Source: Paralichthys olivaceus
Lineage: Eukaryota > Chordata > Actinopteri > Pleuronectiformes > Paralichthyidae
DNA: 64,000 bases
Direction of reading: 5' to 3'
NCBI RefSeq assembly: GCF_024713975.1
Contig: NC_091108.1
Span: 45,001 to 109,000 of the forward strand
The notes under the pieces were generated by a model. That model saw only the letters and a list, made by a program, of their open reading frames with translations. It had not been told where the DNA came from and did not search any database. Shown piece after piece: positions 1 to 64,000 of this stretch. The position numbers and the translations under genes were made by a program. Every line of letters starts with the position of its first letter. The first letter of the stretch is position 1.

Positions 1-688
1 TTGATCATTTAAGTATAACACATTAGTAAATAAAAATATAATACATGAAATATAAATAATAATAAACACAATAACATATGGACACATGTCATAGGATTAA
101 GGTCAAATTATATCTTCAGATATCATTTAACTGAAAAAGGTATTGTTTACATATCAGTGATTTAGTTTCCCAGCGAGTAAATAGTTTATCAGTTGTAAAG
201 ATTGAAATTGAAGTGTTTCATAGTTTCACACATTTACGTGCACATACATGTTTATCATATGACACATGAAGATTCTATAGAACATGTATGAATGAACTCT
301 GTCATTAATGTTTAATCATAATTGGATCATAATGGCAGATCCTGTATCGTGCTGCCATCTGATCCTCACACGTGTCTCTGAGGTTTCTATGTTTTTTCCC
401 GTTAGGTTTTGGTTTTTTTTGCAGTTTCACTCTTTTTGAGTTAAGAACAGAGGATGTCACACCTTGTTAATCCCTATGAAACAAACTGTGATTGGTGAAT
501 ATGGGCCATACAAATAAAATTTTATTGATTGGTTGAATCAGAATCGACGTGCACGTTTCCTCCGTAAATTATCGTGCACGCTCACACACTCCTCTTCAGT
601 GAACGGTTAACCATAACATCCCCCACCCTTCACCAGCTGAATTACCGTTTAACCAGGTTTGTTAACCCACAGTAGCTCCTGAACTCAC
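1..688. other. mplkip intron and flank, no gene seen
   Basis: This AT-rich stretch follows the donor site of the mplkip first exon on the minus strand, so it should be mplkip intron. I searched it for the conserved second exon of the family (the acidic and aromatic C-terminal block) and did not see it. That exon is presumably left of position 1. No repeat family was recognised. Confidence 0.4.
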
Positions 689-1015
689 CTGGACCTTCTG
701 AGCTGAACCGAAACTGAAGGACTGAGGCCGGCGGAAATCGTCGCCTCTGCTCCGCATATGTCCTGGGAAGCACCGGGATCCACTTTCGAACCTGACCGGA
801 GAACCTCCCCAGTATTCTCGACTGGAACCCGGCGAATAGACCGGGGAACCCGGAGAGTAAGCGCGACAACCCCGGGGTGAAGCTCCGCGATGTCCGGAGC
901 CTCTGTACGGGGAGCGAGCTCCGGGAAAACCCCAGCTAGAGCCGGGGGAGGGAAAGCTTCCAGCCGGCCGCGGAGCTCCGGGACTCCGCTGAGGTCTGAA
1001 CGGACCACGGTTCAT
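689..1015 (-). CDS. mplkip: M-phase-specific PLK1-interacting protein (TTDN1), first coding exon, partial
   Basis: Minus-strand exon of 109 codons, starting at the ATG at 1015 and ending at a good donor (CAG|GTGAGT) at 689/688. The peptide starts MNRGPFRPQ and is rich in Gly, Ser, Pro, Arg and Tyr (repeated SPG, YSPGS), ending near FGSAQKVQ. Human MPLKIP has the same build: a start like MQRQNFRPP, a long low-complexity G/S/P/R/Y region, then an FGSGR junction before the conserved C-terminal block. The family is a small nuclear protein linked to PLK1 binding and, in humans, to non-photosensitive trichothiodystrophy. The exon sits in a GC-rich, CpG-rich island (about 700-1100) that is probably its promoter and 5' end. 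The C-terminal exon, which would settle the call, lies outside the window. Synteny with inhba and amph (human 7p14) supports it. Low-complexity composition limits certainty. Confidence 0.62.
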
Positions 1016-1110
1016 TTGAGAAGCTGGAAAATATTCAGAGATTCGGAAGAGACGGGGAACCGCCGAGAAACAAACCGGAACCGGAAGTAAATACGCTTCT
1101 CCTCCTGGTC
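700..1110. promoter_or_regulatory. CpG-rich promoter island of mplkip
   Basis: About 400 bp that is clearly GC- and CpG-rich compared with the AT-rich flanks. It covers the mplkip first exon and its upstream side. A CCGGAAGT ETS-type site lies at about 1080-1088, just upstream of the minus-strand gene. No TATA box was seen. In mammals the neighbour of MPLKIP is the divergent gene SUGCT, but no SUGCT exon was recognised to the right here. Confidence 0.45.
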
Positions 1111-1239
1111 CCTGCAGCGACACCTAGCGGCCTCTTCTTCTTCTGTGGTGGAAGTTTTGTGGTGAAGAGTGAAAGTTAAGGGAAGTTGTTTCATACTTTT
1201 TCTGTATTTCTTACAGTGTGTTTATTGTATGATCATTGT

Positions 1240-3360
1240 GTGTAGTATTTGTGTTGTGTTTATGTACTGTTAGTGTTGTTTTTCTATTTGTTTTCCATGT
1301 CTCGTGGCGTGGATGGTGTCCCCAGGGATGCCGCCGATGTCACTGAGACATGGCGTCAGGCTGGTGCCTCAGCTCAGCTCCACGGTGGAGCAGGTGCTGT
1401 GGGAGAGCAGGTAGGACACAGGAACATTTCTTATGCTTCCCGCATGAACAAAGCTCCAGTGATTATAAGAGCAGAACTGTGTCACTCAGCTCATAGAATG
1501 TGGATTAACCATAGAGGAAGAGTTCCTTCGGGTTTCCCCACTGGCAGTGGCTTCTACCTCGATCACCGTGTCCAGTGTCCCTCCATTCATCCCCAATGAA
1601 GCTCTGGAGAGAGAGCTGAGGCACTTCAGGAAGCTTGCTAGTGGTTTCCACTCGGTTGGTCTGGGATGTAAAGATATGAAGCTGAAACATGTCCAGTCTC
1701 TGAGGAGATAAGTCTTTATGTTTCAAGACTCTGAACGAGTTAGGTGTCCGCACAGATGAAAGGGGTCGCCGCTGCTTCCTTCGCTGCAGAGTTGCGGGGG
1801 AATGAATCTTTGTCAAAGGTGAAGAAGAAAAGTGGTGGTGAGCAGGTTAAAAATGTAGCATTTGGAAAGGTGAAGGTTGCTAATGTGAAGTAGGGGCTGC
1901 AGTCTGGTACTGGGCAGCAGACAGAGCTGGTACAGGCTGGACTAGACAGCAGTCAGGTGAGTGAGTAGTACATTGAAGAGGAATATGATTCAGATCATGT
2001 TTTTGTAACAGCATGGTAAGAGACGTCACAGACTGCAGCGGGGAAAGGTCTAAAGAGCTAAGAAAATGAAAACTTGTAAATGAATTAACTATGATCATGC
2101 AACAGTGTGTGTTTTCTGTCTGCTGTGTCTACGTTTGTCTTTTTACTTTGTATATTCTTTCCTCAAATGGCATTAAGGGCAGTTTCTCTAAATGTGAACA
2201 GGGTATAAGTGCTCAGAAAAGAGCTTTAATATCAGAACTTTTTAAACAGCTTTATGTTCCCAGCGATAGTTTGAGTGAGACAGACTGGGGAGTATGGTGT
2301 GGGGGGGGGCAGCATGTACTCAGCCATGGCTCTAACCTGAGTGCTGGAGTCGCTGTTTTATTCTCTCTCTCCTTGAATATGAACATTTTATCCAGCACAG
2401 ACATCGTGGCAATACATCTTTCCTACCCTGAGTGCTGTGGTGGTTTTAGGCACGGGCGAACCGGGCGGCATTTTTTCATGTCATGTGGGGGGTGGCACGA
2501 GCACTTAGGAAAAAAAAATCATCTGCACCGCAAAACGGTTTTCTATTATCTATCATGTCACAGTGTGTGGGAAATTGGCAAATTGGCGCCCCCTGCAGCT
2601 CCTGCAGGCACCACTGCTTGCTGAGAAGGTGCCGCACGGTGCACAGAAGCTGTGTGAGAAGGGGAGGGGCAGGCGCTCGGAGGGGGTCTCGCCCGGGGGA
2701 GTAACTCAATGTAGAACCGCCACTGCTTGAGTGTGAGTCCTGCTGTGGGGGAGTGGAGAGAAGAGAGCGGCCGACGGCTGTTATCCCTCCAGACTCACTG
2801 GGAACATTCAGCTCCTGTGGAGGGAAGCAGCTCTACTGCAGCTGTGTGAAGGCTCTGAACCACCACCCCTTTATAGGAGTCAGGCACTCCAAATGGACTG
2901 AGGTTTTTGGCTCGGACTCTTCCCCCTGTGGCAGCTGGCGGGTCCTGTATAAGCCTCCTGTTGAGAATTGGGTGACTAAAATATAAACCAAAAAAGACAG
3001 ACTCTAGTTTTAATGAACTTTATCTTTGCAAGCGCAAAACTAGCAGTTTGGAAAAGTTGTAAAAACAAAATGGTTTGGGAAGACTGGACTGATCCACTGT
3101 TCTGTCTGAGGGGTTTGGTGGCAGCTCGGCTGAGAGTCAAACATGCGTTCTTCAGACTGACTGAGAACATGGATGGTTTCAGGGCTGGGTGGGTGTTGGA
3201 CAGGTCCTCACAGGGGAGAACCACTCTCTGCTTTTAAACTTTTAGCAGAACATTAGTGTTTATGTGTATATGAAATTATTTATCGTTCATTTCTTTCACA
3301 TTGATTCAAATAATTAAGATTTTTCTTTAAATGTGTCTTAAATAAAGTTAGTTGAAAGTT
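1240..3360 (+). mobile_element. Truncated Tx1/L1-like LINE
   Basis: Plus-strand remnant of a fish non-LTR retrotransposon. At 1290-1830 there is a decayed ORF1-like stretch, including the words VPPFIPNEALERELR and LGCKDMKLKHVQSLRR typical of these fish ORF1 proteins. At 2160-2430 there is an endonuclease-like piece of ORF2 (KRALISELF, DWGVW, VLSHGSNLSAGVAVLFS). At 2750-3237 comes the C-terminal end of ORF2 (WRVLYKPPVE, AKLAVWKSCKNKM, RGLVAARLRVKHAFF). The reverse transcriptase core is missing and several stops and frame changes interrupt the rest, so the copy is dead. A MITE interrupts it at 2435-2725. Confidence 0.75.
2435..2725. mobile_element. Non-autonomous hAT MITE inserted in the LINE
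   Basis: 291-bp element with imperfect terminal inverted repeats: left CTGTGGTGGTTTTAG, right end reading CAGTGGCGGTTCTAC on the other strand. It is flanked by an 8-bp target duplication, CCTGAGTG at 2427-2434 and CTTGAGTG at 2726-2733 (one mismatch). An 8-bp duplication with a CAGTGG-type end is characteristic of hAT transposons. It has no coding capacity. Confidence 0.75.
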
Positions 3361-4920
3361 AAAAGTCTTCTTCTACTTTTTGTTTAATGGTGGGTAGCAC
3401 CTAACGTGTAAGGTGCATTACCGCCATCTAATGTGCTGGAGTGTGGGTCTAAGGAAACATAATAAAAACCTTGAATCCTGTTCACTAATCTAGTTTATTT
3501 TAAAAACTCAAACTTTATATTTCCCCTTCATCAACCCTGAACAGATTCTTTGGGTTTTACTCGTTCCCTCAGCTGCTTCTCTTTCTCTTTATATTTCTGA
3601 TGTTCCACAGTTTTTTCCCCTGAGCCACATTCACACTGATGGATCCTATTGAATTATTGTTGTGTTTAATCCTGTGAGTCCTGATCTTAACCTTGATATG
3701 ACTGTTTGCTCTCTACTGTTTTAAAGATTGTTTTAATTCATCCCACTTTTTGTTTTATTTTATATAGATGATCCCTTTCCTCCCTCCTTGTTTTTTCAAG
3801 TCAGTCATGATGTTGCTCCTAATGACTGCTATAGCTTCTGCCTCTCGGAAAGCTCCCTCCATAACTCTCTCCTGGTTTAAAGGAGGTGAATCTACTATTT
3901 CATTGCCTTCAAAGCTCAGTGAGCTTCGATCCACATGAACTGACTTCTGTTTGATGTTGTCTGAACAGTGTCTTTTATATTTCATACAGAATATCTGCTC
4001 TGCTGTCAGATGAGGGTAAGGGGTTAGTGGGTTAGTCAGAACTTGTCTTGTAATGTATCAGTGTGTCCGCTGAGGGGCGCTATTTTTTAAGACAGAGAGT
4101 TCACACCATTCACACACACAAACACACACAGTAATGAACATGTGAACTCTTCCTCCTCCTGATGACGTCACACTGAATACAATCTAAAACTAATGATACT
4201 AATTATAAAAGTCATGATAATTATATTATATAATTATTTTAAATCATTTGGCTTCACTTTTATTTTTCTGAAAAAATCTGAAATCTTTTCTTACTGAAAC
4301 ATTATCAATCAATCATTCCTCATAAGTGAAACCTGATCAGATATGAATGAACTTTTTAATCTTCCTGTTTGATGATGTCACGCCACTGACACAGATGAGT
4401 CGTTGGTCGTCCTGACGACTGAACTTGGACTGAGTGAAGCTGTGGGTGTGATGAAGAGTCACAGTCTGTGGTGGAGGTGGTGTCAAGGTGATCAGGCCTT
4501 CCCTCAGCACTGACGTGTCTTGCCGTAAAAAATAGATCCTTCTCTCTGATTCATATGACGACTCCTCTCATCGCGTTTCTCTTCACACCAGCGCATCTCC
4601 ATCACAGAAACTAAAATACAACTTCTTTAGTGAGGTGATGAAAAGAACCTCAAAACAAACATTTACATTCATCAATACTTTTTTTTAAATTTAATTCAAT
4701 TCACTCATATTCTATGATTTATACATTTTTTTCAATTTAACATTTCTTTAAAAGATGATCTGACAGAGATTAAACTGAGATTAAAACTAATATTCTTCTG
4801 AGGTTAAAACTGAGGTGAGAATGGGGACATCAGAAGTAGTGGCGGGAGGATTATCCTGTGTTCAATCAGTTAATCAGATTTTATTTGTACTGTCTCATTT
4901 TCACAGTTTGTCTCATAGAT
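3361..4920. other. Intergenic, nothing recognised
   Basis: AT-rich sequence with no credible coding exon on either strand. A few short unrelated open frames occur. A CA-rich tract lies at 4110-4130. No repeat family was identified. Confidence 0.4.
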
Positions 4921-4926
4921 CTAAGT

Positions 4927-5094
4927 TCAGTGTGTAGAATTTAGTGACACCTAGAGGTAAAGAGTCATGTTGCAGCTGAATACCCCTCGTCTCACCCTCC
5001 CCTTCCAAATATGAAATAGGTGTGAGGGTTATTCAGCCGTAACATGACACTTCACCACTAGATGTCACTAAATTCTACACATTGAGCCTTTAAT
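4927..5094. mobile_element. Foldback MITE
   Basis: The two halves are inverted copies. The left arm runs GTGTAGAATTTAGTGACACC and, further in, GTCATGTTGCAGCTGAAT. The right arm carries ATTCAGCCGTAACATGAC and then GATGTCACTAAATTCTACAC. The loop is about 60 bp. The same terminal words recur in the larger element at 6150-6482, so this is a short relative of that family. Confidence 0.7.
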
Positions 5095-5129
5095 GTGTAA
5101 AAGAGGAAGAAATGGAAAAAGAAGCTCCA

Positions 5130-6880
5130 TGTGTCATAGGGTTATGACATTCTAGACCTCCAGCAGCAGAACTAAGAGCAGGTCCAAGATAAACCTGGGC
5201 CAATTCTAACTAAACCTTTATCATGAAGGAAGTTTGAATCTTAAACGTAGAGAAGGAGTCTGCCTCCAGAACTGAACCTGAGATGATTCCACAGGAGAGG
5301 AGCTTGATGCTGAAAGTTCTGGCTCCTCCTCTACTTTTAGAGACTTTGGGAAAACAGACTGAATTCTGGGAGCTCAGGGCTCTAGTGGTGATATGGTACG
5401 ATGAGTTCTTTAAGGTTTGATGCTGCCGTTTTAGTAATGTAGGTGAGGAGGAGAACTTTAAATTCTAAATGCAATAGTAAGCCAGTGTAGTGAAGCCAGT
5501 ACATGTGGTCTCTGTTCGTGGTTCTTGTCAGGACACGTGCTGCCGCATTTTCGACAAATTGCAGAGTAACGACTCCCTGCTGGAGCCTGATAAGAATAAC
5601 AATAATCAAGTCTGGATGGGACAAAGACCTGGACTAGTTTTTCTGCATCTTTTTGAGACATGTCTGATTTTTGAGTGTTAGAGTTTCCTAGTAGAAGCAT
5701 ATATAAAGAGAATAAAACTGGGCCGAGCACAGAACCCTGTGGAACACCGTGGTTAACTTTGGTGTGCACAGATGACTCATCATTAATTTACTCAAATTGG
5801 AATGGATCTGATAAATAGGATTTAAACCAGTTTAAGGCAGTTCTTTTAATTCAAATGAACTGTTCTAGTCTCTGTAATAAACTGTGATGATCAATAGTGT
5901 TGAATGCTGCACTGAGATCTAACAGGATAAGGACGGACACAAACATCTGGAGCTATGAGAAGGTCATAAGTGACTTTGTCGCTGTGCTGTGATGAGTTCT
6001 AACACTGAAAGTCTTCACATGACTTTCCTGGAGAAACTCTCACAGCTGATTGGCTCCAACCTTCTTGAGGATTTTAGACAGGAAGAGGAGGTTGGGGGGT
6101 TTGATTACAGCTAGCTTAAGTCGTTTTTATTAAGGGCAGAATTTCTTTAAAGGTCCAGTGTGTAAGATTTAGATGAAAGGGAACTATTGGCATGTAGAAT
6201 AATCCTCATGATGTTTTCACTAGTGTGTTTCATCTAAATTGTATGAATTGTAGTTTTCTTTGATTTAAATACTTTATATTTACATAGAAGGGATCCTCTC
6301 TACAGAGACCACCATGTTTTTACATTAGTCCAGACTGAACAAACTAAACACCTTTTGAGTTTTTATAACAACTGAAGCTACAACAGGTTCTTTTTCATGT
6401 TTGGAAGGAGAGGATTGGTGTTCAGCTGTAACATGACGCTTCACCACTAGATATCACAAAATTCTACACACTGTACCTTTAAGTAACTTGGTAGGAATGT
6501 GATCTAAGATACAAGTTTTAGATGATGAGATTATTGAGGTCAGCTGATCAAGAGTGAGCAGAGAGTAGCTGTCTAAATAAATAACAGGCTTATCAGCTGT
6601 TTCTGAGATTATCTGTGTTTGATTGTGTATTAGTTTCAACTGAGGGCAGGAGATTGTAGATTTTATTTCTAATAGTTATAATTTTATCGTTAAAGAAGAT
6701 CATAAAGACGTTGCTGTTCAGGGAAGGAGGAATACTGGGTTGAATGGAGGTGTGACTCTGTCAGTTATAGAGCTGAAGAGAAACCTGGGGTTGTTCTTAT
6801 TTTCTTATATTCATGTGGAGTAGTAGGCAGGTCTGGCTTTGTGGAGGGTTTTGGGTTAAAGTGGGAGATGAAGCCGCTGT
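5130..6880 (-). mobile_element. Degenerate L2/CR1-like LINE
   Basis: Minus-strand non-LTR element. In about 5382-5769 the translated pieces include VNHGVPQGSVLGPVLFSLYM (reverse transcriptase motif), then the later words SRLDYCYS, ARVLTRTTNRDH, LASLHWLTIAFRI and LKELIVPYHH. These are the order and wording of fish L2-type ORF2, but the part between the two blocks is deleted. Upstream parts of the same element continue to about 6880 on the far side of an inserted MITE (6150-6482). Related fragments lie at 53690-53950, 55850-56110 and 60130-61030. It is old and inactive. Confidence 0.7.
6150..6482. mobile_element. TTAA-flanked MITE inside the L2-like LINE
   Basis: About 330 bp with terminal inverted repeats: left AAAGGTCCAGTGTGTAAGAT, right end AAATTCTACACACTGTACCTTT. 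Both ends abut TTAA (TTCTTTAAAGG and CCTTTAAGTA), the target duplication expected of piggyBac-like and some other fish MITEs. It is non-coding. The surrounding sequence is continuous LINE, which gives the order of insertion. Confidence 0.65.
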
Positions 6881-8040
6881 GTCAGGCTGCCAAATGCTGT
6901 GGCACTCAATGCTGAATGAATTGCTCAAGATTAAAGTGAGATTAGGACTGAGTTTAAATGTGTCCTTTTTTGGACAGTAAACTATACTTTACCTTTACAC
7001 TCTGTATTGTACATATCTTAAGTTATAAATTAATTACAAAGAATGCTGAGTGTCAATAAAGTTGGATGTTCTCTGCACGGTGGTCCTCCTTTCCTTACGC
7101 CTTACAACCTTTCCTTAACAACTTTCTTTGACCTTGTCACATTTTCTGTCGACCAACCTCACATTTTGTTCTGCCTGGCCCCTAACCACTGGCTCCTGAT
7201 CATCAGCCCCTGACGTCCAGCTCCTTTACACACTGTTCTGGGATTGGACCACTGGCCTTCAGGTTAGGACAACCCACTCTACCTCCTGAACGCAGCTAAA
7301 ATTAACCCTAACCCACCTGAAATTTACATCAAGTTTTACTGATGATGATTTCATATAGCAATCAGTTTTAAGTCCTGATAGCATAAAGGATAAAAAGTTC
7401 ACCTTCAATCACAATACCACTTATTGGCAAAAGGAAACAACTCTTTTAACACTTTCATGTCCTCCTCCCAGTACATTGACCAAATCAGAACAGCCAAAAG
7501 ACCATGTTGATTATTGTGAATTTTGTGAGTTCTCACAAAGCAGTAATGCCATGGCGGCTGGGCAAATTTAGATCCCTCTGCATGAAGACTTCAAGTAGTA
7601 GTGTAACTAGACCCAAAGGATTCAGATCTTTAACAAGCTTCACACATTTGATGAGATTCATAACCCATTTTGAATTACAATCATAGTGCCACCTACTGGC
7701 TTTAGTAGGTAATTCTGATATTACTCAGGTCGATTGAAACCATGTGGTCTCATCACCAATGCCAATTTACATTAACACCATTCATATAATTACGTCTTCA
7801 GATCTGTCTGTTATTTCACATTTGATAAGATGACAAAATATTAGACAATTAAAACACTTTGATGTTATCATGATTAAAGTTCCAACATGTTTTTAAATCT
7901 TTATTTACCACAAGTCCCACAACACCACAGAAGAAGAATAGGGTCATACAAGACGAAGAGAAATAGAAATCGAAATCTGGAAGAAAAACAAGACCAAATG
8001 ATAAAATGGACAGTTATTTTAATGATTTAATGATGAACTG
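6881..8040. other. Intergenic with degenerate repeat traces
   Basis: No gene seen. The stretch 7425-7720, ending GTGCCACCTACTGGC, resembles the old non-coding interspersed repeats at 32500-33270 and 34741-35030 in its style and in short words, but it is too decayed to classify. The rest is AT-rich unique-looking sequence. Confidence 0.35.
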
Positions 8041-8044
8041 ACTC

Positions 8045-8275
8045 ACACACTTTAACTGATTCCCACTCATTACCTGACTCACACTCATTTACCAACTCAG
8101 ACTTGTGACTCACACTCGTTAGCAGACTAACACTCATTAACTGACTCACACTAGTTAACGGACTCACACGTTAAAAAAATCAAACACATTAACTGATTCA
8201 AACTTGTAAAATGGATACTCGTTTACAAACCTACATTTGTTAACAGACTCACACTCATTCACTTACTGACTGTTA
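8045..8275. repeat. Degenerate tandem repeat (ACTCACACTCATTAAC-like)
   Basis: About a dozen imperfect copies of a 15-20-bp unit built on GACTCACACTCATTAACT. It is a minisatellite about 550 bp downstream of the inhba stop codon. An (ATA)n-like microsatellite follows at 8409-8462. Confidence 0.6.
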
Positions 8276-8818
8276 CTTACTGTTTTGTTCTCTGTTGATA
8301 TTTCAGAAAAATGTATACGTCTTCATCTTCAGCATCCACTGTCTTTGGCTCTCATCTAAATCATTTTAACTTTGAAGCTGGTCCAACATTTCCAGGAATC
8401 TTTACTTCAAAAATAATAATAATAATAATAATGATGATTATAATAATAATAACAATAATATATAAGATAAATGTTTGGCTCCAACAGCTGATTTAACAAC
8501 ATTTCTTCAAGTAACATTAGAGATTGGAGTTGAACCAGTCATCTAAACATCAAAAATAATTTTCTCACATTTTCTATGACAAATATAAACCAAGAAACAA
8601 ACAATATAAAACACTGAAAAAACAACGGAAAAACCAAGTATGAAGACAGGAAACATTTGTTGCATAATATTCTCAGGTTGTTCCAATATGGAAAACAGTT
8701 TCTCATAATAAGAAAAACAACATCATCACTAAACATAAATACTTCAACAATCTTTTATGTGAAAGTGCTGATGTGATGTTTTTGTTTTCGAAGTGTTTCT
8801 AACTTCATGGTCAGGACT

Positions 8819-11800
8819 TTACGAGCAGCCGCATTCGTCCACAATCATGTTCTGAATATCTTTCTTGATGATTTTTTGCTCTTCGTTGTAGTAAAGCATC
8901 GACATAGCGCGCAGCCTCATTGGCACGCAGCAGGACTTGATATTTTGAAACGGGCCAAAGCCTCTCATGCGATAATGATTGATGACCGTTGAGTGGAAGG
9001 AGAGCGATGAGCTGCTAAGGCTCACCATGTGGTTCGGACAGTCGCCCTCACAGTAGTTGGCATGATAACCTGATGGAGCAATAATCCAGTCGTTCCAGCC
9101 AATGTCTTTGAAGTTTACATAAAACTGTCTTTTACAGCAGACGCGTATTTTTCCATCACACTCCAAACTACGTTTGACTCGTCGCTGCATCTTCTCCTCC
9201 TGAGCTCGGAGAGCCACCATGAGGAATGGTCGATGAGACTGATCTCGACCTCCTGCTCGCTCGCTGTTGGGAGGCATCAGGACATGTGAAACTCCAGCCT
9301 CCACACAAAGCGGACAGGAAACCTTCAGGCTGAGTGAGCTGCTTCCGCCATCCAACAGGTCCTGAACGCTGTGAGGGATGGGGAGGGTGTGCCAGCCGCT
9401 GCGACGGGTGTCCACCATCTTCTCTGAAACACATTCCTGCTCCTTATCATTGTCATGCTCATGCTGTAGCAGCCGCAGCAACACTTTGCGCTTTAATCGG
9501 TTTCCCTTTGACATTTTCAGAAAGATCCAGACATTGGCCTGTTCCACTACCACTGAGCCACTGCCCTCCTTCGAGATGTCAAAGGTCATCATGTTCTGAG
9601 AGTCACCTGTAGCAGAGAACACAGTTAGCATGGTAGCATATTAGCAGGAATGAACTTTTTCCATCAGCATGAAGATCTATCACAACCATAAACATTAATG
9701 TTAGTCTGCAAAATCAAAGACATGATCTGAATGATTAGGGTTACATTATTTTAGAGTTGAATGTACTGTGCGAAAACCTTTCACTGGATCAGTTGTTGAA
9801 AGCTTCACTTATTGTTTATTTAAGATTTGACTTTGACCTCTGACCTCAGTCTGATGATAAAAAATTTCAACTGACTACAGAGAATAAAACTTAATATTTT
9901 AAACAATCAAACTCAGATTTTCTCTTGAATTAAACGAAATGTATCAACATCAACAACCTTTGAACCCCTGTCTGAACTTCCTTTCATTTGAATGAACAAA
10001 GAAAATGTCATTAACAATAATACAGTGAACTGGGCCGCTGCCTCTAAATATACTCAACATGAGCTGAGACACTAAAAAAAGAAGAGGCCTGATTTCAGGG
10101 AACAAGGACACTAGTATCCCCCCCACCCCTGTGTTTAATTACTGAGGCCCAGATTCATCTGAATGAAATTATTCACGGCCTCAGATCACGCGGTATTCCA
10201 CCCCAGCCCCCATCCCCACCCTACCACCACCCCCTCGTTACTGTCGGCAAAGCTTTTAATTAAAGAACTTTTCAGAAGAGACAACTATTTATAGCACAAA
10301 GCATTTATGTACATTTATGTAAGCAAACCAGTGACAGGACAGTGATTGTTCACAACATTGTTCACGTTCTCAAGAACATGAAAAGATTAAAAGCTGTTCC
10401 ACTAAACTTCAGTTAATGATAATCATTAAAATAATGCACCAGATGTGTTCAGGTCTGGACAGATGAAAAAATGAAGCACAGGCTCTGTCTGATGAGTTTA
10501 ATAATAACCTAAGAACCTTTTTTTACTGATTACAAACAAGTGAAGAGAATGGAAGAGGTGAAAATAAATGCCAACCTTAGTCTCAGTAAAATCAATTGAA
10601 TTAGATACAAACACCCTCCCTCATCGCCCCAACACAAAATCTGTAAATTAATATTTTAACTTTTAACGGTAACAAGAAGTAACAGATGTAACGGTAACAG
10701 ATGTAACAGTAACAGATGTAATGTAACAGATGTAACAGTAACAGATGTAATATAACGGATGTAATGTAACAGATGTAACAGTAACTGGTGTAACAGTAAC
10801 AGATGTAATGTAACAGATGTAACGGATGTAATGTAACAGATGTAATGTAACAGACGTAACGGATGTAATGTAACAGATGTAATGTCACAGATGTAATGTA
10901 ACAGATGTAACAGTAACAGATGTAAAGTAACAGATGTAACCGTAACTGATATAACATAACAGATGTAACAGTAACAGATGTAATGTCACAGATGTAATGT
11001 AACGGATGTAATGTAACAGATGTAACTGATGTAACATAACATATGTAATGTCACAGATGTAATGTAACAGACGTAACTGATGTAACATAACAGATGTAAC
11101 AGTAACAGATGTAATGTAACAGATGTAACCGTAACTGATGTAACATAACAGATGTAACAGTAACAGATGTTATGTAATAGATGTAATGTCACAGATGTAA
11201 CAGATGTAACAGTAACAGATTTAACTCCAGAAAAAGGGACAAAAGATAAAGTTAATGATCAATTTGATTCATGAAATGCGCTAAAAAATCTGTTTACATA
11301 ATTATTCCTTGTGGTTAGTGAGACCTCCTCAAACTGTTCTACAAAATACTCACATTTCTAAATTATACTGTCACTTTTTATTGTTTTTGTGCTGTACATC
11401 ATGTGAAGAGCTTTATCCCATCACTCTATGGTGCAAATTGAAATTAGAAAAAGTTGTGTTCATCCTATCGGCTTTATTTTGTCTCACGGATTTTATAGAT
11501 TCTTTGTTATTGCTGACATGTTTCTCTTATGTTTGAATTAATTATTGAACAGCTGTTCATTTTTCATGCATTACATGTTGACTATTTCAGAGATTTTTTA
11601 AGTAATCAACACAATCTTCAGGGGCCAAGATCTACTGTTTCTACTGTTTCTTCTGTTTCTTCTGTTTCTACTGACTCAGATCTACAGGTTTGCCTGCAGT
11701 CAATCAATTTCTTTTATGACAAAAAATCATTCAGCAGCTGAAGGTCAACAGACAGTAGAAATAGTAAGTAGCTAACTGTAAACATGTTCCTCTGAGCTGG

Positions 11801-12236
11801 TGAAATTGAAAGATGACCTGAAGGTTTATGATTGGCATTCAGACTCACCAGGCTCTGCAAAGATGATGATTTCTGACGGTGGTTCAGGTGGTGTTGGAGC
11901 CCCAGGGACCCAGCCCTCCTCCTGGATCTCAATGCTGCCGTCTTTGCTCACGTGGCCCACGTGCAGCTTCTTGATGGCGTTGAGCAGTGCGGCGCGAGGG
12001 ACCGGCTGCGTAAGGTTGGGTCTGTTGCTCAGGTGCAGCATGTTGAGAATGTGACGCTTTACCACCTCGACCACGTCACTCTCTCCCCCTGATGAAGAGA
12101 TGTTCCTCTTCATTAGAGACAGAGAGCAGGATGGACAGTCGGTGGAGGACACTAAATCGACCTCAGGAGCTGGAGAGATCGCCGAGGAGGAATTGACCAG
12201 GAGGATGACAGCCACAAAGAAGAACAGAGAAGACAT
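8819..12236 (-). CDS. inhba: Inhibin beta-A chain (activin A subunit)
   Basis: Two coding exons on the minus strand: 12236-11849 (129 codons plus one base) and 9606-8819, with a phase-1 GT-AG intron of 2.2 kb. Together they give 391 aa, the usual size for fish inhba. The start codon opens a hydrophobic signal peptide ([14 protein letters not shown]). The propeptide follows and ends at a furin site RVKR. The mature 116 residues begin SLECDG and carry the TGF-beta cystine-knot pattern ([35 protein letters not shown]). This C-terminal domain is very close to human activin beta-A. The secreted dimer signals through type II/type I activin receptors to SMAD2/3, acting in the gonad, pituitary and early development. 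Teleosts often have two inhba paralogues (a and b), and which one this is cannot be decided here. The gene is the left neighbour of amph and is transcribed away from it. Confidence 0.96.
10285..10294. promoter_or_regulatory. MEF2-type box in inhba intron
   Basis: The perfect palindromic consensus CTATTTATAG lies in a relatively complex, non-repetitive part of the inhba intron (about 10080-10330). This could be part of an intronic enhancer. The evidence is only the motif. Confidence 0.2.
10665..11222. repeat. Minisatellite TAACAGATGTAATG in inhba intron
   Basis: About 560 bp of alternating 10- and 14-bp units (GTAACAGATGTAA and variants with TAACGGATG or TAACTGATG). Most units contain CAGATG, an E-box. 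On the minus strand the array is free of stops over long stretches and gives spurious Leu/Tyr/Cys-rich open frames that are not genes. Confidence 0.9.
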
Positions 12237-12328
12237 GACAGGCTCTGAATCAGAGTCAGTAGAAATAGTAGATTGAATGTCCGTCTCTGCTTAAGAGACT
12301 CACAGAATCCCTCAGATCAAATCCTCAG

Positions 12329-12335
12329 TGACTCA
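12329..12335. promoter_or_regulatory. AP-1 site upstream of inhba
   Basis: A TGACTCA element lies about 95 bp upstream of the inhba start codon. AP-1/CRE control of INHBA is established in mammals. Here it rests on the motif and its position only. Confidence 0.25.
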
Positions 12336-12761
12336 GTAGAATCCAATATCAGTTGAATCAGTCGAGTCTCTGATGTTTGAAAAAGTGAAAACAAACAATA
12401 GAAACAGAGTTCTGCAACAAACTGTTAAAACCCATAAACTGTCAATTGGTCTATGGTTCTGGTCCTTACTTGGTTTTTAGGTCCTCAGACTGAGGTCCTC
12501 AGTCAGTTCCTGATTAGTTGATTGTTGCAGATCTGTTCCTAAGTCTAGTTCTCTGAGCTTCTGTCGTTTCTATCTTGTCCTGGTGGTTCCAGTCCTTGGG
12601 GTTCTGTTAAAGGTGGTTCTGGTCTTGGTCTCAGACTGGTTGTCTATGGTCCTGGTGTCCAGTGCTAGGTCACTCTTTCCTTCTCTCTGCTAAGATACTG
12701 TAATTATACCTCTCTGTCTGTTTAATCCCTCCCTCTGTCCACAGAGGTATTTCCCTGTGAG

Positions 12762-12764
<3 letters not shown>

Positions 12765-12797
<33 letters not shown>
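12765..12797. repeat. (CA)n microsatellite
   Basis: CA dinucleotide run of about 16 units upstream of inhba. Further CA-rich patches lie at 12880-12915 and 13040-13065, and a (GAT)n-like run lies at 13245-13300. Confidence 0.9.
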
Positions 12798-12798
<1 letters not shown>

Positions 12799-13783
12799 GA
12801 GTAAACTGTTTGCGGTGTTTCCTCCTGAATGAACATCACGACAGAAGAGGAGGGAGAAGAGTGTCCCTGATTCTCATACCACACACACATACACACACAC
12901 ACCCACAGACACACTAAAACACACTGATGACTCAACTCAGTGTCATCATCACCTCACGTGGAGGAGAAACTGTGAAATTAATTTTTAGACTGAAACAAGA
13001 TTTTCTGTTAAAAACAGTGAACAGAGCAGATGGACCTTGCACACACACGCACACACGCACACACAGTGACATCAGTAGGCCCTCTGGTGGTTGGAGTCAG
13101 ATCTTACACCCTTCTCACCTGAGACGTGTCCTCTGATTCACCTTCTGTACTTTTGTCGTCATGAACTGGTTCAGACTTCAGGGGCCTCAGGGGCATTAAA
13201 TGTTCATATGGAGAGAAACATGAGCTCAGCAGAAAGACTACATTACAGATGATGATGATGACGAAGATGATGATGGTGATGATGATGATGATGATATTTC
13301 CCATTGGCAACAAGTGCACAAAAGATACGTGAAATTGTGTTTGACCTTAGCACAGCTGATGTTTCCAGAGAGATGTTCAGCTGCAGTCAGATAAACAGAC
13401 AAACAGGAAGTTGTTTAGGACATAAATCTTGAAAAATGTTCATGTGAAAATCTTTTTTTATTGTGTTTTTAATGAATGTGTATTCATACATATATATTTT
13501 TAAATCATTTCTTTGGATTATAGATTTGTAAAGGAAGAAAGACTTTAGATACATGAATCTTAACATCTTCCTGAATGTTTTATAAAACATAATATTTTAT
13601 TTACGTGTAGAAAAGAGTGACTGGACATTGTTGCGACTCAGTGACGCAACAGGAAGTAGAAAGTGTCCCACTTGACGCACGCACACACACGCACAGACCC
13701 CTCCCCCTGTCAGCAGCTCTCTCCGTTAATCCGCTTCTCTCTCTCCCTCTCTCTGTCTATCTCTCTCTCTCTTTGCGGTCATT

Positions 13784-16735
13784 ATGGCGGAAATAAAAAC
13801 AGGAATATTCGCTAAAAACGTGCAGAAACGTCTAAACCGCGCACAAGAGAAGGTAAGAGAGGAGGATGGATGGAGGGTGGATGGAGGACGGATGGAGGAC
13901 GGGGGGAGGTGGAGATGTAGCTGGCTGAGGCCTGTGCAGCGTCTCTCTCTCTGATAATCAGCTGTTCTTTCGTCGATGTGATCAGGATGACGTGGTTCTC
14001 GATGTTTGTTTATCAGATATTGATTCGCACGAACATGACGTCATCATAAGTTTGATAAATCATAAAAACAATAATATCATCGGAAACGGACGGAGCACTT
14101 TGATTGGCTGAAGCTGACGAAGGATTAACAGTGTGTGGGTGTGGGTGAGTGTGGGTGGGTGAGTATGTGTGTGTGAGTGTGTGTGTGAGTGTGTGTGTGA
14201 GTGTGTGTGTGAGTATATCAGTATGTGATAGTAAGTGTGTGTGTGTGTCTGTGTGAGTGTGTGTGTGTGTGTGAGTTTGTGTGTCTGTGTGAGTGTGTGT
14301 GCGTCTGTGTGTGTGTGCGTGTGTGAGTATGTCAGTATGTGTGTGTGTGTCTGTGTGAGTGTGTGTGTGCGTGTGTGAGTATGTCAGTATGTGAGTGTGT
14401 GTGTGTGTGTCTGTGTGAGTGTGTGTGTATGTGTGTGTGCGTGTGAGTATGTCAGTGTGTGTGTGTGGGGGGGGTGGAGTTAGGGTTGTGTGTGTGAGTG
14501 AGTGAGTTTGTTTCTAAATCATCCAAACTATGTACGTGAACCAGTTCTTGTTCACCAGTGTGAACTGGCTCAACACTGCAAACAGCAACGCATTGAATGG
14601 CAGAAGTTGTAGAGCTGGGTCATCACACTCCTGTAACCAATCCTGAATTGAATTATCTATGTCCTGTTTACTTAAAGACTTTTATTTATTTTTGTCTGTA
14701 TTTATGGATACATTTATTTATACTTTAGTCATTTTTCGTCCTCCAAACAACAAGAGTAAGGGAAAACTGCTGTTGAGGAAAGGAGCTTCAATGCTTCCTA
14801 GCTCATCTCCTTTAGCAAGGAAAAACCAGACCATCCTTTATGAAATCCTTGCAAAAGCAAAATTAATTTATAAATAATAGAACAGCTGTTTTATTCTTAT
14901 GATCCAGATGTGAATCATCACATGATTGTCTGATTTCTTCTCTGTCACATCTGTCCAATCAACAACAAACAAAACTGACTTATAGTTCACAATTAAATTT
15001 AAATATGATCAGAAGTAAATATAGATATGATCAGAAGTGAATATAAATATGATCCCAACTAAATTTAAATATGATCAGAAGTAAATATAAATATGATCAT
15101 TAAATATAAATATGATCATTAAATATAAATATGATCACAACTAAATATAAATATGATCAGAAGTAAATATATATATATATATGATCACAACTAAATATAA
15201 ATATTATCAGAAGTAAATATAAATATGATCAGAAGTAAATATAAATATGATCACAACTAAATATAAATATGATCAGAAGTAAATATAAATATGATCACAA
15301 CTAAATATAAATATGACCAGAAGTAAATATAAATATGATCACAACTAAATATAAATATTATCAGAAGGAAATATAAATATGACCAGAAGTAAATTTAACA
15401 TTTCCCTGTTTTAACTGTCAGAGCTGTCCATGGTGCTGAAATTGTATCTGCTTCTGGTTGGTCCAGATATTGACTGAAGTTTGATTTTTTACCTTGATGA
15501 AAGGTTGTGCTGAGAGAATCCCACTGCACTTTCTCTAGAATCAACTTTATAACAAAAGATATGTTCAGTGATAAACCAGTGATATAAACCAATAATTTAA
15601 GTCAAATACTTTGTCCTAAGAAATAATGTGAAGAGTTTGTACTGACAGAACATTTAACCATCCTTTATATAAAAAAATAATAATAATAAATACAATTTTA
15701 ATGTTCATAAAATGAGATTCTATTATTTGGACATACACTGAGCTGCATTCAGTACATGTTGAGCAGGTTGATCATTTGGTCTCATCCAGAAACACAAGGC
15801 AGCTGTGGCTGAGGGGTAGAGCAGTTATCCTCCAACCAGGTTGGCAGTTCGATCCCCAGTCTTCCCCATCTGCATGCCGAAGTGTCCTTGGGCAAGATGC
15901 TGAAACCCGAATTGCCCCTCATAGAACAAAAAGTGCTGCTAATAGATGCACTGTCTGAATGTGTGTGTGAATGGCTGGAAAGTGCTTTGAGTGTTCATCA
16001 AGACTGGAAAAGCGCTATATAAATACAGACTATTTCCAAGTCACTTATAAATAGTAAACACATGGTGGCATCAGTGAACAATGATGTGATATAAATAGGT
16101 TTATTTTAACTTGGTGATATTCAAACACACATGATCTGTGTCAGGCAAAGCCTCTGTCTGAAATGCTTGGTAGCTCTTAGTGCCAAAAAGCCAAATCTGC
16201 ACTGATTGGTCGGTCACTAAAAGCCTTTTTCTGAAATGACCCAGCCCCTAAGGTTAGGTAGGGGTGGGTTCAAATTTTTATAATCACGTCATATCCAACA
16301 ATAGTTTACTCTTTAGAAGAGACAGTGAAAAACAAAATCTGTGATGTTTGTAAATCTGATAGAAGAAGGAGAAAAACAAGAACAATAATCATTAGTTATT
16401 GGTTTTATTTAATGAGCATTATTTTATTTTTTTCTCAGGTGCTGCAGAAACTGGGGAAAGCAGACGAGACCAAAGATGAACAGTTTGAACAAGTGGTGAT
16501 AAATTTCAGGAGACAGGAGGTGAGAGACATCATCACTAAAACGGAGGCTGGTGGTAAAGCCATCACGTAATAATGGCACTAAAGAGTGACAGTTATTTCA
16601 GTTTAACCTGAAGGGAACATGAATATCTGAAGCACATTTAATCACATTGACGTTTTGTTGAAAAATCAGTTTGGACTTAAGTCATGAAGTCATGAGACTG
16701 ACAGCGTCGACCAGCCCCTGACATTAATATTAACC

Positions 16736-16781
<46 letters not shown>

Positions 16782-19700
16782 GTCTGAAGGTTCTCGACTG
16801 CAGAGGGAGATGAAATCCTACATGTCATCTATTAAAGGTGAAAAAGTTTCTGTTGTTTAGACTTAAAATATAAAACAATGTCTTGAATTGGTTTTTAATG
16901 AAGATAGTGTTGTAATGTTTTTCTTTGTAACTTTGTTTAGTTAAGTGCTACACAAATACAGTTATTATTATTATTATTAATAATAATCATCATCATTATT
17001 ATTGTTATATAAGTATCACCTAGATACATAGATCAAACACAAATAAACAAAAATGTGTTCAAGTTTAAATTTAGGATGTGTTTGAAAATAAAAACATGTG
17101 AATTAATTGTTACCTTTGACCTTTGATCCAACGCAAGTTCTTCTCAGTTCACCTGCTCACAGGCTCTCACAGGTTCTCCTCAGCTGTTCTCCAGAGTGTC
17201 TGTGGACTTCATGTGTTTTAGTGTGAGGTTATCATGTCTCTGTGGGGACAACGTCAGTGAAGGTGTTTGTGTCGTGCAGGGATGCAGCAGGCGTCCATCA
17301 ACCTGACACAGTCCCTGCATGAAGTCTACGAACCAGACTGGCATGGAAAAGATGATGTGATGACCATCGGGAAGGTTAGAGTCGTGAAGACGCGTCACAC
17401 ATTCACACCTAAACACTCTACACAGACATGCTGCTCTGTGTGAGACAAGAGTTCAGGTTTTTAAATGTTTTTTGTATTTGTGTTATCTGTTGTCTTACAT
17501 GTTATTCTTATGCTTAGGTTGGCAGCTGGGCTCTTGTTCATGTATCTGTGCAAAGTGTTCACACCTCCCCGGGCCTAATATATTGACATCTATATAGATA
17601 GAGATATATAGCTCTTGCTTTTTGCTTTTAAAGGCCCTATTTTAGGTTTTCAACACTTTTATATTTGTATGTATTTTCAATGCTTTAATTCTTTTATTGT
17701 GTGCCCAGCGACTATAGACTGTTCAGGTGTGACACATAAGCCATTTTCAGACATGACCTGTGGATTAAGTCCAGATAATTGGTTCCAGAGTTAACCCACA
17801 GTTTTTTACATATGCATAACACAGCAGGAGGTTTTACACTTCCTCCAGAGAAAATTTGGATAATCTCCAGAGTTCAGTGCCTTTCTGAAAGCAGCTAAAG
17901 TGTCCATGTGAGAGACAAGTGTCCAGGGGATTTTTTGAATTCTGGAGACTTTGTCCCTGTGGGTCATAACCTGCAGGGACAGACTGATCAGGATGTCGAC
18001 CCCTGGCATCTCAGATCAGACAGAATGATTGGAGCTGTGATTTGTCGCCGTGACAGCATAAGTGGCTTGGTTTCCTGCAGGACTGTGATGCATTGTGGGA
18101 AGACTTCCATAATAAACTGGTGGACTCGACGCTACTAAACCTAGATGAGTACCTGCAACAGTTCCCAGACCTAAAGGTAACAAACATGTTTTTTATTTAC
18201 TTAAGAAACTTGAAACTTTGAACCAGAGAATGAAAACTAAATTTGGATGTTTCAGACTCGTGTGGCCAAGAGAAGTAGGAAACTCATTGACTATGACAGC
18301 GCTCGTCATCACGTTGAAACCCTGCAGACGTCTGGAATGAAGAACGACCGCAAGATGATGAAGGTGAGTCCATGAAACATGGTGGGCTTCAGAAGTTATA
18401 GAAAACAGTCACATGCTTTGAGTCTGGATGTGAAGATACAATATTTTTGTTCTCAGGCAGAAGAGGAGCTGAAAAAATCTCAGAAGGTGTTTGATGAGCT
18501 GAATGTGGGTCTGCAGGATGAATTGCCGACCCTCTGGGACAGGTGAGGTCCTAGATAACCAAGATGCTGCAGCTGAGTCACTGCAGATTCATAGATTGAA
18601 GAAACCTGATGTTTCCTGTAGATCAGCAGTAGAGTGTCATTCTCTTCAGAGACTGCAGGATTCTTTCAAACACAAAACATTACACGCACAAATACAAACC
18701 TGGTGGTTAGGGTTTGACCTTTTGCTGAAGGTTGCATTGATCTATAGTATCTGTTTCTTGAATACTGCTCAAATCATTGCTACAATGACACATGATATCT
18801 CCCTTTCAGCCGAGTCGGCTTCTACATCAGCACCTACAAGAGTGTGACGAGTCTGGAGACAAAGTTTCACAGAGAAATCTCCCTCGTGAGTTTTTCATTT
18901 ATGTTTGAGTCAAACCTTGTTTATACAACATTAACAAATAAAACCAATAAAATGTTTCAGATGATTTGATCTTTAATGATGCAGATGATCAGTCAGTCAA
19001 CACAGACGTCACTTCTCTCACCACTTAACAAAACATCTCATCTGGGTTTGGGTTCTCTGAAATTAGCTTTGACACTTATCAGTCCACCTCTGTTGACGAA
19101 GACATAATGTTTGATTGAATCTACCTGTCCAGGTATGCAGGCAGCTGTATGAAGTTATGACCAAACTGGGTGAACAGCATTCTGACAAAATGTTTACCAT
19201 CCAAGGAGCCCCGAGGTCAGTTTGACCTTTCACTTTTACTTTGACTCTTAAAGGTTTGATATGGAATAGTGTGATTGTACCATCTGACATTAGGCAGCCA
19301 ATCAGAAGACTTGTGATCATGTAGTTTCTGTTTTGTCCACTAGTGATTCAGGACCATTACGACTTGCGAGAACCCCATCACCACCAGAAGATGAGAGTCC
19401 ACTTGAGAGTCCAGATTGCAGCTCCAATCATATGCTCCGTCCTGTCTCACCTGGACCACCTCGTCCCAAATCCCCGACACAGGTAGATCTTATTCATACT
19501 GGTCTCAGGTAGATGTTAGACGTGACTGTCAGTGTAATAATATGAATGACCATAAATATAAAATTATATATAAATATGATATAAACAACAGATTCATAAT
19601 AATGTTCAAATTAACTTTCTGTGACTTTCTTTGCTGCAAACTTTTATCTGTAACTTGGTGAGTGAATATGTGACATAGTTTTATTGTCATGTCTGTGAAT

Positions 19701-22700
19701 GTGAGCATTGAGTGAATATATAACATATTATATATATATATAATATATAATGTTGTCATATACAGTAGATTTCAGACCTGACAGTAGAATACATCCTTAT
19801 TTCTACTGACAGTTCAGGTCGTGAGATCTGACGTTCATCTTAAACAATGCTTCCCAGTTTTCATTCAGCATCTTCACATCAGTTTGTTGATTGACTGTCA
19901 CTTTTTTTTACACTATAAAACTAATATTGTGACATCACTGGATGTGGAGTTTGTTTTTGATAAACTCCCATCATACAACGCTGCAGCAGAAAAAATGGTG
20001 AAATGGACAATGCCTTGTTTCAAAAAGTGCTTAATATCTCTGTGAAGATCAAGTCTGTATCTAAAAGTAGAGTTAGGGTTTGTGAAAAATTCAGTGTCAA
20101 AGTTCAGTCAAAATTCAGTTTCAAAGTTCAATCAAAATTCAGTGCAGTAAACGTTCAGTTCCATTGATTGTTCCACCTCCTGACACCATTTGTTACCTCA
20201 TCAGCAGCAGAAAAGAGGGTGCTTCTAGCTTAAATAGAGGACATATGACACAAAACCCTCCTGACCCTTGGTAGGTTCCTGACCCTCAGCAGGTTCCAGA
20301 CTCTCAGTAGGTTCCTGACTCTCAGTAGGTTCCTGACTCTGTTTCAGTTCCTGACCCTTGGTAGGTTCCTGACCCTCAGCTGGTTCCAGACTCTCAGTAG
20401 GTTCCTGACCCTCGGTAGGTTCCAGACTCTCAGTAGGTTCCTGACTCTCAGTAGGTTCCTGACTCTGTTTCAGTTCCTGACCCTCGGTAGGTTCCAGACT
20501 CTCGGTAGGTTCCTGACTCTCAGTAGGTTCCTGACTCTGTTTCAGTTCCTGACCCTCGGTAGGTTCCAGACTCTCGGTAGGTTCCTGACTCTTGGTAGGT
20601 TCCTGACTCTCAGTAGGTTCCTGACTCTGTTTCAGTTCCTGACCCTCGGTAGGTTCCTGACCCTTGGTAGGTTCCTGACCCTCGGTAGGTTCCTGACTCT
20701 GTTTCAGTTCCTGACCCTCGGTAGGTTCCTGACCCTCGGTAGGTTCCAGACTCTCGGTAGGTTCCTGACTCTCAGTAGGTTCCTGACTCTGTTTCAGTTC
20801 CTGACTCTGTTTCAGTTCCTGACTCTGTTTCAGTTCCTGACTCTGTTTCAGTTCCTGACCCTCGGTAGGTTCCAGACTCTCAGTAGGTTCCTGACTCTCG
20901 GTAGGTTCCTGACTCTCTGTAGGTTCCAGACTCTTGGTAGGTTCATTAGAAACAATAGAAGACTGTTTCTTCAGAGGCTTGCCCCCCCCCCCCCCCCCCC
21001 CACTGGGCTGAATCTGTGTTGGGAACCAGTGTTTTAAAAATATCTCATCAATCACCAGAATAATGAATTAGAAACAGTAGAACATTTCATCAGAACATTG
21101 TTGTAGATGTCCATGTGTTTGTGGTTTAACACCTCAGAATATTAAAAAAACTGAAGCATTTTCAGTTTTTATTCCACTGACCTGTAACATGTCTCTGTCC
21201 TGTTCACATGTTCATGTGTCTCCATCCTCTTCATGTATTCATGGTAAGTAACCATGTCACATTCAGTGTTTTTTCAGTTTTCTGCGATTATTTAAAGATG
21301 CGTCACTCAAACACGTCGTGTTCAGATTGTTTGATTCAGTTTACGTCTGGATCATTATTCTGCAGAAAGTAATGAACATGTTTAGCAATAATTCTCAGAC
21401 AGACATTAACATTCATTGCATGATTAAATGGTGATTGATTGATAACTAATGGTATTACGACCCAAAGTGAGTGAAGAAAACATCCCCACACCATCACAGA
21501 TCCACCTGCAGGCTGGACTGTTGATACCAGACAGGTGGGCTCCATGGATCTTAACTGTTGCCATGATTACACCCGGAGTTTTCCAGCCTCTGAATCAGAG
21601 ACTTGTGTGAACTGATCTCGTTTCAGTTTGAAAACTCTGGTTTTGTGTTTTAGTCTGAACAGAAACTGAGACATTAGTAAACGATGACGCCCACGTTCAC
21701 GTTCTCTTCTAATGACGCCCACGTTCTCTTCAAATCAGTCACATGACTCGACTACCAACGGTGAACACAAAGCATCGCTATCACTTCCTGTCAGTAACAG
21801 TTCCATCTCGTCGTCGCTCAGAAAAAAGAAATCTCTGCTCTTACTTGTCACCATCACTGCTCCTCCTTCAGAGGTTTTTCTTTTTTTTCTGATTTTTTTT
21901 TCCAAAAGTTAAACTTTGAAGTTTAATGTTTTTCTTGTTTATTTGTTGGTCAATAATTTATTTTCGTGTTTGAAATGTACGACATGTGTGATCATGTGAC
22001 TGCTTGCGGCATATTAATAACATCACATCTGTTAGAAATTAAATGTCAGTTGTCTGAATAGTCAAATACTATTTTAGATTGAATGACCTCTAATTAATAT
22101 AATCATGCAATTATTGATTAGGAATAAAGAATTTAGCTGCTGTGGATTAATGCTAAATTAATTCATCCTCTCAATAAAATCGACCGCCATAATACAAACC
22201 AAAGAATCCAGAGTTTCTGTAACTCTTAGAAGAAAATGAAATGTTAATGTAACTCTATTACAACTCTATCACATGTAATGCTGTAAAGTGCCGTAGCGGA
22301 GTGAACTGTATCATTGTTTGTGTTTTGTCCACATGTGGCGTCATCAAAACATCCATTGAAATGTTTCATTAAAGTCAAGAGGTTCTGTTTGATCTATTTA
22401 TGAATTAACTCTTTGTTTCCTCTGACAGTTTAAAAAGGGACCACCGGTTCCTCCACCACCAAAGGTCACACCAACAAAGGAGGTGGCAGAGGAGCAGATT
22501 ATTGACCTGTTTGGAGGAGAATTTTTACCTGCACCTTCACCATCACAGGTTGGGGTCCTCACAGACTCAGTGTTTGTTAAATCTTTATGATATGTTATGT
22601 TCACCTGCTTTTGTTTGGATGTTGTCCACAGCCCAATGAACGACCTGGAGAATCTCTACTTGACCTGGACTTTGATGCTTTTCAGCCTGATGAGAGTGTT

Positions 22701-25700
22701 TCACCGATACCACAGGTGCTTTCATTAACTCACATGCTACAGAAAGTCGACTAAATCAAAAGCTGTCTGACAATGAAATTTACTGTTGACTGATGTGCCA
22801 AATGAAAGAGTTTTTATAGAGTGAAAATCCACACTATACAAACTACAAACATTGATCTGTATAAAATATGTGAGAACCAGCTACAATAAAAATATGTGCT
22901 CTTTCAGACTGCTGTACCTTGGGATATGTGGTCGGTGAGTTAGTCCATTTCGGTCATTTTTAATAAGGAATTATTTTTATTCATATTCACAATCATCGTC
23001 TTCACCCTATAAATTTACACTCAGATTATTATTGAGGATTAAAAGTGAACTTTACATAAAAAATTACTTCCTCAAAATAAAAGATTAAAGTCAACAGATA
23101 CATGTAAGATTTTAACATTTGATCATGTTTCTATTTTTTTAAAGGGAAACTCTCAAACTGCTCAGCCTGTAAGTATTCATCGACCCATGATGATGTCACA
23201 ATGAAAGAGGGAACCTGATCAATCCCTGATGATTTTTTTAATTGTCTATGTGATGAAAACTGTAACATACCAGAAACTGATCTCTTCCAGTCATGACTCT
23301 GGGTTCAGATCAGGATCAAACTTTAACCTTTCGTTCGTTGATTTTCCGAGCAGGCTACAGATGGCGGCTTCATCGCTGACTGGTCTGCTGACTTTGGTTC
23401 TGTGTCAGCAAATGGAGATACCTCTTCAAGTGCAGAGACCCCTGGTGCCATTGCTGTAGGACCTGACGAGACGCAGGTTGAGGCAGAGGGTGGGGCTCAG
23501 GACTGGCACCAGGCAGATGGCTGGCAGGCGGGTGGAGAAACAGCCACACCTCCTCAGGACACTGAGGCAGCCACAGCAACTGAAAACGAGGTTAGAAAGT
23601 GGGACTCTCAAATCAACACCAACCTTCATACCACTGCAGTCAGAGGTGATGAGGATGAGACAGGTCAGGCAGATGTTGGGGGGGGCGTATCAGAGCTGGA
23701 AGAACGCAGGAAGTCCACCCCAGGACTGATATTTACCAACGAGTTCGGAGAACAGATTGAGGACAGCACAGAGGACAGAGGAGAGAAGTTATCCGGGTCT
23801 CCAGACAATTCTGGCTCTGAGTACGAGACTGCTGAGGAGTGGGGGGATGGTGGTCAGGGTGGAGGCTGGGCGAGTGCTGATGATGAACTTACATATGATC
23901 ACCACCTAGTGTGTGACTCCGACAACATGAAGAGAGATTATTTAATAGAAGACAAGCTCATAGCAGTTCACAGAGACCTATCTGATCCAGGAGGTGCATT
24001 TGATTCAGTTCCCTCGGCTGAAACAAAGGGAGGAGGTGCTATTGATCCAGATCATTTTGCTGAAACACAGGAAGGAGGTGCATTTTATTCTGATCCTTTC
24101 GGCAAAACACAAGGAGGTGCATTTGATTCTGATCCTTTTGTCGAAACACAGGAAGGAGGTGCGTTTGATTCTGATCCTTTTGCAGAAACACAAGGAGGAG
24201 CTGTGTTTGATTCTGATCCTTTTGCTGAAACACAAGGAGGAGGTGTGTTTGATTCTGATCTTTTTGCTGAAACACAAAGAGGAGGTGCGTTTGATTCACT
24301 TCCCTCACCTGAAACAAATGGAGGAGGTGCTATTAATCCAGGTCATTTTGCAGAAACACAGGAAGGAGGTGCGTTTGATTCTGATCCTTTTGCTGAAACA
24401 CAAGGAGGAGGTGTGTTTGATTCTGATCCTTTTGCTGAAACACAAGGAGGAGGTGCGTTTGATTCTGATCCCTTTGTAGAAACACAGGGAGGAGGTGCAT
24501 TTGATTCAGGTTACTCAATTCAAACACAGGGAAGAGGTGCTTTTGATTCTTATCCTTTTGCTGAAACACAGGGAAGAGGTGCGTTTGATTTAAGTCACTC
24601 AATTGAAATACAGGGAAGAGGTGCGTTTGATTCAGATCCTTTTGCAGAAACACAAGGAGGAGGTGCGTTTGATCCAGAGTTCTTGGATAAAACAAAGTGT
24701 GGAAACGAGGAGAGTGGATTTGAATTTGATCCATTTGTTGACAAGTCAGGGGGAGGTAGGGTTAAGGTCACTGGGTACGGGAGTGGGTGGGATTCAGACC
24801 CTTTTGCCAACAGCTTCCCAGCAGCATCTTCAGGGACTGAGGCTCCCGCCTCCAAAACCACACCCTGGCAGAAAATTAGTGACATCAGAGGCTTCGATTC
24901 TTCTGCCGCTCGACCAAACTCAGCGTCCATCTTTGGAGCAGCAGCTGAAGGAATTAAAGGTGTAAACTTTCCCAGAAATCACAAAGAACCAGATCATTCA
25001 GACATGTCCGAAGACGAGGCTGCAAACCGGAGATTTGAAAAGTTGTATCAAGAGCTAGATACAGAAAAGGAAGAGGTACATGACTCCTCCATCCTTTAGT
25101 GTGGTAGTTTAGCACAGGTTAGAAATCAGTCAAACCCTTGTCCCACCTTCAACCTTCCAACACAAACCAATAGAGTGAAAGTAGTTTTGGTAAAAACCTG
25201 GATCCCTCAACTGTTCGCTCGCTTTGTCCTCTCATCCATTTTCATGTAGAAATGTTTTCCCACAAAGCTTCTGATAAAATTTAACAGATTTCCCCAGCTA
25301 ATTTACCAAGGTCATTTGGTAACATTTATTTTCTACAAACATCAAAATGTTCATTTGACATGAGATGAATAGTTTTTATTTTTACATCTTTAAGTTCAGT
25401 TGTCACATTTAATTATGTTTAAGTTTAATGAGATATTTATTTTTTTATCTTCAGTTTCAGTCTGAATTTGAATTAAATTAATTTCAGTTTAACTTCATTA
25501 TTACAAAGATTTTTTTGGGGTTAGATCAAAGATCAATTAGAAACATATTGTCAATAATGATAATGATAATATCTGTTAATTGTTCTCTGTTCTGGTTCAT
25601 GTTCGTGTTTTTGGATCTGGCTGTGTCGATGTAATGTTTCTTCCTCTCTGGTTTACTTCCTGCTCCCTGAAGGATTTGTCAAACCCGTCATTCTTTGCTG

Positions 25701-28351
25701 ATTTTGATAAGATGGTGAGTTTTCATTATAAACATTTAATATGAATTCTTTTATTGATGTGTATGAAATGTAACTGAATAATATATAAGTTGACACATTT
25801 TGGGTTGAACATTTAATTTAAAACATTAAATTTATTTTAAATGTTTTTGACATGAAGAAATTGACGTGAGGTTTGATTGTTTGAACCTTTTATTTAAATT
25901 ATTGCTTAAAAGATCAGAGTCACATTCAAAGTCAGGCTTAATGCTGACGCTATCACTCATGCTAACCACCATCTTTTTCTGCGAAAGAACAATGATCACG
26001 CTCTTGAAGCCTCAGAGGCTCAAGTTGCTTCCCCATTAGAACTGGCTGAGGAACTGGACAAACCTGCAGCGCCTCCTGCTGGAGACGTGGAGGCACTTTC
26101 AACTCCCCCTGCTGGTGAGGAAGATACAGCAGATGTTTCTGGAAGTCCAGAGGAGGAGAAGCCTGCAGTGAGTTCTTCATTATCATCTTCATTATCATCT
26201 TCATCATCATTATGATCTTCATCATCTTTATCTTCATCATTATCTTCATCTTCATCTTTATGTTCATCATTATGATCTTCATCATGATCCTCATCATCAT
26301 TATCAAGATCTTCATCATCATTATCTTCTTGTTCATCATCATATTCATCATCATTATGATCATCTTCATCAAGATCCTTAACATCATCATCATCTTCATC
26401 ATCATCAAGATCTTTAACATCATAATCGTAATCATCATCATCTTCATCAAGATCTTCAACATTATCTTAATCACGTTCATCATTATCATGATCTTCATCG
26501 TCCTCATCATTTTCATCCTCTTTATCATTATCTTCATCATCATTATGATCTTGATCATCTTTATCTTCATTATTATGATCTTCATCATGATCTTTATTAT
26601 CTATGTCATCATCATCATCAAGATCTTTAACATCATAATCTTCATCATCATCTTCATCATCATCATCAGCATGATTATGATCTTCATTATCACCATCATC
26701 ATCCTCAGTGTTGTGTTTACTGCAGCTCGGTCACTTGTGTTTTTTGTACCTACACAATGTTTGTGGGTTAATTATGTTTTTCTTAAAGCCGACTGTAGGA
26801 TCTCCGAGCTCTGACAAGATCAAAGTCCAAGAGGTATCTTTTCTTTTCTCTGCTTTTTATTCTTTGTCATTTTTTACAGACATTTAATGGTTTATTATTT
26901 TAATATAAATTAGATTGATCAACTTTTCTTTAATCAGTAAGATAGATAGTTTGATGCTGTGAAACTTAATGTGGCCTCACTTAATTATCATAAATTGTTA
27001 ATTGTGTTTAATATTGTTGTTAAAGATGTGATGAAAAATCCTGAAAAGATCATTGTAAACACAAACTAACACTGAACTCCAGCTTACTGTAATTTATAAA
27101 AGTTTTAATTTCATTGATAGGATTTTTTGAAATTCTTTTTAGAATATTTATTTAAAACAAGTTTACTTTGTTGGTCTAAAATACAGGCTACACTAATGTT
27201 TTTGAAATAATATTAACAGATATTAATTATTGTTGTTGTTGTTGTTGTTGTTGTTATTTAATACTTTTATTATTACTGTAATACTTTTTTTTTCCAACAG
27301 ATTCCTGAAGCTGAAGAAGCCAGAACACCTCCAGGTGAAGCAGCTTCATCGGTAACTATTATCATTGTTTTGTGATATATTTTAGGATCTGACACATTAA
27401 ATTTACTCTAAGTTCATAAAGTGCCCAGTTTGTCTTTGGTATTTTAATACATTTTTTTCATTTATACACTGACTGATACAAATGTAATTTGCTTTAATAT
27501 TTAACTTTAGAAAATAATTATTAAGGATAAAATAAAATTTTATTTAAACTAAGTTCATAATTTTGTATCACCAACAGATTAATCAGTTTCCTTTATGTTT
27601 TTCTTCCTTTGCTGAAAATAAAGAATACAATTCTCTGAACACTGAACAGATTTAATAAATTATGTGTGTTTTTGAAAGAAAAGGATTATTAATAAAGGTT
27701 TTTTTGTCCTCCACAGGAAAATATGCCCATCCCCTCAGTGGTGATTGAACCTGCCTCCAGTAATGAAGGTGATGACGACCGGGACGTTGACATCATCTCT
27801 CCCACTGTCATCAATGACGATGGTCAAAATAAATCCATCAAACACATGAGTCCATCTGGTGCAACATCGAGTCATCCTGAAGATTTTCTTTATAAGGTAG
27901 TTGATTGTTTAGTTTACTCACTTTGTTTTTATGTTATAATACAATTACTTGGGTTATCTGAAACATTGAAATGTGACAAATAAGCAAAAATATCAAGAAT
28001 CGAGAGAGGTGTAGTTGTTGGCTTTACCTTGTAGGTTGAGACGATGCACGACTTTGAGGCTGCAAATTCAGATGAGCTTGAACTGAGGAGAGGTGACGTT
28101 GTGTTGGTAGTTCCAACAGCTTCAGTAGAGGATCAGGTAAGAACCACCAGTGATGTGTTAAATTACATCAAGCTGTTTGAAAGAATGAATGAATATCAAC
28201 GATGATCCCAACTGATTGTGGAGTTTCTGTGTTGCTGTTGTTGCAGGATGCCGGCTGGCTCACAGGCATCAAAGAAAGTGAATGGTTAACACTTGGAGCT
28301 GCTGCTCAAAAAGGACTGTTCCCTGACAACTTTACCCAGCGTTTGGAGTAA
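13784..28351 (+). CDS. amph: Amphiphysin with expanded DPF-repeat region
   Basis: 22 phase-consistent coding exons: 13784-13852, 16439-16519, 16783-16837, 17280-17374, 18081-18176, 18256-18363, 18457-18542, 18810-18885, 19133-19215, 19344-19482, 22429-22548, 22632-22715, 22908-22934, 23145-23168, 23354-25075, 25673-25714, 25988-26167, 26789-26833, 27301-27351, 27717-27896, 28035-28136 and 28247-28351, giving about 1189 aa. Residues 1-250 are the N-BAR domain (starts [20 protein letters not shown]; the amphipathic helix 0 is intact). Residues 250-336 are Pro-rich ([15 protein letters not shown]). A clathrin/AP-2 segment follows with LLDLDFDAF and PWDMW. Exon 15 alone encodes residues 382-955. 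Residues 1122-1189 are the SH3 domain ([28 protein letters not shown]), which binds dynamin and synaptojanin. The protein bends membrane and recruits dynamin in synaptic-vesicle endocytosis. Human AMPH has 695 residues; the excess is almost all in exon 15. Small exons 13, 14, 16, 18 and 19 may be alternatively spliced. Confidence 0.95.
14117..14515. repeat. GT-rich compound microsatellite in amph intron 1
   Basis: About 400 bp of GTGTGTGA and GTGTCTGTGTGAG units with loose higher-order repetition. No coding potential. Confidence 0.9.
14997..15390. repeat. AT-rich minisatellite in amph intron 1
   Basis: About 18 copies of a roughly 21-bp unit, AAATATAAATATGATCACAA or AAATATAAATATGATCAGAAG. 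The two spacer versions (CACAACT and CAGAAGT) alternate in part. Confidence 0.9.
15795..16031 (+). mobile_element. tRNA-derived SINE
   Basis: The head resembles a tRNA, with an A-box-like GTGGCTGAGGGGTAGAGCAG and a B-box-like CAGTTCGATCCCC. The body has the typical fish SINE words CATGCCGAAGTGTCCTTGGG, CAAGATGCTGAAACCCGAAT and GAAAAGCGCTATATAAAT at the tail. It lies in amph intron 1 in the sense orientation. The reverse-orientation element at 35268-35445 shares the central block. Confidence 0.85.
16741..16780. repeat. (GT)n beside amph exon 3 acceptor
   Basis: About 19 GT units end directly at the TTAG acceptor of amph exon 3, so the usual polypyrimidine tract is replaced by a GT run. Confidence 0.85.
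20250..20965. repeat. 18-bp minisatellite in amph intron 10
   Basis: About 39 copies of an 18-bp unit of the type GGTTCCTGACTCTCAGTA, with a second unit type containing CTGTTTCAGTTCCTGA. It is open throughout on the minus strand (20225-21055, 276 codons), where it would read [18 protein letters not shown] and ELKQSQ. That frame lies antisense in an intron of amph, has no flanking domain, and is explained by a repeat unit divisible by three. A C18 run lies just right of it (20983-21001). Confidence 0.9.
21330..21600 (-). pseudogene. Tc1/mariner transposase fragment
   Basis: The minus-strand translation from 21545 down reads METPCL-like text: [19 protein letters not shown], then HVHYFLQN. This matches the region of Tc1-like transposases between the second and third catalytic acids ([14 protein letters not shown] in active copies). 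Only about 70 codons remain, with no terminal repeats seen, so it is a relic in amph intron 10. Confidence 0.75.
23996..24664 (+). repeat. 42-bp coding minisatellite in amph exon 15
   Basis: Sixteen in-frame copies of a 42-bp unit (one copy is 39 bp) encoding [14 protein letters not shown] and variants, residues about 596-818. Eight DPF motifs are inside the array and two more follow it ([16 protein letters not shown]), making ten. Variant units have lost the motif (DSLPSPE, DSYPFAE, DLSHSIE). The frame is intact across all copies and third positions vary, which argues for a translated exon and not a chance open frame. Confidence 0.92.
26170..26700. repeat. (TCA/TCT)n trinucleotide-rich tract in amph intron 17
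   Basis: About 530 bp of CATCATCTTCATCATTATGATCT-like sequence starting 3 bp after the exon 17 donor. It gives long Ile/Met/Phe-rich open frames on both strands that are artefacts of the repeat. Confidence 0.9.
27230..27257. repeat. (GTT)n microsatellite
   Basis: Nine GTT units in amph intron 18, upstream of exon 19. Confidence 0.85.
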
Positions 28352-30240
28352 GACGATTTTATTGCAGGTTAAGAAAATTAGAAGAAATTTGATACATGTA
28401 TGTGCAAGCAGTTCAGCATGTAGCCAACCCCTCTCCTGAGAAACTAATATTGTCCTGCAGCTATGTGCTGGATCACATAAGGTGTTTTCTCTGATAGATA
28501 CAAGTCTTTGTTATTCTGAAAGTAAAACCTGTGGTAATAAATACTAGTTCTATTCTCTCAGCAGAGAGAAAAGCATGATGTGATAGTGTTGTCTGCTTTT
28601 CCTGGAACTCACATTTTATTTAAAGAAATATGAGTCAGATAGTTTACCAACAAAAGCAAAAAATGTGTCTGAAGAGCAACAAAAAGAAAAAATGCATCTT
28701 CTCTACATAAGTGTGTTGTACTGATTTCATTCTCTGCTGTGTAATAAATCAGAAAGCTTAGTGACACAATTTATTTAAATGTCTAAGTGTAAAGTGAAAC
28801 TATTGAGTTGTTACTTTCAGTCATTGCTGTTACCTTGAAGTCACTGTGGGTGTATTTCTGTTAAAGTCTGTGATCTTTCTTTTGCATTTGTGGTAATTGA
28901 TTTACCTATGTACAATCATTGCTGTGTTTTTTTCTACTTAGAAATATATTATTGATTATGGACCAACAAGCATTGCACATCCAGCATGATATTAATCTTT
29001 TATTAAATTATTTAAAGATAGAACAATAAAGAATCTTACCACGATTATAATACTGTATGTCTAAATAAGGCACATCTTGAAAATCATGTTTATAAAAATA
29101 TTTAGAAAATGTTATCTATTTATAGGTGTAAGATGAGAGGAAAATTGTTGTTGTCATTGGTTTCCATATTCAAATTGTTCTGTAGATCAGCAAACACAAT
29201 GTCAGGCTACTTCAGTTAATCCTCCATGTCGATCTTTCTGTGATGTACATACCCCAACATTATTGTCATGATGAATAAATGACACTCATTAAGGTATCAT
29301 GGTTTGTTTTGGGCAAATTACTTTGCAGAATTGGCCTAGGGCTGATCTAGGTGTGTATAACTAAAAATAGCATCTGAAAAAGACTCTTCTAATGCAGACA
29401 GAAGACTACATACTTTGGAGTGGAGAGCAAAAGGAAGGGGTAAGGGTTTGAATATCAGAAGCTGGTTGGACATAGAAGATCCAGCAACCCAACATTGTCT
29501 GGTTCCTAACACACAAGCCATCCTTGGACAGGTGCTGGGGTTTGGGTAACACCAAGGATGTTTCGTCCCGAATACATTTATCCATTGTTTTTCTTGTCTT
29601 TTTTGCAAAATATCTCCATTCTTTGGAATGCAAGTGAATGTCTGGGATGTCAGCTCTGTGTTGTGTCAGAGCAAATACAGGTCTCCTTATTGGTTGTCAG
29701 ACTCACCTGGTCACATACACCAAGGTTTTGAAAAGGAGGTTTGTTAGCAGTGAGACGTGTGAGGAGCTGGAGAGTAACTGTGGCATGAACCCCCTAACCC
29801 TTAATCTAGTTTTTATCTAATGTCAAAATTGAACTCTTTGGCATAATGATGCTGAGTGAACGAAAAGCGAGCTGGACAAGTGTGTTAGACTGATTTCAAA
29901 ATAAAAACTGGGCATGTTAGAGGGATTTCAAAATAAAAGCATCCCAGTCTGCTAATGCAGGTTTCTAACACGTGACGGACGTGAAACTGGGAGAATACAA
30001 CTATCTCAGGATGAAGAGGAGGAGATTCCAGAGCTTTCATCATCTTCTTCTTCTTCATCACCATCATGTTAGTTATCGTCATCATCACCATCGTTAGGCC
30101 TGAGGTCAGACCTGAACGTGGTGATACAGTTGGTCGGAGGGGGGCAGTATTGTCACCGATGGCTGTTACATTAACACGTCAGAGAAGTAACCCGGAAGTG
30201 GTTGGCGGTGTTTCCCCGGGTCGGGGATCTCTGAGTTGGC
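28352..30240. other. amph 3' UTR and amph-dnajc1 intergenic region
   Basis: The first part is AT-rich and probably the amph 3' UTR. Candidate polyadenylation signals are AATAAA near 29024 and 29275. The 29336-29633 region has short minus-strand open frames without recognisable similarity. No further gene was seen. Confidence 0.4.
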
Positions 30241-30285
30241 TCCACGGACCGAGTAGTGTTGCGTGTCTGTCACGGTTTAACGGTG

Positions 30286-33200
30286 ATGGGGGTCTGTGCG
30301 GGTCTGTGCGGGTCCCTGCTGGTCTGCCTGACCCTGCTGCTCTCCGCGGCCCCCCCTCTGACTGCTTGGGAGGCGGATCTGGAACTACTGGACCTAGTGG
30401 AGGAGATCCCGCAGACCTTCTACCAGTTCCTGTTCCTGGACCAGGTCTGTGCTAACGGCTAATAGCAAACTGTCTCCATGGTAACCTTATGGAAGGGTTA
30501 AGGCAACAATGCTAACACCTGAATGCTACTCGCACACGAGGCTAAGCTGTTTAGCATTGGGAGCTGATGTAGAAAGAGAACCGGACCAATGACCCCAGTT
30601 CAGTTTCATGCTAACACCTGATTCTAACTGCAGTGGAGTCACGAGGAGAAAACATTCCCCTCACCTGTCTGTCCTCTCTCCTCACCTGTCTGTCCTCCCC
30701 TCACCTGTCTGTCCTCTCTCCTCACCTGTCTGTCCTCCCCTCACCTGTCTGTCCTCCCCTCATCTGTCTGTCCTCCCCTCACCTGTCTGTCCTCCCCTCA
30801 CCTGTCTGTCCTCCCCTCATCTATCTGTCCTCTCTCCTCACCTGTCTGTCCTCCCCTCATCTGTCTGTCCTCCCCTCATCTGTCTGTCCTCTCTCCTTAT
30901 CTGTCTGTCCTCCCCTCACCTGTCTGTCCTCCCCTCACCTGTCTGTCCTCCCCTCATCTGTCTGTCCTCCCCTCACCTGTCTGTCCTCCCCTCATCTGTC
31001 TGTCCTCTCTCCTCACCTGTCTGTCCTCCCCTCATCTGTCTGTCCTCCCCTCACCTGTCTGTCCTCTCCTCATCTGTCTGTCCTCTCTCCTTATCTGTCT
31101 GTCCTCCCCTCACCTGTCTGTCCTCCCCTCATCTATCTGTCCTCTCTCCTCACCTGTCTGTCCTCTCTCCTCATCTGTCTGTCCTCCCCTCACCTGTCTG
31201 TCCTCTCTCCTCATCTGTCTGTCCTCCCCTCATCTGTCTGTCCTCCCCTCATCTGTCTGTCCTCCCCTCACCTGTCTGTCCTCCCCTCATCTATCTGTCC
31301 TCTCTCCTCACCTGTCTGTCCTCCCCTCATCTGTCTGTCCTCCCCTCACCTGTCGGTCCTCCCCTCATCTGTCTGTCCTCTCTCCTCATCTGTCTGTCCT
31401 CCCCTCATCTGTCTGTCCTCCCCTCACCTGTCTGTCCTCCCCTCATCTGTCTGTCCTCTCTCCTCATCTGTCTGTCCTCCCCTCATCTGTCTGTCCTCCC
31501 CTCACCTGTCTGTCCTCTCTCCTCATCTGTCTGTCCTCTCTCCTCATCTGTCTGTCCTCCCTCCTCATCTGTCTGTCCTCCCCTCACCTGTCTGTCCTCC
31601 CCTCATCTGTCTGTCCTCCCCTCATCTGTCTGTCCTCTCTCCTCATCTGTCTGTCCTCCCCTCACCTGTCTGTCCTCCCCTCATCTGTCTGTCCTCTCCC
31701 CTCACCTATCTGTCCTCTCTCCTCATCTGTCTGTCCTCCCCTCACCTGTCTGTCCTCTTTCCTCACCTGTCTGTCCTCCCCTCACCTGTCTGTCCTCTCT
31801 CCTCATCTGTCTGTCCTCCCCTCATCTGTCTGTCCTCCCCTCACCTGTCTGTCCTCTCTCCTCATCTGTCTGTCCTCCCCTCATCTGTCTGTCCTCTCTC
31901 CTCATCTGTCTGTCCTCTCTCCTCATCTGTCTGTCCTCTTCTCATCTGTCTGTCCTCCCCTCACCTGTCTGTCCTCTCTTCTCACCTGTCTGTCCTCTCC
32001 TCATTTGTCTGTCCTCTCTTCTCATCTACCTGTCCTCTCTCCCCACCTGTCTGTCGTCTCTCCTCACCTGTCTGTCCTCTCCCCTCACCTGTCTGTCTCT
32101 CAGGACGCCTCAGCAGCAGAGATAAAGAAGGCGTACCGCCGTATGTCTCTCACTCTGCATCCGGATAAGAACAAAGACGAAGATGCTGAGACTCAGTTCA
32201 GACAGGTGAGGAAATAATACCAACACAAATACGTAGCTGTCGACCAATCACATTCAACCTCTGCTTCTGTTTTCAGCTCGTTGCCATTTATGAAGTCCTG
32301 AAGGACGAGGAGCGACGACGCAAGTGAGTCTGACCAGTTCACATCACCGTCCACTCTCAACAAATTTCCTTTCTCAAGGTCTCAAGTGTCTCCGGCATTC
32401 TTTTTGAAAAACATTTATTGACAATTCATGACCTTTTTAAAAATCTAATTACCGCAATTGTCTGAAAAGATCAAGAATAATATATTAATGTAAGGTTAAT
32501 AAAAATTGCAAGCAAATATGAGCGGGCCCTCGCCTCTCAAGGCTTCCCTGACCAATTTTTGTGGATCAAACTAGCTGTTGGGCGCTGTGACTGTTAGAGT
32601 ATGCTGGTATTAAGATGTATTCAGGGTGGGACCCGTATCACCCTTATGAAGTTTGACAGTGATTGGAGCAAAAACATGGAAGTTACAGCTACTTGAAATG
32701 TCAAAGCAATCTATTGAGATTTGCTGCCAAGCGATGGACACACCCTCTGACAAAACTTTCATTCACAAAGTTTGATTGTGAGGCATCACCAACTTGTTTA
32801 GGCTCTCCTGTCCAAATTTCAGATGCAAACAGGCTACCTGCAGGAAACCAAAATGTAAAACATGTTATTTCCTGTCACAGCTAGGGGGGCGCTATGGAAT
32901 TTATTAAATATTATCCTAGGGATCATTTCTGGGTGGGACTGAAATTCCTCATCACGCCACAGCCACGCCCCTGGACGTAAACTCACCAACTCAAAAAGTC
33001 CCTAACAAGACATAAACCAAATGTGAATTCTTTTGGAGGAAATCTGTAGGAGGAGTAGGATTTTATGTGTCAAAATGACAAAAATTATGCAAAATTTGCA
33101 CCTTCAATCCAAATTGCTGACTTCCTGTTGGGTGTGGTGAAGAGTGGCAAGAGGACTTTTTGTGCAGCTTGGCATGATACTCGTGTGCCAAATTTCATCC

Positions 33201-36200
33201 ACACCATCAAGTGTATACCACAATGTGAAAATTGAATGTAAATCCAATTGAAGTTGTACCAGTTGACACTTAAAAAGAACGAGTTCAAAGTTTAGTTCAT
33301 ACAGATGAAAATGAACTTGTTCACATTCATTTGTTCAGTTTTTTTATTGTGTAAAATGGAGATGCAGACGTGAGGTGGTGAACTGAAGCAGATTATTGAT
33401 CCACTCCACCATTTATATTAAAACCAACAGACAAAGATTTCAGTTTTCACAATATTTCATTATCAGGGTTAGGGTTAGACATAGGGTTAGGACATGTAAA
33501 AAACAAGACATTTCCTGTAACCCAGGGGACCCTGTGATTTTAAGTCAAGATTTTGTTGTCGAGAGGCCAGAACTGACTTTTACCTGTAGTCGTTTACTAA
33601 TTCCTCTTACAACTACTGTAAATTCTGGAAAATAGTTAAATCCACCTCTAACAATCCAAGCCCTCTTCCACCTGCCTATGATGGTATTGGGTCTTAATCA
33701 GATAACTGACAGAAAATTCTACTGTTTTTAACTTTGCTGCATCTTGTCAGTTATTTGAAAATCTTAGTGGTGCTCCGGAAGATTGTCTGGAAGAAAACTG
33801 CTTATCCTTCTAGTGCTGAAGTAAACAATTCCTTCAGCTTATCTCCGTTCTCCAGTATGTCAATAGCTGACACCATATGAAATATTGATGAACCGCAGTT
33901 GACAGTTGATGACGAGTTGTCCCCCTTTACTCTCAAATCCTCAGCCCTGCTCATTTGTGAATATGTAACTTATATTTTTAATCTCAGTATTACCTCTAGC
34001 ATCATCTCCACAGTTTCGAAGACTGCTTACATTCTCCCCCTCCATAACGCTGGTAACAAATATGAATTAAAAAACTATCATGCGATTTCTATCTATCCTG
34101 TCCCTCAAAATTATTTGCGTCACTTGTTAATGAAATAGTTTTTATCCCCACATTACATTCCAACTCCATTTCAGTCTGGACTTGCTAATAACGTTGTCAA
34201 CAGACAATAGAATACACTGCTCTGCTCTTTATATTGATTGATTTAAAGCTTTTGCCACAGTAGACCACACTCTGCTTTTACATCAACACACCATTTCCAA
34301 TTGTGAAAAAAAAAACTGGCCTCCCTGTTTTTTCAGTGAGGAGGGATCAGCATACAATACTCCTGATCTCTCTGACATGCTGTCCTGGAATGTTGTAATT
34401 TTACCCAGCACAACCATGGCTTACCCTGCAGGTGCCAAAGATTCATACAGAGCGAGAAAACTTCCAGCTAACTTTATCAATGCCATTGAGACAATTACGA
34501 GAATTAATTCACAAAACTACTGATTATAATTGTCCCTGCTCTTGATTTAACTACTGGTTTTAATTTAATCTTTTCTTAGTTATATATTTTGTTATCATTG
34601 CTGTACTTTTTACTTTTTAACATTGTACTTTTGATTTATCTTGTACTTATGCCCTGTATTTTTGTATTGCTCAGCACCATTGAAAATGAGAGTTCCACCT
34701 CAATGTGTCTCCCAAGGTTTTAAATAAATAAATGATGATGACTGAGAAGTTTTGAGTAGATTGGACCATATATGTCTGAGATTCAAGTACTTCCTATTTT
34801 CGTTGCGAGTCATTTAACTTTGATGCCACACCATAGATGCACACAGTTGGACAAAAAGTCACACTTATAACAACTTTCAATCTCCAAGTGGTTAAGTTGT
34901 CTGTCTGACTTCCTGTTAGGTTTAGCATATTGGTTCTTGGGACTTCCTTGCTCATAAGGATGTGACAAGTGCATGTACCATATTTCGTCCATGTCAGTGA
35001 AACGTGGTGCTGGGGCTGCACATTAAGGGCCGCTGTGGAGCCATTTGTGGAAATAAAAGATGGCCATCGTCTTTGATTTCTTGTGCTTGCTAAGTCAGCA
35101 CATGTGGAAAAGATAAGATGCAGAGCAGTTTTGCGTCTGTTAATTTCTCTTTGTAAATATTCCTGTGGTTTGTGAGGAAGAGGAGGCAGTTGAGCCAGAG
35201 GGGGCAGGGGGCATGAAGGAAGGTTAAGTTCCTCCTCAAGTACAAAGTGCTAGTTGATGGCTCAGACCACTTTACATTACATGTCATTTAACTGACGCTT
35301 TTATGCAGAGCCACTTCCAATAATGCATTCAACATCTATGATGGGTCATTCAGGGTTCAGCATCTTGGGTTTTGGGTTAAGGACTGGGATTGAACCACCA
35401 ACCTTCTGGTTGAAGGACAACCACCCATCATTATCCAAGCCAGAGTCTTAAGTTATGTCTGTGTCTTTCGGGACAATTCAACAGAGAGATGCTCAAGAAT
35501 TTGTCTCCATCAATCGAAAGCAATCGTTTTCTCTTAGATGTTTTATAGTAATGAATGTTTTGTTCTGTACTGTACCAGTATCGAAACTGTATTTGTACTG
35601 TGCCTGTATCTGCACTGTAACTAACTGTTCTGTACCCGTATCTAAACTGTACCTGTACTGTGCCTTGACAGGTATGATGACATCCTGGTGAATGGGCTTC
35701 CTGATTGGCGGCAGCCAGTCTTCTACTACAGACGAGTGAGAAAGATGAGTAACTCTGAGCTGGGCTTCCTCCTTTTCTTCATCCTCACTGTTGGACACTA
35801 CGCGGTCATCTGGTCCATCTACCTTGAGAAACAGCTGGTGAGACAACCAGTCAGAGCAGAGCCTCAAAACAGACCATGTTATATGACCTGATGATTAATC
35901 TGCCTGATTTCCAGGACGAGCTGCTAAGTAAGAAGAAAAAAGAGAAGAAGAAAAAGCTGAGCTCCAAACCAGCAGAGGAGCTCAGGTGTATCGATCAGGA
36001 TCGGACCGACAGGTGCCATCATGCCATCATCTCCACAGGACTTCATAGGATTTTGTATTATTTTTTAATATTTGTTTATTTCAGGGTTCACGACCGACCT
36101 CATTGGCAGGACATCCTCCCTCTGAAGCTCAGCATCTGGATTTACCTGTCTGTGAAAAATCTGCCTCAGACCGTGCAGGTAGGATGGAAAGCTATTATGA

Positions 36201-39200
36201 ACCATGTTAAAAGGTGGAGTGTTCTCAGACCTGGTCCTGGTCTCAGACCTGGGGCCTCATTTAAAATTACTTCTCACGCTAACATTGAGGAGAATGTCCA
36301 CAAAAGACCTCAGTCTCCTGAGCAGCTACTTTCTGCTCTGGCTCTTCTTTAACAGTGCACTGGTACGATGAGTCCAATCCAGTTTATTGTTCTGGTGAAC
36401 ACCCAGGTCACTAACCCAGTTTTTTATGATTAAAATAGGTTCAAGCGAAACGACTATTTCCCTCACATTCTGAGAGTGTAAAGCAATTGTCTTTTTATCT
36501 TCACCTTTCAATTTGACCAGTTTTATTTCAAACACTATCCTTTCTGTCATACTCACTCACTGCATTAACGCAGCAGCAGTGAAACCACTCAGTTTTTTCT
36601 TTTACTAATGACATCACTGCTGCAGCCATCAAACAATCTGTCTTTCTCACAAGCCCCTTGATGTCACTGTCAGAGAAGTGGAGCTGCTTCTTTTCATCGC
36701 TTGATGCCGTGATTCACAATAAAAACCCATTGGTCAGCAGATTCATTTTATATTAATTGTTTGCTTTGACCATTTATGAGAAGAAGGGCAGAATTATGAG
36801 GCAGATCCACGAACGCATATTTCGAGTGTGATTCATATAGGGAACATTGCCTTGAGGTTTGCGTGCACACGTACACTTTTAGTATGAATCATACACACTA
36901 TTTTATAAATTAGACCCCTGGTCTCTGTGTTTCAGGAGGTGAAGCAGTTCTATGAGGACTATCAACAGATGAAACAGCAGCAGAGAGAAGAAGCTGAAGC
37001 TGAACACGAAGCTGTGACCAGTAATTAGTATTACATCTTTTCACTTCAGGCTACGATAGTTTCTCACAGACTCAATGTTCTTTCCAACTGTATCAACTGC
37101 ACCTGAACACACCGCCTGATCATTTTCTCAATAATGACAATTAGTCTCTGGTTGAACTTTCATTTCCTATCCGCCGTTGCTTCTTCAGGAGAGAGGAGAC
37201 CAAAGGTCAAGAAGCCAAAGGAACCAAAAGAGTTTCCAGTTTATAAGCCATCATCTGAGAACCTGAACTACCAGAGCTATGACCAGACCTCGTCCATTGA
37301 GGAGATTGAAGACCAGATGGACGTCTGGCTGCAGGACAGCAGGGCCACCAGGAAGAAGGTGTGATGTTATTGATTATAAATCAGTTAATATTATGTCCTC
37401 AGACTACCAACGGGACCGTAGTGGACTATCGCTTCCAGAATTGTTTGTGTCTGTGACCTTAGGCTGCAGACTGGACGGAGGACGAGCTCAGTCTCCTCAG
37501 CAGGTTGATGGTTAAATTTCCAGGAGGAACGCCAGGTCGATGGGATAAGATCGCTCATGAACTTGGACGATCAGTGTCTGAAGTAAGAAACATGTTCCAC
37601 ACCTTGCACAGAGTCGTGCATGCGTCCCATAGTCTCAACGTACAGAGCTCAATCTGTATATTCCATTTCGTCCCCCACAAACCAAACCCAACAAAGTTCC
37701 GTTCAACAGATACAAACAAAGATAATCCGTTCCGGGTTTTACTGCGGATCTTCATAAACCAAAAACTCAGGAAAGAAAAGCATCCATGTCACTTCAATAA
37801 CAACAGCGTTCAAATAAACAATATGCTAAGGACACTCACGGTACCGTTGATGGTCCAGTCGGTCCGTCAGTCATGCGCTGGACAGCAGCTCCAGGGAAAC
37901 TCCTTAAGGAATAAATCCACAGATGATTTCCTCTTGACTCCGGCTTTAGAGACGAGGTTTCTGATCCTGAGCAGTGACAACACTGCTGCTCTTTCTTGCA
38001 GACTTTACAACACACTTTTGTAAAAGTAGACGATGCTCTCTGACCTACACACTCATTGCTCTGAAGCAATTGCTCTGACAGTCATTAATAAACAATTCTG
38101 AGGTTGGGAGGTAGAAGCTCTCAACTCTGATCCTGGACTTAAACCTCTGACTGAGAACAATTATTTAAGTCTGAATGTTCTTTCAAATATCAGGAACCAA
38201 AATAATGTGTTTTCTTCAACAGGTTACGACGAAGGTGAAACAGGTGAAAGACAACGTGAGCCACACCTCAGGTACACTTTTGCTCTTATAATAAGTAGTT
38301 CTACTGACAAGTTCTATTGTCATCATCATGAGGTTCCACTGACAGTACCATGCTTTACTGACAGTATCAGGTTCTATTATCAGACTGTGCTCATCATGTT
38401 GTAGTAACAGGTGGAACAGTTCAGCAGAATGGGTTAAAGTATTCTTTTATAGAGCAGCAGCAGGAGGAGGTTGGGGCAACAGACAGTTCTGTGAGTACTG
38501 TCAGTTTTTTGTTTTACTGTGAGGTTCCACCAAGAGTATCAAGTGCTATTGGCAGTTTCAGGTTCTACTGTCAGTACAAGGATCTGGTGTTCTCTTTGTT
38601 TCAGGTCTGGTGAAGCTGTCTGAGCTGAAGAGCCCTCCTGTTAGGGTACTTACTGTTGCTGACAGTGCGATGACTCAGAGGGTGGGTGGGGCCTGTGAGG
38701 AAGAGCAGGAGGAAGAGGAAGCTCTGGCTGTGCGCCGGAGGAACAGGAAGTCCTCTGCAGCAGCAGATGGGGGAGGGGTAAAGATCAGAGGTCGTCGGCA
38801 AAGAGATTTCGACCCTGCGGCTGTGGAAGAGGAGGAGGAGTCAGAGCCTCAGGAGAACAGGGACAGGGCGGATCCTGCCGCCTGGACTCAGAACCAGCAA
38901 AAACTACTGGAACTTGCTCTGCAACAGTTTCCCCGTGGAACTGTAGAACGCTGGGACCGCATCGCCAGGGTGGTTCCTGGGAAAACCAAGGTGAGAGATG
39001 ACAGACACCAAGGGGGGGTGCTTTCAGGTTATAGAAGTGGAGACCAGGACAGAACATGAAACATGTTTTACTTTCTGTTCTAATGTGTTCTTCACTGAAC
39101 CTGAATCATTCTGTATGTTTGTAACCTGATATCTGTTGTTGTTTTTAATTCACATCCATTTAAATACATAAATTGCAGACAGTTCTGATGATGTCAGAAC

Positions 39201-39285
39201 GTTTCTTTGCTTTCAGGAGGAGTGTATGATCCGTTACAAGATGTTGGCTGAGCTGGTTCAGAAGAGGAAACAGGCCAAGAGCTGA
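30286..39285 (+). CDS. dnajc1: DnaJ homolog subfamily C member 1 (ER J-protein with SANT domains)
   Basis: Twelve phase-consistent coding exons: 30286-30444, 32104-32205, 32277-32323, 35672-35837, 35915-36012, 36085-36178, 36936-37020, 37189-37358, 37463-37582, 38223-38271, 38605-38990 and 39217-39285, giving 514 aa (human 554). A signal peptide (LLVCLTLLLSAAPPLTAW) leads to a lumenal J domain with the HPD motif at about residues 72-74. A transmembrane helix follows at about 133-154 (FLLFFILTVGHYAVIWSIYL), then a very basic KKKKEKKKKK stretch. Two SANT/Myb domains follow, at about 308-347 (FPGGTPGRWDKIAHELGRSV) and 453-507 (FPRGTVERWDRIARVVPG). The end, KRKQAKS, matches human KKKQAKS. The family stimulates the ER chaperone BiP and faces the cytosol with its SANT domains, which bind ribosomes and serpins. 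Intron 1 is mostly a minisatellite, and intron 3 is full of repeats. A polyadenylation signal lies at 39540. Confidence 0.96.
30655..32095. repeat. Pyrimidine-rich 18-bp minisatellite in dnajc1 intron 1
   Basis: About 1.44 kb of units CTCACCTGTCTGTCCTCC or CTCATCTGTCTGTCCTCC (18 bp, with a 21-bp CTCTCTC variant), roughly 80 copies. The last copies run into the exon 2 acceptor (CTGTCTGTCTCTCAG at 32103). Two plus-strand frames stay open for over 500 codons only because the units are multiples of three and lack stops. Confidence 0.95.
32480..33270. repeat. Old non-coding interspersed repeat in dnajc1 intron 3
   Basis: The wording is typical of a widespread degenerate fish repeat (GCGGGCCCTCGC, GGGGGGCGCTATGGAATTT, CTTCCTGTTGGGTGTGGTG, GCCAAATTTCATCCACACC). 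A related piece lies at 34741-35030 on the far side of a LINE fragment, suggesting one repeat region split by the LINE. The superfamily was not determined. Confidence 0.5.
33770..34735 (+). mobile_element. L2/Rex-like LINE fragment in dnajc1 intron 3
   Basis: The plus-strand translation has reverse transcriptase words in order: SALLICEYVTYIFNLSITSS, KTAYILPLHNAGNKYELKNY, PFQSGL and FKAFATVDHTLLLH. The 3' end reads GAGAGTTCCACCTCAATGTG before TTTAAATAAATAAATGATGATGA. Frameshifts, stops and an internal deletion make it inactive. It is in the sense orientation relative to dnajc1. Confidence 0.75.
35268..35445 (-). mobile_element. tRNA-derived SINE, reverse orientation
   Basis: On the minus strand it reads GGTTGGTGGTTCAATCCCAG (B-box-like), then AAGATGCTGAACCCTGAATG, then GCATAAAAGCGTCAGTTAAA and TGACATGTAATGTAA at the tail. 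The middle shares the CAAGATGCTGAA block with the SINE at 15795, while the tail is of the other common fish type (AAAGCGTCTGCTAAATGAC). Confidence 0.75.
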
Positions 39286-39858
39286 TGACCCTTGATCTCC
39301 CATCAGACAGGTGAACCATGTGACCTGTCAGTGTTTTATCTCTGTGCAGGTGAGCTGCCCTCTGATTGGACAGAATTACAATTCATTTTCTGTATATGTT
39401 TGATGTTTCACCTGCTCAGGTGTGGTTTTTAGAAAAAAAAAAAGGAAGCAGGTGACAAGTGTGAAATCACCTGACCTCACAGCTTCATGTGCCTTAGCTC
39501 CATTCAGCATGCTGTCAATCAACTTCTGTTCACCTCATCAATAAACAGTATTTATTATTTCCTGCCGTTTGATTTGTCTGCTTGTCGCGATGACAACTTT
39601 TAAAGGACCAGTCAGCAGATACTCCTTCCTTCTCATTGGTTCAGCTTTTGGTGGGTTCAGAGCTGTGATGTGAGACAAGGTGTGTTCGACTTTGTACAGC
39701 TCTGTGTGACTCTGACTTAGTGTGATGCATGCTGGTTAAAAATGTTGTCTTAAAACATGGCGTGAGCTAGCTGCAGTCAGACAGCTCCTTGGTGCCGCCT
39801 CTGTGACGACACTACTCTGCTCTGATTGGCTGAAGGAATTCAGATGCATTACCTCACA

Positions 39859-39976
<118 letters not shown>

Positions 39977-40084
39977 TATTGCGATGACAATATAACTTAC
40001 AATAAATCAACAAATATGCTGTTATGGTCTTTCTGCTTTGGTTTCACTGGTATAGACCTCATACAGAGAGTGGTCTGTGCAGAG

Positions 40085-40560
40085 GCCATAGATGTTTTTT
40101 GTAATAAATTGTGAAATATAAAATGTCTCTATAAGATTCAGGAAAATTTTAAGAAGACCGATTACATCACTAAACACTGACTTGAAGTGCTTTCTGGATT
40201 TATTGCAGCTAGTATGAAAAAAGGCCTATCTCAGATATTAAGTGAACCACAATCTGGTTTTATAGGCAGTAGATTTATTCACAATAACATAAGACTTTTC
40301 ACAGACTCATTTTATTATCGTCAGACATTTCCAAAGAGTGGATTGATTGTATTCTTGGACCTTTATAAAGCCTTTGACTTAGTGGAGCATCCCTTCATAT
40401 TAGAAACTTTTAACCAATTTGGTTTTTGACAGAAATTCATTGATGTAATTGACATGCTGTATAAGGACTTGTACCCCTTTGGAACATATATCTGTTCAAG
40501 ATTTGCAGTCAGAGGGGTCATCAAACAGGGATGTAACAGCACTACTTGATTATTTATAAT
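40085..40560 (+). mobile_element. L1-like LINE reverse-transcriptase fragment
   Basis: The plus-strand translation reads LSEPQSGFIGSRFIHNNIRL, then GLIVFLDLYKAFDLVEHPFI and ETFNQFGF. This is the L1/Tx1-type RT block of the form QTGFIKGR...NIR...FLDFEKAFD..EW. It ends where the minisatellite starts (about 40575). The junction on the left falls inside the repeated unit that starts at 39846. Confidence 0.72.
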
Positions 40561-40574
40561 TGTTGCTGAAATAT

Positions 40575-43500
40575 TGTCAATAGACCAGAGCAGCCTCTGT
40601 TCACACAGAAACATTTAACCAGAGCAGCCTCTGTTCACACAGAAACATTTAACCAGAGCAGCCTCTGTTCACACAGAAACAGGAATACAATCTACCTCTT
40701 ACCTCACAAAGTGTGTGTGTGTGTGTCTGCGTGTGTGTCTGTGTGGCACAATATTAGGAAAACATGCGATATGTGATGTCATTGTTGAATATTGCGATGA
40801 CAATATAACTTACAATAAATAAACAAATACGGTGTTAAAGTCTTTCTGCTTTGATTTCCCTGGTATATACCTCATACAGAGAGTGGTCTATGCAGACTCT
40901 TAAAAGTATTATTTCCATTCCAACAACGTGGTTTTATTTAAAGGATTTCACTTGGTTACGGATGCAGGGACCACGGACAGCTCCACAGCCTGAGGGAGAG
41001 GATGCACAGCCCAGCCACAGCTCCACCAAGTCCAGGGAAGACACCAGGAGCCATGCACAGCTCCACTAAGCTTACAGTTTTAATTTAGACTCTTTTCATA
41101 CATGTTTGTACCATGAAAATTGTGCAGAGCAGCCTCTGTTAACACAGAAACATTTATCCAGAGCAGCCTCTGTTCACACAGAAACATTTATCCAGAGCAG
41201 CCTCTGTTCACACGAAACATTTAACCAGAGCAGCCTCTGTTCACACAGAAATATTTAACCAGAGCAGCCTACCTTCACATGAAACATTTAACCAGAGCAG
41301 CTTCTATTCACACAGAAACATTTAACCAGAGCAGCTTCTGTTCACACAGAAACATTTAACCAGAGCAGCCTCTGTTCACACAGAAACATTTAACCAGAGC
41401 AGCCTACCTTCACATGAAACATTTAACCAGAGCAGCTTCTATTCACACAGAAACATTTAACCAGAGCAGCTTCTATTCACACAGAAACATTTAACCAGAG
41501 CAGCTTCTGTTAACACAGAAACATTTAACCAGAGCAGCCTCTATTCACACAAACATTTATCCAGAGCAGCCTACCTTCACATGAAACATTTAACCAGAGC
41601 AGCCTCTATTCACACAGAAACATTTATCCAGAGCAGCCTACCTTCACATGAAACATTTAACCAGAGCAGCCTCTGTTCACACAGAAACAGGAATACAATC
41701 TACCTCTTACCTCACAAAGTGTGTGTGTGTGTGTCTGCGTGTGTGTCTGTGTGGCACAATATTAGGAAACATGCGATATGTGATGTCATTGTTGAATATT
41801 GCGATGACAATATAACTTACAATAAATAAACAAATACGGTGTTAAAGTCTTTCTGCTTTGATTTCCCTGGTATATACCTCATACAGAGAGTGGTCTATGC
41901 AGACTCTTAAAAGTATTATTTCCATTCCAACAACGTGGTTTTATTTAAAGGATTTCACTTGGTTACGGATGCAGGGACCACTGACAGCTCCACAGCCTGA
42001 GGGAGAGGATGCACAGCCCAGCCACAGCTCCACCAAGTCCAGGGAAGACACCAGGAGCCATGCACAGCTCCACTAAGCTTACAGTTTTAATTTAGACTCT
42101 TTTCATACATGTTTGTACCATGAAAATTGTGCAGAGCAGCCTCTGTTAACACAGAAACATTTATCCAGAGCAGCCTCTGTTCACACAGAAACATTTATCC
42201 AGAGCAGCCTCTGTTCACACGAAACACTTAACCAGAGCAGCCTCTGTTCACACAGAAATATTTAACCAGAGCAGCCTACCTTCACATGAAACATTTAACC
42301 AGAGCAGCTTCTATTCACACAGAAACATGTAACCAGAGCAGCTTCTGTTCACACAGAAACATTTAACCAGAGCAGCCTCTGTTCACACAGAAACATTTAA
42401 CCAGAGCAGCCTACCTTCACATGAAACATTTAACCAGAGCAGCTTCTATTCACACAGAAACATTTAACCAGAGCAGCTTCTATTCACACAGAAACATTTA
42501 ACCAGAGCAGCTTCTGTTAACACAGAAACATTTAACCAGAGCAGCCTCTATTCACACAAACATTTATCCAGAGCAGCCTACCTTCACATGAAACATTTAA
42601 CCAGAGCAGCCTCTGTTCACACAGAAACATTTAACCAGAGCAGCCTCTGTTCACACAGAAACATTTATCCAGAGCAGCTTCTATTCACACAGAAACATTT
42701 AACCAGAGCAGCTTCTGTTAACACAGAAACATTTATCCAGAGCAGCCTCTGTTCACACAGAAATATTTAACCAGAGCAGCCTACCTTCACATGAAACATT
42801 TAACCAGAGCAGCTTCTATTCACACAGAAACATTTAACCAGAGCAGCCTCTGTTCACACAGAAACATTTAACCAGAGCAGCCTACCTTCACATGAAACAT
42901 TTAACCAGAGCAGCTTCTATTCACACAGAAACATTTAACCAGAGCAGCTTCTATTCACACAGAAACATTTAACCAGAGCAGCTTCTGTTAACACAGAAAC
43001 ATTTAACCAGAGCAGCCTCTATTCACACAAACATTTATCCAGAGCAGCCTACCTTCACATGAAACATTTAACCAGAGCAGCCTCTGTTCACACAGAAACA
43101 TTTAACCAGAGCAGCCTCTGTTCACACAGAAACATTTATCCAGAGCAGCTTCTATTCACACAGAAACATTTAACCAGAGCAGCTTCTGTTAACACAGAAA
43201 CATTTATCCAGAGCAGCCTCTGTTCACACAGAAATATTTAACCAGAGCAGCCTACCTTCACATGAAACATTTAACCAGAGCAGCTTCTATTCACACAGAA
43301 ACATTTAACCAGAGCAGCCTCTGTTCACACAGAAACATTTAACCAGAGCAGCCTCCATTCACACAGAAACATTTAACCAGAGCAGCTTCTGTTCACACAA
43401 AAACATTTAACCAGAGCAGCCTCTGTTCACACAGAAACATTTAACCAGAGCAGCCTCCATTCACACAGAAACATTTAACCAGAGCAGCTTCCATTCACAC

Positions 43501-43915
43501 AGAAACATTTAACCAGAGCAGCTTCTGTTCACACAGAAACATTTAACCAGAGCAGCTTCTGTTCACACAGAAACATTTAACCAGAGCAGCTTCTGTTCAC
43601 ACAGAAACATTTAACCAGAGCAGCCTCTGTTCACACAGAAACATTTTACCAGAGCAGTTTCTATTCACACAAATACATTTAACCAGAGCAGCCTCCCTTC
43701 ACATGAAACATTTAACCAGAGCAGCCTCCTTTCACATGAAACATTTAACCAGAGCAGCTTCTGTTCACACAGAAACATTTAACCAGAGCAGCCTCCTTTC
43801 ACATGAAACATTTAACCAGAGCAGCTTCTGTTCACACAGAAACATTTAACCAGAGCAGCCTCCATTCACATTTAACGTTTAACCAGAGCAGCTTCTGTTT
43901 ACACAGAAGCATTCA
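40575..43915. repeat. 33-34-bp minisatellite with higher-order duplications
   Basis: About 80 copies of a 33-34-bp unit of the type CATTTAACCAGAGCAGCCTC + TGTTCACACAGAAA, with variants ACCTTCACATG and TTCTATTCACAC. Within it, a non-repetitive block of about 430 bp plus its flanking repeats is present twice about 1007 bp apart (40697-41120 and 41704-42128). Farther on, a 471-bp segment is present twice (around 42588-42770 and 43059-43241). Short open frames recur with the repeats and are not genes. Confidence 0.93.
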
Positions 43916-44040
43916 TCACAGCTGAGGTCTTATTGGCTTCAGTCTTGTGTCTTATGTTTTTATTCTAAAAATTCAGAAGTTTTCTGTATATCCATAAATG
44001 TAATGTGTGAAAAACTGAACCCTCTTTTTGTTTTACATCA

Positions 44041-44170
44041 TGTACTGGGGTGGCATATAGCTCACCTTGAAGAACTGACAAGGCCTCAACCCGCAGAGGT
44101 TGGTTCGAATCCCCCACTGTCTCTCTATCCCCCCTTTCACAAGCATAATTCTGTCCTATCCATTAAAGGT
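44041..44170 (+). mobile_element. Decayed tRNA-derived SINE
   Basis: Contains an A-box-like GGTGGCATATAGCTCA and a perfect B box GGTTCGAATCC at about 44101-44111, spaced as in a tRNA. There is no acceptor stem or anticodon arm that would make it a functional tRNA gene. The family is unassigned. Confidence 0.5.
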
Positions 44171-44539
44171 GATAAAAGTCCAAAAAATTTATTTAAAAGA
44201 AAAAGGTCATATACAGGAACAATATCCACCTCTTACCTCATAATTAAAACCATATATATTATATGTGATTATTTATACGCATATGATTGTGTGAATATAT
44301 AATATTAAGCAATGACAGCGCTGTTAGTTTATCTTTGTTTCCATTTCTCATGTGCTGAATAAATGAAAAGGTTTCTCTCTTCTGTCATGTTACAGTTTTA
44401 ATTTTCAGATGAAACAAAGTTCTCAGTAAACTTTGTTGAGAGCAGAAGGATTTTTTAAATTGTTGATCTAAAAGATCAAAAGCTGAGATCATTGTTCTAG
44501 TCTGTGACACTATGAGAAGTAATGATGTCTGTTTTAAAA

Positions 44540-44548
44540 CCCCCCCCC

Positions 44549-44597
<49 letters not shown>
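44540..44597. repeat. Poly(C) tract
   Basis: A run of 58 bases, all C except one T at 44549. Such long C runs are rare in vertebrate DNA and hard to sequence, so the true length is uncertain. Confidence 0.95.
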
Positions 44598-44599
<2 letters not shown>

Positions 44600-44929
44600 T
44601 ATTGACATCAGAGGATCAGACAGTCCAACACACCTTTTTTGAAAATGCAAAATATAAAATGAAACAAAATGACAAACAGAAAAGTAAAACCTACTTTTTA
44701 TCTTTAATTTATTATGTTAATTTATAGATTTGCTCACTTGGGCAAAATGTTTTTGTGATTTTTACTTGTGTCTCAGTTTAATTGCTCACTTCTTCATGAC
44801 TTCATACTAGAAGTCTCACAATTTCTCTCACTTTTCATTTGTATTTATCTTTTTAATTTTGAAATGTTCTTTAACTTCCACGTAAGTTTAATTTAGGTCG
44901 AACAGTCAGGTAACGTGACAGGAAGTGAT

Positions 44930-45040
44930 GCTCTTATTCTGAAAATCTTCCCGGAGGCCCTTCGTCCCTGTCAGCTAGCTTTAGCCGTTAGCACACGTCT
45001 GGAGAGGACTCATGCGTCACAACTGCCGTGAGTTTACGTC
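44930..45040 (+). promoter_or_regulatory. Probable promoter and non-coding first exon of the C7orf25 homologue
   Basis: GC-richer stretch with CTTCCCGGAGG and a clean donor, CAACTGCC|GTGAGTTT at about 45029. It lies 530 bp before the coding exon, whose acceptor is CTCCTCAG at 45550. No transcript evidence is available. Confidence 0.4.
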
Positions 45041-45204
45041 ACGTGTTTTTCGAATGTTTTAACGTGTTTCTGATCGAAGTGACGTAATAAACTGCAGTGT
45101 CAGTTAGCATCAGAGCTAACAAGCTAACAGCGGAAGTGTGATTTACTGATTATCACCAGTAAATAATCGGTTTGTTTAAATTGATTCAATCAATCTCAGT
45201 TTAT

Positions 45205-45460
45205 TTGTCTCATCGATGTCAACAAGCAGCAACGTCCTCTGTCCTAAACTCAACAAGTTAAAACTACAGAGACACTTTCTGAGCAGTAACTGAAGCTCAG
45301 AGTCACATGTGAGGATCCTCCTCCAGGACACGAGGACAATAGATGTTGATGAACTGAAGACATCAACATAACAACAAATTCACTACATTAGAAGAAACAG
45401 TTTGTAACTTCATGTTTAAAGTATTTGTACATGAGGACATGTCTGATACAGATGAAGGAG
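45205..45460. repeat. Left copy of a 250-bp direct repeat
   Basis: It shares about 250 bp at high identity with 54985-55245, in the same orientation (both contain CATCGATGTCAACA, then AGCAACGTCCTCTGTCC, CTGAGCAGTAACTGAAGCTC and GTTTAAAGTATTTGTACATG). It lies in the 5' intron of the C7orf25 homologue. It is either an interspersed family or a local duplication. Confidence 0.88.
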
Positions 45461-45563
45461 CAGACACATGAACTGATTCATGAAGTTTTACTGATTCAAC
45501 AATCAGTTGAATCTGGTTTTAATCTGATTGATGTTCCTGTGCCTCCTCAGGTGTGATGCAGTC

Positions 45564-46808
45564 ATGTCTTTGCAGGTGGCGCTAGAGGAGAGAATCAGCT
45601 CTGCTCAGCTGTTGCTGCAGCGGGCAGAGCAGCTTTGTCTGGGTGTAGAGGGTCACCAGAAGCTCTGTGGTAAACTGCGAGCTGAGCTGCGCTTCCTGCG
45701 GCGGGTGGAGGCCGGAGAGCTGCAGGTCAAAGAGTCTCACCTGCACAGCACCAACCTGACTCACCTGACAGCCATTGTTGAGTCAGCCGAGAGTCTGGAA
45801 GACGTGGCGGCTCTGCTGCATGTCTTCACCTACCAGGATACCTTTGGCTGCCGCCAGACGCTGGTGGTGGACGTGGTAGCGAATGGGGGACGCACCTGGG
45901 TGAAGGCGGTGGGTAGGAAGGCAGAGGCTCTGCATAACATCTGGCAGGGGCGGGGTCAGTACGGAGACAAGAGCATCATCAAGCAGGCAGAGGACTTCCT
46001 GCAAGCCAGTCGCCAGCAGCCTGTCCATTACCAACACCCCCACATTGTCTTTGCTTTCTACAACGGCGTCTCTTGCCCCATGGCGGACCGACTCAGGGAC
46101 ATGGGTGTCTCTGTGCGTGGGGACATTGTAGCTGTCAATGCCGTGGCGACAGAGGAAGGCAGAGAAGACGAAGCCGAGGAGGAGGATGGGCAAGCAGCAG
46201 AAGAAGACCATGAAGAGGAGATGGAGGCGTGTGAGCTGACCCGAGTGGACCGCGGCACAGTGGTGGCCAGCCTGGCGTTTCCTGTCCAGGTGCAGGTGGA
46301 GGAGTGTCAGCGGGTGAACCTGGACATCACCACACTCATTACGTATGTGTCATCGCTGAGCCACGGCCGCTGTCACTTTACCTTTAGAGAGCCAGTGCTG
46401 ACTGATCAGGCCACTCAGGAGCGCTGCCAGCAGGTGCTGCCGCAGCTCGACGCCTTCATGTCGGGAAAGGAGCTGTTTGCCTGCCGTGCCGCTGTTTCTG
46501 ACTTCCAGCTGATCCTGGACACACTAGGGGGGCCAGGTGAGAAGGGGCGCGCTGAGAAGTTGCTGGCACGCCTTCACCTGGTGGATGACCAGCCATCAGA
46601 GCGAACTATGCGTCTCACACCCAGTGCCAAGGTCAACCAGCGCTCGCTCACCATCTTTGGGACTGGAGACTCGCTGAGAGCCGTTACCATGACAGCAAAC
46701 AGCAGGTTCGTTAGGGCGGCAGCTAATCAGGGCGTCCGATACAGCGTGTTTATCCACCAACCACGTGCTCTAACTGAGGGCAAGGAGTGGAGGGCCACAC
46801 CCATCTGA
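45564..46808 (+). CDS. c7orf25: UPF0415 protein C7orf25 homologue
   Basis: Single uninterrupted coding exon of 414 codons starting [20 protein letters not shown]. The open frame runs 36 bp farther upstream, but that part crosses a splice acceptor (CTCCTCAG at 45550), so 45564 is the better start. The family's signature stretches are all present: [123 protein letters not shown] and [10 protein letters not shown]. The function is unknown; the family is a conserved cytosolic or nuclear protein of unassigned activity. An acidic insertion (about residues 195-217, [14 protein letters not shown]) precedes the second half. A polyadenylation signal AATAAA lies near 46927. In humans the gene sits at 7p14 beside PSMA2. 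Confidence 0.96.
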
Positions 46809-46973
46809 GACAGAGACTTCCTGTGCTGTGAAGGGACTGATAGGAGTTGGAGCTCAGTTAAATTATATGAACCTGATCAGATGACTTATATTTATGTTCA
46901 TGAATTAATTATCTATATTCACTGATCAATAAAGCATCACAGTCACTTGTGTGTCAGATGTTCTAACATAAAC

Positions 46974-47500
46974 CAGGGCCCTGTACTACATATAGTACTG
47001 TTCAACATATCCACGATCTCTTTCAGTTATCCAGCTGAACTTAACCTAACAATCACAGTCAGGCTAAGTGGTCACATGAAGCTGATTTAAACTTATGAAG
47101 TTAACTCAGGTTTTCCTCTGGATATGAGGGGGGCGGAGTTTACTGCATATGACCAATCACAGATGTGGACAGAGCTAAGGATCAAACTGTTGAATAATAA
47201 AAATCCGAGGAGAACCAACATCCAGAATAACAAGTATCATAACTGTGTGGGACAGTTTTAGTCTTTCAGGTGAAACCCTGGTGGCTTCAAGCTCAGCTGG
47301 AAGAAATAAAACACAAATATACTGTAAAGATGGAAGTAGACTGATTTTCATATTATGTATTACATATCATAACACTGATTCTATTTCTACTGTATAAGGA
47401 CATCAGTGCGCACATGTACAATGAGGTTTGAAAACAAGTCAGATACGGAAATGATATGCAGACAGTCTGGTACTGTGAGTACTTTGCTCCTACGGGTCAG
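46974..47500. other. Intergenic, probable MITE debris
   Basis: The left end GGGCCCTGTACTAC resembles the terminal repeat of a common fish Harbinger-type MITE (GGGCCCGTACTACGAAG), and the body has TTATCCAGCTGAACTTAACC. The matching right end was not found, so the boundaries are uncertain. No coding exon was seen before 47875. Confidence 0.4.
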
Positions 47501-47874
47501 GTTGGTTCTGTTGGGCTCCAGCAGCTGACAAAGGTTTATCCTCTGAGGAGAATCTAGATCTTACAGAAACTCCTCAGAGGATCTCAAAGGTTCTTGTGGG
47601 TCTCTGAAGACCCTGGTCCTCCTCAGAGACTGAAACAATCCACACCAGCTCCACAATCCTCTAAAAACATGATGTCATGGTTCAAAGGAATTTTTAAAAG
47701 AAAACAAACTTTCACATTAAAGCTCAATGTGTGTTTTCACGTGATTTATTTGTACAAACACTGTACCCCAGCTTGGCCTTTTAATTTGAAAAGCTGAAAG
47801 CGCATGTGGATGTGTCGTGTTTACATGAGAGCTTACAGCTGTTAGCCTGTTAGCAGGTGTACGTGAAGCAGAAA

Positions 47875-50800
47875 ATGTCTCGAGTGAAAGCAGAGGACGA
47901 GCTGCGGACTCTGTTGGAGGTGAGTCTCTAAACTTTCAGTTTCTAATCTAACTTCACCACTTCAGCTGCTGCAACCTGATTAGCATGTGCAGCTAACAGG
48001 GACTCTCCATTATGACCCATTCATAGCTGTTAAGGTTAGCATGATGCTAACAGTGTCCCCTCTGTCCCTCAGTGTAAATACGTGTTTCCAGAACAGACTG
48101 TATTTGATCTGCAGCGGGTTCGAACCCTTTATTCGGATCTTCGACTTTATGTGGATTTTTATTGTAAGTATCGAATTTATCCCTTTACTTCCTGTCTGTT
48201 TCAAGATAAAAGCACGTTGACGGAGTGTTGACCACAGGTCTTAAGAATCGGGTCTTGGTGGTTCCTGATCGCCCAGAGTCTGATCCTGCACGATCTGGTT
48301 CAGATTGTATTACTTATAAATCAAACGAAAAATGTGTTGATCAAATATTATTGATTAATGTAGCCATTGTTTGTCTAAACAGGTTTTCCAAACAAAGAGA
48401 AGAAGAAGCTGGTTTACCTGGCCGGGACACTTCCTGTTCACTATGAAGGTGAGACCAACAGGTGACCTGGTCTGACCTGGACTCTGACCTCATGTGTAAC
48501 TGTGGCGTACGAACAAAACAAGATTTGAAAGATGAGTTCACCACAGTGAGAATGTGCGCACTTGTACAAACATGTTGGAGAAGAGAAAGTGTTGATGCAG
48601 ATGATAAAATGAAGTCAGATCCACTTTATCATAAACGTTAAAGCAGACGTGTTATTTGTTCTGAGACTGAAGTATTCCATAAGAACCTTTAATTGTAAAA
48701 GATGAAAACAATTTAAAGCAAATTACACTCACTAAAACAACAGTTACAGAACGGAGAGATTCATAGTTTTTAATACTATTCTAACACTGTGTGTGTACAC
48801 TTGAACTTATTTCTTTGTGAGGACTATTTTGAGCATAGATCCTACAGAGTGAGGACATTTTGAACAGTCTGCACTTTTTCAATGGGCTTTTTGAGGGTTA
48901 AGACTTAGCTTTAGAATTAGGTTTAGGTTAGAGTTAGGCATTTAGTTGAGTTAGGGTTAATGTTAGAGGCTGGCATATGCATTATGCCTATGAGGGTCCT
49001 CACTATGATAGAAGCACAAGACTGTCTGTGTGTGTGTAGTCTGGTCTGGATCAGTCTGGTGTTGTTGACTCTCTGCAGGAAGTGAGTATAATATCCCAGT
49101 GTGCATCTGGCTTCATGAGACCCATCCAGTGTCCCGTCCTCGCTGTTATGTCTGTCCATCCGTCACCATGCTGATTAACCCATCCTGTCGCTGTGTGGAC
49201 GCCTCCGGCAACATCAGTCTGACCGAACTAAAGAACTGGACACTCGTAAGTCCCAGTTAGCATGCTCAGTCCACCTGGATACACCTATCCAGTAGCAGAC
49301 TGTAGTAATCCAGATCCTGTCAGTGCTGCTGGTCCACTAAACCAGGATCAGGACAGAATCTCTCCTCTGTCCTCCTGAATCCGAGCTTCTAATGTAGACC
49401 CAGTGCTTTCAGTTACCAGGGAAACAGACAAGTCTTCCCTCCAGTTCCTTGAGTTCCAACATTTTAGCCTAAGTTCTTTTCTGGTTCTTTACTGTCTCTC
49501 TTTAGCTCTTTTTGATTCAAGAACGATTTTCAGTTGAAAATTTTAATCAATATTTCCCATGCAACAAATGACTTGTCATTGTTGCTAATGTTGATGTCAC
49601 TTCCTGTCAGGGTGTGTCCAACCTATCACTGCTCATGTCAGAGATGAGGCGGGCCTTTCAAGTCGACACACCCCTTTATGCCAGGTGTCCCCAACAAGCC
49701 CTGCCCCCTGCAGACGGAAGGTCACACAGGTTATCACTACATGTGCTGTTGATGATCGTTAAATATTATTGATTAGTGGTTATAATCAAGTTTTTACTGC
49801 TCTGTTTCTTCTTCCTGCAGCCTCCACCATACCTCTATCCTCTCCTCCTCCATCACATCCTCCTGCCTGTCAGCACAGAAAGGTTAATCATATCTAAGCT
49901 AAATAATAGCTTTTTAGCATTCTAACTTTATCATGCATGTTTGTGACCTGATGAAGCCCCTCCCCCTGTGTTTCAGCCAGTCAGTGGGAGCAGAGCAGGG
50001 AGATGAGGGTGAGGAAGTCGTACACTGAGGAGCTGCTGGGGATCGACTTCAGTGCTCCACCTTCCTCTAATCACAGCAACCTCCTGCTGACCTCCACCTT
50101 CTCAGGTGAGACTGGACAGGTGAACTCAGGTTAACGAGCTGACTGAGCTGAGGTACACATGGACCACAGGAGTCAAAACCTCTCTCACAGACACACACGA
50201 CCTGGAGGAGTCGATAATTGAACCACAGAACTGATCTGGAATGAAACTGACTCTACTCCACTTGGTTTTGGTTCCTGCAGGTCTCCCTCCAGAGCCCCTC
50301 AGCAGGATGATGGGGGCTCTGAGACTGGATGAGTCAACTAGTGACCAGCAGAGTGACTCACTTGAAAAGATTGTCCAATCAGAGGCAGCGAGAGACAGGC
50401 ATGGAGCAGGCTCCGGACCACCACCTGGACTTCATCAGTACATGTGTCCTCAGAGTCAGTGTGAAGTAGCAGCTGGAGGGGGCCACATTAAGGTGAAGAC
50501 GACTGTAGGTCTCAATCCATCTCAGGTGTTGGTCCCAGTTGGTCTCAGTTTTCCTCTGTCCCTCCTTAGATGGTGGACCATCTTCCACCAGACCAGGCGG
50601 CCATCTTCCTCTCTCTAATGAGGATGGAGGGGCGGAACTTCAGGCCCAGTGATGTCATGGAGGCGGTCCGACTCAACAGAGACCTGCCGTCAGCTCTCAG
50701 GTTCCTGACTCACTGCTGCCCCATCTGTCAGGACCAGGTGACATTTAGCAAGGTGAGACCATGGACGTCTCAGGTGTCTTCTCTGATACAGATGTTTTCT

Positions 50801-53800
50801 TCTGTCAACTTAGTCTTCTCTTTATTTCCTGCAGATCATCACCATGACTCACTGCTCCTGCTTCCTGTGTCAGACTTGTTTCAAAACGTTTTTTTCAGCG
50901 GCTATTAAAGAGCGAAGTGTCGACCAGCTGGTTTGTCCTCAGTGTGGCAGACCTGAGGTCAAAGGTCAGGGGGCGATGGTGGAGTCCATGGAATACTTCA
51001 ACCTGCTGGACACTCAGGTGACCAGGTCACATGATCCGCTTTATTTCATCCATGGAAATGGTTGATGAAAAATGAAACCAGTTTTTTTGTTTATTTTGTT
51101 TGTTTGTTTGTTTGTGTAGATCCGTCACTTCCTGTCTCCTCAGGTTCATGAACTCTTCCAGAGGAAACTTAGAGATCGAGCTCTTCAGGAGATGAAGAAC
51201 TTCTGCTGGTGTTCTCACGTAAGTTAAACAAACAAAAACAAACACATCCTTGTTGGAGCTGGATGTGAAAAGTCTTTATTTGGACAAAATAATTCTGATT
51301 GTTTGTTTGTGTGAGGACACAGTTTTTAGTTTAAGTGGACAGACAGATCAAAGATTATTCATGTTCACATGACCTGATTATGTTTCTGTGTGTTACAGTG
51401 TTCGTTCGGTATACTTCATGAGGCTGAGCGATTGAGGATGGACTGTCCCAACTGTAAGAAGAGTACCTGCTCTCAGTGTAGATCACCTGTAAGACACACA
51501 CGCACACATAACTGTCTGTATCGTTGTACTGATATAAAACAGACACACATGTTTGCAGACTTCACTGTGACATCATTGTGACTCAATGTGATGTCACTGA
51601 CTCATTGTGACATCACTGGCTCATTGTGACTTCACTGAGACTCATTGTGATTCAATGTGATGTCACTGAGTCATTGTGACATCACTGACTCATTGTGACG
51701 TCACTGGGACTCAGTGTGACTCATTGTGACACGTTTGTCTGTTCCTCAGTGGTCTCGTCATCATCAGGGTCGGTCATGTGATCAGTTCCGACTGTGGCAG
51801 CAGCAGAACAAGTTAGACGACACCACGATGCTCAGCTACAACAGCATCGGTACGAATTCTGCAACATGAAGCTGGGTCCCTAAGGCCCCTCAGGACTCTA
51901 GAGCCCAAGCTGTAACTGAACATTATAGTTCTTCTCTGGTTCATGGGGCAGTGTTTTCTTGGGGTTAGGGAATGCATTATGTCAATCAGTGTCCCCACAA
52001 CTACAGAAAGACAAGTGTTGTGTGTGTCTCTCTGATGTGTGTGTGTTTGTGTAGAGTGTCCTGGGTGTTTCTGTGTCTTCAGTTTGTCGAGAGGAGGTTG
52101 TCTTCACTTCACCTGCAGTCAGTGTCAACATCAGTTCTGTGGAGGCTGCAGTCAGACGTTCAGCCAAGGAGCAGTGAGTTCTGCTGGTTCTACTGTTGAT
52201 TTGATTCATTAGATTATGTGGATGAATTTATAAAACTGAGCTGCTCTTCAAAACTTTCACTTTGTGAAACTTGTCACTCACTTGGCACCCACCCTTGAAA
52301 GAACTCGCTCCTGAAAAATCTTTTTTAGATGATGTTTTTTTTTTAGGACTGTGGGTTCTCTGTCGACTGTGGAACCAAAGGTCTTCATGCCCACCACCCC
52401 AGAGACTGTCTGTACCACCTGAGAGACTGGAGTGTGAGCCGCCTCCACCTGCTGCTACAGGTAAGAAGACCTGACACTGTTTGACGGAGCTGTTGCTTGA
52501 TGTTGACGTGAACTGTGCTTCTTTTCTAACAGTATTACAGAGTGTCTCCTTCCTGGTTTGAAGCAGCCAATGGCAGCTCATCTGACGACGGTCTGACAGG
52601 TGAAGTCTCTTCTGTTTCTCAGGTATGAACTGGGTTCTCTCACCTTCTTTAACATTGTGATTTATTTTCAGGAATGTGTTTGGTTTTGGAGCTGAGAGAC
52701 CATGGCAGTTTGCGGGAGGAGCCATGTGGACGACCTAATGAATACAGAGGATACTGCCGGTAAGACTAAACTATCACCAACAAACTATATAGGAGTAAAT
52801 CACCATGGTGACTGATGCTCAAGCAGGTTAAGGTCAAGATAAGATCAAAAAAGTACAGCAACTACTGATCAATCAGATCATTGAAAAATATGTGAATAGA
52901 GTCTTCCAGCAGGTGTCAGTGTTTCTTCTCATGTAAAAAACTTTTTCACATCGTCAGTAATTAATGACTCATGGTCGGGGTCAACCAGTTAGTTATTCGG
53001 TCAGTCTGTCTCCACCCATCTGTTCTGGCAGGTTGCACTATAAAGAGCATTTGGTGGAGTTGATCAACTGTTGTGGTGCAGACCCGGCTGTCCTCTTTAA
53101 TGTGGCAGAGATGACAGCAGAGCTTCAGCGCTGTCAAGTCGCCGTGCCGATTCGGAAACCAGACGAACTGGAGCCGCTGTACGCTCACCGTCTGCGTCTG
53201 GTCAGTGACATCAACATCATAAACACAAGCTTAAAATGTCCTTAAAGGGATAGTTCAACCAAAAATGAGAATTCCCTCTTTATCTTCTCACCACTATGAT
53301 GGAGGGGGGGTGAAGTGTTTGAGTCATAAAACACTTCTGCAGTTTCAGGGGAAAACAGTATTAGAGCAGAATCCAACACAACTGAAGGCTAAAATGACAT
53401 TTAGGCTAAAAACTTGGTGTAAATGACCTTGTTTCCAGTTGAATTTGAATGTCGGGACTTGTGGACACTTGATGACATCACAGGAGCAGGATGGAGGCAT
53501 GTTGTGATTTTTATTGTTTTATTACTTCTGTAGCTGGTCACCAGTTACTTCAGTTTGGATTCTGTGACTTTTAACAGCTGTCTCTGTGCTGTGATGGATT
53601 CTACATCCTGACTGAAAGTTTTCCAACAAACCATTACTGTCTGAATCGTCACACAGCTGGTTAGCAACAGCTTTCTCTAGGATTTCAGAAATGAAGGTTT
53701 GATATGGGTCTGTAATGAGCTCAGACCTCTGGATCAGGCGTAGGCTTTTTAAGCAGAGGTTTAATTACAGCTACTTTAAAAGCTTGAGGTACGTAGCTGG

Positions 53801-54229
53801 TTAACAAATACATGTTCATCTGATTTAATATGGAACTGTCAATCAGGGGGAATACTTCCTTAAAAAGTCCAGTTGGGACAGAGTCTAATAAAGTTGTTGG
53901 TTTAGATGATGAAACTAGTGATGTCAGTTCAGAAGATCAATAAAAGAAAAGAGGTTCAAATATAAATCTGGTGCTACAGAATCATCATCAATAATAATCA
54001 TTATTAACAGAATCATGGATTTTATGTGTCTGGTTTAAGTTTGTTATTTTTTATTTTTACTTTCAGCCAATCACTGAGTAGGATTCTGTCTGTTCTTTAG
54101 ACTCTAACCAATCAAGTTCCTCTCAGGAAGCAACCACGCTCGCCGCTGAAACTTCACGACGACCTCCATCCTCTGACCTCTGCTGTAACGACTGGACGTC
54201 CGCCCCCTCCAAACACGCCACTGCATTAA
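47875..54229 (+). CDS. UEV-RBR-LDD protein, HOIP/RNF31-like E3 ubiquitin ligase
   Basis: 19 phase-consistent coding exons: 47875-47919, 48073-48163, 48383-48448, 49079-49245, 49611-49729, 49821-49882, 49977-50105, 50281-50492, 50570-50752, 50835-51017, 51120-51218, 51399-51488, 51750-51849, 52055-52173, 52347-52460, 52533-52599, 52672-52759, 53032-53200 and 54101-54229, giving 743 aa. Residues 15-150 are a UEV domain like TSG101 (LVYLAGTLPVHYEG, EYNIPVCIWLHETHP, VDASGNISL, LKNW). The E2 cysteine position is Ser, so it cannot carry ubiquitin. Residues 165-340 are a low-similarity linker ending in a helical, UBA-like part. RING1 starts at CCPICQDQ (about 347), followed by an IBR (WCSHCSFG, CPNCKKSTCSQC). 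RING2 starts at ECPGC (516), with the catalytic Cys at about 531 (SRGGCLHFTC). A HOIP-type LDD follows (HHPRDCLYHLRDW, GYCRLHYKEHLVELIN). HOIP builds Met1-linked chains in LUBAC, but its PUB, NZF and typical UBA regions are absent here. Substrate and linkage are unknown. Confidence 0.93.
51570..51740. repeat. Short tandem repeat in UEV-RBR intron 12
   Basis: About eight imperfect copies of a 20-bp unit, GACTCATTGTGACATCACTG, each carrying TGACATCA or TGATGTCA, close to a CRE/AP-1 half-site palindrome. It ends at the exon 13 acceptor region. Confidence 0.8.
53244..53520. mobile_element. TTAA-type fish MITE fragment
   Basis: Begins TTAAAGGGATAGTTCAACCA, directly after TTAAAATGTCC, the wording of a very common fish terminal repeat (AAAGGGATAGTTCACCCAAA). 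The right end was not located. It lies in the penultimate intron of the UEV-RBR gene. Confidence 0.5.
53690..53950 (-). mobile_element. L2-like LINE fragment
   Basis: Shares stretches with the copies at 5130-6880 and 60130-61030 (GGTACGTAGCTGGTTAACAA, GATTTAATATGGAACTGTCA). It is a non-coding remnant in intron 18 of the UEV-RBR gene. Confidence 0.65.
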
Positions 54230-54802
54230 AAGTGCTCTGTCACCATAGCAACCACTGACTGTGGTTTAGAGGTTTAGTTTCAGTGATGAACTAACAAATT
54301 CTAACAACACTTAAATAAATGTTTAATGCCGGTGACATTATTGGTGACATCCCTTGTCAGCTTCCCTCTGTGGCTTCTGATTGGCTCACTGGACTTCATA
54401 GAAACACAGCCAGAGAAAAATAAAAGGGACCAAAGAAAATCTAAGCAGCCAAACCGAGTTCAGAAGTGCAATTAACTTCAACGAGTTAAATGTTAATGAA
54501 AAGAGACAAGTTCTAATGTGCTGATGATGCTAACGAGCTTCTCAGTACAGAGTGTGGTTAACAGCAAGCGTTTGTTAGCATTTGGCCGACATTTGAGTGG
54601 TTTTATTCTTCTGCACTGTTTCAATAAAAAAATAATAAACGTATTTAAACATCTTTCAAATTCCTGTTTCCATGACAACCACAATAGGTAAATAGTGAAA
54701 GTCTCACACTGATTTTCCATTCTTCAGAAAAGAATGAGACGAGTTCAAAGGTCAAACTGAGACAAACAAGTAGAGTCACCAGTCTATATATAAACATACA
54801 GT

Positions 54803-54829
54803 GTATATATATATATATATATATATAAT
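54803..54829. repeat. (AT)n microsatellite
   Basis: About 13 AT units downstream of the UEV-RBR gene, in sequence that is otherwise AT-rich. Confidence 0.85.
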
Positions 54830-54984
54830 CTTAACATAAAATTCCTTATCATGTTTATATAAAATCATTAATCACATTTATATAAAGTCATTGATCGTCT
54901 TTATATACAATCACATTTCATCTTTACATGTTGATTGTTTTTATCAATCTCATAGTCTCATATCCAGTTTGTCTCATATTCAGT

Positions 54985-55245
54985 TTGTCTCATCGATGTC
55001 AACAGGCAGCAACGTCCTCTGTCCATTACTCAAATAGAGTCAAACTACAGAGACACTTTCTGAGCAGTAACTGAAGCTCAGAGTCACATGTGAGGATCCG
55101 TCTCCAGGACACAAGGACAATAGATGCTGATGAACTGAAGACATCAACACAACAACAGATTCTCTACATTAGAAGAAACAGTTTGTGACTTCATGTTTAA
55201 AGTATTTGTACATGAGAACATGTCTGATAGAGATGAAGGAGCAGC
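54985..55245. repeat. Right copy of the 250-bp direct repeat
   Basis: Near-identical to 45205-45460 (see there), about 9.78 kb apart, same orientation. Together the pair brackets the C7orf25 coding exon and the whole UEV-RBR gene. Confidence 0.88.
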
Positions 55246-56600
55246 TGAAGGGTAACTGATGGTAAAAGATGTGAGGAGACATGTTCAAGAATCTCAAGCC
55301 TGAAGTCTGTGACAGCAGAAGTGACTTGATTTGACTATATGCATATGCTATGCATCCTAATTTAATTTGTATCTGACTGAACAGATTGTAATATATTGTT
55401 CCAGAGGAGGCAGAATTATATAAAAAAAACTAAGTAACCTGTTTAAATCTATGGAAGTGGTTTATTTTGTTGTTCTGTATTTAATCATATCCCTTATAAA
55501 TAGGACCAGAGCAAGGCTTGAATGATTCCTTCCTAACCAATATGGATGCATTAATATGTAAGCCAACTTATATACCTTTCTTGTTATTATTTTTTTTATG
55601 GTTGGCATGGAAAGATATTTGTGTTTGTCTATTTCTACCATTCTGCCCTTCCTCAATCCTTTCATCAACCTCACCCAATAAATGTCTCTTGGTCCTTGTG
55701 TTTAAATGTGCACACCAGCTAGAGGCTCTATGGTCCAGTAATCCTTGCACTACTGAATCAAATATACTTAATAGTCTTTTTCATGCTAGATATCAAGAAG
55801 TCTTGTTTGACCATAGTCCCTAATCAGGATCTGCCATGATCACAGTCTACGTTGAAGATTCAATGGAGGTGTGACTCTGTGAGCTACAGAGCTGAAGAGA
55901 GACCTGGGGTTGTTTTTATTTTCCTCCATAATGTGGAGTAGTAAGCAGCTCCTACTTTGTGGAGCCTTCCTATAAACTCTTAACACTATCTTTCCAGGCT
56001 AGATGATTTTCAACACAGTTGTTGGAGTGCCACTCCCTTTCTAGTTTTCTTGATGCTTGTTTTAATTCATGTGTTAGATTATACCAGGGAGCTAGTTTAC
56101 CTTGTTTTACTCGCTTTTTGTCTAACATTGGTTTACAACTGTCTGACCTGCCCGAACGTCACCTGAACGTCAGCGGGATGATGTAGTGCACTTACTCCGT
56201 TGGTACCTCATGCTTTTTATGTGATGAATGAGGAAAAAAGAAATAACAAGAGGTGTCTTTTAATAATGGCAAATGTACTTACAACAAAAGTTCAAAAATT
56301 CCACAAACATTAAAACACTGGAAACTAGAAAAGACTAAAAAAAGCGTGAAAGTGAATAGCAACGATAAACAAAGGATGACAAGAGCAACTCAGGAAACAT
56401 GACGAACAAGACAAACTGAAGCACAGAGACTTTTCTACACAAGTGAAACAGCAGGAACAGGTTTCACTTTATATACTTGTTGAACTGCTGCCCTCTACCT
56501 AGTGTCATAGCCGATCAATAAAGATTATGAATGATTAATAATATTAGACAAACTTTATTCATCACAAACCAAGTGACATTAAATCAGTTGTATAACCCAC
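55246..56600. other. Intergenic with LINE debris
   Basis: 55850-56110 matches the L2-like copy at 6730-6850 (GGAGGTGTGACTCTGT, GCTGAAGAGAGACCTGGGGT, ATGTGGAGTAGTA). 55460-55830 has minus-strand open pieces without recognised similarity. An AATAAA lies near 56518 on the plus strand. No host exon was seen. Confidence 0.45.
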
Positions 56601-56616
56601 AATGCACTGCAGTTCT

Positions 56617-58163
56617 TTACAATTGTGGTGGCAGAGTGTCGTCTCTGATTGGACTGAAGGGGTCGATCTCTTTGACGATCTTCTCAGCGACAGTTCTGTT
56701 GTTAGCAGCAACGATTCTTCTGGACATCAGGTCGACGGTTCCTCCTGAACACAGGTGAGAGACACTCAACATCTGCAGCTGGAACCTCAACCTGCGACTA
56801 CATTCCATATTTACCGTCCACGTCCATCAGGACTCCTCCAGCCTCAGAGACGATCAGCGAGGCGGCGGCGATGTCCCACACATGAACGCCAATCTCATAA
56901 TAAGCCTCGACACAACCAGATGCAACCAGACACATGTTGATGGCTGCAGTTCCTGCGCTGCGAACCCTGGAACATGTGTAAACTGTTACTGATGTAAAGG
57001 TACAGGTGTGTGTCAGTTGTGTGTTACAGGTATGTGTTACCCTTGTACAGGGAGACACAGGATGTTCCTCAGACTGGAGAAGATTTTGTTGACAGCTTCA
57101 ACATCTCTGTTGGATCCGAACTCGGTGGCAATGATCGACTGACGAACGTCTGAGAAACAAAACACATCAAGAGTCAGATTCTTTGCTCTGACTGGATCAG
57201 GGCATCATGACGTGTCATTTATCTGACAGGTGTCGTCACCATGTTATTGATGAGGACATATTATTGATTACAGACCTTCCTGATCAGAAACCTGCAGTGG
57301 TTCTCCGTTACAGAATGCTCCTCTCCCTCTCCTCGCAGTGAACATCTTGTCTTCCAGACAACTGTACACGACAGCAAACTCACTCTGTCAGAGAGGAGAG
57401 ACAAAGAACAGAAGAACCTTCAGACTGTTCTACACTGGAACCACAGAGAACCTTCAGACTGTTCTACACTAGAACCACAGAGAACCTTCAGACTGTTCTA
57501 CACTGGAACCACAGAGAACCTTCAGACTGTTCTACACTGGAACTACAGAGAACCTTCAGACTGTAGTACATCGGAACCAAAGAGAACCTTCAGACTGCTC
57601 TACACTGGAACCACAGAGAACCTTCAGACTGTACTACAACATCAGAACCAAAGAGAACCTTTAGACTGTACTACAATATCAGAACCAAAGAGAACCTTTA
57701 GACTGTAATAGAACATCAGAACCACAGAGAAGCTTCAGACAGAGTGTGCTAGAACATCTGAACTACAGAGAACCATATTAGATTAACTGTAGTACTGCTG
57801 TGCTCATGTAGATGGAAGCACTGTACTGATGTGACCTCTGACCTGCTTGTTGACGTAGAATCCGATGGAAACTGCAACAAAAGGGAAACTGTCAGAAACA
57901 AGAAGGTTATTCAAAAGATCAGTGAGAGTCGTCACAGTAACAGTCACTAAACATCATGCTGACGATGATGCAATTAAACATGTTTCATTAATTAACTCAC
58001 GCATGAACAAAGTTGGTCGTTCCGTCGATGGGGTCAATGATCCAGGTGGGACTGTCTGTGAGGTCACAGGTTTCACCTGCCGCCACTGACTCCTCCCCTA
58101 TGAACCTGACACATACACATACAAAGTAGATCTGTGTTGTCAATCAAGTTATCAATCACACAC

Positions 58164-58207
<44 letters not shown>

Positions 58208-58511
58208 CGTCCTACCTGTGTGTGGGGAATTTCTCCTTCACTAATTGGATAATGAGATGCTCAACCTTCTGGTCAGTTTTCGTCACCAAGTCGATGGACG
58301 AACTCTTCGTCATCACCGTTCTGTCGTCACGTAGAGCCTCACGTATCACCTGATCAATACACAGATCAATGCACAGATCAATGCAATTTCTGTCTGATCC
58401 GATGACAGATAAATACAATAAAATATTATGTAAAAAAAATTAAATGACCTCTCCAGATTTTCGTGCGATGGCGACAGCGTGGTCCATGGCGTTCTGCCAG
58501 AGGTCGGCCAT
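56617..58511 (-). CDS. impa1: Inositol monophosphatase 1
   Basis: Eight coding exons on the minus strand: 58511-58449, 58349-58216, 58105-58001, 57888-57843, 57384-57276, 57149-57041, 56966-56815 and 56744-56617, giving 281 aa (human 277). The start [21 protein letters not shown] matches the family. The metal-site motifs are complete: GEESVAAGE (metal-binding Glu), [14 protein letters not shown] (motif A) and [17 protein letters not shown] (motif B). The enzyme removes phosphate from myo-inositol 1-phosphate and related monophosphates with Mg2+, recycles inositol for phosphoinositide signalling, and is the lithium target. The first donor is weak (GAG|GTCATT) but keeps the frame. Intron 2 contains a 41-base G run and intron 4 a 34-40-bp tandem repeat. 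The residue after FVH is Ala where human has Arg. Confidence 0.95.
57400..57770. repeat. 34-40-bp tandem repeat in impa1 intron 4
   Basis: About nine imperfect copies of AGAGAACCTTCAGACTGTTC + TACACTGGAACCAC, becoming more divergent toward the right. Confidence 0.88.
58166..58206. repeat. Poly(G) tract in impa1 intron 2
   Basis: 41 consecutive G on the plus strand (C on the transcribed impa1 RNA), ending 10 bp from the exon 2 donor of impa1 at 58216. Its length is likely unstable. Confidence 0.95.
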
Positions 58512-58639
58512 GTTGGATCTTAATAAGAAGCCACTTCCTTTTTTTGACCAGTGAAGAAAAAAAGCTAAAAGAACAGGAAATGTCAGAGTTCATGTCACTT
58601 CCTGTCCCAGGACGAATAGAAGAGAAACATTTGATGAGA

Positions 58640-59700
58640 AATGGAGGGGTTCAAGGATGGCGGAGTGAGTAGCCGCTACTTTGCAGGCTCTGATGAGGTT
58701 TTGATAAAGTCCTTGTAAAGTAAATTATTTGTGTAAGTCTGTCGATTTAGTAAGTTAAATGATTATAGTTAGAACCAAGACGACTGAATAGTATGTATGA
58801 CCACGACTAACCTGGCAGCTCCACAAGACATGTGACGACGAAGATATACAAGAAATAGAATTAAGGAGGAAATCGTTCTTCAAGAAACGGTCGGGGATCT
58901 TCAAAAAGAAAATATCTCACTAAGAAATAAACATGAAGAGCATGTTGTGGAATATGCAGTTGTCCAGTATACTGGAGGAAGAGAGAGAGGACACACTGGA
59001 GATCATCATCAGGATACTAAAGACAGAGATTCCACTGTCCGTGGACCGTCAGCGAGAGACGGTACTGTCCATCGCCTGGGAAGAAAAGCCGATCCTGCTA
59101 CTTCCAACAACACACAGAGGCCTGTCATCATCCAATTCAAGATGAGAACCGCCCAGGACGACATCAGGAAGAGATCCAGAGATGCTCATTCACTTCAGGG
59201 GAAAGTTTCTTCAAGAAAGAATTCATTTAAATTATCTGAAATCCCAATTACACAATATGTTTTTGGAAAAATAAAAAGGAGCGTTTAAATGTTCAAGAGT
59301 TTGTTTTGATTGAAAATTCAACTTATTTCTTTGCTTGCATAAAACCACAACAAGATTTTCTATGTCAATTTGTACAAATCAGATTTCTCTAAAGATGATT
59401 GTGATTAGTTTTTTGGAAAAGTCCTAAACTACAATAAGATAATGGACAAAGAAATCCAGTTACACTTGGTGGAAAAGCTTAAAATTGAAGAGTTGGAGCG
59501 ATTTTACAGATGTCTAAAGGGACCCTAAAACTGAAATACTGTGATACTGGACTCAGTTTAACACAAAGATCCAACATCACAAATCTATAGAATCTAGATG
59601 ATGAGTGATTACACTTTGTATCGCTAATCCTGTGTTTTATTGTTTTTATGTGTTTGTTTGTTAAAATTTATTAAAATAAAACATTAAAATCATATTTTTT
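58640..59700 (+). mobile_element. L1-like LINE 5' fragment with ORF1 piece
   Basis: The start resembles L1 5' ends (CAAGGATGGCGGAGTGAGTA). At 58933-59288 an ORF1-like piece has VHRLGRKAD, then RPVIIQFKMRTAQDDIRKRS, similar to the L1 ORF1 RNA-binding block (RIHR.G......RP.I.KF....K..I). No reverse transcriptase follows, and the end is A-rich (AAAATAAAACATTAAAATC) near 59690. It lies between the coding part of impa1 and its probable first exon, antisense to impa1. Confidence 0.6.
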
Positions 59701-59799
59701 TAAAACATTGTAGCTGCGGGTGATTGGTTTTGTTATTGATTATCGATCGATCAGACGTATTTAATAAGAACCTAAAGTGTCGGGTTCTAGTCGCAGAAC

Positions 59800-59960
59800 T
59801 TTACTCACATTTTCAGACGGAGCGAGAATAAGATGCGAACCTAACACTTCCGGGTTTCTTCTTCTTCAGCTGTGGAGTCGCAGCACAGCGCTGCTTCCTC
59901 TCGCAGGTCCCTCGGTGAGACTACATGTGCAGCAGCTTCCGGTAGAAACAATTCATTCAA
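59800..59960 (-). promoter_or_regulatory. Probable impa1 promoter and non-coding exon 1
   Basis: GC-richer stretch with an ETS-type site (ACTTCCGGG on the plus strand near 59848, CCCGGAAGT on the minus). On the minus strand a good donor GAAAAT|GTGAGTAAAG occurs at about 59814. It is the only CpG-richer segment upstream of impa1. Confidence 0.4.
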
Positions 59961-60129
59961 TAATCAGTAATAAACGAACGATTTGGAACTTAGAGTAAAG
60001 GACTAAGGCTGTTTATCATATATATATATATATATTATATGTTGGTGTGTGTTTGTGTGTGTCTATTATTCAATTATATTTTATTTGTATATCATCAAAT
60101 CATAATAAACATGATCTCAAGGCTCTTTA

Positions 60130-61030
60130 CATATTAAGACCTGAAAGGGGTTAGGGTTATAGAGAAACCAACAGTTCACACAATGAAGAGCTCCGACGAC
60201 TGGGAGAGAACAAACTCTTTAACTGGAAGAAAGAACCAGAGTCAATGTGAGAAAGAGAGAGACAGAGAGAAAGAGAGAGAGAGAGAGGGACACAGAGTGA
60301 GAGAGAGAGAGAGTCCAGTCCAGAGGGAATAAATGGATGAGTTTCTCAGCGTCCTTCTGAGACAGGATGTTTCTATTGTTTTTAATATTGTGCAGGTGGA
60401 AGAAAGCTGTCCTAGAGACTTGTTCTATGTGTTGGTCAAATGTCCTGGTCCAACATAACTCAAGGTTCCTCACAGTGGAGCTGGAGGACAAACTCACACC
60501 AAGGTGACTCTGTTCAGACAGTGATTCTCTGAGATGTTTAGGGTCAATTACAACGACCTCAGTCTGAATTTAGAAGTAAGAAGTTGTGGCTCATCCAGGC
60601 CTTGATTTTCTGGAGACGTTCCTGAAGTTGAACTGAGTGATTAGATTCATCAGGCTTCAGAGAAATGTACAGCTGGGTGTCGTCTGCGTAACAATGGTAG
60701 TGTATGTGGAGCTTTCTGATGATGTTGCCTAAGGGGAGCATGTATAAGGTGAAGAGTATGGGTCCAAGGACAGAACCTTGTTGAACTCCATGACTAACCT
60801 GCATGTGCATGGGGGGGGGGGCATTGTTGACGTTGACAAATTGAAATCTATCTGATAAATATGATTGAAACCAGTCTGATGTTCCTCTGATCCCTTCACA
60901 CAGCTGGTTAGCAACAGCTTTTTCTAGGGTTTTCTAGGATTGTGGTACGTAGCCAGTTAACAAAGACATATTAATCTGATTTAACATGGAACTGTCATTA
61001 TGGGGAAAACTTTCTTAAAAAGTTAATGTG
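60130..61030 (-). mobile_element. L2-like LINE fragment with RT motif
   Basis: The minus-strand translation reads [39 protein letters not shown] and [12 protein letters not shown], the RT catalytic YADD region of L2-type ORF2. Lower down (60497-60320) it reads TFDQHIEQVSRTAFFHLHNI and ILSQKDAEKLIHLF, in another frame. A GA-rich run at 60245-60310 interrupts it. Inactive. Confidence 0.8.
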
Positions 61031-61628
61031 TGTCTGTCGTATGTCTGCTGTCTGAAACCAATTTTTAATTTTTCTCAAAGGTAAAAAGATGAGGGTTAGG
61101 GTTTGCAGATGACATTTTATATTTTTCACACATTTGAATAAAAACATGTGAATCCAAATTTAATACAAACATTGAGATGTTTTACAGAACAGAGTGAAAA
61201 CATAAACAGGATGTGAGGAGGAAGTGAAGAAACCAGTGTGACTGATCAACTTCCTCCTGTCATGCTCACATGTACAATCTCTACATCTTCATAGACCAAA
61301 ACATCCAGCAAAACTATTTACATATGAGCATCTGTCATCTGTTAGCAGCTCTGACAGTAACACATGAGTTTTGTTTGTTCACTTGTATTTTGAGATTCAC
61401 TTCCTGTTAAAGATGCAACACAGTCAATATGAGAAGAAAACAGACGTTTCATGACCCAAGGAAGCTACACATCACTTTTTTTCCTGGAAATGTCCTAGAA
61501 AGACAACAAATTCAATTATTTAAAAATAGTTTGAAGTGAAACTCAATTAAATGATGGAGTGATGAAGTTGATGAGACATTGATGAGATTGATGTCTGTGT
61601 CAGCTCAAGTGTAAAATTGAGTGTGTTG

Positions 61629-62863
61629 TTACAGTGACAGTGCCTGTGAGGTGTCACTGTCTGACATCACAGAGACTCGAGTTGAGCTAAGCGGACTCCT
61701 GTTGGTCTGACCCAGTTGACTCTTGTTGACCAATGGCATGCAGCGGCTGCTGCTGCAATGCAGGAGCTGTAGTACATCGTGGCGGAAACGCACGCCCACA
61801 AATGCATAGAGGAAGGGGTTGAGGCAGGCGTGCATGTAAGCCAGACTCTTTAGTACCTGTCCCAACATGTCGAAACGCTTCACCTCCTCGCAGTCCGTCA
61901 TAGTCATGTTGGAGGCCTGCGTAACCTCCATGACCAGTACACCATTGTAAGGCAGCTGGGACATGACGAACACTACCACCACAGCCAATATGACGCGCAT
62001 GGCCTTGTGCTTTTGGAAGTTTCGGGTATTGAGCAGCTTGGCAACAATAACGCTGTAGCAAAATGCCATGATGATGAAGGGTAAGAAGAACCCCATGCTC
62101 ACCAGTAATGACAGCACCACGATCTTGGTGCAGTTGCCCAGGTAAGTGGGGAACACCATCCTGCAGTACTGCTGAGAGTCCACGTTAACGATGGTGGCAA
62201 ACACAAGCTCAGGAGTGGCCAGCAGCAGGGCCAGCAGCCACACCCCCACACACACCAAGCAACTGTAGCGACGGCGCTCAAGCTGTGAGTTTTGTGCCCT
62301 GGTGGACTGGACAATGACAACATAGCGGTCAACACTGATGCATGTGAGCAGTAGCATGCTGCTGAACAGGTTCACCTTGTAGAGGGCGGAGTTGATCTTA
62401 CAGAGGGCAAAACCAAAATTCCAGCCGTGTGATGCCTCGGCCGCCCACAGCGGCAGTGTGACCAGGAACAGCAGATCGGCCACTGCCAGGTTCAGCAGGT
62501 ACACATCTGACATGGTCTTCAGTCGCCGCCGGAAGTTCAGGTAGATCCACACCACAGCCAGGTTCCCAGCTCCGCCAACCAGGGTGATCATCCAGAACAG
62601 CGGCGGCTCAAACAAACGCCTGAAAGTCCGCACTGGTGCCCGGTCACACATCAGGTCCTGGTCCTCGTAGTAGTCATCAGTGGTGAACAAGGACGGTTCC
62701 TAATTGGAAGAAATGATACACGTGAACTCAACTGCTGCACGTTTACCAGTCATTCGTCAAACCAATCAATGAACACACCAAATTGCAAAATAATCAATAA
62801 CTAACTGAACAGATTATTTCTTACCTTGGTGGTGAATCCTGTGATGTTCTTGAAGGCATCCAT
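61629..62863 (-). CDS. ccr9: C-C chemokine receptor type 9-like GPCR
   Basis: Two coding exons on the minus strand: 62863-62825 (13 codons, MDAFKNITGFTTK) and 62699-61629, with a phase-0 intron of 125 bp and a GTAAG donor. Total 369 aa, human CCR9 length. Seven membrane helices are visible. Hallmarks are NLAVADLLFLVTLPLW (TM2), a DRYVVIV box at the end of TM3, CYSVIVAKLL after TM5, SQLPYNGVLV in TM6 and HACLNPFLYAFVG in TM7. Conserved extracellular cysteines are in place (DLMCDRAPV, ALCKINSALY, QQYCRM, TDCEE). The tail ends TSQALSL, like TSGALSL of human CCR9, and the KHKAMRVILAVV loop also matches. It should bind a CCL25-like chemokine and signal through Gi in T-cell homing to thymus and gut. 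Fish CCR7 and CCR10-like receptors are the alternatives. A tyrosine-rich acidic N-terminus (TTDDYYEDQD) suits sulfation. Confidence 0.88.
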
Positions 62864-62869
62864 GGAGTC

Positions 62870-64000
62870 AGCTTCTTGTGGATGAGGTCATTCAGTGACC
62901 TTCACAGGAATGAATCAATCAATCAAACAGTTTGAAGGTGTCTGTGAAGTGTGTTTTCCTCCTCTTCAGTCAACTTTAGTCAAAATTATTTTTTCATCTG
63001 TGATGATCAACATTGCTTCATACTGCACAGTTGATGAACAGATGATGTGGAATAAGTGAGCATGAAGAAACTCATCATTCATTTAAATTGTCATCGGAAA
63101 TTCAGTTTTAGTTACAGACAGAGATAGAATGACAGACAGTTACAGACAGAATGACAGATAGTTACAGACAGAATGAAAGACAGTTACAGACAGAATGACA
63201 GATAGTTACAGACAGAATGAAAGACAGTTACAGACAGAATGACAGATAGTTACAGACAAAATGAAAGACAGTTACAGACAGAATGACAGATAGTTACAGA
63301 CAGAATGAAAGACAGTTACAGACAGTTAGAGACAGATAGTTACAGACAAAATGAAAGACAGTTACAGACAGAATGACAGATAATTACAGACAGAATGAAA
63401 GACAGTTACAGACAGAATGACAGATAGTTACAGACAGAATGAAAGACAGTTACAGACAGTTAAAGACAGAATGACAGACTCACAGCAGTGTCTTCCTCTG
63501 TCAGTGTGTTTGTCGTTGACTTGGTGTCAGTTAAACCACAGAGCTCAGAGATGAGAAAAACAGGAAGTTACAGCCTTAGGGGGAGAGGTCAGAAAACTGT
63601 CACACTGAAAGTTTTATTTTAAAAATCTACAACCCTTTATTTTAAGACCTTAATGAAGAGATAAAGTAGGTTTAAAGGTTCCTTAACTTACAGCTGAATG
63701 TGACACAAGACACAACGGATGAGTTAAGGTTTTATTAAATAGTTATCGATTAGTTATCAATTTTTTATTTATGTGTTTTAAAGAGTTATTAAAGACACAC
63801 ACACTTTTCCTGAGTCTTTATTTATAATATATCAATTGATTGTTATGACTGACCTCCAGTCGCTAACAGACACTTGTCATCAATATAAAATATAAAACAG
63901 AACTCAATTCAGTTTCTGTTTGTTTCTTAATACAGTTTTTTGGATTGATTTATCAATGAACTGGAAACAGAAATGTATTTTATTTTTTCACCTCTCTGTC
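62870..64000. other. ccr9 upstream region
   Basis: No coding exon was recognised. It contains the tandem array at 63118-63478 and AT-rich sequence. Acceptor-like TTTCTTAC words are not convincing. The ccr9 promoter should be here, but no TATA box or other site was clear. Confidence 0.35.
63118..63478. repeat. Tandem repeat GACAGATAGTTACAGACAGAATGA
   Basis: About 360 bp of near-regular 44-bp dimers (GACAGATAGTTACAGACAGA + ATGAAAGACAGTTACAGACAGAATG) and single 22-bp units, 255 bp upstream of the ccr9 start codon. Confidence 0.93.

Follow-up and report, generated by a model that had tools for sequence, protein, structure and literature searches.

A Paralichthys olivaceus gene predicted to join a TSG101-type UEV domain to a HOIP-type RBR-LDD ubiquitin ligase core

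RNF14 combines an RWD domain, which has an E2-like fold, with an RBR module and, to our knowledge, carries no LDD. UEVLD is a UEV domain fused to an enzyme. It is named UEV-lactate dehydrogenase protein in the title of PMC12513931. According to the available part of PMC12154395, no enzyme other than HOIP (RNF31) is known to make linear ubiquitin chains, and the available part of PMC7125101 treats the LDD as a feature of HOIP alone. LUBEL, the arthropod HOIP homologue, carries an RBR of the HOIP type, lacks PUB and has a different N-terminus; it reaches 3,087 residues in Penaeus, and no UEV is mentioned in the same part of PMC12154395.

The gene analysed here resembles HOIP/RNF31 in its RBR and LDD (143/357 aligned residues identical to human HOIP), its catalytic cysteine, its cysteine zinc sites, the residues equivalent to R935 and D936 and its intron positions. 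It differs in having an N-terminal UEV and no PUB or UBA_HOIP match, in a genome that has two separate loci looking like ordinary rnf31. TSG101/Vps23 of ESCRT-I is resembled in the UEV, which is identical to the human one at 54/144 positions and has the same intron places; it keeps 7/12 of the PTAP contacts, which is not a significant enrichment. Unlike TSG101, the gene has no match to the ESCRT-I core, has changes at the presumed ubiquitin contacts and carries an RBR-LDD. Like UEVLD it fuses a UEV to an enzyme, which here is a ubiquitin ligase, and like RNF14 it has an E2-like-fold domain before the RBR, although this is a UEV rather than an RWD and, as far as we know, RNF14 has no LDD to compare.

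The window, meaning the whole stretch of DNA analysed, covers 64 kb of the Paralichthys olivaceus genome (C16:45001-109000; whole genome 588 Mb in 25 contigs). The gene lies on C16 at about 92.9-99.2 kb, less than 100 kb from the contig start. An exon-by-exon rebuild reproduced the earlier coordinates exactly, from the ATG at 47875 to the stop ending at 54229 on the forward strand (Table 1). The 19 exons had been proposed to keep phase, and the base-by-base rebuild bears this out: the model translates into 740 codons without a stop, with phases kept and GT-AG at 18/18 introns, which are 72-900 bases long. We consider it probable that the locus is a single functional gene encoding the fish's third HOIP-type ligase, in which TSG101-type UEV exons were joined long ago to rnf31 exons.

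Table 1. Positions in the window of the exons and other features of the UEV-RBR-LDD gene
Feature	Position	Strand	Evidence or remark
Exon 1, start ATG, aa 1-15	47875..47919	+	Rebuild; following intron phase 0, about at the first UEV intron of L002 and L003
Exon 2, UEV	48073..48163	+	Rebuild, Pfam, spliced alignment
Exon 3, UEV	48383..48448	+	Rebuild; introns on both sides of phase 1, like those of tsg101 locus L001
Exon 4, UEV core, PTAP-pocket residues Y71, N72, I73, M98	49079..49245	+	Whole-genome UEV match
Exon 5, UEV end, donor choice uncertain	49611..49720	+	Rebuild, splice scores
Linker exons 6 (49821-49882), 7 (49977-50105), 8 (50281-50492)	49821..50492	+	No relative elsewhere in genome
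Exon 9, helical pre-RING1 segment and RING1 start (C344, C347)	50570..50752	+	Homologous to matching rnf31 exon
Exon 10, RING1	50835..51017	+	PDB match, spliced alignment
Exons 11 (51120-51218), 12 (51399-51488), helical linker and IBR	51120..51488	+	Pfam, PDB, spliced alignment
Exons 13 (51750-51849), 14 (52055-52173), IBR end and RING2 with C528 (catalytic), H530	51750..52173	+	Pfam, alignment
Exons 15-19 (52347-52460, 52533-52599, 52672-52759, 53032-53200, 54101-54229)	52347..54229	+	Pfam PF18091, alignment
Content of exons 15-19: LDD with R578/D579, then short C-terminal tail, stop	52347..54229	+	
First AATAAA after stop	54314..54319	+	Motif scan

The exons were cross-checked with a custom spliced protein-to-genome aligner, using human HOIP and TSG101 sequences as queries. 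It reached exons 2-5 and 10-19. Internal boundaries agreed there, except for the end of exon 16, which it placed nine bases too early; the terminal ends of the local alignments are uninformative. Exon 1, exons 6-9 and the 3' end of exon 5 fall outside its cover. The basis of exons 6-8 in the model is frame and splice signals only, and that of exon 9 is homology to an rnf31 exon.

The sequence-only reading had described a TSG101-like UEV followed by a HOIP-type RBR-LDD, and the domain searches of the predicted protein recovered these parts. Pfam placed a UEV at residues 25-145 (E = 1.3e-33), found IBR (E = 1.3e-8) and IBR_1 (E = 1.6e-14), and placed the HOIP C-terminal domain or LDD (E3_UbLigase_RBR, PF18091) at residues 583-675 (E = 1.1e-19), with no further Pfam domain in the 740 residues up to E = 1. 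Among PDB sequences, residues 344-708 matched human HOIP (E = 2.7e-83) and residues 6-148 the TSG101 UEV. The 17 PDB matches at E = 0.01 or better comprised 8 to RNF31, 7 to the TSG101 UEV and 2 to the RING1 region of KIAA0161/RNF144A (E = 0.0069 and 0.0084), and this pattern of PDB and Pfam matches indicates that the LDD match is HOIP-specific. The RING1 evidence is the PDB alignment, with no Pfam match for RING1. The Pfam and PDB matches are far beyond chance. The gene showed no sign of LUBAC docking domains: the predicted protein had no PUB (Pfam, up to E = 1) and no UBA_HOIP, and the window had no UBA_HOIP up to E = 10 and no PUB match in the profile search that matched both rnf31 loci. 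No Pfam match up to E = 1 was found for an ESCRT-I (Vps23) core after the UEV. An NCBIfam search gave one weak, irrelevant match, and the RBR part had no relatives in the genome_contigs and viral_contigs collections, as expected of a fish gene.

A whole-genome search with the RBR-LDD returned this gene and two loci, C16:22.53-22.55 Mb and C17:18.95-18.97 Mb, both of which look like ordinary rnf31 from their sequences. They are identical to human HOIP at 220/364 and 209/362 positions, closer than the window gene, which is thus not the rnf31 of this genome. Both loci scored over the cut-off for UBA_HOIP and had PUB matches upstream (2.0e-5 and 0.0095, below the curated cut-off). The proposed lack of the HOIP PUB and UBA domains is therefore upheld by profiles that do match the two rnf31 loci, albeit weakly for PUB. 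The LDD profile gave five matches in the genome, all at these three loci. Having rnf31 in duplicate, together with the homologies, suits a teleost fish. The UEV profile had matches at four sites, namely the window gene and three loci on C7, of which L001 is clearly tsg101 (110/134 identical to human). These genome profile searches score the best candidates only, and absence elsewhere holds at that sensitivity.

Intron positions divide the gene into two parts. Three introns fall inside the aligned UEV, with phases 1, 1 and 0, and all four UEV loci (this gene, tsg101 or L001, and L002 and L003) agree in their positions and phases. The first UEV intron shows phase 0 both in this gene and at L002 and L003, and its location there agrees within one or two residues; the aligner gave no clear placement for it in L001, and a separate reading of L001 fits. 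In the RBR-LDD, 8 of 10 introns are at identical places in the C16 rnf31; the other 2 lie only a few residues away, at points where the aligner produced doubtful micro-exons. Compared with the C17 rnf31, 7 of the 10 were identical, 2 near and 1 without an aligner placement. With tsg101-type introns in the UEV and rnf31-type introns in the RBR-LDD, the gene is an exon-level hybrid. Both rnf31 genes contain a counterpart of exon 9 whose two ends were read as phase 0; the scores of exon 9 against these counterparts were reached by 8 and 9 of 2,000 shuffles. Since exon 9 is homologous to the pre-RING1 exon of rnf31, it marks the start of the rnf31-derived part, and exons 1-5 make up the UEV part. 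A genome search up to E = 1 found no relatives of linker exons 6-8 elsewhere, and their matches at the rnf31 loci were at chance level (E = 0.72 or worse).

By eye, exon 9 looks UBA-like. Pfam found no UBA in it, only an unrelated sub-threshold match, and exons 8-9 matched nothing among PDB sequences up to E = 10. Its single-sequence fold has four helices, three of them in the pre-RING1 segment (mean pLDDT 63.7), and of the 20 matches from a fold search, the top one (E = 3.2) was a UBA, while the others were UBA domains and unrelated proteins. Exon 9 is better described as a homologue of the rnf31 pre-RING1 exon, so we do not use the UBA label.

The RBR-LDD of the window gene is about equally far from human HOIP (identity 0.40) and from the two fish rnf31 genes (0.39 and 0.39). 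In an LG+G4 tree of these four sequences, which has no outgroup and thus no fixed root, the fish rnf31 genes pair together and the window-gene branch measures 1.51 substitutions per site. This small phylogeny, run against the rnf31 genes of the same genome, sets the gene apart from both copies. At 16 residues the window gene sides with the two fish genes against human, and at 12 it sides with human against the two fish genes. An origin as a teleost duplicate is not favoured by these shared residues or by the two rnf31 genes, which are mutual nearest relatives (269/362 identical). On the simplest reading of the sequences, the lineage of the window gene would have separated before humans and fish diverged and would later have been lost on the human side; we know of no such gene in human. 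Alternatively, it may be a later, fast-evolving duplicate, given a tree without outgroup. The UEV has its highest identity with TSG101 (54/144 to human, against 47/144 to L002 and 40/141 to L003), but in a five-UEV tree without support values it groups with L002, not with tsg101.

The zinc ligands and catalytic cysteine had been reported as present. The catalytic residues are indeed intact, and a four-way alignment with three HOIPs showed that 28/28 of their invariant cysteines are kept. Overall, 112/190 sites invariant in the three HOIPs and aligned here are kept, including 84/162 of the residues other than cysteine. Residues C885 (C528 here), H887, Q896, F905, L922, R935 and D936 of HOIP are conserved. 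C916 stands opposite D559 in the pairwise alignment, with a cysteine at the next residue. E976 and D983, which we take to be LDD contact residues, are changed conservatively to D and E. According to the available part of PMC7125101, R935 and D936 contact the acceptor ubiquitin and their alanine mutants abolish linear ubiquitination. Conservation is uneven, with 17/23 invariant residues kept in RING2 and 49/73 in the LDD, and only 14/26 in RING1, 27/52 in the linker and IBR and 5/16 in the IBR-RING2 linker; together with the long branch, these low values mean that specificity may have drifted. The fusion could be real with an RBR that is catalytically drifted or regulatory, for instance a UEV-targeted scaffold or an enzyme making other linkages, for which the RING1 losses, E976D, D983E and the 1.51 substitutions per site would speak. 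We regard this as rather unlikely, as the invariant cysteines, C528, H530, R578 and D579 are all kept and RING2 and the LDD are the better conserved parts. M1 activity is predicted for the RBR-LDD.

The UEV and RBR parts appear to be joined in one gene and would be expressed as one joined transcript. The ATG at the beginning of exon 9 could serve as the start of a separate RBR transcript, and the locus could consist of two adjacent genes on the same strand, one for a stand-alone UEV protein (exons 1-5) and one for a truncated HOIP-like RBR ligase. Exon 5 can also read into intron 5, to a stop at 49770-49772, and the linker exons have several of the gene's weakest splice sites. The low scores fall on both splice sites of introns 6 and 8 and on the donor of intron 5, and result partly from a scoring matrix trained on the other 14 introns. 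This arrangement nevertheless seems quite improbable: the two parts are only about 850 bases apart, the frame is kept through 403 bases of linker exons, and the acceptor that precedes the matching rnf31 exon is in the same phase as that of exon 9. Polyadenylation motifs agree, although their absence is weak evidence over 6 kb. No AATAAA lies between the UEV and RBR parts or elsewhere from 47601 to 53886, and from the UEV exons to the last exon there is a single ATTAAA, at 50904 within exon 10. In the scan from 47601 to about 55200, the only AATAAA upstream of the stop (53887 and 53939) lie within intron 18, and the first one 3' of it is at 54314. A pseudogene or an assembly chimera, for which we found no direct evidence and only the position within 100 kb of the contig start would speak, is very improbable, as the sequence-only reading had it, given 740 codons without stop or frameshift at about 40% identity to relatives, 18/18 canonical introns and a sequence far from the tsg101 (36% identity) and two rnf31 genes (39% and 39%) of the same genome.

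The available part of PMC7650771 lists 12 residues of TSG101 that contact the PTAP peptide. Seven of them are identical in this UEV, T92S, V141L and F142Y are conservative changes, and R64E and S143A are non-conservative. This is not a significant enrichment over the other positions (47/132, Fisher's test, P = 0.11). At the UEV loci of the same genome, tsg101 (L001) keeps 12/12 contacts, L003 8/10 and L002 6/12. V43, N45, D46, F88 and W75 of TSG101 presumably contact ubiquitin; the first four are changed to C, P, N and Y (0/4 kept), and W75 is kept. TSG101 Y110, which we take to be at the position of the E2 catalytic cysteine, corresponds to S114, as in a UEV-type domain without the E2 catalytic cysteine. 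The UEV had been said to read both PTAP peptides and ubiquitin. The first is plausible from the contacts kept; the second is doubtful because V43, N45, D46 and F88 are all changed, though W75 is not. The UEV would serve in peptide targeting.

With one functional UEV-RBR-LDD gene as the preferred reading, its product would most likely be a LUBAC-independent Met1-chain ligase steered by the UEV. RING1 would bind the charged E2 and ubiquitin would pass to C528 in RING2; the LDD, through R578 and D579, would hold the acceptor ubiquitin, whose Met1 would attack to form linear chains. These steps are modelled on HOIP biochemistry, from general knowledge and the available part of PMC7125101. As the UBA pair that binds HOIL-1L and SHARPIN and the PUB are missing, the enzyme should work independently of canonical LUBAC and of OTULIN/SPATA2 docking: it would neither need nor respond to HOIL-1L/SHARPIN, and would not bind OTULIN or SPATA2. 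The UEV would act as an address for P(T/S)AP-like peptides more than for ubiquitin, for example on ESCRT-linked cargo adaptors, and any role at viral late domains could arise only through such peptide targeting. More tentatively, the gene could stand for an ancient second family of vertebrate linear-ubiquitin ligases, kept in fish and, as far as we know, absent from people, in which the UEV directs Met1-chain synthesis to P(T/S)AP-bearing ESCRT/endosomal cargo without LUBAC; we hold this broader proposal with more doubt than confidence.

No UEV-RBR fusion appeared among the matches listed by searches of open-access literature on such fusions or on fish RNF31. It is absent from the available parts of PMC12575339, PMC6723134, PMC12778051, PMC7125101, PMC12513931, PMC7650771, PMC12154395, PMC10315677, PMC7056813 and PMC11354881, and the main text of PMC5618308 gave no match. 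Two salmonid papers each name an "RNF31-like" protein: in one it changes in abundance in a ubiquitination study after infection (available part of PMC12575339), and in the other it is listed near a marker in a scan for IPNV resistance (available part of PMC6723134). Genome databases may already list the window gene under a name such as "RNF31-like".

If this reading is true, a vertebrate would have a differently targeted HOIP-type enzyme, with a TSG101-like peptide-reading front and a HOIP-like catalytic back. It would provide another route to address linear ubiquitination, beside the two rnf31 genes and without LUBAC docking domains, and a fish rnf31 knockout may then leave some Met1-ligase activity. 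The gene would also be a natural tool to ask whether linear chains act in ESCRT sorting.

Beside tsg101 (L001, on contig C7), and preceding it by about 5 kb on the same strand, lies a diverged TSG101-like UEV locus (L003; G000:C7:4460900-4464100), in which 66 of 141 residues are identical to those of human TSG101 and whose UEV introns are those of tsg101. The same genome keeps two ordinary rnf31 genes, on C16 (about 22.52-22.55 Mb) and C17 (18.95-18.97 Mb), with 269 of 362 residues identical between them over the RBR-LDD. The C16 copy shares its contig with the UEV-RBR-LDD hybrid gene of the window and is found close to the opposite contig end.

Several repeats were noted in the window (see table). 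Judged by eye, most of intron 12 of the hybrid gene consists of an imperfect repeat of units resembling gactcattgtgacatcact, and the antisense frames inside intron 18 resemble the end of a LINE reverse transcriptase, as well as the sequence of the RVT_1 match. Elsewhere, one long repeat is open for more than 500 codons in all three forward frames and continues into sequence that by eye resembles DnaJ, and another is open for more than 260 codons on both strands.

The neighboring genes include one with a TGF-beta domain, a rhodopsin-family receptor and a C7orf25-like gene carrying DUF5614/DUF1308; in the human genome, C7orf25 and INHBA likewise lie close together.

Features of the window around and within the hybrid gene
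Feature	Window position	Strand
Gene with a TGF-beta domain, by eye similar to inhibin beta	8819-9640 and 11826-12290	-
Repeat open on both strands	20225-21067	
Repeat open in three forward frames	30593-32217	+
DUF5614/DUF1308 gene	45528-46808	+
Intron 12 repeat	51560-51740	
Intron 18 antisense frames	53522-53936	-
RVT_1 match	60559-60930	
Rhodopsin-family receptor, chemokine-receptor-like by eye	61629-62699	-
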